From the NCBI GenBank assembly GCA_005882115.1, contig VBEG01000026.1:1-60902 (forward strand): a DNA stretch of 60,902 nucleotides. Reading direction: 5' to 3'. This DNA is from Chloroflexota bacterium (GTDB lineage Bacteria > Chloroflexota > Dormibacteria > Dormibacterales > Dormibacteraceae). The notes beneath the pieces were generated by a model. That model was given only the letters and a program-made list of their open reading frames with translations, made no database searches and was not told the DNA's origin. Numbering within the stretch: the stretch's first letter is position 1; every line of letters begins with the position of its first letter. The translations under genes and the position numbers were made by a program. Of the stretch, positions 1-60,902 are shown in pieces.

Positions 1-1
1 T

Positions 2-91
2 GCGCAGTTTGGATCTGACAACCGCTTTATGAAGGGCGTCTACGTGGGCACCGACGGCAAACACCACCACGGCACCTTCGCCTTCATCTGA
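2..91 (+). CDS. C-terminal end of a hypothetical protein (5' end outside window)
   Basis: An open frame runs in from the left edge and stops at TGA 89-91. The 29 visible residues include a YVGTDGK turn and a His-rich segment (KHHHGTF) before the terminus AFI. No family is recognisable from so little. The next gene starts 6 bases downstream on the same strand and is also small and His/Phe-rich, so the two are probably cotranscribed. Confidence 0.5.
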   Translation, partial: AQFGSDNRFMKGVYVGTDGKHHHGTFAFI

Positions 92-97
92 CTGGAC

Positions 98-547
98 GTG
101 TACACGGGTCCGGTGGACCCGACATTCGCGACGCAGATCCACGACTACGATCCCGGCATCACCACCAGTAGTCTGTTCTGGACAATCGCCGTTCCGGACC
201 ACGCGGTAAGCGCAGACGTCGACGAAGCCGAAGCACGGCTGCAGTTATCCGATCTGGCGATTGCGGACTATGGAAACATCCTGAACGGTCTGTTCCACAC
301 CAGTCCTCCCTCACCGGGGAATGTAACCTTCGACATTCGCTGGTTCGGGGCTCAGAAGCGTGGTTCGTTCAGCGATGCAACGAAGCCGTTCCAGATGCGA
401 TTCGTACAGACAAACGCCCACATCAAATGGAGCGGTAGCACAGGAGCAGACCATTTCCACACGACCGGCGGTCCCCAGACAGTCAATTTCGCCCAAATCG
501 CCCAGGAGCGCAACGGGGTCTTCTTCGGCAAGGGCGACGACGACTGA
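98..547 (+). CDS. Hypothetical protein, 149 aa
   Basis: GTG start just after the preceding stop, ending in an acidic GKGDDD tail. There is no signal peptide and no membrane segment. The sequence alternates hydrophobic and polar residues (SSLFWTIAVP, VTFDIRWFG, FQMRFVQTNAHIKWSG), as expected for an all-beta soluble protein. A His pair (ADHFHTTGG, about residues 117-124) might bind a metal, but no known motif is complete. I do not recognise the family. Position suggests an operon with the partial gene before it; the IS110 debris and the defence-like module begin downstream. Confidence 0.6.
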   Translation: MYTGPVDPTFATQIHDYDPGITTSSLFWTIAVPDHAVSADVDEAEARLQLSDLAIADYGNILNGLFHTSPPSPGNVTFDIRWFGAQKRGSFSDATKPFQMRFVQTNAHIKWSGSTGADHFHTTGGPQTVNFAQIAQERNGVFFGKGDDD

Positions 548-902
548 GTAGCCAGGGTGCAGGCGGTCCGCCGGCACGGACCGTCGACCCCTCGGGAGAG
601 CACGGCAGGACATCCGGAGGAGCGACGGGCCGGCGTTATTGGCTCGATTTGCGACTTGAGCTCGGGGAAATCCTCTTCCCAGTACTCGTTGGGTCTACGT
701 TCCGAGCCTGAGCTCCGGTCTGTCGCCCGCCCGTGGGCCGCACAGCCCGCTGCCGCGAGAGGTGCGTCGTACGGACCATATGCGCCGGCCCGAAGCTGAC
801 CTGAGGCAAGTGACTGGCGCCTCGCGCATAGTCTCGCGCGGACTGGTGTCGGTCGAAGGAGGCACCTTCGGCCGATGACCGCATCTATGGGAGGCGCCGG
901 CC
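548..902 (+). other. Non-coding stretch; possible IS110 left-end leader
   Basis: No convincing gene. The right part lies directly upstream of an IS110-type transposase start and contains short inverted repeats (for example GAAGGAGGCACCTTC near 855-869) and a Shine-Dalgarno-like GGGAGGCG at 889-896. In IS110-family elements the non-coding end that carries the bridge RNA lies upstream of the transposase. This region may be such a leader, but I cannot define its left boundary. Confidence 0.3.
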
Positions 903-1178
903 ATGGAAAGTATGCGATGGGTGGGAGTCGACGTTCACGCCAAAGAGTCAGTGGCGGCCGTGCTCGACCAGACGACCGGGGAGGTCAGCACGCATCGAAT
1001 CGCGGGTCGCCCTGACGAGGTCCTGGACTGGCTGGCCACGGTGGCCCAGCCTTTTCGCGCGGTGTATGAGGCGGCCCAACACCACCTAACAGCGTGGCTG
1101 GTTACAGCAACCAGTGGCGATTCGGGATTTGATGAATTCCAACCTGAATTCGCCAAATGGCGTAACCTAAGCGAGTGA
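903..1178 (+). pseudogene. IS110-family transposase, N-terminal remnant
   Basis: The first ~55 residues match the start of the DEDD (RuvC-like) domain of IS110 transposases: WVGVDVHAKES with the first catalytic Asp, then a beta strand (VAAVLDQTTGEV), the stretch RIAGRPDEVLDWLA, and VYEA carrying the expected acidic residue. Intact members are about 340-400 aa with a C-terminal Ser-containing domain. Here similarity stops near base 1072, and the frame runs through unrelated, more A+T-rich sequence to a stop at 1176-1178. The element is therefore 3'-truncated and dead. A good ribosome binding site (GGGAGGCG) precedes the ATG. The next gene starts at 1175, so the truncation point is the promoter region of the defence-like module. 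Confidence 0.75.
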
Positions 1179-1768
1179 TTAGTCGAACCGAGGTGGTCTG
1201 GCGCCATCTCCTCGTCGCCGCACTTGATCAGGACATCAGGCGGAGCTCGCTGACTAAGTTGAGCGCCGAGCTCGAATTACCCATGTCCACGATCCACAAG
1301 GCTCTCGAGCGCCCCCGAGCCATCGGTGCCATACGCGGCGGTGCCAGCGGCCTGCGCGTTTTGGATCCGAAGCGGCTCCAACTCATGTGGGCGGCGCAGC
1401 GCGACCTCGAGAGAGACATCGTCTACGCAACGAGAGTACCGATGACAGTCAGCGAGATCGAAGCTCGACTTCCGGCCTCGGCCATCCCAACCGCGTACAC
1501 GGCATTTGTTCTGCATGAAGGACGCAACGTCATCGCAGATTACGAGCAGGTGGTCGTTTACGCGGATGCGACTGACGTGCGGCGGCGATTTCCGCGTCGG
1601 CGCGGCGAGCCTAACCTGGTGATTCTCAAGCCCGATCCTTTGCTGAGTAGGTACGGAAGAGTGGCGCCGCGCTGCCAGGTGTATGTCGACCTCTTCAACC
1701 TGCCGACGTGGCAGGCACAGCGATTCCTTGAGGCGCTTCACCGCGACTTGCTGGGCGATGTCGCCTGA
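1175..1768 (+). CDS. Winged-helix protein, AbiEi-like (first gene of WH-NTase-ATPase module)
   Basis: 197 aa from GTG 1175. Residues ~10-65 form a helix-turn-helix/wing (LTKLSAELELPMSTIHKALER then GAIRGG..GLRVLDP). The C-terminal half (residues ~70-197) alternates beta strands and ends in CQVYVDLFNLP followed by a long helix, like the C-terminal domain of AbiEi-type antitoxins and related winged-helix partners of nucleotidyltransferases. It overlaps the nucleotidyltransferase start by 11 bases, so the two are translationally coupled. By analogy with type IV (AbiE) toxin-antitoxin pairs it may neutralise or repress its partner. The pairing is seen; the antitoxin role is inferred. It could equally be a specificity or sensor subunit for the downstream ATPase. 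Confidence 0.7.
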   Translation: MISRTEVVWRHLLVAALDQDIRRSSLTKLSAELELPMSTIHKALERPRAIGAIRGGASGLRVLDPKRLQLMWAAQRDLERDIVYATRVPMTVSEIEARLPASAIPTAYTAFVLHEGRNVIADYEQVVVYADATDVRRRFPRRRGEPNLVILKPDPLLSRYGRVAPRCQVYVDLFNLPTWQAQRFLEALHRDLLGDVA

Positions 1769-2438
1769 GCGCCGATCTCGGCCGGACGAGGATGACGTTC
1801 AGGCGGTGATGCAGAGGTTCGTTCGGGACTTTCCTGACGCCGTCCTCATCGGCGGCTGGGCCACATATTTAAGGACGCGGGTCGCGAAGAGCCATGACAT
1901 CGACATCATCGTCGACCATGCCACCCTGGCCAAGTTACGGGCAAAGTTCCAACTGTCACCTAGCCACCACATCAGTGGCCGGAAATTCGAGCTCAATGTC
2001 GAGGGCGTCGGGGTTGACGTGTATCCGGCCTATCAGTCCAAACTCGGTCAACGGTTGCAGATTCCAGTCGAAGTTTTGATGAACTACACAGAGAATATCG
2101 ATCGCACCAGGATTCTCACAACAGAGGCTCAGTTCGTGGCCAAAATGGCCGCCCTGCTCGACCGACCGGATACGCTGCCCGGTGAGAAGGATCGGCGGGA
2201 GTTGTGGGAACTCATCAACTCCGGCCCGGGTGTCAATTTCAACGTCGTGGCTGGAATCCTGGGTGCTGGAGGTTGGGAGGCCGCGCGTCGATCGGAGCTG
2301 CTCGGCCAGACCTTTGACCTCCTCGGCGAGACGGCCAATCTGGACAGGCAAGATCGGGTCACTCTCAGGCTGAATCGAGCTCATGCCCTCGAGGCCGCGC
2401 GATCGGTCGAAGGCCGCGACCAAGAACTCGAAAGGTGA
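1758..2438 (+). CDS. Nucleotidyltransferase, AbiEii/DUF6036-like
   Basis: 226 aa from ATG 1758; an open frame extends upstream but overlaps the previous gene too far. The pol-beta nucleotidyltransferase core is clear: GGWA (residues 32-35), S45-x-D47-x-D49 (SHDIDIIV) and a third acidic residue at D87 (GVGVDVYP), giving the three metal-binding Asp residues. A later segment KMAALLDRP..EKDRREL matches the Lys/Asp-rich helix typical of AbiEii and DUF6036 proteins. Such enzymes attach nucleotides to tRNA or protein; AbiEii-type toxins arrest growth. All catalytic residues are present, so it should be active. It lies between a winged-helix protein and a GHKL ATPase with overlapping reading frames at both ends. 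Confidence 0.8.
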   Translation: MSPERRSRPDEDDVQAVMQRFVRDFPDAVLIGGWATYLRTRVAKSHDIDIIVDHATLAKLRAKFQLSPSHHISGRKFELNVEGVGVDVYPAYQSKLGQRLQIPVEVLMNYTENIDRTRILTTEAQFVAKMAALLDRPDTLPGEKDRRELWELINSGPGVNFNVVAGILGAGGWEAARRSELLGQTFDLLGETANLDRQDRVTLRLNRAHALEAARSVEGRDQELER

Positions 2439-3933
2439 ATCGGGTATAGATTTCGGGCTGGAAATGGCCCAGCGCGTGACCGTCCGCGAGCGGATCGACC
2501 CGGCCATCACGGCATCGCTCTTCGCCAACTACCGCTCTTCCGCCGATGCAGTCATGGAACTGGTCGACAACGCGATCGACTCACGACTCAAGGGCAGTGC
2601 TCTCAATGTCCTGCTCCAAGTCCATGCCTCGTACTTTGTCATCGAGACTCGGGGCGGAGAGGGGATGGGGCCGGCCGAGCTCGAACGCCACTACCTGCGC
2701 TGGGGCGGATCACCCAAGCGGGGACGCAACCTGCTGGGCCAGTACGGTCAAGGCGGCAAAGCTGCGATTGGCCATCTGGGCACGAGCTTCACCGTCGAAG
2801 CCAGCCGACCGGGTGACGAGATGGCGTGGCGGTTTGCCGACGCCGATTACCGCGATCGCACCAAGCTCAAGACGTACGAACTCAAGACGGTTGTCAAGCG
2901 CGTGCCGTTGGAGGAGGGCTTCGTCCGGATCCGAATCGACGGGGTCGACAGGCGTGTAGACCCCCGCCGTCTGGGCGCTCGACTCAGCGACACCTATCGT
3001 CCGCTGATCGTGGGAGCTCTGTTGAAGATGTCGATCAATGGCGTCCGCGTCGAGGCGCTTCCTATCAACTTCCAGGAGGAGCATCGCTTCGCAGTCCGCG
3101 CCGCAGGCACGACCATCCGCGGCTGGTACGGTCTTGCCGAGCCTGAAGGCCGCGGCGTCGATTACGTACCCGGCCTGCGTTGTTACAAGCTCGGCCGGCT
3201 GATCGCCGGCGGCGAGTTCTTCGGACACCCGAACGCTGTCCAGGTCTCAGGAATGGCCCGCCTCGTAGGGGAGATCGATCTGGCACCCGTCCCGCTGATG
3301 ATGAACAAGAGCGATTTCGCCCGAGATGGCGCCGAGTGGACTGCGGTGGAGCATCGAATGCACGCGCTGCTGGCGCCGATCGCCAAGCGCCTCGCCGAAG
3401 ATGAATTGGCGCCGCCCCCGGCGTCTGCCCTCAAGACCGCGGAACAAGTTAGACGGCTGCTCAGCCAGGTTCTCAGGCTCACTGAACGTGAGGAAGCTTT
3501 CTCCGGACTTGCGGCGGCCCGTACGCCGGCCGCCCAGGCTCGCGAGCCATCGACGGGACGACACGCAGCCCAACTCGAGAGCCCACCAGCGCCACCTCGT
3601 TTGCCGACCGCGGACGAGCAGAAGCGCCGTGGCTTTGGCCAGGTCGTCGTGCGCCCACTCGATCCGGCAATTCGCAGCCAAACAGTAATCGAGCGTGAGG
3701 TCACCACGGTGGTGATTAACTCACGTCACCCGCTTTTCCTGAAGCGCGGTGGTGACATCTGGTATCAGCTTGAAACCGCGGCCCGCGAAGTCTTTAAGTC
3801 CTTTGAGGGCGCCAGCATCGGTGAGTACGATCGGCGGGTCAACGAGGTGATCTTGCTCGCGTTCCAGCTTCGAGCCCGCCGCCGCCAAGCGCGGTCGCGT
3901 CGATCAGAAGCGCAGTTGCCACTTATCAGTTGA
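2383..3933 (+). CDS. GHKL-fold ATPase, MORC/Hsp90-like (third gene of the module)
   Basis: 516 aa from ATG 2383; an ATG at 2464 (residue 28) would avoid a 56-base overlap with the nucleotidyltransferase and is an equally good start. The Bergerat fold is evident: N-box MELVDNAIDS (E59, N63), a G1-like GGEGM (residues 91-95) and a G2/lid segment GQYGQGGKAAIG (119-130). A transducer-like region follows to about residue 330, then a low-complexity Ala/Pro linker (~350-410) and a basic C-terminal helix (RARRRQARSRR). Oddly, the Asp that normally opens the G1 box (DxGxGM) and reads the adenine is Arg90. MORC/Hsp90-like ATPases occur in restriction-like and phage-defence loci. Partnership with a nucleotidyltransferase is not a type I recognise. 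Confidence 0.8.
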   Translation: MPSRPRDRSKAATKNSKGESGIDFGLEMAQRVTVRERIDPAITASLFANYRSSADAVMELVDNAIDSRLKGSALNVLLQVHASYFVIETRGGEGMGPAELERHYLRWGGSPKRGRNLLGQYGQGGKAAIGHLGTSFTVEASRPGDEMAWRFADADYRDRTKLKTYELKTVVKRVPLEEGFVRIRIDGVDRRVDPRRLGARLSDTYRPLIVGALLKMSINGVRVEALPINFQEEHRFAVRAAGTTIRGWYGLAEPEGRGVDYVPGLRCYKLGRLIAGGEFFGHPNAVQVSGMARLVGEIDLAPVPLMMNKSDFARDGAEWTAVEHRMHALLAPIAKRLAEDELAPPPASALKTAEQVRRLLSQVLRLTEREEAFSGLAAARTPAAQAREPSTGRHAAQLESPPAPPRLPTADEQKRRGFGQVVVRPLDPAIRSQTVIEREVTTVVINSRHPLFLKRGGDIWYQLETAAREVFKSFEGASIGEYDRRVNEVILLAFQLRARRRQARSRRSEAQLPLIS

Positions 3934-4007
3934 CGCGACGACTCCATGGCGCTTTCCGTCGCGATTTTCGAGCATGACCGGTGAAGTTGAAGCGCGCCAG
4001 TTTTGTA

Positions 4008-4141
4008 CAGCAACGTCCATGGCAAACCGCGATATTTCGCGGCACGTGGCGGCACTCAGCGAATTCGGACTGCGATTTCTGAACGGCGGCGGCGATCTGT
4101 TAACCGCAAGGTTCAGGATTCGAGTCCCTGTCCCGGAGCCA
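4008..4141 (+). repeat. tRNA-Asn-like dispersed repeat, copy A
   Basis: About 134 bp between the ATPase gene and the nitrilase gene. It begins CAGCAACG, carries CACTCAGCGAATTCGG in the middle, then ATTTCTGAACGGCGGCGGCG, and ends CTGTTAACCGCAAGGTTC..TTCGAGTC..CCCGGAGCCA. The last ~60 bases look like the anticodon arm (GTT), T-arm and acceptor 3' strand of a tRNA-Asn with encoded CCA. The 5' tRNA half does not pair, so it is not a functional tRNA. The same unit recurs near 34371, 38398, 45000 and 60018 in the same orientation. The remaining bases of 3934-4170 hold nothing else I can name. Confidence 0.7.
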
Positions 4142-4170
4142 AATTCGGTCGGCCGCGTGCGCGGCCGTTC

Positions 4171-5109
4171 TCATGCCTTCACGGCTCTATCTGGACGAGT
4201 GACCTTGGCAGCCGGCTGCGCGGTCAGCTGGCCGTAGAGCTCCGGCCGCCGCCACTTGAGGACACCGGGGATCGTTCGATATGGCGCCGGCACGATCAAC
4301 TCCTCGTCGGTCTCGCGTAGCCAGCGGACTCGATCGAGGTCCAGGACTGCGCTGAGCAATCCAGGCTCGTGGCTCTCGCAAAGCACTCGCTCAGGGGAGG
4401 CGATCATCGCGATGCCGGCGGTCAGGTGGGATCCCGTCGGCGGCAACTTCAGGTCGGCCTGCCGGTACTTGCGTCCGAACTCCTCTGGAAACAGGTGCAC
4501 TGTGGTCGCCGTGTACATCAAGTTCTCGATCGCCCGCGCCCGCACCAGCGTGCGCCAGTTGTCGGTGTAGCCGAGCTCATCGATCAGAAGGCCTGCGTGC
4601 ATCAGGCAAACCTCGGCTCCCTTCAGCGCGAGGATGCGTGCGATCTCAGGCACGAACACCTCGCTGCAGACGAGCAGGCCGAGCTTGCCCCAACCCATGT
4701 CGAACACGGGGAACTGATCGGCCTCTTCGTACTTGAAGTCCCAAAGGTCACCACCCGGATAGATGTATGGGCCCACCGGGTGCGTGCGGTGGTAGCGACC
4801 CTTGACGGTGCCGTCCGCCCCGATCACGACCGCAATGATGTGGAAGCGGTTGCTGCCAGGCCCGGTCTCCTCGGATGTGCCGGCGACTACCGACACGTGG
4901 TTCTTCTTCGCCGCGGCCGACAGCGGTCCGATCGCGTCGAACCGTCCTCGTTCCCGGTAGGGGCCGGGGAAGTTCTCGGGGAAGAGGAGAAGGTCGCACT
5001 CGGTCGCGCCCGCCTGAGCGACCAGGCGTATCGCCTCTTCGAGGTTGCGCCGCTCATCCGCCCCGTACCAGGTGCGAGGTTGCGCCACTGCGAGCCTGAT
5101 CAGTGCCAT
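4171..5109 (-). CDS. Carbon-nitrogen hydrolase (nitrilase superfamily amidase)
   Basis: 312 aa, the usual length for the superfamily. The nucleophile region is LGLLVCSEVFVPE (C148, with E150 in place of the more common Asp) and the general-base Glu is E45 (LLFPENFPGP). The catalytic Lys normally found in YRKxH appears as Arg108 in GRYHRTHP, which is unusual. Members hydrolyse nitriles, amides or N-carbamoyl compounds in the cytosol. It is the last gene of an operon with a BMP-type ABC importer (17-base gap after the second permease), so it probably acts on the imported compound, perhaps as a ureido or amide hydrolase. The exact substrate cannot be read from sequence. If the Arg abolishes catalysis, it may be a binding protein or use a modified mechanism. 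Confidence 0.85.
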   Translation of the reverse strand: MALIRLAVAQPRTWYGADERRNLEEAIRLVAQAGATECDLLLFPENFPGPYRERGRFDAIGPLSAAAKKNHVSVVAGTSEETGPGSNRFHIIAVVIGADGTVKGRYHRTHPVGPYIYPGGDLWDFKYEEADQFPVFDMGWGKLGLLVCSEVFVPEIARILALKGAEVCLMHAGLLIDELGYTDNWRTLVRARAIENLMYTATTVHLFPEEFGRKYRQADLKLPPTGSHLTAGIAMIASPERVLCESHEPGLLSAVLDLDRVRWLRETDEELIVPAPYRTIPGVLKWRRPELYGQLTAQPAAKVTRPDRAVKA

Positions 5110-5126
5110 CTACTTCCTCCTTGGAG

Positions 5127-6053
5127 TCAACGGGCTTCGCGCTCGTACGCCAGCCCCAGTGCCTCGGGCATTCCGCCGTGCCGGTGCCGCAGTCGGGTCC
5201 AGGTCGCAACCAGCACGACCAGCGTGAAAACGTAGGGCATCATTGCAAGCAGATGGGTCGACACCGGCACGCCGATCCCCTGCAGCTCGAAATTCAGACC
5301 GTCGACGAATCCGAACAAAAGGGCTCCGAGCAAGACCCTGATGGGGTCCCAGGTCCCGAATATCACGAGAGCGATCGCTATCCACCCGCGTCCATTGGTC
5401 ATGCCCTCCGCCCAACCCTGCGTGTATACGACTGAGAAGTAAGCGCCGGCCAGGCCTGCGAGGCCGCCGCCCGCGATCACGGCGAGGTAGCGGATCAGGA
5501 ATACCGGAACCCCTGACGCATCGGCAGCGCCCGGCTGCTCGCCCGCGGCCCGCAGCCACAGGCCGAAGCGACTTCGGTACAGGAGAAACCAGATCGCCAG
5601 GGCGAGGAAAGGCACCGCATACGCGAAGACGTCATGAGTGAACAAGACCTTGCCGAGCACTGGCAGCGACGACAGGCCGGGAATCGGGATCGCCGAGATG
5701 TTGACTTCCGGCCTACGGCCCGAATATCCGGTGCCGACGTAGGCGGACAGCCCTGCACCAAGGATGGTCAGGGTCAGGCCCATCACTATCTGGTTCACGC
5801 GCAGCCCGATTGTCATCAGCGCATGGAGCGAAGCCAGCGCCGCGCCCGCCGCGACGGCGGCCGCAAAGCCCGCCACCGCGCTGTGCGTGTTGATGGTGAC
5901 TATGAAACCGACCACCGCGCCCATGAGCATCATGCCTTCGACACCGAGGTTGATCACGCCGGCGCGCTCGGCGATCAACTCGCCCAGCGCCGCATAGGCA
6001 AGAGGGGTGCCCAGCACGATGCCAACGCTCAAGGCGGTCACCCAGAAGCTCAC
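5127..6053 (-). CDS. ABC transporter permease, nucleoside/BMP type (second permease)
   Basis: 308 aa with about eight hydrophobic segments, GTG start overlapping the upstream permease stop by 4 bases. It begins MSFWVTALSVGIVLGTPLAYAALGELIAERAGVINLGVEGMMLMGAV; the ERAGVINLGVEGMML motif is characteristic of the YufQ/BmpB-like permease of purine-nucleoside and basic-membrane-protein importers. It pairs with the larger permease at 6050-7150 to form the membrane channel fed by the ATPase and the BMP lipoprotein. The nitrilase gene follows 17 bases downstream. Confidence 0.9.
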   Translation of the reverse strand: MSFWVTALSVGIVLGTPLAYAALGELIAERAGVINLGVEGMMLMGAVVGFIVTINTHSAVAGFAAAVAAGAALASLHALMTIGLRVNQIVMGLTLTILGAGLSAYVGTGYSGRRPEVNISAIPIPGLSSLPVLGKVLFTHDVFAYAVPFLALAIWFLLYRSRFGLWLRAAGEQPGAADASGVPVFLIRYLAVIAGGGLAGLAGAYFSVVYTQGWAEGMTNGRGWIAIALVIFGTWDPIRVLLGALLFGFVDGLNFELQGIGVPVSTHLLAMMPYVFTLVVLVATWTRLRHRHGGMPEALGLAYEREAR

Positions 6054-7150
6054 GCCTGCCCTCCCGACGGTGCGACCTCTGCCGCGAGCGGGCTTCGCGC
6101 CAGGTGCAGCCGGAAGGCGAGCACCGCGTCACCAGCGAGCAGGAACACGATGATCAGCGCCTGGATGATGGTGGCGATCGGCTGGGCGACGCCGGTTGTC
6201 TGCAGCGCATAGCTGCCGACCACCAACGCCGCAAATAAGAAGGCAGCGACGCCCACGGCGAGTAGCCGGCCTCGAGCAAGGAAGGCGATCAGCACTCCGC
6301 TGTATCCATAGTTGACCGAGATACCCTCTTGCAAGCGGTTGGTTACGCCAGTGAGCTCGATCGCCCCGGCCAGTCCCGCGACAGCGCCGGAGATGGCGAG
6401 CACGATTACCAACCGCCTGCTGATTCCGAGCCCGAGGTACTCCGCCGCGCGTGGATTGCCACCGGCCACCCTTACTGAGAACCCCCACGGCGTACGTTCC
6501 ATCAGCCACCACGCGCCGATGGCGACCATGATCGCCAGGAGGATGCCTACGTGCAGACCGGTCCCGGGAATGAGCGGCAGGCTCGTACCGTCGGGAAGCG
6601 CTCGCGAGTAGGCGAAGCCGAACGCCTTCGGATCGCCCCACGGTCCAAAGATCAGCAGGTCCATGAACAGGATCGCGATGTAGTTCATGAACAGGGTGAT
6701 GATGATTTCGTTGAGCCCGATCAAGGCCCGCGGAATCGCCGCGATGGCGGCCCATACGGCCCCGCCGGCGCACCCGGCGATGAGCATCGCGATCAGAAGC
6801 AGTGGCGCCGGCAACTGAGCCACGTAGAGGCCGACCCCCGTCGCTGCGATCGCACCGGCGATGAGCTGTCCCTCACCGCCAATGTTCCATAGGCCGACGC
6901 GGAGAGCAGTCGCCACGGCGAGGCCGGTGAGCACCAGCGGAGTTGCCTTGATGAGCGTGCTCTGCAGTCCGTCGGTCGAGCCCAGCGAGCCCTCCCACAC
7001 CGATATGTAAGCGTCGATCGGGTCATGCCCGCCGAGGGCCATCACCACTCCGCCGGCCACCAATCCTCCGACGACCGCTAGCACGGGGACGGCGATGCGC
7101 AAAGCGAGGGATGCGCCCAACCTGCGCTCCAATCGCAGCGAGATCGCCAT
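6050..7150 (-). CDS. ABC transporter permease, nucleoside/BMP type (first permease)
   Basis: 366 aa integral membrane protein, ATG sharing one base with the ATPase stop. The order of features matches YufP-like permeases: an N-terminal cytosolic stub (SLRLERRLG), a first helix, a periplasmic loop (YISVWEGSLGS), then the GLAVATALRVGLWNIGGEGQLIAGAI signature, followed by about eight more helices. It forms the heterodimeric pore with the product of 5127-6053. In Bacillus and Streptococcus such systems import guanosine and related nucleosides; some homologues carry other bases or ureido compounds. Confidence 0.9.
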   Translation of the reverse strand: MAISLRLERRLGASLALRIAVPVLAVVGGLVAGGVVMALGGHDPIDAYISVWEGSLGSTDGLQSTLIKATPLVLTGLAVATALRVGLWNIGGEGQLIAGAIAATGVGLYVAQLPAPLLLIAMLIAGCAGGAVWAAIAAIPRALIGLNEIIITLFMNYIAILFMDLLIFGPWGDPKAFGFAYSRALPDGTSLPLIPGTGLHVGILLAIMVAIGAWWLMERTPWGFSVRVAGGNPRAAEYLGLGISRRLVIVLAISGAVAGLAGAIELTGVTNRLQEGISVNYGYSGVLIAFLARGRLLAVGVAAFLFAALVVGSYALQTTGVAQPIATIIQALIIVFLLAGDAVLAFRLHLARSPLAAEVAPSGGQA

Positions 7151-8664
7151 CAGATCTCACCTCCCATGCGAAGCCCTATCTCCGCGCGGTTGAGGTTTTT
7201 CCCAGCGAACTCCGCGACGATGGCGCCTTTGAAGATCACGAGCACCCGGTCGGAAAGGCCAAGCAGCTCATCGAGGTCCTCGCTGATGAGCAACACTGCC
7301 GCTCCGCGCTGGCGGTGTTGAACAAGCTGACCGCGCACCATTGCCGCCGACGCCACGTCGAGGCCGCGCGTAGGTTGCGCAGCGATGATCACGCCGGGCT
7401 CCTCGGCCAGCTCGCGCGCAAGCAGTACTCGCTGCAGGCCACCCCCCGACAGCTCGGCCACCATCGATCTGGGCCGGTTGGTGGGGATCTTGAACTTGTC
7501 AATCAGGCCGCGGGCCAGCGCAGCGATGCGGCCAGTCCACAGCCACAGCGGGTGGCTCATCGACCGGTTCCCATACCGCCTGAACGCCAGATTGTCGGCA
7601 ATCGACATCGTGCCCACCAAGCCCCGATTGAGCCGGTCCTCGGGAATGTATGCGAGAGCTGGTGTTGAGCAGGAGCGCCGGCCAGAGGCCGGCTTGATGA
7701 TTCCCGCAGCGACTTCGGCCAGCGCCGTCTGGCCGTTTCCACTGATGCCGGCAACCCCGACTATTTCATGTCGGCGCAGGACTAGGTCGACGCTGTCGAG
7801 CGCCTTGACGCCGCGGCCTTCGACGGTAACCGAGCTAAGCGTGAGCAGCGATTCCCCGGCCGCTCCGGACTGTGGTTCGACACTCTGATCGGCGTCGCTC
7901 GCGCCGACCATCAACATTCCCATCTGCCTGTGGTCGAGGCCGACCACGCTGCGATCCGCAACCACCCGCCCGTGGCGAAGGATCGTCACCTCGTCGGCGA
8001 CCTCGCTCACCTCACGAAGCCGATGCGTGATGAAGATGATCGACTTGCCGTCCGCGGCGAGCCGTCGCATCGACGTGAAGAGCGCCTCTGCCTGAGGCGG
8101 GCTCAGCACCGCGGTGGGCTCGTCGAGGATGAGGATGTCGAGCCCGCGATAGAGGAGCTTGAGAATTGCCAGCTGCTGGAGCTCACCGACGCTCAACGCC
8201 CAAGCAGGCGTGCGTGGTTCCAACCGAAAGCCCGCTGAGCGAGCTCGCGCCGCGACGTCTTTCTCCGCCTGACGGTTCCCCCACGCGCTGGTGCCGAGGA
8301 CGACGTTCTCGGTGACAGTGAACCGCGGAACGAGCCTGAAGTCCTGATGCACGACACCGAGGCCCGCCTGGAGCGCGGCGCGCGGCGAGCCCAGGGTCAG
8401 CGGGTGGCCTCGGACGACGACGTGGCCCGAATCGGGCAGGTACTGGCCGCACAGGATCGAGATGAGGGTGGTCTTCCCAGCCCCGTTCTCGCCGAGCAGA
8501 GCGCGTATCTCGCCGTGGTGAATGGTGAGGTCGACGTGGTCGTTCGCCAGACAGTCGCCAAACGATTTGCTGATTCCCTTGGCTTCGAGCACCGGAGGGG
8601 ATGGGCCGGGGGCGGCCTCCTCACCGGACGCCGCCCCTGCAGAGGACTTATCGGTCAGCACCAC
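7150..8664 (-). CDS. ABC transporter ATP-binding protein with two nucleotide-binding domains (sugar/nucleoside type)
   Basis: 504 aa, duplicated ABC ATPase like RbsA or YufO. Domain 1 has Walker A GENGAGKTT (~residues 58-66), signature SVGELQQ and Walker B LILDEPTAVL. Domain 2 starts near residue 260 with a degenerate P-loop (GVAGISGNGQTAL), signature LSGGGLQR and a Walker B-like VIIAAQPTRGLDVAS. The degenerate second P-loop is usual for this family. It energises import of the ligand bound by the BMP lipoprotein encoded 16 bases upstream. The N-terminal ~25 residues are Ala/Pro/Gly-rich and may be dispensable. Confidence 0.9.
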   Translation of the reverse strand: MVLTDKSSAGAASGEEAAPGPSPPVLEAKGISKSFGDCLANDHVDLTIHHGEIRALLGENGAGKTTLISILCGQYLPDSGHVVVRGHPLTLGSPRAALQAGLGVVHQDFRLVPRFTVTENVVLGTSAWGNRQAEKDVAARARSAGFRLEPRTPAWALSVGELQQLAILKLLYRGLDILILDEPTAVLSPPQAEALFTSMRRLAADGKSIIFITHRLREVSEVADEVTILRHGRVVADRSVVGLDHRQMGMLMVGASDADQSVEPQSGAAGESLLTLSSVTVEGRGVKALDSVDLVLRRHEIVGVAGISGNGQTALAEVAAGIIKPASGRRSCSTPALAYIPEDRLNRGLVGTMSIADNLAFRRYGNRSMSHPLWLWTGRIAALARGLIDKFKIPTNRPRSMVAELSGGGLQRVLLARELAEEPGVIIAAQPTRGLDVASAAMVRGQLVQHRQRGAAVLLISEDLDELLGLSDRVLVIFKGAIVAEFAGKNLNRAEIGLRMGGEI

Positions 8665-8680
8665 ATCTCGGCTCTGACAG

Positions 8681-9772
8681 CTACTGGCTTACCTTGCCGT
8701 CGACTCCTTTGACGAAGAAGTTGGTCTTTGTGTAGATATCGATGGTGGTCCATGTCGTGCCGGAGGGAATACGGAGCTTGCCGGTGTTGTCGTAGATGGG
8801 TCCAGTAAAAACCTTGATCTTCCCGCTCTTCAGGTCGGCGATCGCCTGCTGAAACTTGGCCGCGACGTCAGCCGGGACGAGCGAGTTGAGCGGCCCGACC
8901 GCGATGAGGCCTGACTCGAGGTCGCCAGAGTAGTCGTCTGCCTTCCACGTGCCATTCTGCAGCGCCGTCACCTGGTCCTGGGCGTACTTGCTCCAGTCGT
9001 AGTAGGTGCCAGTGAGGTAGGCGGCTGGCGCGATGTTGTGCGTGTCAGCCTCCGACCCGATGCTGTAGATCTTTGCCGCCGCCGATGCCAGAAGCGTTGC
9101 CGTCGAGTCCTCGTGCTGCGCCGTCACGTCGGCATTGGCCTGGATCAAAGAGTTGGCAGCCTCAGTCTCTTTCGGCGGGTCGTACCACGTGTTGGTGACG
9201 CTGATCTTCACTGTCGCTTTCGGATTCACCGACTGCACACCAAGCGCAAAGCCATTGACGCCCGCGACGACCGATGGAATCGTGTGAGCAACGACGAAAC
9301 CGATCTTGTTGGTCTTCGTCATCAGCCCGGCGGCCACTCCGGTTGCGTAGCGCGCCTCCCACAGGTTGCCGTACACGGTCGACACGTTGGGGAGGGGCGC
9401 CTGTGTGTTCGGGCCGATCCCTATGAATTTCACATCCGGATGCTTCTTCGCCTCTTGCGTGGTGAATGGCTGGTAGCCGAACGCGGTGGCGAAGATCATC
9501 TTGTTGCCCTTGCGGATCAGGTCCTCGTAGACCGGGATGACGTCGGCACTTTCGGCGATTGGGCCGACGGCGACCGTCTCGACGCCAAGCTTGGTTTCGA
9601 GGTCTTGCCGCGCCCGGTCCCACTGCAATGTCCAGCCCGACCCGTTGACGGGGTCGACCCAGATGAACGCGACCTTCAACTTCTTGCTGGGTGGGGTCGT
9701 TGAGGTGCCGCCGCAAGCAGCGACTACGAACGCAACCGTCAAGGCCAATGCGACCATCCTGGCCAGTCTCAT
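8681..9772 (-). CDS. BMP-family substrate-binding lipoprotein
   Basis: 363 aa from ATG 9772, preceded by a strong GGGAGG ribosome site; an upstream in-frame ATG at 9793 is less likely. Signal peptide MRLARMVALALTVAFVVAAC with the lipobox Cys at residue 20, so the mature protein is a membrane-anchored lipoprotein. The PBP1_BMP fold is indicated by KVAFIWVDPVNGSGW at the N-terminus, an IFATAFGY strand, and the SIGSEADTHNIAP segment near the hinge. Family members bind purine nucleosides or related ligands. It is the first gene of the five-gene operon (binding protein, ATPase, two permeases, nitrilase) and is divergent from the flavin oxidoreductase at 9891. Confidence 0.9.
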   Translation of the reverse strand: MRLARMVALALTVAFVVAACGGTSTTPPSKKLKVAFIWVDPVNGSGWTLQWDRARQDLETKLGVETVAVGPIAESADVIPVYEDLIRKGNKMIFATAFGYQPFTTQEAKKHPDVKFIGIGPNTQAPLPNVSTVYGNLWEARYATGVAAGLMTKTNKIGFVVAHTIPSVVAGVNGFALGVQSVNPKATVKISVTNTWYDPPKETEAANSLIQANADVTAQHEDSTATLLASAAAKIYSIGSEADTHNIAPAAYLTGTYYDWSKYAQDQVTALQNGTWKADDYSGDLESGLIAVGPLNSLVPADVAAKFQQAIADLKSGKIKVFTGPIYDNTGKLRIPSGTTWTTIDIYTKTNFFVKGVDGKVSQ

Positions 9773-9890
9773 GTTGCCGCCTCCCTTACACATGCTGGAC
9801 GGACGCGGGCGCCGAATGCCGTGATTCTAGGCAGGGCTCGGCGACGGTGTAAAGCGTGCGACTGTGAGTTGATTGATACGATCCGCGACC

Positions 9891-11105
9891 ATGAGCGCAG
9901 GCGTTCTATTTCAACCAGGCCGCATTGGTTCGGTCGAAATCGCGAACCGACTCGTGCGCGCGGGCACATCCGAGACTGCGGCTGGAGAAGCCGGGGAGAT
10001 CACCGAAAAACTCGTCGAAATTTACGAGGATCTCGCTCGAAACCGCGTCGGTCTGATCCTCAGCGGCCACATGTACTGCCACACGCGGGGCCAGTACGCA
10101 ACACGCCAGGTTGGCATCCATGAGGACGGCATGGTGCCTGGGCTGACGCGCCTCGCCGAGGCGGTGCACCGCCATGGCGGCAAGTTATTCGCGCAGCTGG
10201 CGCATGCCGGCAGCCAATCGCGGGTGGTGGGCAACCAGCCGCTGGCGCCCTCGCCAATCCCCAACGCGCTCACCGGTCGCGTGGTGGGGGCCGCGAGCGA
10301 GGCAGAGATTCAGGAGGCCATCGCCGCGTTTGCGGCGGGTGCTGCGCGCGCCGTCCAGGCAGGCTTCGATGGCTTGCACATACATGGCGCCAATGGATAC
10401 CTGATCAGCGAGTTCTCATCGCCGTTGACCAATCAGCGAACCGACAGGTGGGGCGGTTCGCCAGAGGCTCGCGACACCTTCTTCGTCGAGGTGCTCAAAG
10501 CAGTTCGCAAAGCGGTGCCAACGAGAATGGCCGTAACCGTAAAAGTCGGCCTGCAGGACGCGGTACCCGGCGGTATGCAGATCGCCGAGGGGGTTCGCCG
10601 ATGCGGAATCCTTGCCGGCGCCGGCGCCGACGCGATCGAGGTGTCGTGCAATGCGATGCGCCTGCCCAGCGACTCGGCGAAGGAGTACGTGGCGGTAGGC
10701 CGGCGAAGGGCGTTGGGGGATCTGCTGTTGCACCGCCTGTTATCGCCGCCGCATCCCGAGGCGTACTTTCTCGAGCCGGCCCGCCTGCTCAGAAAGCGTG
10801 TTTCCAAACCGATCATCCTGGTCGGCGGCATGCGGACGCCCACGACGATGGAGTTGATCGTCGAGCGCGGCGACGCTGACTTCGTTGCTCTCGCCAGGCC
10901 GTTCATCCGCGAGCCGGATCTCGTGGTCAAGCTTGCCGAGGGGCGGCGCGGCCCGGTTGCGTGCACCTCGTGCAACCTGTGCTTGATGCACGAGTCGCAC
11001 CACTCGTTGCGTTGCTGGCGGATCCCCAGGCGGAGGCTGATGGAGCACGCCCTTTACCGCCTCCGCGGTGGATTTCGCGAAGCGCACCGACCCCACACCG
11101 ACTAG
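9891..11105 (+). CDS. NADH:flavin oxidoreductase, old yellow enzyme / 2,4-dienoyl-CoA reductase type
   Basis: 404 aa from ATG 9891 (a TTG at 9873 is possible). The TIM-barrel OYE signature HIHGANGYLISEFSSPLTNQRTDRWGG is complete, including the FMN-site His/Asn region and the N-R-D-WGG loop. Near the C-terminus CTSCNLCLMHESHHSLRCW gives C-x2-C-x3-C-x11-C, the 4Fe-4S ligand set of the 2,4-dienoyl-CoA/trimethylamine dehydrogenase branch. The C-terminal NAD(P)-binding domain of full-length members (about 650 aa) is absent. It probably reduces an activated C=C bond in the cytosol. A TACGAT -10 box at 9877-9882 is close enough to the ATG for a leaderless transcript. Confidence 0.85.
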   Translation: MSAGVLFQPGRIGSVEIANRLVRAGTSETAAGEAGEITEKLVEIYEDLARNRVGLILSGHMYCHTRGQYATRQVGIHEDGMVPGLTRLAEAVHRHGGKLFAQLAHAGSQSRVVGNQPLAPSPIPNALTGRVVGAASEAEIQEAIAAFAAGAARAVQAGFDGLHIHGANGYLISEFSSPLTNQRTDRWGGSPEARDTFFVEVLKAVRKAVPTRMAVTVKVGLQDAVPGGMQIAEGVRRCGILAGAGADAIEVSCNAMRLPSDSAKEYVAVGRRRALGDLLLHRLLSPPHPEAYFLEPARLLRKRVSKPIILVGGMRTPTTMELIVERGDADFVALARPFIREPDLVVKLAEGRRGPVACTSCNLCLMHESHHSLRCWRIPRRRLMEHALYRLRGGFREAHRPHTD

Positions 11106-11158
11106 CGCCTAATGAATTGTGGTTCCATTGCTTGGATGCCCGTTCTGGGAGCAAAGCG

Positions 11159-12097
11159 GTGAAGATCGATTTCAAAGGGCTGTTCCCGGCCACGGTGCTG
11201 CCGATGACCGAGGACGCGCAGATCGACGAGCCTGCCCTACGCGCATACATGAGGCACGTCGCCGATACCACGATCCACGGTGTGGCCATCAATGTCGACA
11301 CCGGAGAGACAGCACATCTCTCGCACGAGGAACGCGTGCGCGTGCTCCAGATCGTGGTCGATGAGATCGGGGATCGTCTGCCGGTGATCGCCGGCCTCCC
11401 GGCCCAGTACACCGACCAAGCGGTTGCCTACGGTCGCGACTACAAAGCCGCCGGCGCTTCCGCTTTCCTCGTCTTCCCACTTGCTGCATATCAAGGGGCT
11501 CCGCTCGACGCGGAGATGGTCGTTCGGTACCACAGCGCGGTGGGCGACACGGTCGGCCTGCCGCTTGTCCTCTTCAACCTGTTGCCTGCATTGGGCGGCG
11601 TACTCCTGCCGGCGGAAATCATCGGACGCCTCTGCAACCTCGCACCCGTGGTCGCGATCAAAGACGCTTCCTTCGAGGAAAAGATCTTTGTCGAGCTGGT
11701 CGCGGCAGTCCGGCAGCAGCCGAGATCGATTGCGGTTCTGACCGGCGATGATCCATTCATCTACGAGTCATTCGAGCTCGGGGCCGACGGCGCCCTCCTC
11801 GGATTCGGCGCCGTGCCCACCCGCCAGCTGGCCGAGATGGTCGAACTGGCCGTGTCGGGCCGCCTGGCTGAGGCCAAGACGATCATGGATCGCCTCCTGC
11901 CGCTCGAGCGGGCGATGTTCGCCGCGCCCGTGCGCAACTACCGAGCGCGAGCGAAGGAAGCGCTGGTCATGCAGGGGATCCTTCCGCGGGCCACGGTGCG
12001 CGAGCCGTTGCTGCCGGCGTCGAAGGACGAGGTCGATGCGATGCGCAAGGCCATGGTCCGGGCCGGCGAGCTGGCGCCGAGCCTCGCGGTCGGCTGA
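11159..12097 (+). CDS. Dihydrodipicolinate synthase / N-acetylneuraminate lyase family aldolase
   Basis: 312 aa from GTG 11159, preceded by GGGAG at the right distance; the longer upstream open frame has no ribosome site. A (beta/alpha)8 barrel of the DapA family. The Schiff-base Lys is K168 in VVAIKDAS; the T-G-E segment (VDTGETAHLS, ~47-56) matches TTGES. The catalytic Tyr segment reads FPLAAYQGAP rather than PYYxxP, so the substrate is probably not that of DapA. Such enzymes cleave or form 2-oxoacid C-C bonds. It follows the OYE-type reductase on the same strand (53-base gap) and ends 12 bases from the convergent LLM gene. Confidence 0.85.
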   Translation: MKIDFKGLFPATVLPMTEDAQIDEPALRAYMRHVADTTIHGVAINVDTGETAHLSHEERVRVLQIVVDEIGDRLPVIAGLPAQYTDQAVAYGRDYKAAGASAFLVFPLAAYQGAPLDAEMVVRYHSAVGDTVGLPLVLFNLLPALGGVLLPAEIIGRLCNLAPVVAIKDASFEEKIFVELVAAVRQQPRSIAVLTGDDPFIYESFELGADGALLGFGAVPTRQLAEMVELAVSGRLAEAKTIMDRLLPLERAMFAAPVRNYRARAKEALVMQGILPRATVREPLLPASKDEVDAMRKAMVRAGELAPSLAVG

Positions 12098-12109
12098 GAA
12101 TCCGGCCGC

Positions 12110-13123
12110 CTAGGCGGCAAGCGCCGCCGCGACCTTGGTGAACAGCAGCTCGACCATGTCCCGCACGTTTCCACCCGCGGGTGCGAACGGCAGGATCGCC
12201 ACCTCATCGATGCCTCGGTCCTGCAACCGGCGGAGCTTGGCCACGCATTCGCTGGGGTCGCCGGCCACGGTCAGGTCATCGATCAGCTCTTGCGACAAGG
12301 TGGCGACCACCCAGTCCACCTCGTTCGCATCCCACGTATGCCGGCTCTTCTCGACGAAGTCGAGGACGTCCGCCGGGATCATGTAACCGATCTCGGTCAG
12401 CATCTTGTGGCTGCTCCGCAGGGCGAGAGCGAGCCCGCGCGCCGCTCCGCGTTGAGCCGCCGTCGAGTCGGGGCTCACCGAAAGGTAGATCCAGCAGGCC
12501 TTGCGCAACGGAGGCAATTCCGGATCACGCTCCGGCTCGGCTTCATCAATGGTCCTGAGGGCGTAGTCGAGACCCAATCCTTGAACAAAGCTGCCGATCA
12601 GGACGGCATCGGCCAGTCGCGCGGCGACGGCCAGCATCTTCGGACCGCGAGCCGCGACATAGATCGGAATCGGATCTGATTTGAAGTCGAGGCAATCGTC
12701 GAGAAACTGGATCTGCCGCCCGCGATACGAGAAAGTCTTTGGCTCACTCCAGAGCATCCTGCTGAGCTCGATGCATTCCGTGACAGCCTGGGCGGGCAAT
12801 CGCGGCGTCAGCCCCAGCGCGGGAAAGCCCGTGGACCCGGCGCCGAGCCCAAGCAGCGCGCGTCCACCGCTGAGCTCTTGAAGGGTTGCCGCAGCGGCTG
12901 CCGTCAGCGCCGGGTGCCTGATATACGGATCGGTGATGCAGATCCCGATCGAAACCCGTGAAGTAACTGCGGCGATGGCTCCGAGCTGCACCCACGGGTC
13001 CCGCAGGAAGTGCTCGTCAGCGACCCAGAGCCGGCTCAGGTGCTCGTGTCGTTCGAGCTCCCGCGCCCATTGGACCACTCCTCTCGAATCCTGGTCGCCG
13101 AGGAATGCCAGCCCAAACCGCAT
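12110..13123 (-). CDS. LLM-class (luciferase-like) flavin-dependent oxidoreductase
   Basis: 337 aa from the ATG at 13123 (MRFGLAFLGDQ), which leaves a 10-base gap after the cyclase gene; the longer frame to 13180 would overlap that gene. Bacterial-luciferase TIM barrel: first strand MRFGLAFLG, RLWVADEHF after it, the typical RVSIGICITDPYIRHPA segment, SGGRALLGLGAGS, and PIYVAARGPKMLAVAARLADAVLIG. Family members use F420 or FMN as hydride carrier or monooxygenase; the sequence does not settle which. It is the third gene of the RidA-cyclase-LLM operon. The combination with RidA recalls the Rut pyrimidine pathway, where a LLM enzyme opens the ring, but similarity is at family level only. Confidence 0.85.
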   Translation of the reverse strand: MRFGLAFLGDQDSRGVVQWARELERHEHLSRLWVADEHFLRDPWVQLGAIAAVTSRVSIGICITDPYIRHPALTAAAAATLQELSGGRALLGLGAGSTGFPALGLTPRLPAQAVTECIELSRMLWSEPKTFSYRGRQIQFLDDCLDFKSDPIPIYVAARGPKMLAVAARLADAVLIGSFVQGLGLDYALRTIDEAEPERDPELPPLRKACWIYLSVSPDSTAAQRGAARGLALALRSSHKMLTEIGYMIPADVLDFVEKSRHTWDANEVDWVVATLSQELIDDLTVAGDPSECVAKLRRLQDRGIDEVAILPFAPAGGNVRDMVELLFTKVAAALAA

Positions 13124-13133
13124 CAGGACACGC

Positions 13134-13886
13134 TTACTCTTCGACGAAGGCGACGATGCGGCACGGCGAGGCCTCGCCACCCTCGATCGGAATCGGGAAG
13201 GCGCCGATCATGCACCGCTTGTTCAGCACCTGCTCGACATCCCCGCCCAGGTTCTCCACGTGTGTGATGCCTTGACGGAAGGGGACTCGATGCATCACGA
13301 ACAGGTCCTCCTCGGGCCAGATGTCGTTCACTTTCTTGCCCATCCGCTTCTCGTACTCGCGTGTTGCGTCCGGCCTTTTGGTGCGAATCGTCGTGTTCAT
13401 CGGGTGGTCACCCGAGCCGGTGTCGACCGCGGTCCAAGCCAGCTCCATCTTCACGATCCATTCCGCGAGCGAGCGATCCCCACCAGGGTGGCGCAGGAAG
13501 TAGCGCTCCTCGTCCTCTTCCGGCCGTCCGTTGAAGAAGCGATGCCAGCCCGTGTGGAAGACGACGATGTCCCCTTTCATGACTTCCATACGGTCGGTGA
13601 CCTGCTTGGGCGTGATGACTGACCAGTCCTCCATCTCGTCGGAGAGGTCGACTATCACTCCCTCCCGGCACAGTGTGGTCAGTGGCACGGAGGCAATGTC
13701 CTTGCCTCCGGACACGATGTGCATCTGGCCGTCGAAGTGCGTCCCGGCATGCAGCGGCGTCTCCAGGTACTGCGAAACGATCCCGTTGGTCGCGTGTCGT
13801 TGGAAGTAGCTCAATTTGGGGGAGGGGTAGCCCACCCAACCTGGAGTGTGGATCGAGAACGTGTGCGTGAGGTCGACCAGCTTCAT
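13134..13886 (-). CDS. Cyclase-family metal hydrolase (kynurenine formamidase / isatin hydrolase type)
   Basis: 250 aa; its ATG immediately follows the RidA stop codon. The metal-binding signature HxGTHxDxxxH is exact: HAGTHFDGQMH, residues 46-56, with H46, H50, D52 and H56. Further family landmarks are GVIVDLSD (~77) and DIVVFHTGWHRFF (~105-117). These enzymes hydrolyse N-formyl or cyclic amides with Mn or Zn, for example N-formylkynurenine and isatin. Context with RidA and an LLM flavoenzyme points to ring or amide hydrolysis of a nitrogen compound. Confidence 0.85.
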   Translation of the reverse strand: MKLVDLTHTFSIHTPGWVGYPSPKLSYFQRHATNGIVSQYLETPLHAGTHFDGQMHIVSGGKDIASVPLTTLCREGVIVDLSDEMEDWSVITPKQVTDRMEVMKGDIVVFHTGWHRFFNGRPEEDEERYFLRHPGGDRSLAEWIVKMELAWTAVDTGSGDHPMNTTIRTKRPDATREYEKRMGKKVNDIWPEEDLFVMHRVPFRQGITHVENLGGDVEQVLNKRCMIGAFPIPIEGGEASPCRIVAFVEE

Positions 13887-14288
13887 TTAGCGGCTCTCCG
13901 GCCGACGCGCGATAGCGTCGATCTCGACTAGCGCGTCTGGCAGCGCCAACGCTGAGACCTCCACGAGCGTGCTCGTCGGCCGGCTCTCGCCAAAGAATTG
14001 GCGCCGCACGGTGTTGACCGCGGCGCGGTCTTCGATGCGGCGTAGGTACACGGTGACTTTGACCACGTCTTCGAAACCCGCGCCGGCCTTCGCGAGCACA
14101 GCCGCGATGTTCTCATGCACACGCTCGGCCTGCGCGACCACGTCATCGCCGCCGATCAGGGCGCCAGAGGCGTCGAGGGCGAGCATTCCTGAGATCCAGA
14201 TCCACCCGTCGGCGACGACGCCGTCCGTGTACTGGCTCATGGGCTCAGGGAGCTGTTCGGGAACTCGCAGCCGTTGCAGCGGGGTCAT
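13887..14288 (-). CDS. RidA-family (YjgF/YER057c/UK114) imine/enamine deaminase
   Basis: 133 aa, typical length. The conserved C-terminal signature SRPTSTLVEVSALALPDALVEIDAIA carries the Arg that holds substrate carboxylates and the E of VEID. The usual QAERVHENIAAVLAKAGAGFEDVVKVTVYL helix-strand segment precedes it. RidA proteins trimerise in the cytosol and hydrolyse reactive enamines/imines; RutC and similar paralogues serve dedicated catabolic pathways. It is the first gene of the minus-strand operon with the cyclase and LLM genes, transcribed from the divergent promoter at 14329-14378. A good GGAGGG site precedes the ATG. Confidence 0.9.
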   Translation of the reverse strand: MTPLQRLRVPEQLPEPMSQYTDGVVADGWIWISGMLALDASGALIGGDDVVAQAERVHENIAAVLAKAGAGFEDVVKVTVYLRRIEDRAAVNTVRRQFFGESRPTSTLVEVSALALPDALVEIDAIARRPESR

Positions 14289-14328
14289 GGATTGCCCTCC
14301 GTTCTGTAGGCGCGCGGATCAAGGTTTC

Positions 14329-14378
14329 TTGACACGCCTTCTGGGCGACTATATAGTCCGACCGAGTAATTGTCGGAC
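14329..14378. promoter_or_regulatory. Divergent promoter with shared palindromic -10 region and operator-like inverted repeat
   Basis: Rightward: TTGACA (14329-14334), 17-base spacer, TATAGT (14352-14357), for the binding-protein gene at 14410. Leftward: TATAGT on the minus strand (14353-14348), 17 bases, then CCGACA (14376-14371) for the RidA gene. The two -10 boxes overlap inside the perfect palindrome GACTATATAGTC (14347-14358). An inverted repeat GTCCGAC / GTCGGAC with a 9-base spacer (14356-14378) overlaps the rightward start region and the leftward -35, so one repressor could control both operons. All positions are read directly; promoter activity is inferred. Confidence 0.7.
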
Positions 14379-14409
14379 AAATTACCGAATTCTGGGGCGA
14401 GGGAAGCAG

Positions 14410-15711
14410 ATGAGTGATCGATTAACCACGTCCAAGGTGGGTCTCTCGTTGGCCATCGCGGCGGTGCTGGTGTTGGCCGCATGCGGGTCGAGCACCCAGG
14501 GCGCCAAGCCCAAGACCTACACCGGCACGCTGACCTTCGCCAGCTTCAACCCGTTCACGGGTCCGGATGCCAGCTTTGGCCCTGAAATGGCCGCAGGCTG
14601 CATACCGGCCGCGAACACGATCAACCAGGCAGGCGGCGTGCTCGGGCACCAGGTGCAGTGCATCGCCGTCGACACGCGCGGCGACCCTGCCGACGCCGTC
14701 CCCGCCGCCCAGAAGATGATCGCTTCCACGGAAAACCTGGTTGGCATGAACGGGCCGAGCTCCGACGAAGCCCTGGCGACGGTTCCCATCATCGACCGGG
14801 CGCATTTGCCGATGTTTGCGGACTCCGGGCAGGCCGCATTCGACAAGAGCACTTACAAATACTTCTACCGTCTGACCCCGCCCGACGACGCGGCCGGCGT
14901 CGCGATGGCGATCTATGCCTACAACAAGGGCTATCGCAGGGGCGCCGCGGTGTTCGGCAACGACCTCAGCTCGCAGGGGAACGTCCCCAACCTCTTGACC
15001 GCATTCGCCAAGCTCGGCGGCCAGATCGTCATCAATCAAACCCTTACGCTCGACCAGAGCTCATACCGCACCGAGGTCACCGCGCTGGTGGCGGCCAGTC
15101 CCGATGTGATCTTCACCGAAGCCGACCCCCAGACCGATGCGGCCTATCTGAGCCAGCTGCAGCAGCTGCACGGCCTGATTCCTGTCATCGGCACCCAGCC
15201 GACCGTTCAACCGCCCTGGATCAAAGCCGTCGGTGGGGCCGTCGGCAGGGACGCCCTTTCGAAGAACTTCGCGGCCGCCCAACCGTTCTCGACGTCCCAG
15301 GGACCGGCATGGGATGTCTACAACAAGGCGCTTCTGGCCGCTGGCTCCGAGGTGCCTCAACCCGACCAGTGGAGCCAAGACCCGTACACCGAGACCGACT
15401 ACGACGCAATCATCATCATGGCGCTGGCCATGCTCGAGGCGAAGACGCCCGATCCCAGCTTCTACAACGCGTTGATCCCGGCTGTGGTCGGCAACGCGAC
15501 TGGCGCAACCGAGGTGCATTCGTTCAAGGAAGGGATGGATGCGATAGCGGCCGGCAAGAAGATCAACTATGTGGGCGCCGGCGGCCCGATCGCATTCGAT
15601 GAATACCAGAACTCCACGGGCGCTTTCGAGCTGATCGGGTACTCGACCAACGGCTCCAACCCTCAGCTTGCCGTCGTCAGCGCCGAAGACATCGCGAAGC
15701 TGCGCAGATGA
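14410..15711 (+). CDS. Branched-chain-type ABC transporter substrate-binding lipoprotein
   Basis: 433 aa from ATG 14410, with GAGGGAAG just upstream. Lipoprotein signal peptide with Cys25 in VLVLAACGSS. It is a type I periplasmic-binding-protein (LivJ/AmiC/UrtA-like): GTLTFASFNPFTGPDASFGPEMAAG, then NQAGGVLGHQVQCIAVDTRGDPADAV. Family members bind Leu/Ile/Val, urea, amides or aromatic acids, so the ligand is open. The first gene of an eight-gene operon with two permeases, two ATPases, two DUF1989 proteins and an SDR. The DUF1989 genes make a ureido- or guanidino-type ligand plausible. Confidence 0.9.
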   Translation: MSDRLTTSKVGLSLAIAAVLVLAACGSSTQGAKPKTYTGTLTFASFNPFTGPDASFGPEMAAGCIPAANTINQAGGVLGHQVQCIAVDTRGDPADAVPAAQKMIASTENLVGMNGPSSDEALATVPIIDRAHLPMFADSGQAAFDKSTYKYFYRLTPPDDAAGVAMAIYAYNKGYRRGAAVFGNDLSSQGNVPNLLTAFAKLGGQIVINQTLTLDQSSYRTEVTALVAASPDVIFTEADPQTDAAYLSQLQQLHGLIPVIGTQPTVQPPWIKAVGGAVGRDALSKNFAAAQPFSTSQGPAWDVYNKALLAAGSEVPQPDQWSQDPYTETDYDAIIIMALAMLEAKTPDPSFYNALIPAVVGNATGATEVHSFKEGMDAIAAGKKINYVGAGGPIAFDEYQNSTGAFELIGYSTNGSNPQLAVVSAEDIAKLRR

Positions 15712-15786
15712 CGGCGAGCGGACCAATCACAAGCTGACCACCGAGCAAGCAGCCGCGCGGTCAATTCGCGTTTCCCAAGTGTTGAC

Positions 15787-16674
15787 GTGCAGCAGCTGAT
15801 TCCGGCGTTTGGCTTCGGGCTTATCACCGCCTCGATCCTTGCAATCGCGGCGGTCGGGTTCACGCTGCAGTTCAGCGTCACCAACATCCTGAATCTTGCC
15901 TACGGGGACATCATGACCGCCTGCGCCTTTGCGGCCTATCTCGCCAACCATGCCGGTGTGAACATCTGGATCAGCCTCGTTGTGGGTGCGCTGTTCGGCG
16001 CCGTCTTCTCGATGCTGCTCAACCGCTTGGTGTATTTCGGTTTCGTTCGGAGAGGCACCAGGCTTTTCGGGATGATCATCGTCACGATTGCGGTGAGCCT
16101 CATCATCCAGAACCTGCTGCTGGCGATCTTCCGGCCGACCTTCTTCACCTACGAAGCGTCGCAAGGGCCGTCGTACCAACTGGGCTCGATGGTGTTCACC
16201 GCGAGCCAGCTGGCGATCATGGGGATCGCGGTGGTGGCCATGGTTTGCGTCCACCTCCTGCTGACGCAAACCCAGCTAGGCAAGGCGATGCGCGCGACCG
16301 CAACCAATCCTGGCCTTGCGCGCAGCTGTGGGATCCCCACCGACCAGGTAATCGACGCGGCCTGGCTCGTCTCCGGGGCCCTTTGCGGCATCGCGGGGGT
16401 GGCTCTCGTGCTGAACACGGCGACTTTCAGCGAAACGACCGGCGCCGCCTTCCTGGTGCCGATCATCGCATCGGCAGTGCTGGGTGGCATCGGCCAGCCG
16501 TATGGGGCGATGCTCGGCGCGCTCACCATCGGCATCGCCGGCGAGACGGCGGCGGCGCTCATGAGCCCGGCATATAAAGACGTTGTCGCATTCGTGATCC
16601 TGATCGTGGTCCTCCTCGTCCGCCCGCAGGGGATCCTGTCGGAGATCGCGGCGGCCAAGGAGGTGGCCGCGTGA
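15787..16674 (+). CDS. ABC transporter permease, LivH/UrtB-like
   Basis: 295 aa from GTG 15787 (MQQLIPAFGFGLITASILAIAAVGFTLQFSVTNILNLAYGDIMT). The FTLQFSVTNILNLAYGD stretch matches the conserved N-terminal region of LivH, and about eight hydrophobic helices follow. Near the C-terminus the family motif GGIGQPYGAMLGALTIGIAGE is present. It forms the inner-membrane pore with the LivM-like permease, whose GTG overlaps this stop by 4 bases. There are 75 non-coding bases between the binding-protein stop and this start. Confidence 0.9.
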   Translation: MQQLIPAFGFGLITASILAIAAVGFTLQFSVTNILNLAYGDIMTACAFAAYLANHAGVNIWISLVVGALFGAVFSMLLNRLVYFGFVRRGTRLFGMIIVTIAVSLIIQNLLLAIFRPTFFTYEASQGPSYQLGSMVFTASQLAIMGIAVVAMVCVHLLLTQTQLGKAMRATATNPGLARSCGIPTDQVIDAAWLVSGALCGIAGVALVLNTATFSETTGAAFLVPIIASAVLGGIGQPYGAMLGALTIGIAGETAAALMSPAYKDVVAFVILIVVLLVRPQGILSEIAAAKEVAA

Positions 16675-17654
16675 CCGACGCGATGCAGTTCTACATCTCG
16701 ACGCTGCTGATCTATCTCTTCATCGACATCATGGGCGTGCTCGGCCTGAACCTGCAGTTCGGAGTCGCAGGCATCATCAACTTCGCCTACATCGTCTTCG
16801 TCGGCGTCGGGGCGTACACGGCCGCGGTGGTGTCGCTCGGTCCCGACTATCCGGGCAACTTCCAGCACTACATGTTCGGCGCCAGCTGGCCTTTCCCCCT
16901 GCCCATCCTCGCGGGTGGCGTGGCCGCGGGCCTGCTGTCGCTGGTCGTCGGCGTGATCAGCCTGCGGCGCCTCCGCAGCGACTACCAGGCGATGGTGATG
17001 CTGGTCCTCTCGCTCATCGCCACGCTTGTCGCCTCGAACGCGACCGGCCTCGTCAACGGGCCCGCCGGGCTCGCCACGATTCCACAGCCGCTGTACGACC
17101 AGCTGGGCCTCAACCCTCTCGAGTACCAATGGGTGTACGCGGGCTGGTGCCTGTTCCTCACAGTGCTCGTTTTCCTGTTCGTCCGGGCGATCACGAGGTC
17201 TCCGCTCGGCCGGACCCTGAGAGCGATGCGCGACAACGAGCGGGCCGCCTCGGCGGTCGGCAAGAACGTGACGTTATTACGGCTGGTTATCTTCGTCGTC
17301 GGCGGGGTCATCGCCGGCATCAGCGGCGCGGTTTTCGCCGAGTTCATTCAGGCCTGGTCGCCGGGCTCGTGGCTGTATCCCGAGACGTTCGTCTTCCTGG
17401 CGGCGGTTCTGGTCGGTGGAGCGGCCAACAACTGGGGCGTCATTCTCGGCACCCTTCTGGTTCCTGTCGGCTTCCTGGAGGCGACCCGCTTTCTGCCGCC
17501 GATCTTCTACCAGGGATTCATCGAGGCGATGCAGTGGGTCTGCGTGGGGCTGCTGATCCTGCTGTTTTTGTGGTTCCGACCCAACGGCATCTTTCCCGAA
17601 AAACCTGGCCGGTTCAAGCCGCGCGCCACCGCACAGTCGAGGCCTGCCGAGTAG
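16671..17654 (+). CDS. ABC transporter permease, LivM/UrtC-like
   Basis: 327 aa from GTG 16671. Landmarks are LNLQFGVAGIINFAYIVFVGVGAYTAA near the N-terminus and the cytoplasmic coupling loop SPLGRTLRAMRDNERAASAVGKN (~residues 183-205), which is nearly invariant in LivM. It ends in a Pro/Arg-rich tail. It partners the LivH-like protein and is served by the LivG/LivF ATPases; the LivG ATG starts at the base after this stop codon. Ligand is unknown; see the operon context. Confidence 0.9.
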   Translation: MTDAMQFYISTLLIYLFIDIMGVLGLNLQFGVAGIINFAYIVFVGVGAYTAAVVSLGPDYPGNFQHYMFGASWPFPLPILAGGVAAGLLSLVVGVISLRRLRSDYQAMVMLVLSLIATLVASNATGLVNGPAGLATIPQPLYDQLGLNPLEYQWVYAGWCLFLTVLVFLFVRAITRSPLGRTLRAMRDNERAASAVGKNVTLLRLVIFVVGGVIAGISGAVFAEFIQAWSPGSWLYPETFVFLAAVLVGGAANNWGVILGTLLVPVGFLEATRFLPPIFYQGFIEAMQWVCVGLLILLFLWFRPNGIFPEKPGRFKPRATAQSRPAE

Positions 17655-18405
<751 letters not shown>

Positions 18406-18425
<20 letters not shown>

Positions 18426-19197
18426 CGAGACGGGCCGGCCGCCAGCGTATCTGCAGGTCGATGACCTGGCTGCCGGCTACGGAGCCTCGGTCATCGTCAA
18501 CGGCGCCTCTGCCGGCGTTGGGCACGGAGAGATCGTGACCATCGTCGGCCCCAACGGAGCCGGCAAGAGCACGTTCCTCAAAGCCATCGTGGGCATGATC
18601 CCGGCGCTGAGCGGCAAAGTGCGCCTTGGTGAGGAGGACGTCACCAACATGAAGGCGAACAACCTCGCCAAGCGCGGGCTCGGCTACGTGCCCCAGGTGA
18701 ACGACGTGTTCGAGACACTCTCGGTTCTCGACAACCTTGCGATCGGGGGCTACCTGTTGAGCAGACCCGGCGCTGCGAGGCGCATGGAGGCGGTGCTCGA
18801 GACTTTCCCCGCCCTCAAGACGATGCTGAAGCGAACTGCCAGCAAGCTCAGCGGCGGCGAGCGGAAGATGCTGGCGATCGCGAGGGTCCTGATGCTGGAG
18901 CCCCGCCTCCTCGTCCTCGACGAACCCACCTCCAACTTGAGCGCGGAGCTCTCGAGGATGCTTCTCGAGGAGCACGTTCGCCGCCTCGGAAAGGGCGGTA
19001 CCGCTCTTCTCATCGTCGAGCAGAAAGCACTCGCCGCCCTGACGATCTCCGACTGGGCGTACGTGATGGCGGCGGGGACGATGAAGGTCTCATCTGCCGC
19101 GAAGGACTTGTTGGCGCGAAAGGACATCGGCGAAGTCTTTCTCGGGCGCAGTACCGAGGGGCCGAACGTTCAACGGGCATCAGGCGGGATTTGTTAG
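18406..19197 (+). CDS. ABC transporter ATP-binding protein, LivF-like
   Basis: 263 aa from ATG 18406, chosen because GGAAG sits upstream; the open frame reaches further back only inside the LivG gene. Walker A GPNGAGKST, Q-loop LGYVPQVNDVFETLSV (the VPQ...F..L form typical of LivF), signature LSGGERKMLAIARVL, Walker B LLVLDEPTSNLS, switch His replaced by Gln in LIVEQKALAAL, which is normal for LivF. The first DUF1989 gene follows 11 bases after the stop, linking import to catabolism. Confidence 0.92.
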
Positions 19198-19208
19198 AGG
19201 AGAGCGAG

Positions 19209-19862
19209 ATGGAGACCGTCAACAGCAAGACTGTCCTCGACGTCGTCATGCCACCCAAGAGCGGCAAGGCGGTCGAGATGAAAAAGGGCCAGCGCATCCG
19301 CATCACCGATCTGGAGGGCAAGCAGGTATGCGATGTGGCGTTGTTTAACATGCTGAACCTGCGCGAGAAGCTCTCCACCTCCTACTCGCGCACGCGCTAT
19401 CCCATGAAGGTGACCGGGGATTACATTCCGCGTGACCATCTAACCGAAGGCGACACGCTCATGTCCACGTTGTGCCGACCCATGATGACCATCGTCAAGG
19501 AGACGGCCAAGATCAAGGGCGTGCATGACACGCACCACCGGATGTGCAATCGCTACCTGTACGAGTCAAACGGGTACGGGCCGCGCGACGGATGCCAGGA
19601 GCAGATCGCCGCGGCCGTTGCGCCGTACGGCATCGCATCCGAGGACCTGCCGGACACGTTCGACCTGAACATGAATTTCAAGCATGACTGCGACAACCAC
19701 CGTTGGTGGATCAAAGAGCCGGTCAACGAGCCCGGCGATTACGTCGAGATGCGGGCCGAGATGGACGTGCTGGTCGGGCTCTCGAACTGCCCGCTCGACG
19801 TGATGGTGCCGTGCAACGCGTTCAAGTGCACCCCGCTGCGCGTGCAGGTGTTCGAGGCCTGA
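19209..19862 (+). CDS. DUF1989 / urea-carboxylase-associated family protein, first of a pair
   Basis: 217 aa from ATG 19209 preceded by GAGGAGAGCGAG. The DUF1989 core starts at KSGKAVEMKKGQRIRITDLEGKQVCDVALFN. Probable metal ligands lie in DTHHRMCNRYLYES and the HDCDNHRWW segment, and the C-terminal NCPLDVMVPCNAFKCTPLRV motif is diagnostic. Characterised pairs of this family (UAAP1/UAAP2, CgdA/CgdB) form a heterodimeric deiminase acting on carboxyguanidine beside guanidine carboxylase. No carboxylase gene lies in this window, so the substrate here is probably a different guanidino or ureido compound. It is cotranscribed with the importer, an SDR and the second DUF1989 gene. Confidence 0.85.
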   Translation: METVNSKTVLDVVMPPKSGKAVEMKKGQRIRITDLEGKQVCDVALFNMLNLREKLSTSYSRTRYPMKVTGDYIPRDHLTEGDTLMSTLCRPMMTIVKETAKIKGVHDTHHRMCNRYLYESNGYGPRDGCQEQIAAAVAPYGIASEDLPDTFDLNMNFKHDCDNHRWWIKEPVNEPGDYVEMRAEMDVLVGLSNCPLDVMVPCNAFKCTPLRVQVFEA

Positions 19863-19866
19863 CGTC

Positions 19867-20664
19867 ATGGATCTTGGATTGACCGGCAAGATCGCGTTCG
19901 TGACAGGTGCCAGCAAAGGCATCGGTAGGGCGGTCGCCGAGCAGCTCGCCTCAGAGGGCGCCGACATCGTGATCACGGCGAGGACGGCGGGGCCGTTGGC
20001 GCAGGTCGCAAGCGATATCGCCGCCAGGACCGGGCGGACCATCGTCGCGCTCGCCGGTGACATGAGCAAAGCCGAGGACGTAGACCGCTGCGTGAAGGAG
20101 ACCCTGGGACGCTTCGGCCATATCGACATCCTCGTCACCTGCGCGGGTAGCTCCCCGGGCGGTCTGCTCGAAGAGCTCACCGAAGAGCACTGGCTCTCGA
20201 GCCTCAACTTGAAGTTCATGGGTTACGTCCGTTCGGTACGCGCGGTCATCCCCCACATGCGCGAGCGTGGGGAAGGGGCGATCGTTCTGGTGGTCGGCAA
20301 CGACGGCTTGAAACCGAGCTACTGGGAGATGACGGCGGGCGTGGCCAACGCCGCCGACATCAACTTCGCCTCTTCCGTCGCCGAGCAGTACGGCCGCTAT
20401 GGCGTCCGCATCAATACAGTCAATCCCGGCCCCGTCAACACTGACCGCTGGGACGGTCTCGAGAAGGCCTTTGCCCGCGACAAGAAGGTGGACCAGGTCC
20501 GCGCACACGAGCTTGCGATCTCGTCAATCCCGCTGAACCGAATCTGCGAGCCGCAGGAGGTGGCGTCCCTGGTCACTTTCCTGGTGTCGCCGAGGGCCTA
20601 CTTCATCAACGGCGCGCACATTCCAATCGACGGCGCCCAGCGCAAGGCCCTGATGGACGTTTGA
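19867..20664 (+). CDS. SDR-family protein without the usual YxxxK catalytic pair
   Basis: 265 aa. Rossmann fold with TGASKGIGRAV (NAD(P) site), DMSKAEDVDR and TCAGSSPGG (NAG replaced by CAG). At the position where classical SDRs have Y-x-x-x-K, the sequence reads SYWEMTAGVANAADINF, with no Lys four residues after a Tyr. The later RINTVNPGPVNTDRW loop is normal. A recognised SDR subset has this EMTAG pattern, so the enzyme may use another mechanism. Sandwiched between the two DUF1989 genes (4-base gap before, 1-base overlap after), it is very likely part of the same pathway, but its substrate is unknown. Confidence 0.8.
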   Translation: MDLGLTGKIAFVTGASKGIGRAVAEQLASEGADIVITARTAGPLAQVASDIAARTGRTIVALAGDMSKAEDVDRCVKETLGRFGHIDILVTCAGSSPGGLLEELTEEHWLSSLNLKFMGYVRSVRAVIPHMRERGEGAIVLVVGNDGLKPSYWEMTAGVANAADINFASSVAEQYGRYGVRINTVNPGPVNTDRWDGLEKAFARDKKVDQVRAHELAISSIPLNRICEPQEVASLVTFLVSPRAYFINGAHIPIDGAQRKALMDV

Positions 20665-21263
20665 TGGGAAACGTGACCGAGGTCCGCATTCCTGCGGCCG
20701 AGGGTCGCGCCTTTCGCGTGCCCAATGGCGCCCTGCTGGAGATCGTCGACGTCGAAGGCCAGCAGGTGGCGGATTTCATATCGATCATCGAAAACGATCC
20801 CAAGGAGTGGCTTTCGGCCACCCACACCCGATCGACCACGCTGCGACTGAACTTGAAAGTTGGCGACCGCCTCCAGACCAATTGGCGGCGCGACATGTAC
20901 GAGGTTGTCAGCGACGACGTCGGCATGCACGACCTGATCACATCCATGTGCGACGCCCGCCGCTACCGGATCGATTACGGCGTGGAGAACCATCGGAGCT
21001 GCCGCACCAACTTCACGGAAGCGCTCGCACCATGGCGATACGACGAGTGGCAGATACCTGACGTGATCAACATCTTCCAGAACGCGCCGATCCATGCCGA
21101 CCGCACGTTCGGCAACGAGATCCCTACGAGCAAGCCTGGCGACAAGATTATTTTGCGGGCTCTCGTGGACGGGATCGTCGCGGGCATCTCGGCGTGTCCG
21201 CAGGACCTGAATCCGTGCAACGGATTCCATCCCAGCCCGATCCTGGCCAGGATCCTTACCTAG
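20664..21263 (+). CDS. DUF1989 / urea-carboxylase-associated family protein, second of a pair
   Basis: 199 aa from ATG 20664, sharing one base with the SDR stop. The N-terminal EGRAFRVPNGALLEIVDVEGQQVADFISI and the C-terminal SACPQDLNPCNGFHPSP match the family; Cys/His residues lie in TSMCDARRYRIDYGVENHRSC. It differs clearly from the first copy, as expected for unlike subunits of a heterodimer (UAAP1/UAAP2, CgdA/CgdB). It ends an eight-gene operon and overlaps the tail of the convergent AMP-dependent ligase by 8 bases. Confidence 0.85.
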   Translation: MGNVTEVRIPAAEGRAFRVPNGALLEIVDVEGQQVADFISIIENDPKEWLSATHTRSTTLRLNLKVGDRLQTNWRRDMYEVVSDDVGMHDLITSMCDARRYRIDYGVENHRSCRTNFTEALAPWRYDEWQIPDVINIFQNAPIHADRTFGNEIPTSKPGDKIILRALVDGIVAGISACPQDLNPCNGFHPSPILARILT

Positions 21264-22860
21264 CCTCGGGACTCCCGGCCGATGCTCGCAGCTTGCGCCG
21301 GTCGACCTTGCCGGCCCGGTTATGGGGAAGCGCATGCAGACTGAAAACCTGCTTGGGGCACTTGTACGCGGCGAGCATCGAGCGAGCGTGAGCGATGAGC
21401 GCGTCCGCGTCGAGGGCATGGCCCGGTTCGAGCACCACCCAGGCGGTCACCTGCTCGCCCCACCTTTCGTCCGTGATCCCGGCGACTGCGGCCTCTTCGA
21501 CGCTCGGGTGCTTCTCGAGGACGATCTCGACCTCGCGCGGAAATACGTTCATCCCTCCGCTGACGATCACCTCCTTGCTCCGGCCTCGGATGACCAGGTG
21601 GCCGGAGGCACTGTCGAGTCCCCCAATGTCGCCGGTGCGGAACCATCCCTCGGCTGCAAACGCCGCCGCGGTGGCTTCGACATCGCCCCAGTAACCGCCG
21701 AAGACCTGCGGCCCGCGAAGCTGGATCTCCCCGTCGGCGCCGGCTTCCACCTCGGCGCCGTCCTCGCCCGCAAGACGGACCTCGAGCCCAGGCAGCGGGA
21801 CCCCGATGGTTCCCGAAAGTCCGAGCTCTCGAGGCTCGTGGTACACGTGCGAGGTGTCGAGGCCGCTCTCAGTGGTGCCGTAACGAACAAGCGGGATTCT
21901 GCCCAGCAGCTGCGCAGCGCCTGTCGCCAAATGCTCGCTCAGCGGCGCCGACCCGCTGATGGCGAGCCTCAGGTCTTTGGCGGCTGCCGGCAAAGCCTCG
22001 TCCGCGATCACCAGGCGCTGGTACAGAGTGGGGACGGCAAACAGAACCGTGGCGCGCGAATCGGTGACCGTGCGGAGCAGGCCGGCTGGGGTGAAATGGG
22101 GAAGCAGATGCAGACTGGAGCCTGCGATGAGCGTCGCATGGAGCCCGCCCAGGCCGTGCTGGTGGAAGAGCGGCAGGGCGTGCACGAGGACGTCGTCGTG
22201 GGACCAGCGCCACGCGGCCATCGCAGTCCGGATCGAAGCCAGCAGGTTGCGGTGCGTGAGTGGTACACCCTTCGGGCGCCCGGTGGTACCGGAGGTGAAA
22301 GCAAGGACCGCAATCGCGCCAGGTTGCACGCGGTCCATGACGATGTCGGTTTTATGGGTGAGCAGCTCCGCCACGGCGGTCACCAAAACCAGGCGGTGCC
22401 GCCTCGCAACCTCAGCCAGGGTGCCCGCAACGTCGCCCCACGCCACGGCGAGCCTGGCGCCGGATGCGCCGATCAGCTCATCGAGCTCGGCGGCGGTGTA
22501 CGCAGGGTTGGCGAGCACGGCCACGCCGCCTGCCCGCAGCGTTCCCAGGTAGCACGCCGCCCAGTCCAGTGAAGCCGCGCCGGCGATCAGGACGCGGTCA
22601 CCCGGAGCGATATGGGCGGCGAGCCAGCCGGCGGCAAGCGAGGCTCTGTCGTCGAGCGCGCCATGGGTGAGCTCAACCCCGTCGATGCTGATGGCCGGCC
22701 GTACGGGCTCGCGGAGCGCCACGCCGTGGGCGAGGCCGTGAATGGTCGCCTCGCCCAGACCAGCCACGAATTCCTCGTGATCCGGGATTTCAGGCAGATG
22801 GCGGCTCCAGCCGGCGCGACTCCACTCGCGCCACGACCACGTTCGCGAAGAGGCCATCAT
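21256..22860 (-). CDS. AMP-forming acyl-CoA synthetase / ligase
   Basis: 534 aa from ATG 22860 (another ATG follows directly, and the frame extends upstream without a ribosome site). ANL-superfamily landmarks are A3 TSGTTGRPKGV, A5 YGTTESG, A7 GWFRTGDIGG and the A10 catalytic Lys in NRAGKVDRRKL. Such enzymes activate carboxylic acids to acyl-AMP and then CoA thioesters; the Gly-rich, His-containing ALPLFHQHGLGG is typical of malonyl-CoA synthetase-like and medium-chain groups. The GTTES rather than YGMTE variant does not fix the substrate. It is divergent from an alpha/beta hydrolase and may activate the acid left after nitrogen removal. Confidence 0.85.
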   Translation of the reverse strand: MMASSRTWSWREWSRAGWSRHLPEIPDHEEFVAGLGEATIHGLAHGVALREPVRPAISIDGVELTHGALDDRASLAAGWLAAHIAPGDRVLIAGAASLDWAACYLGTLRAGGVAVLANPAYTAAELDELIGASGARLAVAWGDVAGTLAEVARRHRLVLVTAVAELLTHKTDIVMDRVQPGAIAVLAFTSGTTGRPKGVPLTHRNLLASIRTAMAAWRWSHDDVLVHALPLFHQHGLGGLHATLIAGSSLHLLPHFTPAGLLRTVTDSRATVLFAVPTLYQRLVIADEALPAAAKDLRLAISGSAPLSEHLATGAAQLLGRIPLVRYGTTESGLDTSHVYHEPRELGLSGTIGVPLPGLEVRLAGEDGAEVEAGADGEIQLRGPQVFGGYWGDVEATAAAFAAEGWFRTGDIGGLDSASGHLVIRGRSKEVIVSGGMNVFPREVEIVLEKHPSVEEAAVAGITDERWGEQVTAWVVLEPGHALDADALIAHARSMLAAYKCPKQVFSLHALPHNRAGKVDRRKLRASAGSPEAR

Positions 22861-22886
22861 CACATCATGGGTTGGGGGCGCTCGAA

Positions 22887-23771
22887 ATGAAGGCGCCAAC
22901 ATCCGACGGCATCGAGCTCTACTACGAGGAAGAGGGCCGAGGCTTCCCACTGCTGTTCATCCACGAGTTCGCGGGCGATCACCGCAGCTGGGCGCCCCAG
23001 GTGCGTCATTTCTCTCGTACGTATCGCTGCATCACCTACTCGGCGCGCGGCTATCCACCCTCGGACGTCCCGGCGGACGCGGCGGCCTACTCCCAAAAAC
23101 GTGCTGTCGACGACACCGTCGCAGTCCTTGACGCGGCCGGTGCCAGGCACGCACATGTCGTCGGCTTCTCGATGGGCGGGTTCGCTGCACTGCACCTGGT
23201 CCTGGGCCATCCGGACCGCACTCGATCTGCGGTGATCGCAGGCGTGGGGTTCGGCTCGCAGCCGGAGAAACGCGAGCAGTTCCGCCGGGAGAGCCATGCC
23301 ATCGCGGATGCGTTCCAGTCGCAGGGCTCGGTCAGGGTGGCCGAGACCTATGCAGTCGGACCTGGTCGCGTGCAGCTCCAGAACAAGAGCCCTGGAGCGT
23401 GGCGTGAGTTCGCCGACGCGCTCGCTCAGCACGACGCCACCGGCGCCGCGCTCACCATGCGCGGCGTCCAAGCCGGGCGCCCTTCGCTGTACGACCTTCG
23501 AGATGAGCTGCGAGCCATCACCACGCCGGTCCTGATCATCGCGGGCGACGAGGACGAGGGCAGCCTCGAGCCGTCGCTCATGCTGAAGCGCACGATCCCG
23601 ACCTCGGGCCTGGTCATCCTCCCGCGCACCGGCCATACCGCCAACCTGGAAGATCCCGACGCGTTCAACGACCCGGTCGGCCGGTTCCTGGCCGCGGTGG
23701 AGGATGACGTGTGGCGGGCGCGTGATCCACGCTCGGTGTCGGGTTCCATCACCGGCGTGACAACCCCATAG
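22887..23771 (+). CDS. Alpha/beta-fold hydrolase
   Basis: 294 aa from ATG 22887. Nucleophile elbow VVGFSMGGFAALHL (Ser in GFSMG, about residue 95), oxyanion region LLFIHEFAGDHRSW with the HxF variant of HGxG, Asp in IIAGDEDEGSLE, and C-terminal His in LPRTGHTANLEDPDAFN. Secondary structure fits the epoxide-hydrolase/esterase-type family. RutD, the alpha/beta hydrolase of the Rut pyrimidine pathway, is a distant functional parallel given the LLM and RidA genes nearby; that is inference only. It is transcribed away from the ligase gene and ends 16 bases from the convergent MFS gene. Confidence 0.85.
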   Translation: MKAPTSDGIELYYEEEGRGFPLLFIHEFAGDHRSWAPQVRHFSRTYRCITYSARGYPPSDVPADAAAYSQKRAVDDTVAVLDAAGARHAHVVGFSMGGFAALHLVLGHPDRTRSAVIAGVGFGSQPEKREQFRRESHAIADAFQSQGSVRVAETYAVGPGRVQLQNKSPGAWREFADALAQHDATGAALTMRGVQAGRPSLYDLRDELRAITTPVLIIAGDEDEGSLEPSLMLKRTIPTSGLVILPRTGHTANLEDPDAFNDPVGRFLAAVEDDVWRARDPRSVSGSITGVTTP

Positions 23772-23787
23772 GTGTCCTGACGCACCG

Positions 23788-24900
23788 CTAACGCTCGACG
23801 ACCTGCGGGCGCGCTGCCATGAGCCCGGTCGCCAGCTGGGCGCCGGCGATCGCGATCGTCGCGATGACCGGCAGCTCCCACCCGCCCCTTACCGAGTGCA
23901 GCAGTCCCGCCATCAGCGGACCTGGCGCGGAGATCATGTAGCCGATTCCCTGGGCCATGCTGGACAACCGAGCCGCGACCACCGCGTCCTTCGCGCGCGA
24001 TGCGATGAGCAGCAACGTCACGCTGAACGTCCCGCCGGTGCCGATGCCAAGGAGCATCGCCCAGATGAGTGCGAGCTGGCCCGGGGCGATCAACACACCG
24101 AGCAGGCCGGCTATCGTCAGGACGGCGGTGCAGGCAACCGCGAACTGTGGCCTGCCGAATCGGTTCGCGACAAGCGGCGCGACGAAGTTTCCAAGGATGC
24201 CCACCGCTGTCATCACCGCCAGCACTGCCCCTGCGGCTGTCGGGCTGGCGCCGCGATCGCGGTAGATCGTCGGCAGCCACGAGAGCAGCGTGTAGAAAAG
24301 GGCCGACTGCAGCCCGAAGAAAACCGTGATCTGCCACGCCGCAGAGCTTCTGAGCACGCCGATGCTGGCCCCGGCCGCGGGACCCCTGGGCCGCGGGACA
24401 CGGACCTGGGGCAGCCACAGCACGAAAGCCATGGCCGCCGGGATGGTCCAGATCGCGAGGGCCAGCGCCACCGATCCACCCAACACGTGCACCAAGGGCA
24501 CCGTGAAGCCCGCGGCCAGGCCGGCTCCGATGGACAACGCCATCGTGTAAGCGGCCGTCATGTCACCCATCTGTCGTGGGAATCGACGGCGCAGAACGCT
24601 CGGCATCATCACGTTCATCACCGCGACCGCGAGGGAGCAGACGAGCGTGCCCGCGAACAATGAAAAGGTTGGCCACCAGGGCCGGAGCGCGAGCCCGGCG
24701 CACAGCGCTGCGCACGCGATGAGGAGGCCTCTCTCTTCACCCAGACGTGCTGACAGTGGCGGACCGGCGAAGGCGGCGAGGCTGAAACAGATCACGGGGA
24801 TGGTGACCAGCAGCGAGCGCCCGAAATCATCAAGCGGCAGGTCGCGCAGTACCGGGGGGATCTCGCCGACGGCGATGCGAAGGTTGAGCGCCAGCAGCAC
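23788..24900 (-). CDS. MFS transporter, CynX/NimT family
   Basis: 370 aa from GTG 24900, about 12 hydrophobic helices. The opening LLALNLRIAVGEIPPVLRDL is the first helix of the CynX/NimT (cyanate / 2-nitroimidazole) subgroup (LNLRPA..S.GPLL). No in-frame ATG, GTG or TTG lies further upstream, so the N-terminus is about 15-25 residues shorter than usual unless a rare start is used. The gene follows the molybdenum hydroxylase stop by 23 bases and is presumably cotranscribed. It may import or export the substrate or product of that enzyme. Confidence 0.8.
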   Translation of the reverse strand: MLLALNLRIAVGEIPPVLRDLPLDDFGRSLLVTIPVICFSLAAFAGPPLSARLGEERGLLIACAALCAGLALRPWWPTFSLFAGTLVCSLAVAVMNVMMPSVLRRRFPRQMGDMTAAYTMALSIGAGLAAGFTVPLVHVLGGSVALALAIWTIPAAMAFVLWLPQVRVPRPRGPAAGASIGVLRSSAAWQITVFFGLQSALFYTLLSWLPTIYRDRGASPTAAGAVLAVMTAVGILGNFVAPLVANRFGRPQFAVACTAVLTIAGLLGVLIAPGQLALIWAMLLGIGTGGTFSVTLLLIASRAKDAVVAARLSSMAQGIGYMISAPGPLMAGLLHSVRGGWELPVIATIAIAGAQLATGLMAARPQVVER

Positions 24901-24923
24901 GATGCCGGCCTCGGTCAGCCGCT

Positions 24924-27245
24924 TCAGCGCTGCTTCGCTTTGAGGAGTGTGAGGACCCGGTCCGGGGTGAAGGGAAGCGTGCCGTTGGGGACCGAAAGCG
25001 CATCGGCAATCGCGTTCGCAATCGCTGCCGTCGAACCGATGGTGCCGCCCTCGCCGATGCCCTTAGTGCCTAGCTCGTGCACGGTTGATGGCGTGACGAG
25101 GTGGACGATCTCGACGGTCGGCACCTCGCCGGCGGTCGGGATGAGGTAGTCCATGAAGCTGCCGCTCAACAGCTGGCCGTCGGATCCGTAGATGATCTCT
25201 TCCAGAAGGACGGCGCCGACCCCTTGGGCAATGCCCCCCGCCACCTGCCCATCGACGATCATCGGGTTGATCACCGTGCCGCAGTCGTCCGCAACGACGT
25301 ACCGGCGGATCTCGACGGCCGCGCTTTCGGGATCGACCTCGACCATGCAAACGTGCGTGGCATAGGGGTGGGCGGCCTGGACTGGGTCGTAGGTCACCGA
25401 GACGTCCATCAGGTGCCCGCCGTTCTCGGATGGGTCGCCGGAGGCGAGCTGGGCCAGCGCGAGCCCGGCCGGCACGCCGTCGATGAGGATCCCAGTGCCG
25501 CCGATCTCCAGCCGCTCGACCGGCTGGTCGAGTCGCCATGAGGCGGCGTCGAGGATCTCCTGGCGCAGCTGCTGCGACGCGCGATGCGTGGACGTCGCGG
25601 CGGTGACCGAGCTGCGGCTCATGAAGGAGCCGGTGCCGCGGCCAACCTTCGCGGTGTCCGTCTGTTCGACGATGACGCTGCCGGCATCAACCCCCAGCGC
25701 GGCCGCCGCCACCTGGGCGAGGGTGGTCTGGACGCCCTGGCCAATCTCCGGGCAGCTCGTCTGCACGCGCAGCCGGCCATCCTCGTGGATCCATACACGC
25801 GCGGTGTCGGTGCCCGGAATGCCGACCATGCCGCGGCCCTTGAAGGTCGACGAGCCAGCGCCGGTGAACTCGACGTACGTGCTCAAACCGATGCCCACCA
25901 GCCGGCCGGACGCGCGCGCTTGCGCCTGCTTGGCTCGAGCAGGCAAGTAGTCGAACGCTGACAGTGCTGCATCCAGCCCTGCGGGATAATCGCCCGATTC
26001 GTAAGGATGCCCGGTGGCCGCTGTGTACGGCATCTGCGACGGAGTCACGAGGTTGCGGTGTCTTACATCCGCGGGATCGAGGCGGAGGCGCACTGCGATC
26101 AGGTCCATGAGCCGTTCGTGCGTGAGCACCGCGGTGACCATCCCCACCCCGCGATAAGGGCCCTCCGGGCACTTGTTGGTCGCGATCGCGTACGAGTCGT
26201 ACTCGTAGTCGCGGATGTCGTACGGGCCGGGGATCAGGCCGGCGCAGGTCATCGGGTCCAGCAGCGGGCCGTGCGGCCTGATGCCGTAGGCGCCGATGCT
26301 GGAAAGCACGGTGGCGCGAAGGCCGAGCACGCGGCCGTCCTTCCGAACCGCCGCGCTGAAACGGACCTTCTGGTCGCGCGCGTGGTTCGCCGCCTGCAGG
26401 TGCTCGGATCGATCCTCGATCCATTTGACAGTCCTGTGGAGGTGCAGGCTGATCCACGACAGCAGGATCTCCTCGGGGTAGACATGTGCTTTGAGACCGA
26501 AGCCACCCCCGACGTCGGAGGCGACCACGCGAACGTGTTTCTCGTCTAGTCCGAGGCTCTCTGCGATCGCGTCGACGACCAGGTGTGGGGCTTGCGTCGA
26601 GCTCCACGCGATGACGCCACCCGAACCATCAGGCATGGCGACCACGCCACGACCTTCCATGGGCGCTGCCGACACCCGCGGGTGGACGACCTCGCCCTCA
26701 ACCACGATGTCGGCTTGCGCGAAGGCTTTGTCGACGTTCCCGATGGTGCGGTGGCCCAAGAAGTACTGGTTTTTCGGCACCGAGTCATGCACCAGCGGTG
26801 CGCCGTCTGACATCGCGTCCTCGAAGGTGATCACAGGCGTGAGAGGAACGAGGTCGACCTGAATGAGCTCCAGCGCATCCTCCGCCTGGTAGCGGCTGTC
26901 GGCCACCACCACCGCCACGATCTCTCCGACGAACCGAACGCGGTCGACCGCGATGATCGGCCGGTCCGGCGCGATGGCTCCAGCGGTGGTGAGGTGGACT
27001 CTCATCGGCGCGCACGTGCCCGCCAGGTCCGCGGCGGTGAAGACCGCCGCCACCCCGGGTGCCTCGCGAGCTGCAGCGGTGTCGATGTCGGTTATGCGTG
27101 CGCTCGCGTGCGGGCTGCGAAGCATCGCGACGTGGAGGTGGCCTTCGGGCTTCAGGTCGTCGATGAACCGAGCCCGGCCGCGCAGTAGTGGGCCGTCCTC
27201 GAGACGTGGCAATCCCGTCCCGATCGGACCGACTGGAACGCTCAC
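24924..27245 (-). CDS. Xanthine dehydrogenase / CoxL-family molybdopterin-binding subunit (first copy)
   Basis: 773 aa from GTG 27245. Small N-terminal aldehyde-oxidase a/b-hammerhead domain (RPIIAVDRVRFVGEIVAVVVADS), then the Mo-cofactor domain with GGGFGLKAHVYPEE, active-site loop CPEGPYRGVGM, GQGVQTTLAQVA near the pterin, and the catalytic Glu in GTKGIGEGG close to the C-terminus. The CO-dehydrogenase loop AYRCSFR is absent, so it is a form-II-like hydroxylase oxidising an organic substrate, often an N-heterocycle or aldehyde. Unusually, no FAD or 2Fe-2S gene accompanies it on this strand; those of the divergent operon could be shared. The MFS gene follows it. Confidence 0.9.
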   Translation of the reverse strand: MSVPVGPIGTGLPRLEDGPLLRGRARFIDDLKPEGHLHVAMLRSPHASARITDIDTAAAREAPGVAAVFTAADLAGTCAPMRVHLTTAGAIAPDRPIIAVDRVRFVGEIVAVVVADSRYQAEDALELIQVDLVPLTPVITFEDAMSDGAPLVHDSVPKNQYFLGHRTIGNVDKAFAQADIVVEGEVVHPRVSAAPMEGRGVVAMPDGSGGVIAWSSTQAPHLVVDAIAESLGLDEKHVRVVASDVGGGFGLKAHVYPEEILLSWISLHLHRTVKWIEDRSEHLQAANHARDQKVRFSAAVRKDGRVLGLRATVLSSIGAYGIRPHGPLLDPMTCAGLIPGPYDIRDYEYDSYAIATNKCPEGPYRGVGMVTAVLTHERLMDLIAVRLRLDPADVRHRNLVTPSQMPYTAATGHPYESGDYPAGLDAALSAFDYLPARAKQAQARASGRLVGIGLSTYVEFTGAGSSTFKGRGMVGIPGTDTARVWIHEDGRLRVQTSCPEIGQGVQTTLAQVAAAALGVDAGSVIVEQTDTAKVGRGTGSFMSRSSVTAATSTHRASQQLRQEILDAASWRLDQPVERLEIGGTGILIDGVPAGLALAQLASGDPSENGGHLMDVSVTYDPVQAAHPYATHVCMVEVDPESAAVEIRRYVVADDCGTVINPMIVDGQVAGGIAQGVGAVLLEEIIYGSDGQLLSGSFMDYLIPTAGEVPTVEIVHLVTPSTVHELGTKGIGEGGTIGSTAAIANAIADALSVPNGTLPFTPDRVLTLLKAKQR

Positions 27246-27263
27246 TCCTGATCTCTCAAAGTC

Positions 27264-27305
27264 TTGACAGCCCGGTCAATTAGTAATACAAATCACCGAT
27301 ATCGG
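27264..27305 (+). promoter_or_regulatory. Promoter of the GntR/molybdenum hydroxylase operon with palindrome
   Basis: TTGACA at 27264-27269, 17 bases, then TACAAA at 27287-27292. Just downstream lies the perfect 10-bp palindrome CCGATATCGG (27296-27305), around the expected transcription start. It lies between the divergent first large-subunit gene and the GntR gene, so it is a natural site for autoregulation. The -10 match is moderate. Confidence 0.45.
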
Positions 27306-27333
27306 CAAGCGGGGGATTCGTCGCGACAAAGCG

Positions 27334-28062
27334 GTGCTGCCGGTGGGCGGCGCGTCTCTAGCCAACAGAGCCCGCGAATCCATTCTGCATTCGATTCTCG
27401 AGCGCCGCTTCGAGGACAGCCGCCTACCCCCGGAAAACGAGCTGGCGGACATGCTGGGCGTCAGCCGCACGACTGTTCGCTCGGCGCTGCAGTCGCTGGA
27501 GCAGCACGGGGTGCTCACCCGCAGCCCGCGCCGCGGGACCCAGGTGCACGGCCGCCTCAGCCCGTCGATGGTCGCCCTCCAGCGCCTCATCGGCTTCACG
27601 CGAATGCTGGAGGAGCAGGGCTACACCGTGGAAACCCTGACCAACGCGAGGATCACAACGACGCCGCCGGACGAGGTGCTCAAAGCGCTAGGCGCGACGA
27701 AAGGAACGCCGGTTTATGCGATCGACCGGCTGTTCGTGGCCAGCGGCAAGCCGGCGATCTGGGCCATCAACTACATCCGGACCGACCTGTTCGCAGAGGC
27801 ACCCACCGAAGAGCAGCTGGCGCAGTCGCCGTTCGATATGGGTGACCTGCTGATCGGCGGCGGGGTCGATCAGGCTCTGGTGGAACTGGTGCCACGCAAA
27901 GCCACGAAGGAGGTGGTGAAGCACCTCGGCCTGAAGCCGGCCGAGGCCTATCTTCTACTCAAGGAATTCCATTTCTCGGAGTCCGGGGAGGTGCTCGGCT
28001 TCAGCTTGATCCACGTGAACGACCACTTCGTTCGATTCCGGCTGCACCGAGGCGGGCGGTGA
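27334..28062 (+). CDS. GntR-family transcriptional regulator, HutC subfamily (UTRA domain)
   Basis: 242 aa from GTG 27334 (GTG 27343 is an alternative; neither has a strong ribosome site). N-terminal winged helix: RESILHSILERRFEDSRLPPENELADMLGVSRTTVRSALQ, then HGVLTRSPRRGTQV. The C-terminal two-thirds is a UTRA ligand-binding domain (VYAIDRLFVASGKPAIWAINYI, then LKEFHFSESGEVLGFSLIHVNDHFVRF). HutC-type regulators usually repress catabolic genes until an effector binds. It sits between the two molybdenum hydroxylase large-subunit genes and its stop overlaps the second one, so it probably controls both directions. Confidence 0.9.
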   Translation: MLPVGGASLANRARESILHSILERRFEDSRLPPENELADMLGVSRTTVRSALQSLEQHGVLTRSPRRGTQVHGRLSPSMVALQRLIGFTRMLEEQGYTVETLTNARITTTPPDEVLKALGATKGTPVYAIDRLFVASGKPAIWAINYIRTDLFAEAPTEEQLAQSPFDMGDLLIGGGVDQALVELVPRKATKEVVKHLGLKPAEAYLLLKEFHFSESGEVLGFSLIHVNDHFVRFRLHRGGR

Positions 28063-30365
28063 AGACGACCGCAGACAGGATCGATCCTGTGGCCATCAAC
28101 GGGATCGGCACCTCGCCACTGCGCAAGGAGGACTGGCCGCTCGTGCGTGGCGAGGGTACCTTCATTGCCGACTTCAAGCGGCCTGGCTTGGTCCACGCAT
28201 TTGTCGTGCGCAGCCCGCTGGCCCATGCACAGTTCCCCTCCATCGATTGCACCGCCACACTCGCCGCGCCGGGCGTCCTGGACGTGATCACCGCGAATGA
28301 GCTGCCTGACAGGGGCCGGCCGATCCCGACGCGCCAGTTCGCCGACGAGGGATCGAACCGCTTTCTGCAGCGGCCTCTGGCGGATGGCGTGGTGCGCTAC
28401 TCAGGTGAGCCGGTGGCGGTGGTGATCGCCGACTCGCGCTACCGAGCCGAAGACGCGGCCGAGCTGCTCGACATCGATTACGAGCGACTCGACGTCGTGC
28501 TCGACCCTGACGACGCGGTGGCGGCAAACGCGCCGCTGCTGCGGCCGGACGCCGGCACCAACGTGGCCGGCCACCTGCTGGTAGAGATGGGCGCGATCGA
28601 TGAGGCGTTCGCCGAGGCCGACCTCGTGATCAAGGAGACGTTCCGCATCCAGCGCCATGCCGCGGTGCCACTCGAGACACGGGGGCTGCTCGCCGAGTAC
28701 GACGCCGAAACCGAGTCGATCACGGTGTGGGGAGCAGCCAAGATTCCTCATGTCAACCGCACGATCCTGGCCCGATTGCTCGGCTGGAGCGACGAGAGCA
28801 GGGTGCGGCTGGTCGAGCTACACGTGGGCGGCGGATTTGGCGCGCGCGGTGAGTTCTACCCGGAAGACTTCCTCATCCCGTTCGCAGCGATCCGGACTGG
28901 CAGGCCGGTCGCCTGGGTGGAGGACCGCGAGGAGAACCTGCGTGCCACCAACCACTCGCGCGAGCAGGTCCATCGAGTCGAGATGGCTTTGAAGAAGGAC
29001 GGCACGTTCCTGGCCCTGAAGGACAGCTTCATCAACAACACGGGCGCGTATGTGCGCACGCATGGCATGACCGTGCCGGCGCTAAGCGTGTCAATGCTTC
29101 CAGGACCTTACAAGTGGCCCGCGTACCGCGGCGAGTTCCGCAGTGTGGTGACCAACAAGACTCCCGGCGGCACGTATCGGTCGCCCGGCAGGTTCGAGAT
29201 CAACTTCGTGCGCGAAAGGCTGATCGACATCGCCGCGCATAGGCTTGGTCTCGACCCGGTGGACATCCGCCGCCGCAACCTGATCGACCGAACGAGCTTT
29301 CCGCACGACCTCGGCACGCTGTATGACGGACATCCGGTCATCTACGACAGCGGCGACTACGAGCTGCTGCTTGACAAGGCGCTGCCGGCCTTCGACTACG
29401 AGGGCCTCGAGCGGTGGCGCAGCGAGCCGGCGGCCGGCGGGATACGGCGCGGGCTGGGAATCGGGTTCTTCGTCGAAAAGGCTGGGCCCGCCGAACGCGA
29501 GTACGCACGCGTCGAGCTGAACGACAAGGGTGACGTGATGGTGTACACGGGTGCGGCCTCGGTCGGACAGGGGGTCGAGACCGTCCTCGCCCAGATTTGT
29601 GTGAGCCACCTAGGGTTGCCGTATGAGCGCGTCCGGGTGATTCACGGCGACACGGCCCTGATTCCCGAGGGAATGGGCGCGTTCGGCAGTCGCGCCACGA
29701 TGCTGGGCGGGGCGGCGGTGATGCGGGCCTCCAAACAGTTGAGGAAGCGGCTCCTGGACGCAGCGGCCGAGGAGCTCGAGGCGGCGCCTGCCGACCTTAT
29801 GCTCTCGCCCGAAGGGGTGTCCGTCGTTGGCGCGCCGGCACGGAGCGTCTCGCTGAAAACCCTGCTCAGCACCAGCGCGGGTGTGATCATCGAGGAGCAC
29901 CGCTTCGTCTGCGATCTGCTTGGTTTTCCTTACGGGATCCACGTCGCAGCAGTCGAGGTAGATACGGCATCGGGCGCGATCCGAATCCACCGGTACGCGG
30001 TGGCGTACGACATCGGGCGCTGCGTCAATCCGGTGCTCGTCGCAGGACAGATTTCCGGCGGCTTCGCCCAGGGCATTGGCGGCGCCTTGCTGGAGGAGTT
30101 CAGCTTCGATGCGAACGGCCAGCCAATGTCGGCGAGTTTCATGGACTACCTGTTGCCAACGTCGGAGGAGGTGCCCGACCTAGAGGTGCTCATCACCGAG
30201 GACGCGCCATCGCCGCTCAATCCTCTGGGTGTGAAGGGCGCGGGCGAAGGTGGGACTGCTGGGGTGGGCGCGGCCATCGCCAACGCCGTTTCCGACGCAC
30301 TGGGCAGCGAGGTGACTCGTCTGCCGCTGAGCCCGCAGCGTGTCGTGGAGCTGGCGGGCGAATGA
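28059..30365 (+). CDS. Xanthine dehydrogenase / CoxL-family molybdopterin-binding subunit (second copy)
   Basis: 768 aa from GTG 28059, overlapping the GntR stop by 4 bases. Domain order is as in the copy at 24924-27245: hammerhead domain (GEPVAVVIADSRYRAEDAAELL), GGGFGARGEFYPED, active-site loop PGGTYRSPGRFE, GQGVETVLAQI, and catalytic Glu in GAGEGGTAGVGAA. The active-site loop differs from that of the first copy (TYRSPGR versus PYRGVGM), so substrates probably differ. It is followed directly by FAD and 2Fe-2S subunit genes, giving a complete L-M-S hydroxylase in one operon. Confidence 0.92.
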   Translation: MKTTADRIDPVAINGIGTSPLRKEDWPLVRGEGTFIADFKRPGLVHAFVVRSPLAHAQFPSIDCTATLAAPGVLDVITANELPDRGRPIPTRQFADEGSNRFLQRPLADGVVRYSGEPVAVVIADSRYRAEDAAELLDIDYERLDVVLDPDDAVAANAPLLRPDAGTNVAGHLLVEMGAIDEAFAEADLVIKETFRIQRHAAVPLETRGLLAEYDAETESITVWGAAKIPHVNRTILARLLGWSDESRVRLVELHVGGGFGARGEFYPEDFLIPFAAIRTGRPVAWVEDREENLRATNHSREQVHRVEMALKKDGTFLALKDSFINNTGAYVRTHGMTVPALSVSMLPGPYKWPAYRGEFRSVVTNKTPGGTYRSPGRFEINFVRERLIDIAAHRLGLDPVDIRRRNLIDRTSFPHDLGTLYDGHPVIYDSGDYELLLDKALPAFDYEGLERWRSEPAAGGIRRGLGIGFFVEKAGPAEREYARVELNDKGDVMVYTGAASVGQGVETVLAQICVSHLGLPYERVRVIHGDTALIPEGMGAFGSRATMLGGAAVMRASKQLRKRLLDAAAEELEAAPADLMLSPEGVSVVGAPARSVSLKTLLSTSAGVIIEEHRFVCDLLGFPYGIHVAAVEVDTASGAIRIHRYAVAYDIGRCVNPVLVAGQISGGFAQGIGGALLEEFSFDANGQPMSASFMDYLLPTSEEVPDLEVLITEDAPSPLNPLGVKGAGEGGTAGVGAAIANAVSDALGSEVTRLPLSPQRVVELAGE

Positions 30366-31237
30366 AGCCGGCGCAGTTCGAGTACGACGACCCGGAGACC
30401 GAGGAGGAGGCGCTGGATCTCCTGGCTCGCCATGGTGACGAGTGCAAGGTACTCGCCGGCGGGCAGAGCCTCGTTCCGCTGATGAACTTCCGGCTCGCGC
30501 GGCCCGCGCGCCTGATCGACATCAACCGGATCGATTCACTCAGCTACATCAAACGCGAGGATGGGCGGCTGGTGATCGGCGCGATGACCCGTCACACGCA
30601 CCTCGAGCGTGCCGCGGAGGTGGCACAGGGCTGGCCGCTGCTGACGGAGGCGATCGGGTGGGTGGGCCACGCTCAGATCCGTAACCGCGGCACGATCGGT
30701 GGTTCGGTGGCGCATGCGGATCCCGCCGCAGAGCTGCCGGCGGCGTTCACGGCTCTCGATGCGAGCTTCCAGGTACGTTCGAAGCGTGGCTCGCGGACCA
30801 TCGGCTGGGACCATTTCTTCGTCTCCGAGTTCACCACCGCGCTGGCTCCGGACGAGCTGGTGATGGCGGTTGAAGTCCCGGCGCTCGACCCGGGCAGCGG
30901 TGCGGCGTTCGTCGAATACGCGCGACGGCACGGGGACTTCGCACTCGGGGGTGCGGCAGTAACTCTGAGACTCGGTCGCGATGGACATTGTGAGAAGGCC
31001 ACGATCGCTTTGGTGTCGGCTGGTCCGGCGCCGGTGAGGGCGTCGTCTGCGGAGCAGCAGCTGCGCGGCTCGACGCTCGACGATTCGTCAATTCGCGCCG
31101 CTTCGGTGGAGGCGGTCAAGGGATTGCGCCCGACCTCTGACCTTCACGGGAGCACCGAGTACCGGATCGGCCTGCTGCGGACGATGACCGAGCGCGCGCT
31201 GACCAAAGCGGCGCAACGTGCGAGGAGCAGCACCTGA
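30362..31237 (+). CDS. FAD-binding subunit of molybdenum hydroxylase (CoxM family)
   Basis: 291 aa, ATG overlapping the large-subunit stop by 4 bases. The FAD motifs are intact: LAGGQSLVPLMNFRLARP (~residues 36-53) and RNRGTIGGSVAHADPAAELPA (~104-124), with the C-terminal CO-dehydrogenase flavoprotein domain ending in EYRIGLLRTMTERAL. It passes electrons from the 2Fe-2S subunit to an acceptor. It is the only M-type subunit in the window and may serve both large subunits. Confidence 0.92.
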   Translation: MKPAQFEYDDPETEEEALDLLARHGDECKVLAGGQSLVPLMNFRLARPARLIDINRIDSLSYIKREDGRLVIGAMTRHTHLERAAEVAQGWPLLTEAIGWVGHAQIRNRGTIGGSVAHADPAAELPAAFTALDASFQVRSKRGSRTIGWDHFFVSEFTTALAPDELVMAVEVPALDPGSGAAFVEYARRHGDFALGGAAVTLRLGRDGHCEKATIALVSAGPAPVRASSAEQQLRGSTLDDSSIRAASVEAVKGLRPTSDLHGSTEYRIGLLRTMTERALTKAAQRARSST

Positions 31238-31710
31238 TGAGTCGAAGAATCGCGATGAAGATCAATGGACGCGCCGTCGAGGGCGAGGTCGAGCCGCGCC
31301 TTCTGCTCGCGGACTTCATCCGCGACAATGCCGGCCTGACCGGCACACACCTGGGCTGCGAACACGGCGTTTGCGGCGCGTGCACGGTGCAGCTGGACGG
31401 GCACCCGGTTCGCTCGTGCCTCATATTCGCGGTGCAGGCTCACGGTCACCAGGTCGCGACGGTGGAGGGCATGGCGCCGAGCGACTCCTCGCTGAACACG
31501 CTTCAGCAGGCGTTCCACGAATGCCACGCGCTGCAGTGCGGGTTCTGCACGCCGGGCATCTTGATGACGATGGACGCCTTCCTGCGGGAGGAGCCGGACC
31601 CGACGCCGGAGCGCATTCGCAGCGCGCTCGGGGGGAACCTGTGCCGGTGCACGGGCTATCAGAACATCATCACCGCGGTTCGCCTGGCCGCCGATCGCCT
31701 CAATTGCTGA
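31237..31710 (+). CDS. 2Fe-2S subunit of molybdenum hydroxylase (CoxS family)
   Basis: 157 aa, ATG sharing one base with the FAD-subunit stop. Plant-type cluster ligands C41, C46, C49 and C61 (GCEHGVCGACTVQLDG...RSC) and the proximal cluster ligands C101, C104, C136 and C138 (CGFCTPG ... GNLCRCTGY) are all present. It carries electrons from the Mo centre to FAD. It is the only S-type subunit in the window. The next gene starts inside its last codons. Confidence 0.93.
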   Translation: MSRRIAMKINGRAVEGEVEPRLLLADFIRDNAGLTGTHLGCEHGVCGACTVQLDGHPVRSCLIFAVQAHGHQVATVEGMAPSDSSLNTLQQAFHECHALQCGFCTPGILMTMDAFLREEPDPTPERIRSALGGNLCRCTGYQNIITAVRLAADRLNC

Positions 31711-32699
31711 TCGACGTCCACTCGCACTACATGCCAAAGGCTGTCGCACGCGCGCTCGAGCAGCGAGCCGAGACGCCACGCATCTTCAAGCGCGACGGCA
31801 AGATGCTGATTGAGTACGGCGAACGCTCGGTTGCCCCTTTGGCTCCGGTTTTCTTCGAGCCCGAGCTCATCCTCGAGCAGATGCATGGCGCAGGCATCGA
31901 CCACGCTGTCCTGAGCGTGTCCATTCCGGGTGTCGACTGGCTCGGAGCAGAGCACGGGGAAGAGGTGGCGGAGGCCGCCAACGAGGAGACGGCATCGATC
32001 GTGGGTCGGTACCCGGATCGTTTCAGCGGGTTGGCGACAGTTCCGCTGCAGGCGCCGGAGCGCGCGGCGGAGGTGCTCCGGCGTTCGGTGGCCCTGGGGT
32101 TGAAGGGGGCGATGATCTACTCGAACGTCGCGGGCGCACACCTTGACGAGCCATCGCGACGAGTCTTCTTCGATGCGGCTTCGTCACTCGACGTTGCCGT
32201 GATGCTTCACCCGACCTACCCACTGTGCGCGCCTTCGATGATGGCCGGCGGCATGATCGAAATGACAGGGTTCCTTGTCGACACCACGACTGCGACCTTA
32301 CGGCTGGTGTTCGACGGCCTGTTCGAACGGCACCCCGATTTCAAGTTCATCGTGCCGCACGCGGGGAGCCTCATTCCATATTTTGTCGGGCGCATCGACC
32401 ACTTTGGCCGGGTGCAGAGGCCAGGCTCCACCGGGGCCATCACCGGCCCTGCGAGCGACCATATCCGCAAGCTCTATGTCGACACCGTGAGTGAGTGGCC
32501 GCCGGCTGTGCGTCTCTGTTGCGACTTCTTCGGAGTCGACCGGATCATGCACGGAACCGACCACCCCTTCTGGCCGATGGCTCTCGGGCCGCGGCTGTTG
32601 GGCCAGCTCGAGTTGAGCGCTGAGGACCGTGCAAAGATCGAGCACAAGAACGCTGCTCGCGTGTTCCAGATTCAGTTGCCCGCGATAAAGGTCGTCTGA
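31704..32699 (+). CDS. Amidohydrolase (ACMSD-like, metal-dependent hydrolase/decarboxylase)
   Basis: 331 aa from TTG 31704, where LIDVHSHYMP begins; the frame is open much further upstream but only as the off-frame shadow of the 2Fe-2S and FAD genes. Metal ligands of the amidohydrolase-2 family are H6 and H8 (DVHSH), H169 (VMLHPTYP), H219 (VPHAGS) and D286 (MHGTDHPF). These residues are the set found in 2-amino-3-carboxymuconate-6-semialdehyde decarboxylase and relatives, which decarboxylate aromatic or heterocyclic acids. It overlaps the 2Fe-2S gene by 7 bases, so it most likely acts on the hydroxylated product of that enzyme. Confidence 0.85.
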   Translation: MLIDVHSHYMPKAVARALEQRAETPRIFKRDGKMLIEYGERSVAPLAPVFFEPELILEQMHGAGIDHAVLSVSIPGVDWLGAEHGEEVAEAANEETASIVGRYPDRFSGLATVPLQAPERAAEVLRRSVALGLKGAMIYSNVAGAHLDEPSRRVFFDAASSLDVAVMLHPTYPLCAPSMMAGGMIEMTGFLVDTTTATLRLVFDGLFERHPDFKFIVPHAGSLIPYFVGRIDHFGRVQRPGSTGAITGPASDHIRKLYVDTVSEWPPAVRLCCDFFGVDRIMHGTDHPFWPMALGPRLLGQLELSAEDRAKIEHKNAARVFQIQLPAIKVV

Positions 32700-32701
32700 G
32701 C

Positions 32702-33232
32702 GTGGCGAGGGTCCCGTACGTGCAGCCAGGAACTTCATTGGAAGTCAATCAGCTGTATGCGGAGGTCACGGGCATGGGCCGGCCGGTGCTGAACCTCTAT
32801 CGGGCGCTGGCGAATCAGCCACCCGCGCTGGCGGCGTTCCTTGAGATGTCGCGATACGTGCGGTCGGGCTCGACCCTGGACCCGGGCGTGCGGGAACTGG
32901 TGATCCTGGCCACTGCGCATGAGCTGGGACAGGAATACGAGGTGGCCCACCACACGCAGGCCGCGGCAGGCGTGGGGGTTGATGCGGCGAAGGTGATGGC
33001 GTTGATGCCGGGCGGATCGCTCGACGCATTCACCCCTGCCGAGCGATACGCCGTCGCGTTCGCACGGCAAGCAGCGCACACCCGTTCATGCGATGACGCG
33101 ACGTTCAACCGGCTGCAGTCGCTCTTCTCCACCCAAGAGATCGTGGACCTGGTGGTGACGACGGCCTGGTACCACCTGTGCGCGGTGATCCTGGGATCGT
33201 TGCACGTGGAACTCGAGGCTGACACTCGGTGA
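32702..33232 (+). CDS. Carboxymuconolactone-decarboxylase-family protein (AhpD-like fold, no CxxC)
   Basis: 176 aa from GTG 32702, 2 bases after the amidohydrolase stop. The CMD helix pair is recognisable: LDPGVRELVILATAHELGQEYEVAHHTQAAAGVGVDAAKV, then AFTPAERYAVAFARQAAHT and EIVDLVVTTAWYHLCAVIL. AhpD-type peroxidases have a CxxC here, but this protein has HEL..EYEVAHH without cysteines, which fits the decarboxylase/lactonase-like side of the family. Position implies a role after the amidohydrolase. Confidence 0.8.
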   Translation: MARVPYVQPGTSLEVNQLYAEVTGMGRPVLNLYRALANQPPALAAFLEMSRYVRSGSTLDPGVRELVILATAHELGQEYEVAHHTQAAAGVGVDAAKVMALMPGGSLDAFTPAERYAVAFARQAAHTRSCDDATFNRLQSLFSTQEIVDLVVTTAWYHLCAVILGSLHVELEADTR

Positions 33233-34056
33233 TCGCTCGCCGCGAAGGCGACGGCTGGACCTTGGTCCGCCAGATGGATCACGCGGCGCACTGCGCGGAG
33301 CTGGCGCGGGCGTGGCGGGTTGGACCGTTTGGACGCGATTCCGTGGCCGCGTCTCTCGAATATGCGGCCGGCTACCACGACCTCGGCTGGACGGAGATCG
33401 ATAGGCGGCCTGAGATCGACGCGGAGGGCCGGCCCTGTAACTTCACCCAGATCGACGAGGCGCGGCATACGGAGTTCTACTCGGGTGCGGTGCGGACAAT
33501 CGCGCTGACAGACCCATACGCCGCCTACCTGGTGAGCCTCCACGCCTCAGGGCTGTATAGCCGGCGGTATGGATGGGCGGGGCTGAAGCCGGTGGATTGG
33601 ACGACGATCGGTCCGCATGGCAGAGCGCTGTTAAAAGGAGAGCGTGCGTTCCGTGCGCAGCTGTCGGCATCGATCGCGCCGGATGAGATGGAGTTCGAGG
33701 CGTTGTGGCGCAATTACATGCTGCTCGAGACGTTCGACTATCTCTCACTGCTCACGTGCTTCGGCTTCGACAGCTCGAACTGTGGGCCCGTGCCGACTGT
33801 CGAGGGGAGGTGGGAGCACCTGTCGGTCCGGCGCCTGAGCCCGTCGGATGTGGTACTCGATCCGTTTCCGTTCGAAGGCGCTCGGCTTGAGGTCGAGGTC
33901 GCATGTGTCCACCTCGAAAGCTCAGACTTCAGATCTGTCGACGAGCTGCGAGCTCAGGTCAGCTCAACACCCCAAGAGATTCGCAAAACTGTGTACAGGT
34001 CGCATTCTTTGGCACAGCCCCACGCACGCCTACTGCTGGGAGATCGACGACCTTGA
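33229..34056 (+). CDS. DUF3891-family protein
   Basis: 275 aa from GTG 33229, overlapping the CMD-family stop by 4 bases. It shows the DUF3891 pattern: QMDHAAHCAELARAW near the N-terminus, a YHDLGW motif (~residues 48-53), and AYLVSLHASGLYSRRYG. The spaced His and Asp residues resemble an HD-like all-alpha metal-binding fold, but no enzymatic activity is established for the family to my knowledge. It is the last gene of the hydroxylase operon (GntR, L, M, S, amidohydrolase, CMD, DUF3891). Confidence 0.8.
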   Translation: MIARREGDGWTLVRQMDHAAHCAELARAWRVGPFGRDSVAASLEYAAGYHDLGWTEIDRRPEIDAEGRPCNFTQIDEARHTEFYSGAVRTIALTDPYAAYLVSLHASGLYSRRYGWAGLKPVDWTTIGPHGRALLKGERAFRAQLSASIAPDEMEFEALWRNYMLLETFDYLSLLTCFGFDSSNCGPVPTVEGRWEHLSVRRLSPSDVVLDPFPFEGARLEVEVACVHLESSDFRSVDELRAQVSSTPQEIRKTVYRSHSLAQPHARLLLGDRRP

Positions 34057-34370
34057 CCGGCTAACGATTCATCGACGTGCACGTCTGCCCGCGGTAGGCG
34101 AGGCGGCGTGGCAGCCGAGAAACGCGCGCATCAATGGGCTGGCGCTGTTGCTATGGGCAGTCACCGTTCGCGGTGGCCACGCCCGACGTTACAGACGGCG
34201 AGCCTGCGACGCAATGGTGGTCGTGAGGTAGCCAGGTACTCGAATTGCAGCTTGACCAAAGGCGTTCGCGTCACTCAGCCCGCCGCGCCGTCTCACCTCG
34301 CTCGGGCTCCATACCTCCAGTAATGTCGCCATCCGTCTCCGCGCGCCTTCTTGACAATCGCCGGTCCATT
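34057..34370. other. Non-coding stretch before repeat copy B
   Basis: No gene with coding character is visible on either strand; the short open frames lack ribosome sites and family motifs. The segment joins the end of the hydroxylase operon to repeat copy B. The bases after the repeat (34504-34632) also carry nothing I can name except a second partial repeat end (ACCGGAGCCAAA, 34511-34522). Confidence 0.5.
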
Positions 34371-34503
34371 GCAGCAACGCTGGCAGCAAGCGGTGCAATT
34401 GGCGTCACTCGACGGCACCCAGCGAATTCAGACCACCATGCCTGAACGGGTCGCAGCCGTATGTCAACCGCAAGGTTCAAGGTTCGAATCCCTGCTCCGC
34501 AGA
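34371..34503 (+). repeat. tRNA-Asn-like dispersed repeat, copy B (diverged)
   Basis: Starts GCAGCAACGCTGG, has GGCACCCAGCGAATTCAG in the middle and CAACCGCAAGGTTCAAGG then TTCGAATCCCTG at the 3' end, so the order of blocks matches the other copies. The anticodon-loop GTTAA reads GTCAA and the acceptor end is altered (CTCCGCAGACA). Its 5' half is closest to the truncated copy at 60018. It separates the large catabolic region from the acyl-CoA module. Confidence 0.6.
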
Positions 34504-34632
34504 CACTCTGGACCGGAGCCAAAGGTCGATCTCAATGCGGCTTTCTGAGCTACAGAGCCTCGTCGGGTGACAGCTCGACGCCAGACGAGGCTCACGCCAA
34601 CGCTCGCTGCGCTCGCGCGAAACCAACGTGGC

Positions 34633-35412
34633 TCAATACATGACCAGGCCCGCGGAGACGTTCATGTCCTCTCCCGTGATGCCGGAGCTGGCCTCACTCG
34701 CCAGGAAGACGCACGCCGCTCCCACCTCCTCGGCCGCGGTCGGTCGCTTCAGGGCTGAGGGGTCGCTGAACTGGCGCATTGCTTCGGCCTCGGTGATACC
34801 GCGCGCCTGCGCGCTCTGTCTGACGATTCTGTCGAGTCGCTGTCCCGCGACAGCTCCAGGACAGACGCTGTTGACGCGAATGTTATACGGACCAAGCTCC
34901 AGCGCCAGGCTGCGCACCAGGCCGATGACCCCCATCTTGGCGGCGCTATAGGGAGTGCGTTCGGGAAGCGGCCGCTTGCCGGTCATCGACGAAACAGCGA
35001 TTAGGCTGCCTCCGCGCCCGGCCTTGATCATCGGGGCGATGAACCGGCGGAAGGTCAGGTAGACGCCGTCGAGGTCGGTGATCAGGCAGTCCTGCCATTC
35101 CTCATACGTGATCTCATGCATGGGCCGGATGGCGCCGGCAATACCCGCGTTGGCGATCACCACATCCACATGGCCGAAATGCTCAAGGACTTCGCCGGCC
35201 ATGGCGTCGGTGGAGCTCGGGTCGCGCACGTCGCAGGGAACCCCCAAGCAATCGACGCCCAAGCTTTGAATCTCTCGAGCTGCGCGCTCGAGAGAATCCA
35301 CGGTGCGCGCCGAAAGCGCTACGGAGGCGTCGGCCTGAGCCAACGCCTGGGCGATGGCACGGCCGATGCCCTGGTTGCCCCCGGTGACAACCGCCACCTT
35401 TCCGGTCAACAT
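34633..35412 (-). CDS. SDR-family oxidoreductase, FabG-like
   Basis: 259 aa. Classical SDR: VVTGGNQGIGRAIA (NAD(P) site), NAGIAGA, Ser of VSSMTGKR, catalytic YSAAK, then RVNSVCPGAVAG and the C-terminal SSGITGEDMNVSAGLVMY. All catalytic residues are present. It stands alone on the minus strand, facing away from the epimerase-SDR-MaoC-CoA-transferase operon, and probably works with it on hydroxyacyl or alcohol substrates. Confidence 0.88.
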   Translation of the reverse strand: MLTGKVAVVTGGNQGIGRAIAQALAQADASVALSARTVDSLERAAREIQSLGVDCLGVPCDVRDPSSTDAMAGEVLEHFGHVDVVIANAGIAGAIRPMHEITYEEWQDCLITDLDGVYLTFRRFIAPMIKAGRGGSLIAVSSMTGKRPLPERTPYSAAKMGVIGLVRSLALELGPYNIRVNSVCPGAVAGQRLDRIVRQSAQARGITEAEAMRQFSDPSALKRPTAAEEVGAACVFLASEASSGITGEDMNVSAGLVMY

Positions 35413-35546
35413 TCGGCCTGGCGTCAGGATGGCGGTGTTGCCGGAAGGAGGAAATGGATTTCCTTGATCACAGGCATACTTTGGTCGCGGTCATTTCCTG
35501 ATGTCAATCATGGTTGAGACGACGGTTGCTGAGGCGAGCCACTGAA

Positions 35547-35945
35547 GTGGCCGTCGTCCACCATGTCGGATGGGCAGTCCGATCGATCGATGCCACACGA
35601 CCGCACTTCGAAAGCGTTCTGGGCCTGGCATTTTGCGGCGAGGAGGGCTTTCCAGACGTCCGAGTCGCCTTCTTCGGTGCAGGGGCGGCTTCTGTGGAGC
35701 TGCTCGAACCACTCGACGACAAGACTGAGCTAGGCGAATATCTGGCGAAGCATGGCGAAGGCATTCATCATCTGGCGCTGCAGGTGGATGATGTGGCCGA
35801 GGCCCTGAACGAAGCTCGACGTCGAGGTCTTCGTGTCATCGACACGGCGCCGAAGTCAGGAGCTCGACGCACACTCATCGGTTACGTGGATCCCGAGCGC
35901 GCCGATGGAATCCTGATCCAGTACGTGCAGCCGACACTGAAGTGA
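35547..35945 (+). CDS. VOC-family protein, methylmalonyl-CoA epimerase-like
   Basis: 132 aa from GTG 35547, preceded by GAGGCGAG. Two glyoxalase-type beta-alpha-beta-beta-beta modules: VHHVGWAVRSIDATRPHFESVLGL at the N-terminus and IHHLALQVDDVAEALNEARRRG in the second half, with a C-terminal GILIQYVQP. Metal ligands fit H (HHVG), H (HHLA) and Glu of VELLE. Length and motifs match methylmalonyl-CoA epimerases, although no mutase gene is nearby. It is the first gene of a four-gene operon with an SDR, a MaoC protein and a CoA-transferase. Confidence 0.8.
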   Translation: MAVVHHVGWAVRSIDATRPHFESVLGLAFCGEEGFPDVRVAFFGAGAASVELLEPLDDKTELGEYLAKHGEGIHHLALQVDDVAEALNEARRRGLRVIDTAPKSGARRTLIGYVDPERADGILIQYVQPTLK

Positions 35946-35949
35946 TGCA

Positions 35950-36699
35950 TTGAGCTTCGAAGGCCGCACGGCTCTGGTGACCGGTGGCACGCGTGGCATT
36001 GGTCTGGCCATCGTTCGGGCGCTGAGGCGCAAAGGCGCCAGGGTAGTGGCGATTACAAAGTCCAAGGACCAAATCGCGTTCTTCGAAAAGGAGTTTGGCG
36101 AGGATCCACTTGCGACTGCTGCTCTCGCCGACGTTCGCGACCGGGCGGCGCTAGTAGCGGTGCGACAGGGCTTGTCGCAGCTCGACATCCTGATCCCGAA
36201 TGCAGGGGTCAATACGCGTGTCAAAGCCCTCGAACTGGAGGACGAAGCGCTGCGTGAGATGCTCGAGACAAATCTCTACGGCGTTTTCGTCACCTGTCAG
36301 GTATTCGCGCCCTTCATCCTGGCGAAGCCTGGTGGCCGGGTTGTGATCACCAGTTCCCTCTCCGCCGTTCACGGAATGGACCTGCGGGCCGCCTACACCT
36401 CCACCAAGGCGGGGCTCTCGGGCTTGGTGCGTAGCCTGGCGATCGAGTGGGGACCGCTAGGGGCGACCGTCAACGCGGTCGGACCAGGTGTCATAGAGAC
36501 ACCGCTCACCAGGGCATACATGGATCAGCATCCGGAGCGCCTCAAAGCGGCCGTCGACAACACACCACTCAGACGCATCGGTCAACCCGAAGACGTCGCG
36601 GATGTGGTCGTGTTTCTCGCTTCTGACGCCGCTCGCTTCATAACTGGGCAGACTGTCTTTGTGGACGGGGGCCTGAGTGCGGGGAGTGCATGGTGGTAG
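35950..36699 (+). CDS. SDR-family oxidoreductase
   Basis: 249 aa from TTG 35950, four bases after the epimerase-like gene. VTGGTRGIGLAIV cofactor site, NAGVNTR, SSLSAVHG Ser, catalytic YTSTK (Y-x-x-x-K intact), then VNAVGPGVIETPLT and ITGQTVFVDGG. Resembles FabG / 3-hydroxyacyl-CoA dehydrogenases. The MaoC gene overlaps its end, which suggests consecutive oxidation and hydration steps on a CoA ester. Confidence 0.88.
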   Translation: MSFEGRTALVTGGTRGIGLAIVRALRRKGARVVAITKSKDQIAFFEKEFGEDPLATAALADVRDRAALVAVRQGLSQLDILIPNAGVNTRVKALELEDEALREMLETNLYGVFVTCQVFAPFILAKPGGRVVITSSLSAVHGMDLRAAYTSTKAGLSGLVRSLAIEWGPLGATVNAVGPGVIETPLTRAYMDQHPERLKAAVDNTPLRRIGQPEDVADVVVFLASDAARFITGQTVFVDGGLSAGSAWW

Positions 36700-37144
36700 C
36701 GCAGGCTGGCTGGACAGCTTGAGCGGCAACAGGATCGACGACATTGCGATCGGGCTCCGTACCCGAATCACCAAGACGGTCAGCGAATCCGACGTCTACC
36801 TCTTCGCCGGCATCACGGGCGATCTGGATCCGAATCATGTTGACGAGGAGTACTGCCGCAAGACCAGCCTTGGGCACCGAGTGGCGCACGGCGCTCTGAT
36901 CGTTGGCTACACGTCGGCCGCGTCTACTCGCATACTGCAAGACTTCGACCGGCCGATGGTGTCGGTGGGATACGACCGAATCCGATTCCTGAAACCGGTG
37001 TACTTCGGCGACACATTGACCATCGAGTACGAGATCACCGGAATCGAACGCGAGCGGGAGCGCACGGTGGCAAGAATCGAGGTCAAGAACCAGCGCGACG
37101 AGCTCGTCGCGTTGGCCACGCACATCATGCAGCTCGTCGATTGA
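36686..37144 (+). CDS. MaoC-family dehydratase (R-specific enoyl-CoA hydratase type)
   Basis: 152 aa if GTG 36686 is used; GTG 36677 and TTG 36719 are alternatives, and homologues usually begin near the NRIDDIAIG strand, which favours the later ones. Hot-dog fold with the hydratase-2 motif GDLDPNHVDEEY (~residues 45-56, catalytic Asp and His) followed by RVAHGALIVG. Hydrates trans-2-enoyl-CoA to R-3-hydroxyacyl-CoA. It is flanked by an SDR and a CoA-transferase with overlapping ends, so it acts in the same acyl-CoA pathway. Confidence 0.85.
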   Translation: MHGGSAGWLDSLSGNRIDDIAIGLRTRITKTVSESDVYLFAGITGDLDPNHVDEEYCRKTSLGHRVAHGALIVGYTSAASTRILQDFDRPMVSVGYDRIRFLKPVYFGDTLTIEYEITGIERERERTVARIEVKNQRDELVALATHIMQLVD

Positions 37145-38340
37145 CAGAGTCGAAAAGCCTCGGGCTTCTGGCCGGAGTGCGCATTCTGGCGTTCACGCAG
37201 TTCCTTCTTGGTCCCGCTGCGTGCCAGTACCTGGCCGATATGGGCGCCGACGTGATCAAGGTCGAGCCGCCTGGTCATGGCGCGTGGGAGCGCAGCTGGG
37301 CCGGGGCGGAACTCTTCATCAACGGCGTCAGCGCATTCTTCCTGCTCGGCAACCGCAACCTACGCAGCGTCACCCTGAACCTCAAGACCGTTCGTGGCGC
37401 CGACGCGGCCAGAAAGCTGGCGCAGAGATCGGACGTGATCATCGAGAACTACCGGCCTGGGGTGATGGATCGATTTGGGTTGGGCTATGAAGACCTAAAG
37501 AAGCTCAATCCAAGCATCGTCTACGCATCGGGCTCGGGGTATGGCAGTACCGGGCCTTACCGGCACCTTCCCGGTCAGGACCTGCTAATCCAGGCCATCT
37601 CCGGTCTTGGCGCGAACACGGGCACGTTGTCCGAGGGACCGACGGTGTCGGCCGCGGCTGTCGTGGATCAACACAGCGCGAGCCTGCTGGCCATGGGCAT
37701 CCTGGGCGCTCTTGTCCACCGAGAACGCACGCGCGAAGGTCAGCGAGTCGAGCTGATCATGATGAACGCGGCGTTAGACCTCCAGACCGAGCCCGTCGTC
37801 TATCACCTCAATGGGGCGCGGCTACACCGACCGAGGACCAAAGTCGCGGACACTTTTCATTCCGCGCCCTACGGTTTCTACGCGACTGCTGACGGCCACC
37901 TGGCCATTGCGATGGCGCCGATCAACGCCATCAGCGAGGTGCTCGGCAACCCTGGCTCGCTCCAGCCATACCTAGATCCTGGGATCGCGTATAGCAGGCG
38001 CGACGAGATTCGTCAGGCCTTGGACCCGTACTTCCGTAAGCGCGCCACGGCCGAGTGGATTACGCTGCTGCGAGCCCACGACATTTGGTGCGCGCCCGTA
38101 AACAGCCTGGCGGAGACCTTCGATGACGTCGCCGTACAACACATCGATCCCGTCTTGGAGTTCGAGCACCCTCGCGCTGGACGCGTCCGAGTCCTCCGGC
38201 ACCCGGTCAGCTACAGCTCGGGTGAGGCGACGGTACGGCGGCTCCCGCCTGAGGCCGGCGAGCACACGGCGGAGGTTTTGGGCGAACTGGGGTATACGTC
38301 GGTTGAGATCGCGGTTATGCGAGCGGCAAAAGAGATCTAG
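37141..38340 (+). CDS. Family III (CaiB/BaiF) CoA-transferase
   Basis: 399 aa from TTG 37141, overlapping the MaoC stop by 4 bases. Typical blocks are LAFTQFLLGPAACQYLADMGADVIKVEPPGHG, GNRNLRSVTLNLKT, VIIENYRPGVMDRFGLGYEDL, the catalytic Asp in YASGSGYGSTGPYRHLPGQDLLIQA, and the C-terminal LPPEAGEHTAEVLGELGY. Transfers CoA between carboxylic acids via an Asp-CoA anhydride. It closes the acyl-CoA operon and presumably activates its starting acid. Confidence 0.92.
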   Translation: MTESKSLGLLAGVRILAFTQFLLGPAACQYLADMGADVIKVEPPGHGAWERSWAGAELFINGVSAFFLLGNRNLRSVTLNLKTVRGADAARKLAQRSDVIIENYRPGVMDRFGLGYEDLKKLNPSIVYASGSGYGSTGPYRHLPGQDLLIQAISGLGANTGTLSEGPTVSAAAVVDQHSASLLAMGILGALVHRERTREGQRVELIMMNAALDLQTEPVVYHLNGARLHRPRTKVADTFHSAPYGFYATADGHLAIAMAPINAISEVLGNPGSLQPYLDPGIAYSRRDEIRQALDPYFRKRATAEWITLLRAHDIWCAPVNSLAETFDDVAVQHIDPVLEFEHPRAGRVRVLRHPVSYSSGEATVRRLPPEAGEHTAEVLGELGYTSVEIAVMRAAKEI

Positions 38341-38397
38341 CTTCCAGAAGAGCTCCGATACGCCGGGCAGGAGCGCGGGAAGTGGGGCCCTGCTCTA

Positions 38398-38534
38398 GCA
38401 GCAACGCCGGCGCTAAACCATGGCAAACGGCGGCACTCAGCGGTGCTCAGCGAATTCGCGGCGCTATTTCTGAACGGGGTTCAGCGATCTGTTAACCGCA
38501 AGGTTCAGGGGTTCGAGTCCCTGTCCCGGAGCCA
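38398..38534 (+). repeat. tRNA-Asn-like dispersed repeat, copy C
   Basis: About 137 bp after the CoA-transferase gene. Blocks in order are CAGCAACGCCGG, ATGGCAAACGGCGGCACTCA, CTCAGCGAATTCG, ATTTCTGAACGG, CTGTTAACCGCAAGGTTC, GTTCGAGTCCCTGTCCCGGAGCCA split by one base change from copy A. The tRNA-like 3' half has a GTT anticodon loop, a T-loop TTCGAGT and an encoded CCA. The 5' half does not fold with it. The 148 bases that follow (38535-38682) are non-coding. Confidence 0.7.
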
Positions 38535-38682
38535 ATCTGAATTCAGTCTGAGGAGCGACCCCTGGCATTGCGAAGGCCCAGGCTTGACTTGACGCTTTGG
38601 CCGGCTCTAGGACGGGATTGACCGCCACATTCGCGCGCCGCAGCGCTGCCCAATAACCGAACGTTGCAGGCAGCCGCGAAAA

Positions 38683-39156
38683 TTAGTCGAGACCGACAGA
38701 GATACAGCTCGTCTGGTAAGCCGGCGACCCGCTGTCTAGGAGAACCCAGATCAGTCCGAGCGTCGTGTTGTGGAGCCCAAGGCCGGTCACGAATGACGGC
38801 GGAATCTTCAGTTGAGAATTGCCGTTGCCGTTCAGGTCTGTCTTGACAGTGGCCCCGTTCGGAAATGGGAACGCGCCCGAGCCGCAGACCGCCGTGCCAA
38901 ATGGAGCTCCAGTGACCAGGTACTCGACATCGTAGGTCGTATTCGCAGTCGCCCCAGCGAGGTGGTACTCCTCAATCGCGTAATTCACGGGCCCGTTGTC
39001 GTGGATGTCGACCACGTCACCGTTACGAAGCGGGCTGCCACCGACCGATACCAGGGATAGGCGCACCGAATGAAATGTCTGATCGGCAAAGGCGGTAGTG
39101 GACGTCGCTACCAAACCGACGCAAGCCACGATGACGGGCATTAGCAGCCGCTTCAT
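38683..39156 (-). CDS. Small secreted hypothetical protein
   Basis: 157 aa from ATG 39156, chosen because GAGGAGG lies just upstream and a signal peptide follows at once; the longer frame to 39399 runs through the promoter. Signal peptide MKRLLMPVIVACVGLVATSTTAFA with a probable cleavage after AFA-D. The mature part (~130 residues) is rich in Gly, Asn and Thr, with beta-type segments (FHSVRLSLVSVGG, TYDVEYLVTG, GNGNSQLKI) and two Cys that could pair. No family recognised. It is a single-gene unit with its own promoter. Confidence 0.7.
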   Translation of the reverse strand: MKRLLMPVIVACVGLVATSTTAFADQTFHSVRLSLVSVGGSPLRNGDVVDIHDNGPVNYAIEEYHLAGATANTTYDVEYLVTGAPFGTAVCGSGAFPFPNGATVKTDLNGNGNSQLKIPPSFVTGLGLHNTTLGLIWVLLDSGSPAYQTSCISVGLD

Positions 39157-39199
39157 GGGTCCTCCTCGCACGAACGCCAATTTGCCCCCTCTTCCCTTG

Positions 39200-39228
39200 A
39201 CTATCAGACGGATTGCACTTGGTGTCAA
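39200..39228 (-). promoter_or_regulatory. Promoter of the small secreted protein gene
   Basis: On the minus strand, TTGACA (39228-39223), a 17-base spacer and GATAGT (39205-39200), about 44 bases upstream of the ATG at 39156. The -35 is perfect and the -10 differs from TATAGT at one base. Confidence 0.6.
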
Positions 39229-39318
39229 GCCCAAATTGAGCCGTTGAAAGTGGCAGAGCTCGATCGCCGCCGCGTCTTCGCGGGGTGGTCGCACGCTGAT
39301 CAGGACGTGAAAGAATCG

Positions 39319-39417
39319 CCGAGTCTTCTGACGATGCTCGGGCCCGGAGGCGCCGGAAAGACGCGATTGGCCACCGAATTTGCCCGGGCGCAGCGCCACC
39401 GGTTCGCCGATGGCGCT
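39319..39417 (+). pseudogene. Fragment of an AAA/NB-ARC-type regulatory ATPase (P-loop segment)
   Basis: Thirty-three codons read SLLTMLGPGGAGKTRLATEF..., the Walker A region of large regulatory ATPases of the LuxR/AfsR/SARP type (usually RLLTLTGPGGAGKTRLA). No coding similarity remains on either side. A second fragment of the same kind of gene lies on the opposite strand at 39732-39890, and a 97-bp repeat follows each of them. This is gene debris without function. Confidence 0.55.
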
Positions 39418-39497
39418 CGTTCCGAAGGGGTCTCCGTGACCACACGGTCAAGTCCGGGCGTGTGCGTACGTTGATGGCACCGTGGCAAGCTGGGGCC

Positions 39498-39594
39498 GCA
39501 AGCTCGCAGAAAATTGGAAACGGTCGAGGGTCTCGACCATGTCAGGCGCCGGCGCCAGGAAACGAGTTCGAAGAGCGTCCACTAAGGGGAGCCA
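39498..39594 (+). repeat. Dispersed repeat family 2, copy 1
   Basis: About 97 bp containing GCAGAAAATTGGAAACGGTC, the hairpin GGTCGAG-GGT-CTCGACC (perfect 7-bp stem), CATGTCAGGCGCCGGCGCC, then GAGTTCGAAGAGCGTCCACT and the end GGGGAGCCA. Two further copies lie at 39963 and 56281. The end resembles the GGAGCCA terminus of the tRNA-Asn-like family, but the rest is different. Confidence 0.65.
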
Positions 39595-39731
39595 CATCGC
39601 GATTGCTCCACGGCGCTAGATGTTGTGGTTTCGCACCCAAGATTCCTACATATTGTTAGCCGCGAAGTTCTACGCCCGAAGACCCAGCGCGGACTCGACT
39701 GATTCAGGCTGAAATCACATGTAGCCGTCCG

Positions 39732-39890
39732 ACGAGCAAACTCCGTGGCCAAGTGCGTTTTTCCGGCGCCTCTCGGCCCCAAGATGGTCAGAAGACGGGT
39801 GTGAGTCAGGAGGCGGCGCAACTCACCCATTTCCCTTTTCCGTCCGATGAAGTTGGAAAGCCGCAAGGGGACGCCAGTGGAGGCGCTCAT
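39732..39890 (-). pseudogene. N-terminal fragment of a regulatory ATPase
   Basis: From an ATG at 39890 the minus strand reads MSASTGVPLRLSNFIGRKRE then ELRRLLTHTRLLTILGPRGAGKTHLATEFARR, the N-terminus of a large LuxR- or SARP-like regulatory ATPase including the Walker A motif. Similarity stops after about 53 codons; intact relatives are 700-1000 aa. The remainder of the frame is unrelated. With the plus-strand fragment at 39319 it shows that such a gene family was broken here more than once. Confidence 0.65.
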
Positions 39891-39962
39891 TACCTTCCAA
39901 TTCTGGTCCGGAGGTCAAATTCCGGCGCATACGGACCGTGATCAGGACACTGGGCGGCCTCG

Positions 39963-40061
39963 ACCGTAAGCGCGCAGAAAATCGAAAACGGTCGAGGGTC
40001 TCGACCATGTCGGGCGCCGCCACAAGCAACCGAGTTGAATAGCATCCACTCAGGGGAGCCA
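39963..40061 (+). repeat. Dispersed repeat family 2, copy 2
   Basis: About 99 bp, very like copy 1: GCGCAGAAAATCGAAAACGG, the same perfect hairpin GGTCGAG-GGT-CTCGACC, CATGTCGGGCGCCG, GAGTTGAATAGCATCCACTC and the end AGGGGAGCCA. It sits 24 bases before the end of the glycosyltransferase gene on the other strand. The rest of 39595-40084 is gene debris and unassigned bases. Confidence 0.65.
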
Positions 40062-40084
40062 GCGTCTGATTGAGGTCCTGGCCG

Positions 40085-41686
40085 TCACCAGGGTCGGATC
40101 CGCGTGGGATCGGGGTCGGTGTGGTCAACCCTCTGGCCGCCCAGGTGGAGGTCATCCGGCGTCAGGGGCTGCGACAGATCCGAATAGAGGACTAGGCCGG
40201 GTGCCGGTTCGCTGCGCTGGTAGGTGATGCCACGCCGGGCGCAAATCGCCTCGAAAGCTGCGGCCTCCCGGTCACCGGCGAGGAACAGCCAGCTCGGGTG
40301 GCGCGCGGCATAGGCGGCCTGCTGAGTGGCCCGGAAACCGACATAGCCGCCGTACTCGCCGACCACGAAGCTGTCGCCGCTGTAGAACTGCAGGGGCCGG
40401 GCCAGCCAGTATTGGGCCCACAGGGCATCCGGTGGAGTCCCGGCCAGCGCCCTTCCGGCAGTGGCCACATCGACCCGCGCCAAGACGCCGGGAATGACAA
40501 CCAGGTCCCGGCTCTGCTGGACTGTATGGACGGTGGTCACCGCGGCGATTGCCAGCCAGGCTGCGGCCGCCAGCCCGGCCGCCCAGCGCCGCGGTGGTGC
40601 CAAGCGGAGGATCAGCGCCGCCGCCACTGCCAGCGGCACCGCCAGCGGCATCAGGTAGCGCGGCTCGCAGGAGAGCCCGTTGAACCAGCGCAATGTCACG
40701 GCGAGGACGCTCAAGGGCGCGAGTAGGAGTACGAGGTCGACTGGTTCCAGGCGCCCATGAAGCAGTCCAGCCAGCGCCGTACGGCGGATCCACAACGCAG
40801 CTGCCGCCAGCCCCAACAGGCCCAGGTCGGCCACCGGCCACGGCACAGTTTCCGCGCCGCAGAAGTTCATTCGGACCCCGACGAAGATCGGCAGCGCCTC
40901 GGTAATCACCTGGCCGGCCGCCACGTGCGTCGGCACCGAGTAGGCCTGCAACGGCGAGTACAGATGCCGAATGCTGCCCAGGTGGGTAATGACGCCGTTG
41001 TAGACCAGCCAAGGGGTGAACCCGATCAGGCCGCCGGCCACGGCTGGCAGCAGACTTCGCCAGGCCCGGGCGCGGAGCAGCCCGGCCATCAAGCAGAGCC
41101 CGACTGGCAGCGCCAGCAGCGGATGCTGCCAGACCGCCAGGCCGGCCGCCAGGCCGGCCGCGAGCCAATCCCTGCGTCGCGGCTCGCGGTTAGGCCATAC
41201 GACACGGACGCTTAGTGCCAGCAGCAGCGCCTCGAGCAACAGTAGCGAGCCGTAGGCGCGGGCTTTGACGGCATAGTCGACAGCGAACAGCGGAAAGACT
41301 GCTGCCACCGCCGCCAGGAGAAGGCCACCCCGAGGGCTGCGAAAGAGCAGTCGGCCCAGCCACCACATCGCGGCCACGTAGAGCGCACCGACAAGGCTCA
41401 TGGCGGCCCGGACGGCCAGCAGAGTCGGACCGAGCACGGCCAGAAAAGGCGCGATGAAATAGCAGTCGAGCGCGCCCAGGTAGCGACCATCCGGCTCCAT
41501 CAACAGCAATTCGCCATGCAGCAACCGGAGCCCGCCGATCGCCTCGACCGCCTCGTCGGCGTCGAGCGGCAGCTGCAGGCCGATCACGAGCCGCAATACG
41601 AAGGCCACGACCAGGATGCCGGCGAGCGCGAGCGCCGGTGTCCAGCCGTGTCGCGACTGTCGTTCTATGGCGTTTCCATCGCCCAC
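40085..41686 (-). CDS. Membrane glycosyltransferase of the ArnT/PMT (GT39/GT83-like) superfamily
   Basis: 533 aa with about 10-12 hydrophobic helices. After the first helix comes LQLPLDADEAVEAIGGLRLLHGE, where the acidic pair in the first external loop is the catalytic element of GT-C enzymes; SLVGALYVAAMWWLGRLLF and FAVDYAVKARAYGSLLLLEALLLAL follow, the latter containing the conserved KxRxY segment. The C-terminal ~110 residues form an extracytoplasmic domain. Such enzymes transfer sugars from polyprenyl-phosphate to lipids or proteins on the outer face of the membrane. No partner genes are adjacent. Confidence 0.8.
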   Translation of the reverse strand: MGDGNAIERQSRHGWTPALALAGILVVAFVLRLVIGLQLPLDADEAVEAIGGLRLLHGELLLMEPDGRYLGALDCYFIAPFLAVLGPTLLAVRAAMSLVGALYVAAMWWLGRLLFRSPRGGLLLAAVAAVFPLFAVDYAVKARAYGSLLLLEALLLALSVRVVWPNREPRRRDWLAAGLAAGLAVWQHPLLALPVGLCLMAGLLRARAWRSLLPAVAGGLIGFTPWLVYNGVITHLGSIRHLYSPLQAYSVPTHVAAGQVITEALPIFVGVRMNFCGAETVPWPVADLGLLGLAAAALWIRRTALAGLLHGRLEPVDLVLLLAPLSVLAVTLRWFNGLSCEPRYLMPLAVPLAVAAALILRLAPPRRWAAGLAAAAWLAIAAVTTVHTVQQSRDLVVIPGVLARVDVATAGRALAGTPPDALWAQYWLARPLQFYSGDSFVVGEYGGYVGFRATQQAAYAARHPSWLFLAGDREAAAFEAICARRGITYQRSEPAPGLVLYSDLSQPLTPDDLHLGGQRVDHTDPDPTRIRPW

Positions 41687-41846
41687 TCATGATCCACCGT
41701 CACATCGGAGCTCCGATTACGCCGTCGGTAGCCCTCCGGTTACAGCAACCGGCAGATGGCAGACACCCTGCGTGGCTGGGCCGGCGGATTGATGTCGACA
41801 ACTTGTTGATACAGCTCGCTTGACGGCGGTTGCTCAACCGCTGCGC

Positions 41847-41866
41847 CCCCACCTGATTGGGTGGGG
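41847..41866 (-). terminator. Hairpin between VOC gene and glycosyltransferase gene
   Basis: CCCCACC (41847-41853) pairs perfectly with GGTGGGG (41860-41866) around a 6-base loop. It lies about 64 bases downstream of the VOC stop on the minus strand. There is no T-run, so it is only a possible terminator. Confidence 0.35.
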
Positions 41867-41929
41867 TGAGATAACTTCGTAATCGCTTCCCTTCGCGCTG
41901 GCAAGGCGGTTGGCGACCGTCCAGCGGAC

Positions 41930-42367
41930 TCAGCCTATCTGCTGAGCGAGCTCGACGATGATGCCCTCCGGACCGCGGACATAGCAGAGCCGATAGATGT
42001 CTTCGTACTGCTCCACCTTGCCAACGAGCTCCCCGCCGCGGGCTCGCACGCTGGCAACGGCAGCGTCGATGTCGTCGACCACGAATGCGACATGGCGCAT
42101 GCCCAGGGTGTTCGCCGGCGCGTGCCGGTCGCCGCCCCGGACCGTCGGTGAGTGGAACTTAACCAACTCGAGCCGTCCCTGGCCATCCGGGGTCTCGAGC
42201 ATCGCAATGTCCGCCCGGATGCCCTCGAGGCCCACCACACGGTCAACCCAACCGCCCTCGACCAGCCCTTCGCCCTGCAGCTTGAGTCCAAGCTCGACAA
42301 AGAACGTTGTGGCGGCGGCGAGGTCGTCGACCACGATGCTCACGTGATCCATGCGTCGGATCGTCAT
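41930..42367 (-). CDS. VOC-family (glyoxalase/bleomycin resistance/dioxygenase fold) protein
   Basis: 145 aa from the ATG at 42367 (MTIRRMDHVSIVVDDL); an upstream ATG at 42388 is less likely. Two betaalphabetabetabeta modules: MDHVSIVVDDLAAATTFFVELG and MRHVAFVVDDIDAAVASVRARGGELVGKVE, ending YVRGPEGIIVELAQQIG. Putative metal ligands are H8 (MDHV), the His of RHVAF and Glu of IVELA. Typical of stand-alone VOC proteins in antibiotic- or xenobiotic-handling roles. It lies beside DHFR-family and ArsR/SRPBCC genes, a common neighbourhood for this family. Confidence 0.85.
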   Translation of the reverse strand: MTIRRMDHVSIVVDDLAAATTFFVELGLKLQGEGLVEGGWVDRVVGLEGIRADIAMLETPDGQGRLELVKFHSPTVRGGDRHAPANTLGMRHVAFVVDDIDAAVASVRARGGELVGKVEQYEDIYRLCYVRGPEGIIVELAQQIG

Positions 42368-42474
42368 GCCTTCAACGGTAGGCCACACCCGGAGCCGACC
42401 GGCAGATCGCCGTCGAGCAGTTGTGTATTCGCGCCCACGGGCCTCCTCTTCTGATAAGGGATGCTACGTGTCCG

Positions 42475-43056
42475 TCATGAGTTGACCTTGGTGCTGCCCG
42501 GCGGCCCGGGCAGAATCGTCGGAGCGTACTCGAGCAGCTGGATGCGACCGTCGAACGTCCGGCTCTTGATCATGTCGAGAGCGACATCGGGATAGCCGTC
42601 GTAGATCCGCTCCCGGCCGCTGCTTCCGGTGATGACGGGAAAGACAACCACGCGGAATCGGTCCACGAGGCTGGCCTTCAGCAGAGAGCGGCACAGGGTG
42701 AGGCTGCCTATGGTGCGCATCGGTTTGGAACCCTTGGCCTTCATCTCCCGCACGGCTTCAACGGGGTCTCTGGTGACGAGCTGCGTGTTCGCCCAGGCAA
42801 GGGGTTCCCTCAAGGTGGTCGAGAAGACGACCTTCGACATGCCCGCGAGGGCCGCGGTGCCTGCCTCGCCCTCTGCGGCAAATCCCGACATCAGACGGTA
42901 AGTGGTCGCGCCCATCAGGACGGTGTAGTCCGCTTTGGGCTCCTCTCCCAACCATGCGAGGTACTCGGGGCCTTCCAGTCCTCAAAAGCCGGGCCAGCCG
43001 TCGGCAGCCGCGTAGCCATCAAGCGAGGTGATGAAGTCGATGAGAAGCTCTGGCAC
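42475..43056 (-). pseudogene. Dihydrofolate reductase family protein interrupted by one in-frame TGA
   Basis: With GAGGAG upstream of GTG 43056, the minus strand reads PELLIDFITSLDGYAAADGWPGF, then TGA at codon 25 (42984-42982), then in the same frame GLEGPEYLAWLGEEPKADYTVLMGATTYRLMSGF and on to the normal C-terminus at 42475. Family members have Trp at this place (GFWGLEG), so a single TGG to TGA change explains the break. The rest (about 170 codons) is undamaged, with VFSTTLREPLAW, VREMKAKGS and VVVFPVITGSSGRERIYDG. It is a very recent pseudogene, a sequencing error or a read-through gene. Translation could also restart at a downstream start. Confidence 0.75.
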
Positions 43057-43136
43057 TGTGGTCTCCTCAGGTGACATTTGTCCGTGATGAGGACCAATCC
43101 TGGTTTGTTACGCGCGAAGCGATGCGGTCGGCGGAG

Positions 43137-43772
43137 CTACGTGATGTGTTCTGGGAGGGCAGAGGACGTTACGTACTGCGGGCCCCGCCCAAGAGGCCGA
43201 TAAGCCTGAATCGCTATGCCCCCGGAGGTCGTACGCGAGTTGACCAGATCGAGCGCGCTGTCCGGACCGGAATCCGGGAAGAGCCGCGTGCCCTGGCCTA
43301 TGACCACGGGATAGATGACGAGGTCGAACTGGTCGACCAGGTCATTGGCGAGCAGCCATCGGAGGAGGACACCGCTGCCGGGCACAAGCAGGTCGCCCTC
43401 TTGCTGCGCCTTCAGATCACGGATGGCCAGGGCGATGTCGCCCGTCAGGACAGTCGTGCCCGTCCACTGCGGGTCGGTGAGGGTGCCCGATGCCACGTAC
43501 TTGTGCCGGCCATTCAATGCGGAGCCGATCGTGCTTGTGGCCATTTCGGGTATCGCTCCCCAGGAGCGGGCGAAGATCTCGTACGTCCGACGGCCGAAGA
43601 GAAACGCGGCTGCGCCCCCGTAGACCTGATTCAGATAGTCCGCTGTTTCGGCGTCGACAAGGGGCGGTGCCCATCCGCCGCGATCGAAGCCGCCACGACG
43701 ATCCTCGTTAGACCCGCCCAACCCCTGAATTACGCCGTCCACAGAGACGTTGGTCGTCGCCGTCAACCTCAT
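43137..43772 (-). CDS. Dihydrofolate reductase family protein (RibD C-terminal domain)
   Basis: 211 aa. Begins MRLTATTNVSVDGVIQGLGG, has AAAFLFGRRTYEIFARSWG, KYVASGTLTDPQWTGTTVLTGDIALAIRDLKAQQEGDLLVPGSGVLLRWLLANDLVDQFDLVIYPVVIGQGTRLF broken here into its usual segments (NADPH-site GSG and the VIYPVVIG strand). These proteins share the RibD/DHFR fold, but their substrates are mostly unknown. It is divergent from an ArsR-type regulator, whose operator lies between, and is followed on its strand by the damaged paralogue at 42475-43056. Confidence 0.88.
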   Translation of the reverse strand: MRLTATTNVSVDGVIQGLGGSNEDRRGGFDRGGWAPPLVDAETADYLNQVYGGAAAFLFGRRTYEIFARSWGAIPEMATSTIGSALNGRHKYVASGTLTDPQWTGTTVLTGDIALAIRDLKAQQEGDLLVPGSGVLLRWLLANDLVDQFDLVIYPVVIGQGTRLFPDSGPDSALDLVNSRTTSGGIAIQAYRPLGRGPQYVTSSALPEHIT

Positions 43773-43845
43773 GTTGTGGTCACTCCTTGTATCTCCCTCG
43801 TCCGTTCAGCTGCCCGAGTTCCCGAAGGGAGGTGCGGTCAGGTGC

Positions 43846-43869
43846 TAATCTTACAACCAGATGGTTGTA
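43846..43869 (+). promoter_or_regulatory. -10 box and palindromic operator overlapping the ArsR-type start codon
   Basis: TAATCT (43846-43851) is a good -10. Directly after it comes the perfect palindrome TACAACCA-GA-TGGTTGTA (43852-43869), whose right arm contains bases 2 and 3 of the ATG at 43861. No Shine-Dalgarno sequence lies upstream of that ATG, and the -10 would start the transcript close to it, as in leaderless mRNAs. The palindrome is of the type bound by small ArsR-family autoregulators. Confidence 0.6.
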
Positions 43870-44217
43870 GGTCGTACCGGCCTCCGGGAGGAGCACGCCG
43901 ATCGCGTCTTCAGGGCGCTCGCTGACCCCACCCGGCGAGACGTCCTGCGCCGTGCGATGCAAGGGACACTGTCAGTGTCCGGATTGGCGCGCCTGTATCC
44001 AATGAGCACGACAGCGGTGCAGAAGCATGTGGCAGTCCTTGAGGACGCCGGACTCGTTCACCTGACGCGGCACGGCCGTGAGCAGCTCGTCAAGACCGAG
44101 ATCGACACTATCGCCAAGGCGCAAGCACTGCTCGCGGAGTTCGAGCTCCTGTGGCGTGGTCGACTGGACCGGATCGGCGATGTTCTCGCCAACCGATTAG
44201 GTGGAGACAGATCATGA
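43861..44217 (+). CDS. ArsR-family winged-helix transcriptional regulator
   Basis: 118 aa from ATG 43861. DRVFRALADPTRRDVLRRA is the first helix pair, LSVSGLARLYPMSTTAVQKHVAVLEDAGLV the helix-turn-helix, and LTRHGREQLVKTE the wing. No metal-binding Cys cluster is present, so it belongs to the SdpR-like group that lacks metal sensing and is often paired with SRPBCC proteins. The next gene overlaps by 4 bases. A palindrome over its start codon suggests autoregulation, probably also of the divergent DHFR-family gene. Confidence 0.88.
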   Translation: MVVGRTGLREEHADRVFRALADPTRRDVLRRAMQGTLSVSGLARLYPMSTTAVQKHVAVLEDAGLVHLTRHGREQLVKTEIDTIAKAQALLAEFELLWRGRLDRIGDVLANRLGGDRS

Positions 44218-44699
44218 CGGTGATCGCTGTGGACCGCGACTCGGCTGCGCTGACGCTCACGATCGTGTCCGAGTTCGGTGCACCGGTCGAACGGGTCTGG
44301 CAGGTGTGGGCCGACCCCCGGCAGCTGGAACGATGGTGGGGCCCGCCGAATTACCCCGCGACCGTCGTCGACCACGATCTGACCAATGGCGGCCGGGTCA
44401 CTTACTACATGACCGGGCCCGACGGCGAGAAGCTCCACGGGTGGTGGCGAATCATCTCGGTCGATCCACCCAGGTCGCTCGAGTTCGAGGAGGGGTGCGG
44501 CCCACCGAACGAGGACCTGCCGGCCACGACGGCCGAGGTTCGGCTAGTCGAGACGCCCGCGAAGACCACCATGACGATCATCACCCGATTCGCTTCCATC
44601 GCGGACATGGAGCAGCTGCTCGGAATAGGGAAGGGAGAGGGGACAAGGCTGGCGGTCGGACAGATCGATGCCATCCTTGCAATAACGACCGCGTCCTGA
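44214..44699 (+). CDS. SRPBCC-family (AHSA1-like) protein
   Basis: 161 aa from ATG 44214, overlapping the regulator stop (ATGA). START-like helix-grip fold: IVSEFGAPVERVWQVWADPRQLERWWGPPNYPAT, then GGRVTYYMTGPDGEKLHGWWRIISVDPPRSLEFEEG and a C-terminal amphipathic helix (GTRLAVGQIDAILA). The WWGP motif is typical of the activator-of-Hsp90-ATPase-like group. These proteins bind small hydrophobic ligands. ArsR plus SRPBCC in one operon is a common actinobacterial pairing. Confidence 0.88.
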   Translation: MTVIAVDRDSAALTLTIVSEFGAPVERVWQVWADPRQLERWWGPPNYPATVVDHDLTNGGRVTYYMTGPDGEKLHGWWRIISVDPPRSLEFEEGCGPPNEDLPATTAEVRLVETPAKTTMTIITRFASIADMEQLLGIGKGEGTRLAVGQIDAILAITTAS

Positions 44700-44999
44700 T
44701 TGCGAGTTATACGTCTGCCCGCCATGGCATTAGCGTCAACCGCGACAAGCTAAATGACGTTTCGAGACCCAGTTAGCTTCGCGGCGATGACGACCGAGCT
44801 GATCCACAGCCGTCATCAAAACCATCGATATACGGTTTCCAGACCGTTGCGTTTTCGGTCCGCGGGGCACCATTTCGAATACAAGCCGGAGGGGCAGGCT
44901 GTAAATCCGTCTGGAGGGGCGCCCTCGACGCGGGTCCTCCATGTATGTGGAGATAGCGTCTAGCTTCAGAAGGTTGCCCGCCGCCGACCGTCTGGCGTA
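44700..44999. other. Non-coding stretch before repeat copy D
   Basis: No gene is supported. It contains GGCTGTAAATCCGTC (44899-44913), like the anticodon arm of tRNA-Tyr, but the flanks do not complete a tRNA, and a small hairpin (CTCCATGTATGTGGAG, 44937-44952). The area seems to be eroded tRNA-like sequence. Confidence 0.4.
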
Positions 45000-45131
45000 C
45001 AACGCCGATGGCAAACCGCAGGACTTGGCGTTACGCAGCGGCACTTAGCGAATTGGGCCCGGGATTTCTGAACCGGCGGTGGCGATCTGTTAACCGCAAG
45101 GTTCGGAGTTCGAATCTCCGTCCCGGAGCCA
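45000..45131 (+). repeat. tRNA-Asn-like dispersed repeat, copy D (best tRNA-like 3' half)
   Basis: ACAACGCCGATGGCAAACCG, GCGGCACTTAGCGAATTGG, ATTTCTGAACCGGCGG, CTGTTAACCGCAAGGTTC, then CGGAG-TTCGAAT-CTCCG, a perfect 5-bp T-arm, and TCCCGGAGCCA. CCCGGGA at 45058-45064 pairs with six of seven acceptor bases, giving a 74-base unit 45058-45131 of tRNA size with anticodon loop CTGTTAA (Asn). The D-arm and anticodon stem do not pair well, so I regard it as a decayed tRNA-Asn or tRNA-derived element rather than a working gene. Confidence 0.7.
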
Positions 45132-45259
45132 CACTCCGTCTGCAAGTTCGCCTCCTAGGCGACAAAACGCCTTCGGCTCCTGTGCGACAGACCTTCGGCT
45201 GAATTCGCTACACCTACTTCGGTACCTACGCGACATTCCCCGGCCATGAGGGAGATGAG

Positions 45260-45275
45260 CCCGGAGCCAATTTTG
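45260..45275 (+). repeat. 16-bp direct repeat, left border of the sugar-acid module
   Basis: CCCGGAGCCAATTTTG, identical to 55565-55580. The first ten bases equal the 3' end of the tRNA-Asn-like repeat. The module from the Ldh gene to the last sugar-importer permease lies between the two. The surrounding bases (45132-45363) carry no other gene. Confidence 0.6.
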
Positions 45276-45363
45276 TGTGTGTGACTGAAGGTTGTCCACC
45301 TACACCGAGGGCTTTGGTCAACTGCCTTAGACGCGTATCCGTTCTCGACATCATGCTGGTGCG

Positions 45364-46410
45364 GTGAGTGAGGTGGATGAGCAGGGCGCCCGGTATCAGG
45401 CTTCCGATCTGAAGCGGTTCGGTCAGGCGATTCTTGAGGCGGTGGACACGCCCAGAGACCTCGCCTCGATCGTGGCCGGCTCGCTCGTGGAGGCCAACCT
45501 CGCAGGCCATGACTCACATGGTGTGATCAGGCTCACGTCGTATGTGGCCGGCGTTCGAACCGGACAGGTTCAGCCCACAGCTCGCGCGGTGGTCGAGTCG
45601 CTCGGCGATGCCTGCGCGCGAGTCGACGGTGCATGGGGCTGGGGCCAGCCCGCGGCGCATATCGCCACCGACACCGCTGTGAATCTGGCCCGCGCCAAAG
45701 GCGTTGGTCTGGTCACCGTCGGCCGCTGCAACCACATCGGGCGACTGGGCGAATACGTCGAGAAAGTGAGCCGCGCCGGTCAGATCGGGCTGATGGCGTG
45801 CAACTCCCCACCGGCCGTCGCGCCCTATGGCGGGTACACGCGCCTGCTCGGGACGAATCCGATCGCGTGGGGCGCTCCGCGGGCATCGGGCAACCCCCCG
45901 ATCGTCGTTGACTTCGCAACCGCCACCATCGCCGAGGGGAAGCTCAGGATCGCCCACGCCATAGGGTCGAAGGCACCCCTTGGCGCAGTGGTCGACAAGC
46001 ACGGTCAACCGAGCACCGACACCGCAGCTTTCTACGACGGAGGTGCGCTCACCACGTTCGGCGGATACAAGGGTTTCGGCTTGAGCGTGATGGCCGAGCT
46101 GATGGCCGGGATGCTGTCAGGCACCGGCTCGTCTTCCGACCCTGACTACAACCACGGCAACGGTACGGCGCTGTTCGCAATCGATGTGGGCAGGTTCTTG
46201 CCGGCAGACGATTTCATGGAGCAGGTCGACGCACTGGAGGGCCGCCTCCATGCGGCCCGACCCGCCGCCGGTTTCGACGCGATTCAGATGCCAGGCGAAC
46301 CCGAGTGGCGGTCGCGGTCGCGGCGCACCGCCGAAGGGATTCCCATTCCTTCCGCCGCCCTCGCCGCGATCAATGACCTCGCCGAGGCGCTTGGCGTCAG
46401 CCCCATATGA
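45364..46410 (+). CDS. Ldh-family NAD(P)H-dependent oxidoreductase (malate/L-lactate dehydrogenase type 2)
   Basis: 348 aa from GTG 45364. Family blocks are ANLAGHDSHGVIRLTSYVAGVRTGQVQP (catalytic His in DSHGV), ARVDGAWGWGQPAAHIATDTAVNLA, TVGRCNHIGRLGEYVEKVSRAGQIGLM, GTNPIAWGAPR, and FGGYKGFGLSVMAELMAGMLSGTG. Members reduce or oxidise 2-oxo/2-hydroxy acids such as malate, ureidoglycolate, sulfolactate or sugar acids. In this cluster a 2-keto sugar acid or the aldolase product is the likely substrate. It ends 6 bases from the convergent lactonase gene. Confidence 0.9.
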   Translation: MSEVDEQGARYQASDLKRFGQAILEAVDTPRDLASIVAGSLVEANLAGHDSHGVIRLTSYVAGVRTGQVQPTARAVVESLGDACARVDGAWGWGQPAAHIATDTAVNLARAKGVGLVTVGRCNHIGRLGEYVEKVSRAGQIGLMACNSPPAVAPYGGYTRLLGTNPIAWGAPRASGNPPIVVDFATATIAEGKLRIAHAIGSKAPLGAVVDKHGQPSTDTAAFYDGGALTTFGGYKGFGLSVMAELMAGMLSGTGSSSDPDYNHGNGTALFAIDVGRFLPADDFMEQVDALEGRLHAARPAAGFDAIQMPGEPEWRSRSRRTAEGIPIPSAALAAINDLAEALGVSPI

Positions 46411-46416
46411 GCTGGC

Positions 46417-47301
46417 TCAGCCGCCGAACCTGTATGGCGGTCGACCGCCATGCCCCGGGCGACAGCGAAACAGGCCGCCTGCATGCGGCTGCTTCTCGAG
46501 CTGTTTTTCCGAAAGGCCGCTTGCGGCCGTCGTGATGTACAGATCTGAGAAATCGGGTCCTCCGAAAACGCAGCTGCTCACCTTGCTGGCCGGAATTTTG
46601 ATCTCGAGATCGAAGCTTCCGTCCGGCCGGTAGCGGCGGACTGACCAACCACCCCACAGCGCTACCCAGAGGCCGCCTTCGGCATCCAGCGTCATCCCGT
46701 CAGGCATGCCGTCGCTCTTGTCGATTTGAATCAGCGGCCTTCGATTGGCGATGGTTCCGGCAGACGACTCGTAATCGAGCACGTCCACGCGGTGGCTCGC
46801 CGAGTCGATGTAGTACATGAGTCGATCGTCAGCCGTCCAGTCGAGTCCGTTCGAGACCGTGACGTCGGAAAGCATGCGGTCGACGGTGTAATCGAGGTTC
46901 AATCGATACAGCCCACCCGCACCGGGCGTCTCGTCATCAGCCATCGTCCCCGCCCAAAACCGTCCGCGGCTGTCACATTTCCCGTCGTTCATTCGATTCC
47001 CGGGTCGATCAGGCTCGGCGACCGCGAGGGTCTTTATCCTTCCCGACTTTTGGTCGAGGGCCTGAAACCCGTTTCCTGCTGCCGCGATCAGCGCCCCCGA
47101 CGTAGTCGGTGCGACCGCGCCGACATCGGCGCTGACGTCGATCTGCTCCAAGCGGCCGGTTTTGGGATCAAGCCAGTGGACATGGTGACCTTTGATGTCG
47201 ACCCAGACCAGGCGCTGCTCGTCTTCGAGCCAGACGGGCCCTTCGCCGATGACGTTGCGCAGGTCGGCGACCAGCTCGACCGGCCTGGAGTCGCCTGACA
47301 T
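46417..47301 (-). CDS. SMP-30/gluconolactonase/LRE-family lactonase
   Basis: 294 aa six-bladed beta-propeller. Metal ligands of the family are visible: Glu in IGEGPVW (~residue 19), Asn in GNRMNDGKCDSRGRFWAGTM (~105), and Asp in the SNGLDWTADDRLMYYIDS segment (N and D, ~150-167). Hydrolyses sugar-acid lactones to open acids in the cytosol. It is followed on the strand upstream by the aldolase and dehydrogenase genes: transcription order is dehydrogenase, aldolase, lactonase. Confidence 0.9.
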   Translation of the reverse strand: MSGDSRPVELVADLRNVIGEGPVWLEDEQRLVWVDIKGHHVHWLDPKTGRLEQIDVSADVGAVAPTTSGALIAAAGNGFQALDQKSGRIKTLAVAEPDRPGNRMNDGKCDSRGRFWAGTMADDETPGAGGLYRLNLDYTVDRMLSDVTVSNGLDWTADDRLMYYIDSASHRVDVLDYESSAGTIANRRPLIQIDKSDGMPDGMTLDAEGGLWVALWGGWSVRRYRPDGSFDLEIKIPASKVSSCVFGGPDFSDLYITTAASGLSEKQLEKQPHAGGLFRCRPGHGGRPPYRFGG

Positions 47302-47305
47302 CCGC

Positions 47306-48055
47306 CTAACTGTCTCCGATCAAGTCCCTCGACCGCGCAGCGATCTCTTTAGACGCAGCTGCGAGAAGTCTTGTATCCGACTGCAATCCGAGCATGACAA
47401 AGCCCAGCTTGTGCCACTGTGCGGCGACCTCAGGCGAACCGCACATGATCCCGGCGGCAACGCTGTTGGAGCGAGCGGCCCTTGCGATCGCCTCGATCAA
47501 GCGCCTGTGCTCGGGGTGGCTTCCCTCATAGCTCGAGTCGAGCCCCGCGGAGACGGCCAGGTCGTTGGGGCCGACGAAGACACCATCTATGCCCGGCACG
47601 GACAGGATTTCGTCGGCTCGATCGACAGCCTGCACTGTTTCGATCATCACCACACATATCGGACGCCGCCAGTCGCCGTCTACCTCCCGGGCTCGGATCG
47701 GACCCATGCTCCTTGTGCCCTCAGGCGGATAGCGGCAGGCGTCGACCGCGGCCTGCGCCTCGCCGACCGAATTGATCATCGGCACGATGATCCCGCCCGC
47801 GCCGGCGTCGAGCGCCTTCATGATCGAGCCAGGTTCGTTCCAAGGCACTCGCACAAACGATGGAACGCCGCCGGCTGAGACGGCCTGGAGCATGGGCAGC
47901 ATGACCTCGTAGCCGATCAACCCGTGCTGCGTGTCGATGCACACCCAATCGTGTCCCGATCGCGCGGCCACCTCGGCCGTCCAAGAGCTTGGGATGGTGC
48001 ACCATGCACCGAACGTCGCTTCGCCCGCCTTCCAACGCTCGCGCACCGAGCTCAC
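47306..48055 (-). CDS. HpcH/HpaI-family class II aldolase (2-keto-3-deoxy-sugar-acid aldolase type)
   Basis: 249 aa. TIM barrel with GAWCTIPSSWTAEVAARSGHDWVCIDTQHGLIGYEVM (catalytic His of DTQHG), RVPWNEPGSIMKALDAGAGGIIVPMI (Arg and Pro-Met-Ile), metal-binding Glu in VVMIETVQAV and Asp in GVFVGPNDLAVS. Such enzymes split 2-keto-3-deoxy acids into pyruvate and an aldehyde. The ATG overlaps the upstream dehydrogenase stop by 4 bases, and the lactonase gene follows by 4 bases. Confidence 0.9.
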   Translation of the reverse strand: MSSVRERWKAGEATFGAWCTIPSSWTAEVAARSGHDWVCIDTQHGLIGYEVMLPMLQAVSAGGVPSFVRVPWNEPGSIMKALDAGAGGIIVPMINSVGEAQAAVDACRYPPEGTRSMGPIRAREVDGDWRRPICVVMIETVQAVDRADEILSVPGIDGVFVGPNDLAVSAGLDSSYEGSHPEHRRLIEAIARAARSNSVAAGIMCGSPEVAAQWHKLGFVMLGLQSDTRLLAAASKEIAARSRDLIGDS

Positions 48056-49041
48056 CGCACCGTCGCCGCAACCACACCATTGACGACGTGGAGCGGGGGC
48101 CGTCCATCGAGAACGCGTACGAGGTTTTCTCCGACCACGTCGATCAAACGCAGGTCGGCTTCCAGCGTCGCCCCGGCACGGTGCGGAGCAAGGACGACGT
48201 TGTCCATGGACCGCAACGGCGAATCACCCGGCAGCGGTTCCACCTCGAACACATCCAACCCCGCTCCGGCGAGGTGGCCCGAACGCAGCGCCTCGACCAG
48301 TGCTTTCTCGTCGACGATCGCGCCGCGCGCGGCATTGATCAGATAGGACCCGGTCTTCATTCGCGCCAGCGCCTCCTTGCCCATTAGAGCCTTCGTGTCG
48401 ATGTCAAGGGGCGCATGTACGCACACAATGTCGCTTTCTCTGAGAAGTGTCTCGAGGTCAACCTGGACAGCGTTGGCGACAGTCCTCGCCACGGTGTCGG
48501 CGAAGAGAATCCGGGCGCTGAACGCTGCGACCCGCTGGGCCACGGCCGAGCCGATGTTGCCCATGCCGATGATGCCGATGGTCATCGAGCCCAGCTCGCG
48601 GCCCATCGTCTCCGCGCCGCGGAGTGGATCCTCCGCGTGCCAGTCACCGGCACGAAGCCTGCGGTCCAGCCAGAACGAGCGGCGGATGAGGGCGATCATC
48701 GCCATCACCGTCCAGTCGGCGACCGAATCCTTGTTGTAGCCGGCCGCGTTGGCCACCGGGATTCCGAGGTCCGCCGCGGCGCGGTGGTCGATCGAATCGA
48801 AGCCGACCGCCGCTTGCTGGATGAGCAGGCACCTGTCCATCCGCTCCAGGATCTGGCGGTCGATCTGGTGCTTGTGCCGGCGGTCCGCGATCACCAGTTC
48901 GGCGTGGGCGCAGGCGGCTGCCACCTCGGACTGGGCAGGAGGTGGTGGGACGAGCACGACCTCGACGCGGTGGCGGCCCGCGAACATGGCCCGCACAGTG
49001 CTTTCGTCGTAGGGGCTGAGGCACGCAACGCGGGCCTGCAT
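48052..49041 (-). CDS. D-isomer-specific 2-hydroxyacid dehydrogenase
   Basis: 329 aa. NAD-binding GIIGMGNIGSAVAQRV (~residues 155-170), catalytic Arg in LINAARGAIVDEKAL, Glu in GLDVFEVEPLPGDSPL and His in APHRAGATLE. N-terminal substrate domain ends IQQAAVGFDSIDHRAAADLGIPVANAAGYNKDSVADW. Reduces a 2-oxo acid (glyoxylate, hydroxypyruvate or a sugar-derived keto acid). First gene of the minus-strand aldolase-lactonase operon, divergent from a VOC gene. Confidence 0.9.
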   Translation of the reverse strand: MQARVACLSPYDESTVRAMFAGRHRVEVVLVPPPPAQSEVAAACAHAELVIADRRHKHQIDRQILERMDRCLLIQQAAVGFDSIDHRAAADLGIPVANAAGYNKDSVADWTVMAMIALIRRSFWLDRRLRAGDWHAEDPLRGAETMGRELGSMTIGIIGMGNIGSAVAQRVAAFSARILFADTVARTVANAVQVDLETLLRESDIVCVHAPLDIDTKALMGKEALARMKTGSYLINAARGAIVDEKALVEALRSGHLAGAGLDVFEVEPLPGDSPLRSMDNVVLAPHRAGATLEADLRLIDVVGENLVRVLDGRPPLHVVNGVVAATVR

Positions 49042-49082
49042 TGGACTCGAAGGCTAGCACTGCCGCGCGCTATCGTGAGCCC

Positions 49083-49574
49083 GTGACACGGGCGCACATC
49101 AATCACGTCAGCATCGGGGCCAAAGACCTGCAAGATTCGGTGCAGTTCTACACGGAGATCTTCGGCGCGGAGCCGATCGACACACCGAACTTCGGGTTCC
49201 CCGTGCAGTGGCTGCGTATCGGCGGGCTGCAGCTCCATGTGTTCCAACGCCCGGGCCTTGCCCCCACCTACCACCATGTCGCGCTCGCCGTCGACGACTT
49301 CGAGGCGGTCTTCAGAGCCACACGTGCGCGAGGCATTCACGACTCCGCAACGATGGGCGCGCATCTCAACGAGCTGCCCAGCGGACAGGTCCAGCTCTAC
49401 ATTCGCGACCCAGGCGGAAATCTGGTCGAGGTCAACTGGCCTGATTCTCGCGACCTGAGTGATGAGCTCCGGCAAGAGATGGTGCGCCTGGAGGACCGCC
49501 ACCCTCAAAACGAGTCGAACCGCTCGGCCGAGCTTTACCTCGGCGAACGAAAGTCATCGACAAGGCCGGCGTAG
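49083..49574 (+). CDS. VOC-family protein
   Basis: 163 aa from GTG 49083 at TRAHINHVSIGAKDL; the frame is open further upstream but without a ribosome site. Single glyoxalase-like core: HINHVSIGAKDLQDSVQFYTEIFGAEPI, PTYHHVALAVDDFEAVFRATRARG and LYIRDPGGNLVEVNWPDS (metal ligands His, His, Glu). The PDGG/PGGN-E end is typical of extradiol-dioxygenase-like VOC proteins, and a C-terminal extension (~35 residues) is charged. Its place in the sugar-acid module suggests an isomerase or dehydratase-like role, unproven. Confidence 0.82.
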   Translation: MTRAHINHVSIGAKDLQDSVQFYTEIFGAEPIDTPNFGFPVQWLRIGGLQLHVFQRPGLAPTYHHVALAVDDFEAVFRATRARGIHDSATMGAHLNELPSGQVQLYIRDPGGNLVEVNWPDSRDLSDELRQEMVRLEDRHPQNESNRSAELYLGERKSSTRPA

Positions 49575-49629
49575 GTTCACGTCCCTGGCCGCCCAATCAA
49601 CTCGCAGATTGCAGCCGGCGCCCAGATCG

Positions 49630-49884
49630 AAGCTTCGCGTCGTGCAGGTGGGCATGGGCGCCTGGGGGCGCGACTGGGCGCGCTTGGTGATACCCGAGGT
49701 CAGGGACGTCGAGCTGGTTGCGTGCGTCGACTCGGACGCCCGCGCCCTGGCCCTGCTCCAGGACCAGACCCGCATTGCAAAGAAGCGATGCTTCGCGTCG
49801 CTGGACGCGGCGCTCAACGCGTTCCAGGCGGATGCGGTCCTGAACACGACGACGCTACGACAAGTGGTGGATTCAGTGGACTGA
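49630..49884 (+). pseudogene. Truncated Gfo/Idh/MocA-family dehydrogenase (N-terminal Rossmann remnant)
   Basis: Reads KLRVVQVGMGAWGRDWARLV (GxGxxG NAD site), VELVACVDSDARALALL, CFASLDAALNAFQADAVLNTTTL, then stops at 49884. Intact enzymes are about 340-380 aa and continue with a substrate domain containing EKP; nothing of that remains. The 57 bases to the LacI gene are unrelated. The parent enzyme oxidises sugars or polyols, so its loss removes a plausible first step of this module. Confidence 0.8.
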
Positions 49885-49941
49885 AAGCAGCGTAGGTCCC
49901 CGACTGGTCGCGGTCCAAGCGAGAAGCTACCATTGGCCGCG

Positions 49942-51003
49942 ATGCACGCGGACGACAACCCGCTGCTATTTCGTACGCCGCCCACGATCCTCGACGTTGC
50001 CTTGGAAGCCGGCGTCTCGAAGTCGACGGTCTCGAACGTAGTTCGCGACGCGACAGGTGTGTCGGAAGCGACTCGTCGCCGGGTTCGCGCCGCGATCGAA
50101 CGCCTTGGCTACCGGCCGAATGTAATCGCGAGACAGCTGGTCAAGCGGCGCACTGAAATCCTGGGAGTCGTGGTCGGCGATCTTTTCAATCCCTTCTTTG
50201 CCGAGATGGCCAAGATGATCGAAAGACACGCCGCGGCGCGCGGCTACACCGCAATGTTCTGCAACACGGAAGGCGACAGCCAGCGTGAGATCGAAGGTGT
50301 CGAGTCGCTGCTTGAGCACCGGGTCGCGGGCATCGTCTTTCTCGCCTTCTCCGGCGAATCGCGCGCCATGCGCGAAGCTGTCGAGCAACGGGTTCCAGTC
50401 ATCTTTGTAGCGTGCTCGGGCGACGCGGGTGATGTGGTCTCGGTCGACGACGTGCAGGGTGGCACGCTTGCCACCGAGCACCTGATCGCCGCCGGCCACA
50501 AGCGCATCGCTTATCTGTCGGTGCCTGAGCTCGAAGAGCGATCCGACCTGATGCGGCTCCAGGGATACGAAGACGCCCTGAGGGCGGGGGGGTTGGGACC
50601 TCCGCTTCGCATAAGCTGGTCGCCGCCGGCCGATCAGGCGGTCGTCGACGGTGAGGCGCGCAAGCTGGTGGATGTGCTAACCGGTCCGGAACGGGTCACC
50701 GGCGTCTTCGCCTCGAACGACTTTGCCGGGATCTATCTGCAGGAGTTCGCCGACCGCTACCACCTGCGTGTTCCAGCCGATCTTTCGATCGTCGGCTTTG
50801 ACGACATCGCAATGTCCGGGCTGGCCCGAATCGCGCTGACGACTGTCGCCCAGCCACGCGAGCAGCTCGCTCGGCTCGGGATCGAGACCCTCGTCGCCCG
50901 GATCGAAGGCAAGCTGACGGGACCTCCGCAAACCAGGCTGATCGGAGTCGAGCTGGTGAAGCGAAGGTCGACCGCACGGCTGATCGAGCCGGCCCGCCCT
51001 TGA
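49942..51003 (+). CDS. LacI-family transcriptional regulator
   Basis: 353 aa from ATG 49942 (a TTG at 49933 is possible). Headpiece PTILDVALEAGVSKSTVSNVVRDATGVSEATRRRVRAAIERLGYRPN with the YRPN hinge start, then a periplasmic-binding-protein-like effector domain (VVVGDLFNPFFAEMAKMIE, VIFVACSGDAGDVVSVDD, FASNDFAGIYLQEFADRY, LSIVGFDDIAMSGL). Represses until a sugar or sugar acid binds. A LacI-type operator lies at 51085-51098, ahead of the importer operon. The truncated dehydrogenase precedes it. Confidence 0.92.
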   Translation: MHADDNPLLFRTPPTILDVALEAGVSKSTVSNVVRDATGVSEATRRRVRAAIERLGYRPNVIARQLVKRRTEILGVVVGDLFNPFFAEMAKMIERHAAARGYTAMFCNTEGDSQREIEGVESLLEHRVAGIVFLAFSGESRAMREAVEQRVPVIFVACSGDAGDVVSVDDVQGGTLATEHLIAAGHKRIAYLSVPELEERSDLMRLQGYEDALRAGGLGPPLRISWSPPADQAVVDGEARKLVDVLTGPERVTGVFASNDFAGIYLQEFADRYHLRVPADLSIVGFDDIAMSGLARIALTTVAQPREQLARLGIETLVARIEGKLTGPPQTRLIGVELVKRRSTARLIEPARP

Positions 51004-51045
51004 ACTACGAGCAGGCCACGGCCTAGGCTGGACCGCCGACCGAAC

Positions 51046-51098
51046 TTGACAGCGGCCCATGGGCGTGGCAAGGTCGCAGCGGAATTGGAACGTTGCAA
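51046..51098 (+). promoter_or_regulatory. Promoter-like element and LacI-type operator of the importer operon
   Basis: TTGACA at 51046-51051, a 17-base spacer and a weak CAAGGT -10 (51069-51074). Downstream is TTGGAACGTTGCAA (51085-51098), matching the LacI-family form TTGnAACGTTnCAA with the AACGTT centre. It lies 73 bases before the ATPase start, so bound repressor would block transcription. The -10 is poor; the operator is the stronger call. Confidence 0.55.
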
Positions 51099-51170
51099 AA
51101 GACGGATGAGCCTCCCCTGGTGAGGGGGCAGCCCGAGCCGACGACAGGCACCCTCCCCGCCTGCTGACGC

Positions 51171-52277
51171 ATGGAACTCCGCTACGAACTGGTTTGCAAG
51201 CGTTTCGGGGCCGCTGATGCGCTGATCGATCTCGACCTGCACGCGCCCGACGGCTGTTTCCTGGTCATGCTGGGGCCGTCCGGTTGCGGCAAGACAACCG
51301 CGCTGCGCCTCCTCGCGGGTCTCGATGATCCGACGAGCGGGCGGATGTTTATCGGTCCTCGAGACGTCACTCCGCTGCAGCCTCGCGAGCGCGATATCGC
51401 GATGGTGTTCCAGAGTTACGCGCTCTACCCGCACAAGACTGTCGCGGAAAACATTGAATATCCCTTGCGCATCCGCCGCCTCACGCAAACCGACCGGCAG
51501 GAACGCGTTGCGCAGGTCGCCAAGATGCTCAACATCGACGCGTATCTCGAGCGCTACCCCCGGCAGCTGTCGGGAGGCCAGCGGCAGCGCGTCGCGCTCG
51601 CAAGGGCGATTGTGCGCCAGCCGCAGGCCTTCTTGATGGATGAACCGCTTTCCAATCTTGACGCCCAGCTGCGGTTTCAGATGCGGGCCGAGCTGAAACG
51701 CCTGCAGAAGTCTTTGGCCGTGACAACTGTCTACGTGACGCACGATCAGCTCGAGGCCATGACGATGGCCGACCTCATCGCGGTGTTGTCGAACGGGCGG
51801 CTCCAGCAGCTCGCGACGCCGGCCGAGATCTACGCCCGGCCCGCCAACCTCTTCGTGGCTAGCTTCTGCGGCTCCCCGCCGATGAATCTGCTCCACGGGA
51901 CGGTAACCAATGGTCATTTTCAGCGGGCTGAGGGCACATTCCCAATCGACAACGGGCCTGCGAGCGAGCTCGTGCTCGGGTTCCGGCCAGAACATGCGCA
52001 GATCACCATGCGTGGCGCTCCGGATTCCTTCGCCGGCGAGATCTATGTCGTCGAGCCCCTGGGCAGTGAGACGCTGGTCTCGGTGAAGGTCGGCGCTGAT
52101 CGTGTGAACGTTCGTGTCTGGTCGGACTTTCAGGGCCAGATCGGCGACCACTGTGGCGTTCGGCCCGACGCCAGCCGCACGGTGCTCTTCGAAAAGGACA
52201 GCGGTCAGCTCATAAAGGGCAGCACGAGCGGCTCTTCGAAACAGCCAGGGACAGGCGGCGTTCGTGAATCAGCTTGA
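51171..52277 (+). CDS. Carbohydrate ABC transporter ATP-binding protein (MalK/UgpC/MsmX type)
   Basis: 368 aa. Walker A GPSGCGKTT (residues 35-43), Q-loop AMVFQSYALYPH, signature LSGGQRQRVALARAI, Walker B AFLMDEPLSNLDA, switch His in VTHDQLEAMTMAD. The C-terminal ~130 residues are an OB-fold TOBE domain (VLGFRPEHAQI) where regulatory contacts occur. Serves the binding protein and two permeases that follow. The gene order ATPase-first is less common than binding-protein-first. Confidence 0.93.
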   Translation: MELRYELVCKRFGAADALIDLDLHAPDGCFLVMLGPSGCGKTTALRLLAGLDDPTSGRMFIGPRDVTPLQPRERDIAMVFQSYALYPHKTVAENIEYPLRIRRLTQTDRQERVAQVAKMLNIDAYLERYPRQLSGGQRQRVALARAIVRQPQAFLMDEPLSNLDAQLRFQMRAELKRLQKSLAVTTVYVTHDQLEAMTMADLIAVLSNGRLQQLATPAEIYARPANLFVASFCGSPPMNLLHGTVTNGHFQRAEGTFPIDNGPASELVLGFRPEHAQITMRGAPDSFAGEIYVVEPLGSETLVSVKVGADRVNVRVWSDFQGQIGDHCGVRPDASRTVLFEKDSGQLIKGSTSGSSKQPGTGGVRESA

Positions 52278-52320
52278 CCGGCTCACTGGCCGGCGCTCAG
52301 CAAATTGCGAGGACAGATAC

Positions 52321-53706
52321 ATGGCGCACAAGGAAGAAGACGTGAAGTCCGAGTCCATCCTTTCCCGGCAGCTCAGCCGTCGATCAGTGCTCAAGGCGGG
52401 CTTGGCCGGAGCGGCCGGCCTCAGCGTGGCACCGTTTCTCGACGCGTGCTCGACCTTCTCTTCTTCTTCTTCGAGCGGAAGCACGAACAAGATCGTGATC
52501 GGCACGTTCCAGGACAACGCGATGGTCCCCTTCAGGGACGTCTTCGTCAAACGCTTTCAGTCTGAGACGGGCATCAAGGTCCAGTACAACGAGACCAACT
52601 ACGACGCCTGGTACCAGAACTCGAAGAACGATGGCTTGCACAAGACTGGCGCATACGACATTTATGTCATGGACGACAACTGGGTGCCTGAGTTCGCAGC
52701 CGGGAAGGTGATTCAGAGCCTCGACAAGCTTGGCTTCAAAGTGAATCCCGACATTCTTGCCAATGGCCTCAACCAGGGGTACTGGCCGCCCAAGACCGGG
52801 GCGAAGATGAAAGCTTTTGCCAACGCGCAGCCCGAGCTTTACGCGATCGTCATCATCGACGACGTCGAGATCCTCTATTACAACAAGCAGTATTTCGACG
52901 GAGCTCCTAAGACCTGGGACGACATCGCGCAGGCGGCACAGTCCAAGAGCAAGCCTCCGAGCCTCTATGGCTGGTCGGCCCGCGGCGTCAAGGGCAACCC
53001 CATAGTGCAGACCTACTTGCCTCTGCTGAATTCGTACGGCGGCAACTTCGTCAATCAGGATTGGTCGCCGGGCTTCGCCGGTCCGGAGGGGGTGGCCGCG
53101 CTGGAACGGCTGTTCAGCTTTATCCCGTACATGCCCTCCGGCAGCGCCGAATTCGACACCGACCAGGAAGTCCAGGTCCTGCTCCAGGGCCAGTGCATGG
53201 CGCTCACGGAATACACCGGTCTGACCCACCAGGTGGACGACCCCGCCGCCTCCAAGGTGTCCGGCCAGATCAACATGGCGGCGACTCCGAGCCAGGAAAA
53301 GAGCGGTCCTGCCATCGGTACCTTCATCTGCGGCATCGCATCTGGTGCACCGAATCCGCAGGGTGCCAAGAAGTTTCTGGAATGGTTCACCAGCAGCCCA
53401 GTTCAGATCGACTTTGCGAAGACGAACGGCTCGGCGGCGGTGACCGGTTCGGCGCTGACGGACAAAACGATCAGCTCTCAGTACCGCTGGCTGCCCGCCA
53501 TTGCCGACGCCGTCAACAACTCGGTGGCGAAGCCGCACACGCCTGATGAACCAAAATTTGAAGACATTCTCGGCACGAGGCTCAATGAGGCCCTTGTTCA
53601 GGCGCTGAGCAAGAAGAGCGGCTACAGATCGATTGCCAGCCAGAAGCTGACCCAGGCGGCCAACGAAATCACCGCCTATTTGAAGCAGCAGGGCGGCTAC
53701 TTCTAG
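52321..53706 (+). CDS. Extracellular carbohydrate-binding lipoprotein (ABC importer, family 1 SBP)
   Basis: 461 aa from ATG 52321 with GAGGACAG upstream; the frame reaches further into the ATPase gene. The N-terminus SRQLSRRSVLKAGLAGAAG has a twin-Arg motif (R20-R21) and a lipobox-like FLDAC with Cys43, so the protein is probably Tat-exported and lipid-anchored. Mature domain: KIVIGTFQDNAMVPFRDVFVKRFQSETGIKVQYNETN and a C-terminal Ala-rich lobe, as in MalE/UgpB-like proteins. Ligand unknown; a sugar acid or oligosaccharide would fit the module. Confidence 0.92.
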   Translation: MAHKEEDVKSESILSRQLSRRSVLKAGLAGAAGLSVAPFLDACSTFSSSSSSGSTNKIVIGTFQDNAMVPFRDVFVKRFQSETGIKVQYNETNYDAWYQNSKNDGLHKTGAYDIYVMDDNWVPEFAAGKVIQSLDKLGFKVNPDILANGLNQGYWPPKTGAKMKAFANAQPELYAIVIIDDVEILYYNKQYFDGAPKTWDDIAQAAQSKSKPPSLYGWSARGVKGNPIVQTYLPLLNSYGGNFVNQDWSPGFAGPEGVAALERLFSFIPYMPSGSAEFDTDQEVQVLLQGQCMALTEYTGLTHQVDDPAASKVSGQINMAATPSQEKSGPAIGTFICGIASGAPNPQGAKKFLEWFTSSPVQIDFAKTNGSAAVTGSALTDKTISSQYRWLPAIADAVNNSVAKPHTPDEPKFEDILGTRLNEALVQALSKKSGYRSIASQKLTQAANEITAYLKQQGGYF

Positions 53707-53738
53707 TCGCGGACCCTGAGAAGCAGCCGGTAGCCTTC

Positions 53739-54647
53739 ATGGTCACAGCGGGCGCCGCTCGACCGCGGCCGCGGAGGCGGCGGGCGGCGTTCATCGCCGG
53801 CCCCCATGTCCTGTTGGTCCCGGCCGCCATTGCGCTGGCCGCGGTCAGCGTGTATCCGCTGGCCTACGGAATCGTTGCCAGCTTGCGCCAGTACCGCTAT
53901 GGGCTGGACATGGGGTTTGCGGGCGCCGACAACTACCTGAACGTCCTCCAGGACGCGACTTTCCTCACCGCCCTGGGGACCACCGCGAAGTACGTCGTTC
54001 TCTGCGTCCTCATCGAGACTCTGCTCGGACTGGGACTCGCCCTGCTGGTGAATCGGCAACTTGTCGGCACGGGCCTTTGGCGCATCGGAATCATCTTGCC
54101 GATGACGGTCGCTCCTGTTGTGGTCGGGGTGATGTGGCGGCTGATCTACGCCTCGGACATCGGCATCGCCGACCCGGTGCTTGGACTGCTGGGCGTGCAT
54201 GGAGTGCACGTGCTTGGCGGCGAGTCGAGCGCGTTCCTTGGAGTCGTTCTGCTCGATGTCTGGGAGTGGACCCCCCTCATGTTCTTGATTTTGCTGGCGG
54301 GCCTGCAGACCATTCCGCAGGAGCCGCTGGAGGCGGCGGTGATGGATGGTGCGAGCGCATTGCGCGTCTTCTTCGACCATGTGCTGCCGATGCTGAGGCC
54401 GGTGCTCTTTGTCGCCATCGTGCTGCGCACGATTGACGCCCTCGGCACCTTCGACCAGGTCTACGTGCTGACCCGTGGAGGACCGGGCGTTTCGACCCAG
54501 CTATTCAGCATCTATGCCTACAACACAGCTTTCTTGTTCACGCAGGAAGGGCGGGCGATGGCTATGGTGGTTCTGCTGCTGGCCGCTGTCCTGGTCCTGG
54601 CTGGAATCGCCATCCGCCTGGTCCGGCTGGGACCGGGAACGAGATGA
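53739..54647 (+). CDS. Carbohydrate ABC transporter permease (MalF/UgpA type)
   Basis: 302 aa from ATG 53739. After a basic N-terminus (RPRPRRRRA) come six hydrophobic helices with SVYPLAYGIVASLRQYRYG in the first loop, and the EAA coupling motif EAAVMDGASALRVFFDHVLPMLRPVL (~residues 198-224). Pairs with the MalG-type permease whose ATG overlaps the stop by 4 bases. Confidence 0.92.
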   Translation: MVTAGAARPRPRRRRAAFIAGPHVLLVPAAIALAAVSVYPLAYGIVASLRQYRYGLDMGFAGADNYLNVLQDATFLTALGTTAKYVVLCVLIETLLGLGLALLVNRQLVGTGLWRIGIILPMTVAPVVVGVMWRLIYASDIGIADPVLGLLGVHGVHVLGGESSAFLGVVLLDVWEWTPLMFLILLAGLQTIPQEPLEAAVMDGASALRVFFDHVLPMLRPVLFVAIVLRTIDALGTFDQVYVLTRGGPGVSTQLFSIYAYNTAFLFTQEGRAMAMVVLLLAAVLVLAGIAIRLVRLGPGTR

Positions 54648-55471
54648 AGCGCCGGTCGCGCCGGGCGTTGATCTACCTCGCCCTCGTCGCCGCTCAGGTC
54701 TTCGCGCTGTTCCCGTTCTGGTGGATGATCACCACGTCGCTCAAGCACCAGGTTGAGATCTTCGGGGGTCTGGAATTCCTGCCACAGGCTCCGACACTCG
54801 ACAACTTTGCCGCCCTCTTCGACAGGTACAACTTCGGGCCGTTCCTCGCCAACAGCCTCCTCGTGGTCGCCTTTTCAGTGGCGGGCAGCCTGCTGCTCGG
54901 CACCCCCGCCGCGTACGCGCTTACCAAACTTCCCACCGAGAGTTGGCTGCAAAGGCAGGCCCTCATCGTGGTTCTCCTGGTCCGCATGCTGCCGGCGATC
55001 CTGCTCGTGATTCCGTTCTACCTCGTGTTGGCCAACTATGGGCTCCTGAACACCCGGCTTGGCCTGATCCTCGTTTATACGGGGCTCAACACCGGGTTCG
55101 TGATCTGGTTGATGCAGAGCTTCCTGGCTGAGATTCCGCGCGACATCGAGGAGGCCGCGCTGGTCGATGGCGATTCGCGCCTCAGCGCGCTGCGGCGAAT
55201 TGTGCTGCCCCTGGCAGCACCAGGCTTGGCCGCGACGGCAATCTTCAGCGTCATAAACATCTACAACGACTTCTTGATCGCCCTCACCATGACGTCAACG
55301 CCGGATGCGCAGACCATCCCGGTCGGCGTGTCGACCCTGATCGGAAAGATCCAGATCCAGTGGGGGCCTATGGCGGCGGCAGGCGTCGTCGGCGCCTTGC
55401 CGATCATCGTCTTTGCATTGATCGTCCAGCGCCATTTCGTACGCGGGCTAACTTTGGGAGCTGTGAAATGA
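54644..55471 (+). CDS. Carbohydrate ABC transporter permease (MalG/UgpE type)
   Basis: 275 aa from ATG 54644. Six helices; FPFWWMITTSLKHQVEIFG near the N-terminus and the EAA motif EEAALVDGDSRLSALRRIVLPLAAPGL (~residues 167-193) are typical of MalG-type permeases. It ends QRHFVRGLTLGAVK, the family C-terminus (GLtaGavK). Last gene of the importer operon; the 16-bp direct repeat follows 94 bases downstream. Confidence 0.92.
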   Translation: MKRRSRRALIYLALVAAQVFALFPFWWMITTSLKHQVEIFGGLEFLPQAPTLDNFAALFDRYNFGPFLANSLLVVAFSVAGSLLLGTPAAYALTKLPTESWLQRQALIVVLLVRMLPAILLVIPFYLVLANYGLLNTRLGLILVYTGLNTGFVIWLMQSFLAEIPRDIEEAALVDGDSRLSALRRIVLPLAAPGLAATAIFSVINIYNDFLIALTMTSTPDAQTIPVGVSTLIGKIQIQWGPMAAAGVVGALPIIVFALIVQRHFVRGLTLGAVK

Positions 55472-55564
55472 CAGGCCACGGCGTCTCGTGTCAGCGGCTC
55501 CTCGTGTGCCAATCTCGGTGATGTGGTGCTGGCTGCCCGGCGTAGATTGAACTGGCTGGACGGT

Positions 55565-55580
55565 CCCGGAGCCAATTTTG
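55565..55580 (+). repeat. 16-bp direct repeat, right border of the sugar-acid module
   Basis: CCCGGAGCCAATTTTG, identical to 45260-45275 and in the same orientation; the base before it (T) extends the match to the tRNA-Asn-like acceptor end TCCCGGAGCCA. No integrase gene lies between the two repeats. Confidence 0.6.
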
Positions 55581-55662
55581 GTGGTGCGACGTGGGAATGA
55601 TCACCCTATCGAGGGCAGCGGGTCGAGCCGGAGTCCACGCGTGAGACCCTCGCCGGAATGAG

Positions 55663-56034
55663 TTAACGCGGAACCGAATAGGAGACTATCCGTTCGAGCT
55701 TGATCTTGCCTTCGTCGTCCAGCAGCCAGGTCTGAGCTGAGGGAAATACCTTCGATCCGATCGCGCCCCCTGCAGTGCTGACCTCATACATGATCAATGC
55801 GTTTCGCTCGTCGCCCATGGCGGCGATCACTCGCAGGCTGCCAGGTACTACCTGCTTTGCGAATTGAGCGAGGCCTCGGGGCGCGTCCATGTATTCGCCG
55901 ATTCCCACCAGATTCGCGGCCGGGCTGAAGAACTGCACGTCCTTGGCCAAGTTCCCTCGGGCTTTGTCGAAGTCGTGATTGGTCCATGCCTCGAGGTGAC
56001 TTCGGGCCAGCGCGACTGCTCGTGATTCCGACAT
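55663..56034 (-). CDS. SnoaL-like / NTF2-family protein
   Basis: 123 aa from ATG 56034, preceded by GGAGGGGGCG; the frame extends upstream to 56124 without support. Cone-shaped alpha+beta fold suggested by ALARSHLEAWTNHDFDKARGNLAKDVQFFSPAANLVGIGEY then a series of beta strands to QTWLLDDEGKIKLERIVSYS. Members include polyketide cyclases, isomerases and many of unknown role. It stands alone between the sugar-acid module and a repeat-rich spacer. Confidence 0.8.
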   Translation of the reverse strand: MSESRAVALARSHLEAWTNHDFDKARGNLAKDVQFFSPAANLVGIGEYMDAPRGLAQFAKQVVPGSLRVIAAMGDERNALIMYEVSTAGGAIGSKVFPSAQTWLLDDEGKIKLERIVSYSVPR

Positions 56035-56280
56035 CGCCCCCTCCTTCCCGGCCTCGTGGTGGCCGGTCGCCCTTTGCTTGCCCTTGACCAGCATACGAAA
56101 GCAGAAGTCCGCCTCAGCCCGCATGCTGCTTGCGGCGCAACATCAGCCACGCATCGGCGAATCCCAGTTCAGCGGCCGGTCGAATACGCGGGAGGTCTTC
56201 GCCTTGCGGGAGTTTGGTTCTCCGATCGGGATGGAACCCTCGGCAGAGCCGTGGTAGGAGACCATCGCTGGCCGAGCCCG
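56035..56280. other. Non-coding stretch
   Basis: Upstream region of the SnoaL-like gene on the minus strand. No supported gene. Together with the repeat copy and hairpin that follow, 56035-56640 is a 600-base spacer. Confidence 0.4.
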
Positions 56281-56376
56281 CCCGCAGGCAGAACATCGGA
56301 AACGGTCTAGCGTCTCGACTACATGTGGAGCTGGCGCTAGCAGCCGAGTTCGAAGAGCGTCCACCCAGGGGAGCCA
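56281..56376 (+). repeat. Dispersed repeat family 2, copy 3
   Basis: About 96 bp: GGCAGAACATCGGAAACGGTC, a diverged hairpin (GGTCTAG / CTCGACT), CATGTGGAGCTGGCGC, GAGTTCGAAGAGCGTCCACC and the end AGGGGAGCCA. It is less similar to the copies at 39498 and 39963 than those are to each other, but block order and length agree. Confidence 0.6.
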
Positions 56377-56529
56377 AAACTTGAACTCGAAACGTCATCC
56401 GTTGTCGAGTGGCGGTTGACAGCCTTACAACAACGTACGGCAACGCGTTGTCACGCCCGACCTCCTTATATGCTTCGCCCGCTCAGATTTGAACTCGAGC
56501 CGTCAGGCGATTTGCTGTAGCAGCTGTCT

Positions 56530-56552
56530 CCTTGCGGTGCAAAACCGCAAGG
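56530..56552. repeat. Perfect 9-bp hairpin in tRNA-like debris
   Basis: CCTTGCGGT-GCAAA-ACCGCAAGG. On the minus strand it precedes GAGTTCAAATCTGAG (56497-56483), a T-arm-like stretch, so the area may be a decayed tRNA; it could also serve as a terminator for the convergent chlorite-dismutase-family gene. Neither reading is secure. Confidence 0.4.
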
Positions 56553-56640
56553 TCGTTCAGTCCGGATGGAGGTTCGCTCGCCGCTGGCTACCGGTTACAA
56601 AAGCCGATCCGACGCAAGTCTCCGCCTCGCTCAATCGGGC

Positions 56641-57198
56641 TTAGCTTGCGCGCGTCAATCGGATGTCGACTTCTCGTTCAACGTAGGTCCACTCCTCAGT
56701 CGAGCGCAATATGCCGACTAGCTCGTCAAATGCTGCCATGTCACGCGGAGCGAACTCAAACCACGTGAGGAAATCGAAGGGCTCGAGAAGATCGCGTCCA
56801 TGATGGAGGCGCCGCGCGATCTGTGGCAGGTACGTAAGGGAGCGAGCGATGTGGTGCGAGCGCTCCTCAAAGATTGCGCGGCGCTCGTCCTGGGGCAGTT
56901 CCCACCAGACCGACTTCTTGCGGATTGGGATCAACGCGGCAGCGGTCGCTGACGGTCGGCCCAAAGGCGCGCGGTGCGCTGCCAGCGCTGTTCGCTCCTC
57001 GGCAGCGACATAGCGGTCGTGGCTTGTCACTCCTCGCAACACCCACGTCGTGTGCGATGCCACATGGACCCCGTCGGATCCCTCCAAAATCGCGACTCTC
57101 TGAACCGGCTGAAGACCTGCACCAATCACGGTAAGCATGCGATCCACCGACCATTGGCCGCGGTCGCCTCCCAAGAAACTCACTAGCATCGGTTCCAT
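56641..57198 (-). CDS. Chlorite-dismutase-family heme protein
   Basis: 185 aa. The family core is unmistakable: LVSFLGGDRGQWSVDRMLTVIGAGLQPVQRV, WVLRGVTSHDRYVAAEE, LGRPSATAAALIPIRKKSVWWELPQDERRAIFEERSHHIARSLTYLPQIARRLHHGRDLLEPFDFLTWFEFAPRD in its usual segments, and EEWTYVEREVDIRLTR. The proximal heme His is expected in the RRLHHGRD segment. Relatives decompose chlorite or peroxide, or act as coproheme decarboxylases; this short form belongs to neither well-characterised clade with certainty. No heme-biosynthesis gene is adjacent. Confidence 0.85.
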   Translation of the reverse strand: MEPMLVSFLGGDRGQWSVDRMLTVIGAGLQPVQRVAILEGSDGVHVASHTTWVLRGVTSHDRYVAAEERTALAAHRAPLGRPSATAAALIPIRKKSVWWELPQDERRAIFEERSHHIARSLTYLPQIARRLHHGRDLLEPFDFLTWFEFAPRDMAAFDELVGILRSTEEWTYVEREVDIRLTRAS

Positions 57199-57444
57199 TG
57201 CTTGGTCGAACCCGGTACCGATGGACTGTGTTCCTCGATATATATCGCCCGGGGTGCTGCCGGCGCTGAGCTCCTCCCCAATCCTTCCAGTGCTGACGAA
57301 CTAGGGGTCGGCGAAACCAAATGAACTGTCCGAAACCAGCCCCAGTCGACCTAGGTGAAGATGCCGAGTTGCGTCTATGCGCCGGCGGTGGCAGAATCGG
57401 GCTCCACATGTAGTTGGTGCTGAGGCAAGAGGAGGGTGCTTGAC

Positions 57445-59238
57445 ATGGTCGCGCGCAGAATCGCGCTGGTTTTTGCTGCCGCTGCACTGGCCCTCGGTCA
57501 GTCGCTGGCAGTTGGAGTAGGGGTAGGCGCTGCCGACTCGGGCAATTACACGATTCAGGCCAGCCAACGCGTAGGAACCGCTCATCCAAGCAAGACCTGG
57601 CCGAATGTCGACTATGGGACAAGCTCGGTTGAGATCCCCAATCACCAACCGAACTCGAAGACGATCCGTCACACCTATGCCGCCGGCACACCCACTGTCG
57701 GCGTCACCGGGATAGCGAGCGGCCAGGTCGCCGGCTTCTCTGGCTTCGCAGGCCTGACTCACAAGGACCAGCGGAATGCTGGCACGGGCAGCTATGCGAA
57801 CACGCAGTTCACCCTGGAGCCGCCCGACCAGGGTCTTTGCGTGGGCAACGGCCAGGTGCTGGAGGGCGTCAATAACGCGTTCCAGGTCTTCAATACCAGT
57901 GGGACACCACTCACGGCGCCGACGGCTTACAGCGAATTCTTCGGATTCGCTCCGGAGATCATCCGAACTAACCCACTCGTGTTCGGCGACTTCGTCAGCG
58001 ACCCAAGGTGTTACTTCGACCCGGATACGCAGCGTTGGTTCATGACTGAGCTGCAAATCTCGACCGACCCGACGACCGGCAACGTCAAGGCGCCAACCAA
58101 CCTAGTCGTTGCCGTCTCCGCGAGTAGCGACGCCTCTTCGACCTGGACCGTATATGAGATTCCGACCACCGACGACGGCAGTGGCGGCACGCAAACTCAC
58201 AGTGGCTGCCCCTGCTTCGGTGACCAGCCGCTGGTCGGCGCCGACGCCAACGGCTTTTACGTGGAAACCGGTGAGTACGCGCTCAGTACCTCCGCGTTCA
58301 ACGGAGCCCAGGTCTACGCCTTCTCAAAGGTTGGCCTCGAACTCGGCACTAATACTTCAGCCGTGCACATCAACGCCGGCCCCTTCACCGAGCCCGCATT
58401 CGGGGCCCCGGCCTTTGACCTCCAACCGGCGACCTCGCCGAATGGCGGGTATCAGACCGCCAGCAACGGCACAGAGTACTTCCTGAGCAGCCTCGACCTG
58501 GGTGCGGGACCGGCCCTTGGGACGCGGGCAAGCCAGCTCGGGCTCTGGCGCCTGACCAACACTGCCTCGCTAGCCAGCGGCAGCCCCAACCTCACGTTGT
58601 CGTTCACAGCTGTGGACAGCGAGACCTACAGCCAGCCGCCCAACGCCACTCAAAAGAAGGGCCCGCTCTACCTGGGCGCCATCGTCAAGAGCCCCGAAGG
58701 CCTGGTATCGGCCAATGAGGACCGTCTCCAGCAGGTGGTCTTCGCGGACGGCAAGCTCTGGTCAGCGATCGAGACTGCAGTTAAGCAGCCGAACGGAGCC
58801 ACCCTGTCCGGGATCGCGTGGTTTGTCGTCAACCCCTCGAACGGCACGGTCTCGCATCAGGGCTACCTGGCCACGGCGGGCCAGAACCTGCTCTTTCCGT
58901 CCATCGGGGTGACCGGCTCCGGCAAGGCTGTGATGGCGTTCTCTCTGGTCGGCCCCGATTTCTTCCCGAGCGCTGCGTACACGATCCTCGATCCGGCTAC
59001 CGGCCCGGGCGCCATTCACATCGCCGCCGTGGGGCTCTTCCCGGATGATGGCTTCACCCAGTACCCAAAGGTGGGCGGAGGAAGCGGCGTCGGCCGCTGG
59101 GGTGACTACTCGGCCGCTGTGGCCGACACTTCCGGCAACGTCTGGATGGCGAACGAGTTCATCCACGACTTGCTGCCGCCGGCGCGGACGCTCTTCGCCA
59201 ACTGGGCAACCTTCATCTCCAAGGTACCCGCTAGTTAG
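57445..59238 (+). CDS. Large secreted protein, probably beta-propeller
   Basis: 597 aa from ATG 57445 with GGAGG nine bases upstream (GTG 57436 is possible). Signal peptide MVARRIALVFAAAALALGQSLAVGVGVGA. The mature part is rich in Gly, Thr, Ser and Asn with many short beta segments: PPDQGLCVGNGQVLEGVNNAFQVF, SDPRCYFDPDTQRWFMTELQ, GDQPLVGADANGFYVETGEY, and VGRWGDYSAAVADTSGNVWMANEF near the end. These look like repeated propeller blades with Asp-rich turns. No enzyme motif is visible. It probably acts outside the cell or in the envelope. A strong hairpin follows the stop. Confidence 0.75.
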   Translation: MVARRIALVFAAAALALGQSLAVGVGVGAADSGNYTIQASQRVGTAHPSKTWPNVDYGTSSVEIPNHQPNSKTIRHTYAAGTPTVGVTGIASGQVAGFSGFAGLTHKDQRNAGTGSYANTQFTLEPPDQGLCVGNGQVLEGVNNAFQVFNTSGTPLTAPTAYSEFFGFAPEIIRTNPLVFGDFVSDPRCYFDPDTQRWFMTELQISTDPTTGNVKAPTNLVVAVSASSDASSTWTVYEIPTTDDGSGGTQTHSGCPCFGDQPLVGADANGFYVETGEYALSTSAFNGAQVYAFSKVGLELGTNTSAVHINAGPFTEPAFGAPAFDLQPATSPNGGYQTASNGTEYFLSSLDLGAGPALGTRASQLGLWRLTNTASLASGSPNLTLSFTAVDSETYSQPPNATQKKGPLYLGAIVKSPEGLVSANEDRLQQVVFADGKLWSAIETAVKQPNGATLSGIAWFVVNPSNGTVSHQGYLATAGQNLLFPSIGVTGSGKAVMAFSLVGPDFFPSAAYTILDPATGPGAIHIAAVGLFPDDGFTQYPKVGGGSGVGRWGDYSAAVADTSGNVWMANEFIHDLLPPARTLFANWATFISKVPAS

Positions 59239-59253
59239 GTTGCAGCAGGCTTA

Positions 59254-59286
59254 GGGGTGTCGGCCGGCTAGCCCGGTCGGCACCCC
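59254..59286 (+). terminator. Long hairpin after the secreted protein gene
   Basis: GGGGTGTCGGCCGG (59254-59267) pairs with CCGGTCGGCACCCC (59273-59286): 14 bp with two G-U pairs around a 5-base loop, starting 16 bases after the TAG. There is no T-run, as is common in G+C-rich genomes. Confidence 0.6.
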
Positions 59287-59401
59287 GCGGGTGGATCAGC
59301 GACCGGCACCTCCGCAGCGGGGCCTCAGAACTAGGACCGGCGAAGGGATTACTTAGGTCATCCGATTGAGAAACCTGACGAAGCCTATGACAGCGTTTCA
59401 G

Positions 59402-59956
59402 TTCGTCACTCTTGGGGCTGGCGTGGCAGCACAGGACCAGACCTAGTGGACTCAACTCGATTTCGAGAGATGGCTCGAAACTGCCTAGGAAATCACGATG
59501 AACTCGCCGGAGCCGGCCCGCCGACCACGTGTCCACGGGTTCCGCTGATTCTCGGGTGCCATCGAAGATCTCGACCATGAATCGATCTGCGTTGCCCCGA
59601 AAATCATCACGCCTGGCACACCCGATGAAGTGATCGCGGCTGTTCTGGCATCCACTCCCGCCAGCCTCGTGGTGGCCGGTCACACTCACATGCAATTCGA
59701 CAGAGTTGTCGCAGGCCGACGGATGGTCAATGCGGGTAGCGTCGGAATGCCATACGCTCGACGACCTGGCGCTTACTGGGTCTTAATCGGTCCGGACGTC
59801 GAACTCCGGCGGACAACCAATGACTTCAGGGCCGCGGCCGAATCTGTGCGCCGCACTCAATATCCGGAGCGCGAAGACTTCGCGAAACATCTCGTTCGCC
59901 CGCTTGTACCGGAGGAAGCTATCCCCACTTTCGAGCGCATGGCGGGCCGAGACTGA
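59402..59956. pseudogene. Metallophosphoesterase gene scrambled by an internal inversion
   Basis: The plus strand from 59603 reads IITPGTPDEVIAAVLASTPASLVVAGHTHMQFDRVVAGRRMVNAGSVGMPYARRPGAYW and on to a stop at 59956: the C-terminal half of a YfcE-like phosphoesterase with the GHTH metal motif. The preceding part of the same protein (FRGNADRFMVEIFDG ... FLGSFEPSLEIELSPLGLVLCCHASPKSDE) is found on the minus strand from 59602 down to 59402. In family members SDE runs straight into IxTPxTP, so the ~200-bp middle part is inverted with its junction at 59602/59603. The N-terminal third (first metal motifs) is missing. Confidence 0.75.
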
Positions 59957-60017
59957 TGCCGACATGGTCAGCCGCCCCAAGCACCTGAATCAGCCGGCCG
60001 CGCCATCCCGGTTTCGT

Positions 60018-60095
60018 GCAGCAACGCCGGTGGCAAGCAGTGGGATGCAACCGCATTCAGCGGTACGCAGCGAATTCGAGTCGCTGGTTCTAAAC
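60018..60095 (+). repeat. tRNA-Asn-like dispersed repeat, copy E (3'-truncated)
   Basis: GCAGCAACGCCGGTGGCAAG, CAGCGGTACGCAGCGAATTCG and TGGTTCTAAAC match the 5' two-thirds of the repeat, closest to copy B. The tRNA-like 3' end is missing. Same orientation as the other copies. Confidence 0.6.
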
Positions 60096-60711
60096 CCATT
60101 GGCGGATCCTTTGCCGTCGCGCGGACTCTAGACAATCGCTGCATCCCTACGCGCGGGATGGAGCAGTGGGATCCACGCCGTGGGGAGGAAGTCTGCGATT
60201 CCCATGACCCTACCGAAGAGTGTCGGCGAGAGCATCGGAACGAGCGCCCGCCGCTCAAAGATGACATAGACCCAATAGCTCATTCGCAATAAGGGTGACT
60301 CCTCGGTTATGCGTGCCGACCTTGGCGAGCGTGCCTTGCATGGCCAAATTTGCGGCCCAGGTCATCAGGAGGCAGACCCGGACCGCGGGGGCGGATGGTC
60401 CGTTTGGCCCGCGATCTGGGCAAGCGGGCGTTCGACGCTTCTCACAGCCAGCCGTGTCTGCGAAACACAGTTCAGAATTGTCGGAATTTCCTGTGAGTTG
60501 GCTGTCCTGGCAAATGTGACAAGAAGGCCGACGCTTGCTTGGCCCTGCCTGCCGGATCGAACCTCAGTCGAACTCGACGGCGATGTAGCCGTATCCGTTT
60601 GCTCCGATCACCCAAGCGGTCGCGACGTAGTGGTAGGGCCGAGAATGTTTGGGCGGTAAAGATTTGTGAAGGTAGCATTTCGGCCGCCCTGCTGACGCGC
60701 CCGAGTGGCGG
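60096..60711. other. Mostly unassigned sequence
   Basis: No gene of normal size. A 51-codon minus-strand frame (60283-60128) reads MSYWVYVIFERRALVPMLSP and IADFLPTAWIPLLHPARRD, which has protein-like composition but no ribosome site; it may be a fragment. The rest shows no recognisable motif on either strand. Confidence 0.35.
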
Positions 60712-60900
60712 CTAGGACACTCCCCCCAACGCGCGAGCGGTGAAGATGAGGCGCTTGGTGGCGAAGGCTCCAGCCCAGAGTGGGTAACACGTGGTCAGCG
60801 TGAGTCTGTCGTCGCTGGTGGCGGCGAGCACAGTGCGGTCGTTTGGATCCGTAACCCTCGAACCCGTGATCTCGAAGAGGTACAACCCGTGCTGGGTGCG
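60712..60900 (-). CDS. Sortase, C-terminal part (5' end outside window)
   Basis: The minus strand from the right edge reads LYLFEITGSRVTDPNDRTVLAATSDDRLTLTTCYPLWAGAFATKRLIFTARAL and stops at TAG 60714-60712. The TLTTCYP motif holds the catalytic Cys and the Arg in ATKRLIF is the oxyanion Arg; the Asp-rich PNDRTVL strand precedes it as in class D/E sortases. The His and N-terminal membrane anchor lie beyond the window. Sortases attach proteins to the cell wall or build pili, so the organism probably has a Gram-positive or Chloroflexota-like monoderm envelope. Confidence 0.85.
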   Translation of the reverse strand, partial: RTQHGLYLFEITGSRVTDPNDRTVLAATSDDRLTLTTCYPLWAGAFATKRLIFTARALGGVS

Positions 60901-60902
60901 GA

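Follow-up and report, generated by a model that had tools for sequence, protein, structure and literature searches.

A probable AbiE/MenAT-type toxin-antitoxin pair adjoins a separately inherited stand-alone MORC ATPase at a rearranged locus of a Chloroflexota contig

Three genes that follow one another closely on one strand of a contig from a soil bacterium (Dormibacterota/Chloroflexota) raise the question of whether they act as a unit. The window analysed here is the entire contig (G000:C89, 60,902 nucleotides) from an assembly of 3.36 Mb in 147 contigs, and a preliminary description of it proposed that a winged-helix gene, a nucleotidyltransferase gene and a GHKL ATPase gene form a single three-gene module resembling a defence system. 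The three reading frames are indeed open at about the coordinates that it gave (1175-1768, 1758-2438 and, from either of two starts, 2383/2464-3933; WH, NT and ATPase below), and the IS110 remnant and tRNA-like repeat that it placed around them are also present. The features of the locus are as follows.

903..1178, + strand: truncated remnant of an IS110-type transposase N-terminus (residues ~7-67; PF01548, E 7.5e-4, under the curated Pfam cut-off); its stop overlaps the WH start
1127..1158, no strand: imperfect palindrome ATTTGATGAATTCCAACCTGAATTCGCCAAAT, candidate operator directly 5′ of WH (shuffle scoring)
1175..1768, + strand: WH, winged-helix protein of 197 aa with a GTG start, putative antitoxin/autorepressor (paired homologues; AlphaFold2 wHTH)
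1758..2438, + strand: NT, AbiEii/MenT-like nucleotidyltransferase of 226 aa, putative toxin (motifs, AlphaFold2 fold, profiles)
2445..2451, + strand: TATAGAT box, −10-like element of the ATPase gene (conservation among relatives)
2464..3933, + strand: solo prokaryotic MORC-like ATPase of 489 aa, with GHKL, S5 and a conserved C-terminal domain (Pfam, profile, start conservation)
4005..4147, + strand: dispersed tRNA-like repeat (T-arm-like hairpin, acceptor 3′ half, CCA at its end)
4171..5109, − strand: carbon-nitrogen hydrolase (PF00795, 4e-32) at the end of a transporter operon that is conserved, where core synteny resumes

We found that the triplet is two separate things and not a new defence system, and that the three-gene interpretation is wrong. 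In the reading that we favour, to which we give a probability of roughly three in four, WH-NT is a divergent toxin-antitoxin pair of the AbiE/MenAT type, and the ATPase is a separately inherited stand-alone MORC with its own promoter, lying next to the pair at a rearranged locus. The ATPase occurs in 10 of the 301 sampled genomes of the phylum and at 21 loci in assembled genome contigs; with G027 added to these 21 relatives there are 22 other ATPase loci, none of which has an intact WH-NT beside it. The nearest relatives, L033 and L034 (92 and 90% protein identity), keep only pieces of NT: in L033 a 3′ fragment upstream of the ATPase gene that begins at window position 2382, and in L034 a 3′ fragment from window position 2273 together with an inverted piece. 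ATPase changes relative to the window are distributed over codon positions 1/2/3 as 28/19/130 in L033 and 29/22/140 in L034, which indicates that the ATPase is under purifying selection without NT. Moreover, a tree groups the ATPases of the window, L033 and L034 with full support, and taken with the NT remnants this means that the NT-ATPase adjacency goes back no further than the ancestor of this small clade and is dispensable to the ATPase. As a point against the favoured reading, this shared ancestral adjacency means that the two genes may be co-expressed by read-through. The preliminary description had stated that its module would be refuted by ATPase and NTase homologues that are rarely neighbours, and this is the outcome of the searches, in which no such neighbours were found beyond the one clade.

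The proposal of one operon holds for WH and NT, which overlap by the claimed 11 bp (1758-1768) and are bicistronic, but not for the ATPase. The conserved ATPase start is ATG 2464, shared with L014-L017 and, in a nucleotide comparison, with L033-L038, and in G079 and G207 an in-frame TAG is located just upstream of the matching position. The start at ATG 2383 is an unconserved 5′ extension, and because the relatives start at ATG 2464, the 56-base NT/ATPase overlap described earlier is an artefact of ATG 2383 and the two genes are separated by a gap of 25 bases. TATAGAT stands 12 bases 5′ of ATG 2464, past the NT stop codon (2436-2438), and recurs at near-identical distance in L033, L034, L035, L037 and L038, as TATAAAT in L036 and in degraded form in L014. 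Since a scan with the sigma-70 consensus over the region gave no match, this promoter-like box is defined by its conservation.

Two other genomes of the phylum, G247 (L023) and G131 (L024), have WH-NT intact and with the gene order unchanged, and in both it is on a contig other than the ATPase-bearing one. Intact NT was found in 3 of 400 sampled genomes, those of the window, G247 and G131, and the count of just three intact WH-NT pairs is a point against the AbiE/MenAT reading. In viral contigs neither WH nor NT has relatives; in plasmid records WH has none, and NT has one weak match, from Rhizobium, with no WH recognised upstream.

The resemblance to type IV toxin-antitoxin pairs that the preliminary description saw in WH-NT is borne out by motifs I-III and an altered motif IV of NT, a MenT1-like fold, a profile link to AbiEii and the conserved pairing. 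Numbered from ATG 1758, NT has G32G33-x13-D47xD49 as motifs I-II, D87 as the third Asp, K129MAALLDR136 as motif III and K144DRRE as motif IV, and the three catalytic Asp residues claimed earlier (D47, D49, D87) are invariant in three homologues. Motifs I-II read IGG-x13-DID in the window and L023 and LGG-x13-DVD in L024; motif III reads KMAALLDR in the window and KLAALLDR and KLCAWIDR in the homologues, with an aromatic residue in L024 only; motif IV (+DxxD) is KDRQD in L023 and KDEAD in L024, and KDRRE, a D-to-E change, in the window copy. The AlphaFold2 model of NT (pLDDT 86) has as its best match the Mycobacterium tuberculosis toxin MenT1 (Foldseek E 4.1e-6; Z 14.3, rmsd 3.2 over 165 residues), followed by TM1012, ANT(2″) and MenT3 at Z 11.8-13.3. 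A profile-profile comparison by hhalign with an alignment of eight AbiEii proteins from the phylum gave 74% (E 2.7e-5) spanning motifs I-IV, and a linker protein (L058/L109) matches both the NT profile (6.3e-8) and, above cut-off, PF08843 (1.6e-10). Against this reading, NT is under the Pfam cut-off for every NTase family: for PF08843 the window protein has no listed match and its homologues give E 0.0045 and 0.024, below cut-off, and for DUF6036 (PF19502) NT reaches E 0.0022 and 18.3 bits versus a cut-off of 23.6. A DUF6036-family identity for the pair was considered and rejected, as the partner genes of DUF6036 families are different proteins; hhalign with that family gave 28% over just 49 columns. 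PADLOC has no model that matches NT and returned only weak matches for WH.

For WH, the preliminary term AbiEi-like fits the architecture and gene order but not the sequence. Its homologues in L023 (50%) and L024 (30%) are each paired with NT, and AlphaFold2 predicts with confidence an N-terminal wHTH of the CRP type (residues 1-75, Z 10.8); the C-terminal half, which has no domain assignment, is of low confidence (pLDDT mostly <60), and the fold search is informative for the wHTH alone. No AbiEi Pfam family matches WH up to E 1, and hhalign with AbiEi gave a probability of 3% in the HTH only, which also counts against the AbiE/MenAT reading. WH is therefore named a putative antitoxin/autorepressor from gene order, wHTH and partner, and not from homology. 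The palindrome at 1127-1158 ranks near the 95th percentile among shuffled sequences, which is marginal, with a different palindrome at the same place in L024 and none in L023; the window palindrome may be an autoregulatory operator.

Comparison with described systems shows where the pair diverges. Like AbiE (COG5340/DUF1814) and the COG4861-COG4849 pair, which also consists of a regulator followed by an NTase (PMC3985639), WH-NT has a wHTH regulator first, an NTase second and a short overlap; NT carries motifs I-III and an altered motif IV, with motif III resembling the COG4849 KLxAaxxR, and the likeness to COG4861-COG4849 is drawn from the published description and motif III, not from COG models. 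Motifs I-IV of AbiEii/DUF1814 were defined by Dy et al. (2014, PMC3985639), with a motif I-II spacing of x15 versus 9-13 in pol-beta, and the NT spacing of 13 falls in the general pol-beta range, which counts against an AbiE assignment. The window NT also differs from AbiEii by the E in place of the last D of motif IV, and WH by its lack of a sequence match to AbiEi families. MenAT1 and MenAT3 are similar to the pair in the fold of NT, MenT1 being nearest, at ~20% identity in the fold alignment, and WH, with 197 aa and a wHTH, is unlike the 68-aa MenA1. The key MenT1 residues T39, D41, K137 and D152 (PMC10435456) would correspond by motif order to NT Ser45, Asp47, Lys129 and Asp145, in the same order and at similar spacing. 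Phosphorylation at that Ser/Thr silences MenT toxins (PMC11375011), and since Ser45 is invariant in four sequences, a similar route is reasonable for NT; its place at the MenT phospho-acceptor position suggests by analogy that neutralisation may involve active-site phosphorylation.

In the toxin-antitoxin model, WH would be produced first and would bind its own promoter through the winged helix, and would neutralise NT, probably through its C-terminal domain. If WH were lost, NT would use its metal-binding Asp site to add nucleotides to an RNA, most likely at the 3′ ends of tRNAs like the MenT toxins, and would halt growth. With WH-NT, the AbiE/MenAT-type pairs would gain a divergent branch from Chloroflexota/Dormibacterota whose toxin is potentially testable.

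The ATPase is, judged by its sequence, a stand-alone prokaryotic MORC (GHKL+S5). The Bergerat/GHKL domain reported for the third protein is present (PF13589, HATPase_c_3, 1.2e-9), and when a ten-member profile of the family was compared with solved structures, MORC3 (1.7e-8) and MORC4 (2.1e-6) ranked first, the MORC3 alignment having a second, weaker stretch across the S5 region. The ExxxN box and the G2 Lys are present in the family. The Asp of DxGxG contacts adenine in other GHKL ATPases; it is absent in 23/23 members, which have xGGxGM instead, and the substitution is visible in the MORC3 alignment. All 23 members also contain GhXhhpXXRhl, which is MORC-specific (Iyer et al. 2008, PMC2292703). 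The family shares GHKL and S5 domains, ExxxN box, this motif and similarity to MORC3/MORC4 with the prokaryotic MORCs and paraMORCs, and an ExxxH-type stretch with paraMORC2, but departs from published MORCs in the replaced canonical Asp and, unlike the published MORC operons (PMC2292703), is solo, with no partner helicase, methylase or nuclease in its immediate flanks. No helicase, methylase or restriction nuclease recurs in the families listed for ATPase neighbours, and DUF559 is in two near neighbours only. In the searches made, the family is limited to Chloroflexota/Dormibacterota (the named relatives come from MAGs filed under Chloroflexi, Candidatus Dormibacterota or similar labels), with no relatives in viral contigs, none in phage records, one weak match in plasmid records (Haladaptatus, 24%) and no matching PADLOC model. 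From its family, this separately inherited ATPase would act, under its own promoter, as a clamp-like protein on DNA, probably gated by ATP. A solo MORC family with the adenine-contacting Asp replaced in all members seen offers a possible test of prokaryotic MORC roles outside restriction-modification.

Three other explanations were weighed. The shared strand, the tight spacing and an adjacency ancestral to the window, L033 and L034 would suit a true three-gene defence system in which infection is sensed by the MORC ATPase, which then sets the NTase free; but we regard such a system as very improbable, given the lack of an intact triplet at all 22 other ATPase loci, the different breakpoints at which NT was reduced in two relatives, the separate contigs of pair and ATPase in G247 and G131, and the −10-like box of the ATPase. 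The sensing-and-release scheme in particular conflicts with an NTase that has decayed beside an intact ATPase in L033 and L034. A combined keyword search of the literature returned no paper on an anti-phage operon of an NTase with a GHKL protein. With the three-gene system set aside, two genes of known kinds that happen to adjoin do not enter the record as a novel defence system of three components. It is also unlikely that WH-NT is a regulator with a small-molecule, drug-modifying nucleotidyltransferase and not a toxin-antitoxin pair: structures of ANT(2″)-Ia match the NT model at Z 12.2-12.8, about as well as MenT3 (11.8-11.9), and the NT of L024 scores above the cut-off of PF10706, but AbiEii motif III and an altered motif IV are present, the best fold match is MenT1, and the AbiEii profile link favours the toxin-antitoxin reading.

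The remaining explanation concerns the surroundings of the MORC family. Genes of toxin-antitoxin type are located at most two genes from the ATPase in several contexts, being AbiE-like in the window, MazE-like plus Fic/Doc in L035 and CopG-PIN in L036 and L042, and homologous PIN genes lie within the same distance in L045-L047 and L050. PIN genes take 6 of 85 near positions versus 2 of 115 farther ones (one-sided Fisher p 0.06), and three independent contexts were seen where ~0.24 would be expected from the genome-wide rate, which is based on 87 PIN genes across 11 genomes and on a gene total for which genome size served as the estimate. We noticed the pattern post hoc; it is absent in about half of the contexts and is a lead only. 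The differing neighbours and the PIN counts would agree with an association between the MORC ATPase and toxin-antitoxin modules that can be exchanged (AbiE-like, CopG-PIN, MazE/Doc or solo PIN), either because ATPase and modules both gather in variable islands or because the modules are its effector or addiction partners; we consider this doubtful, as type and orientation vary and L045-L047 and L050 have PINs of a single homologous family. It would be a long shot to go further and suppose that a lineage-specific solo MORC family whose adenine-binding box is altered has repeatedly recruited, or been retained by, interchangeable modules, the toxin module being a replaceable effector of a DNA-sensing clamp.

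The position of the toxin-antitoxin pair and the MORC ATPase is consistent with rearrangement. To the left the locus runs into the contig end, and downstream lie the carbon-nitrogen hydrolase and an operon for a PnrA-type (nucleoside-type) ABC transporter, as well as genes of metabolic enzymes. None of the flanking genes tested has a PADLOC match, so that the earlier description of a defence-island neighbourhood finds no counterpart in them. In G404, G400 and G401 the transporter operon runs on into a cupin/HTH regulator which is gone in the window, and synteny with these genomes breaks or resumes at ~4150-4208, at the tRNA-like repeat. The lost regulator and the synteny break beside the repeat mark the locus as a rearranged edge. 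An assembly artefact is unlikely, since the same junction has NT remnants in two other MAGs. A tRNA gene at 4090-4140 was also considered, and ARAGORN and Rfam find none there, the element being a dispersed repeat. This repeat has at least nine copies in the genome, lies also just past the cupin/HTH regulator in G404 and G400, and may have driven the rearrangement.

In all members of the MORC-like family, comprising the ATPase encoded at positions 2464-3933 of the window and its 22 homologues, the Asp of the GHKL motif DxGxG is replaced; the family nevertheless retains ExxxN and the G2 Lys, along with its MORC S5 motif. In several genomes the MORC-like gene is adjoined by differing genes of toxin-antitoxin type (MazE-like/Fic-Doc, CopG-PIN or PIN), at the following positions of the relatives' loci.

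Toxin-antitoxin-type gene(s) beside the MORC-like gene
L035 5271-5898
L036 794-1455
L042 5257-5864
L045 5516-5896
L046 1199-1579
L047 5492-5872
L050 7880-8275

A winged-helix/nucleotidyltransferase pair adjoins a canonical AbiEi_4/AbiEii pair at 8421-11071 of L024 (contig C32 of genome G131), back to back on opposite strands, and this stretch is two neighbouring modules of the nucleotidyltransferase toxin-antitoxin type. Near an ATPase relative (L034, 5694-5976), adjoining nucleotidyltransferase remnants, one in each orientation, suggest inversion or duplication while the pair decayed.

A synteny breakpoint in the window coincides with the 4005-4147 copy of a dispersed repeat of ∼85-140 bases, whose 3′ end is a T-arm-like hairpin followed by TCCCGGAGCCA (a tRNA 3′ half plus CCA).

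Copies of the tRNA-like repeat in the window
4005-4147
34423-34505
38451-38535
45049-45143

Further copies lie elsewhere in the genome (contigs C84, C66 and C72), and the compared genomes G400 and G404 likewise carry the repeat. Despite this 3′ end, the repeat was not identified as a tRNA; it may derive from one and be mobile or recombinogenic.

Close to the contig end, positions 98-547 hold an open frame of 149 aa with no Pfam or PADLOC matches. At the edge of the PnrA-type transporter operon, positions 4150-4208 lack the cupin/HTH regulator that closes the same operon in three relatives (L117, L118 and L119).

Follow-up and report, generated by a model that had tools for sequence, protein, structure and literature searches.

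A 198-bp piece of a broken phosphoesterase gene lies reversed in place in a Dormibacteraceae genome: a possible scar of end joining

Results

Layout of the locus

The stretch of DNA analyzed here (the window) is one entire contig of 60,902 bp, C89, from a MAG bin of 147 contigs (3.36 Mb, 96.5% complete). Near its right-hand end it carries two pieces of a phosphoesterase gene on opposite strands (Table 1). The piece on the minus strand translates as RGNADRFMVEIFDG...GLVLCCHASPKSDE, and the piece on the plus strand as KIITPGTPDEVIAAVL...VVAGHTHMQF...MAGRD followed by a stop codon at 59954-59956, where the original prediction had placed it. The N-terminal third of the gene is gone, the next 198 bp are in place but reversed, and the C-terminal piece is unchanged.

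Table 1. Features of the broken phosphoesterase gene and its surroundings
Feature	Position	Strand	Description
Upstream flank, 3' of the stop of the 600-aa gene	59239-59401		No phosphoesterase N-terminus; no Pfam match
Left joint	59401/59402		Unrelated upstream sequence meets the SDE end of the inverted piece; N-terminal third (~60 aa) expected here, missing
Inverted middle piece of the phosphoesterase	59402-59599	-	198 bp, 66 codons, RGNADR...HASPKSDE; open frame; flip join gap-free against 84/84 homologues
Right joint	59599/59600		RGN end of the inverted piece meets the C-terminal piece; no inverted repeat in common with the left joint
C-terminal piece, in the gene's original orientation	59600-59956	+	118 codons and stop, KIITPGTP...GHTH...MAGRD; PF12850 Metallophos_2
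CAP-type protein C-terminus	60564-60657	-	Last ~30 codons, truncated, one base missing (frameshift); no Pfam match
Sortase C-terminus, runs off the contig	60712-60902	-	PF04203

It had been predicted that the middle of a metallophosphoesterase lies on the minus strand and continues into its C-terminal part on the plus strand, and this is the arrangement found. The inverted segment had been given as 59402-59602; the inversion stands but the end does not, as the true end is 59599 and 59602 lies three bases too far. The AAA at 59600-59602 is the K codon in SDE-K-IITPG, which fills a column present in the homologues, and is therefore part of the C-terminal piece; read from the opposite strand, the same AAA supplies the leading F of 'FRGNADR'. 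When the 198 bp are reversed, the two pieces make 184 uninterrupted codons, i.e. RGNADR...HASPKSDE running directly into KIITPGTP...GHTH. A minus-strand frame at 59231-59695 is open for 154 codons and spans both joints of the flipped piece, so that automatic annotation may call a false chimeric protein at this place.

Several other elements lie in the window. A probably secreted protein of 600 aa (57436-59238), without a Pfam match, has relatives in 16 of the 41 genomes searched including its own, several of which gave more than one match. An interspersed repeat of ~150 bp occurs on the plus strand at 3997-4142, 34370-34510, 38390-38546 and 45000-45131, with its 5' part only at 60018-60095. 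It occupies ten places in the genome including the query copy; over the part that matched, the other nine are 73-90% alike. At the end of each of the four fuller copies in the window is a stretch like CTGTTAACCGCAAGGTTC...GTTCGAGTCCCTGTCCCGGAGCCA, which resembles part of a tRNA-Asn (its anticodon, T and acceptor portions); neither ARAGORN nor Rfam called a tRNA in the copies. The element could be a tRNA-derived repeat.

Downstream of the phosphoesterase, the short fragment that we take to be the end of a CAP-domain protein follows the sortase C-terminus on the same strand. We considered a second inversion at this fragment, ~1 kb downstream of the first, and dropped it. Among the 110 class genomes searched, relatives carry the CAP/sortase pair in both orientations, i.e. 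tail to tail in the nearest relative (G005:C37) and in G023:C14, and on the same strand in G030:C52, so a plain deletion in a same-strand pair suffices.

The flipped protein is a predicted phosphoesterase lacking its N-terminus

When the middle and C-terminal pieces were searched separately, each recovered the same phosphoesterase family. The C-terminal piece scores 28.4 bits against Pfam PF12850 (Metallophos_2; cut-off 27), and the flipped protein covers a longer stretch of this profile (positions 85-148 rather than 101-148). Aligned with 84 homologues, the inverted piece has the middle motifs RGNxDR and CHxxP, as RGNADR and CCHASP, and the C-terminal GHxH metal motif is present as GHTH (residue 93 once the segment is flipped). 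This homologue set leaves out the window loci L001 and L003, the loci L022, L023, L024 and L092, duplicates (judged over the first 100 residues of the match) and loci not reaching a tblastn E of 1e-10.

The check proposed with the original prediction was to flip the segment in silico and align its translation with intact homologues. Over the 18 residues on either side of the joint, all 84 aligned homologues are free of gaps, which supports a clean inversion. The homologue consensus at the joint is mostly P-R-[SN]-D-x-x-[IVM]-x-T, and the flipped protein reads SPKSDEKIIT. At 45 columns conserved in at least 90% of the homologues, in an alignment without the K, the flipped protein departs at 7 and the homologues at 1.7 on average (95th percentile 4.85), a comparison that is lenient to the homologues because close relatives are among them. 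Trees of the two pieces (83 rows after drops, window protein included) have L033 and L038 among the nearest rows in both, with weak tree support. The match between the pieces is thus more than chance, since each alone finds the same family and these near neighbours are common to both trees. By its motifs and alignment, the joined product is of the YfcE/Metallophos_2 type and would lack only the first ~60 residues. It resembles YfcE-like calcineurin-type phosphoesterases in its above-cut-off C-terminal piece and gap-free joint, and differs from them in having lost the N-terminal third and in having the middle third on the other strand.

In intact homologues this part of the protein is preceded by ~60 further residues, among them the motifs DIHGN and GGD/CGD. 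The first metal-binding motifs of the family, DxH and GD, lie in this N-terminal part. We found neither motif's region in the window: a profile of 96 homologue N-termini gave no match in any frame (best E 2.3). Searching the genome itself with the consensus N-terminus returned only a paralogue on contig C100 (85% identity to the consensus) and three weak matches (E 0.017 to 0.34), so the predicted loss of the N-terminal third holds. Because the first metal-binding motifs were in the lost part, the product cannot work as an enzyme and the gene is dead. Both pieces are free of stops and frameshifts, so the event is probably not old and the gene is probably a recent pseudogene. At third codon positions the two pieces have GC contents of 0.64 and 0.62, whereas six intact window genes range from 0.76 to 0.81. 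This fits relaxed selection on the gene, or its acquisition from another source.

Relatives of the broken gene

The genome has one intact homologue, the paralogue on C100, which is 48-49% identical. Among the other genomes of the genus, 15 of 16 gave a match (partial only in G002) and G015 gave none. In the search of 110 class genomes, 23 including the genome itself matched at E 1e-30 or better, with 44-49% identity outside the window, and among the best 80 of 151 relatives in a GTDB species scan identity was at most 48%. We read the broken gene as an accessory copy, distinct from the copy of the genus type that is intact on C100. An intact allele, which the original prediction had suggested seeking, was not found, nor was a close orthologue, in the genome itself and 60 relatives (61 genomes), the 110 class genomes or the best 80 of the 151 GTDB relatives. 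The ancestral sequence at the joints is consequently inferred from homologues that are only ~50% identical.

Breakpoints

To the resolution that the homologues allow, nothing was lost or doubled between the middle and C-terminal pieces at the right joint. At neither joint did a comparison by eye of the sides that can be measured, i.e. those other than the lost N-terminal one, show bases in common. The original prediction saw no obvious inverted repeats flanking the segment, and we obtained the same result by scoring: the best inverted match around the breakpoints scores 6, which is the median of 400 random window pairs, 64.5% of which reach at least 6. The only match is of 5 bp (GGGGC/GCCCC) and is off centre. 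A site-specific or repeat-mediated inversion is not supported, as the best inverted match equals the median of the random pairs. No Rfam match to an RNA element was found at E up to 1 within 59200-60902. The original observation is confirmed, and its interpretation as a clean inversion with loss of the N-terminal third is supported.

End-joining genes in the genome

The genome encodes a Ku protein (PF02735, 158.6 bits) whose gene adjoins one for an ATP-dependent ligase (PF01068/PF04679) on contig C25 (L206, 2198-4106). A second Ku gene is represented by its start only, being cut by the end of contig C80 (L207, 2188-2577).

Discussion

We favour a single deletion-plus-inversion event made by end joining, a reading to which we give about half of our confidence. 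On this account the gene would have been cut at three points, the N-terminal stretch would have been lost, and the freed 198-bp fragment would have been rejoined backwards by end joining needing little or no homology, with the genome's own Ku and ATP-dependent ligase as plausible agents. A fragment that is cut out and flipped automatically leaves a single clean cut, without loss or duplication of residues. Such a cut is common to the middle and C-terminal pieces, and a single event accounts for it better than two unrelated events would. We therefore infer a single break-and-repair event. The more specific proposal, that the locus is a natural record of cutting, flipping and re-ligation, in which the Ku and ligase of an uncultured soil lineage joined the ends and left a clean cut on the C-terminal side and no repeats, is put forward tentatively, and we would not be surprised to see it fail. 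The presence of Ku does not show that Ku acted at this locus, although the scar may plausibly have been made by it.

The closest laboratory parallel that we found is a set of repair scars in Streptomyces ambofaciens, in which induced breaks were rejoined with deletions and 1-6 nt of homology was present at the joints in half of the scars (PMC5869714). Three clones had captured fragments of 30, 42 and 83 bp in the scar, two of them from nearby. The likeness would lie in a deletion whose joint has little if any homology and in small local fragments being caught. The window scar differs in being natural and undated, and its fragment is in place and reversed, whereas the Streptomyces scars considered here record captured fragments and not a fragment flipped in place (PMC5869714).

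The main rival to end joining is replication template switching (fork stalling or microhomology-mediated break-induced replication), which we consider unlikely while giving it serious weight. Here the polymerase would leave the upstream flank, copy 198 bp from the opposite strand and return where the C-terminal piece begins, leaving out the N-terminus, so that a local inversion with an adjacent deletion would be an expected product; its return at the exact base where copying began would, however, be a coincidence. Both template switching and microhomology-mediated break-induced replication are discussed for primate microinversions of 17-33 nt (PMC8755829). The primate events are likewise short reverse-complemented segments with clean ends, but they are flanked by inverted repeats, and the window segment has none above chance, is 198 bp long and has an adjacent deletion (PMC8755829). 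If instead the N-terminus had been lost by a simple deletion and the middle had been inverted at another time, the end points of the two events would have to coincide, as there are zero foreign bases between the inverted and C-terminal pieces; dead genes do gather deletions and rearrangements, and the adjacent CAP-protein remnant is truncated too, but we judge this sequence of events improbable. An assembly or library artefact, with the real gene intact, seems to us just as improbable. Such an error would be favoured by the position of the feature, ~1 kb from the contig end, the window being one entire contig of a 147-contig MAG, but both joints are without repeats able to mislead an assembler, and the real N-terminus should then be in the assembly, where only that of the paralogue is found. 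The low third-position GC fits a gene that is no longer maintained or was acquired recently, and a mis-assembly must explain this value in both pieces as well as the missing N-terminus.

A join of pieces from two related genes could be read from the correlation of -0.30 between the per-homologue identities of the middle and C-terminal pieces. When the homologues were used as their own controls, a correlation as low as this occurred in 1 of 84, and in 7 of 84 with distant partners only. We treat it as probably noise, the trees of the two pieces having the near neighbours L033 and L038 in common, with poor support. Finally, Chanin et al. reportedly described intragenic invertons in bacteria in 2024, and the window locus is like these in having an inverted segment within a gene. 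It differs in having no flanking inverted repeats above chance and in not being reversible to a working gene, as with the N-terminus lost neither orientation encodes the whole protein. Phase variation is rejected on these two grounds, and we attach next to no probability to a programmed reversible inversion.

With end joining as the favoured reading, the locus clearly exemplifies a familiar type of gene damage. It is most likely a scar left by the repair of a DNA break, and is unusually easy to read. Because the two pieces of the dead gene still align to dozens of homologues, one breakpoint is closely fixed. Short repeat-free inversions are otherwise hard to spot, as an annotator sees only two unrelated fragments. 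In the literature searched, we found no earlier report of a bacterial pseudogene with a short inversion free of repeats, which is no proof of absence. The locus is one data point on inversions without repeats in bacteria that have Ku, and a single case settles nothing on mechanism. With a large collection of such scars, comparing how frequent they are in the presence and absence of Ku would test whether end joining in bacteria flips fragments in nature, and if the flip was indeed made by Ku and ligase, scar counts across Ku-bearing and Ku-less lineages could measure how often end joining reshapes bacterial genomes.
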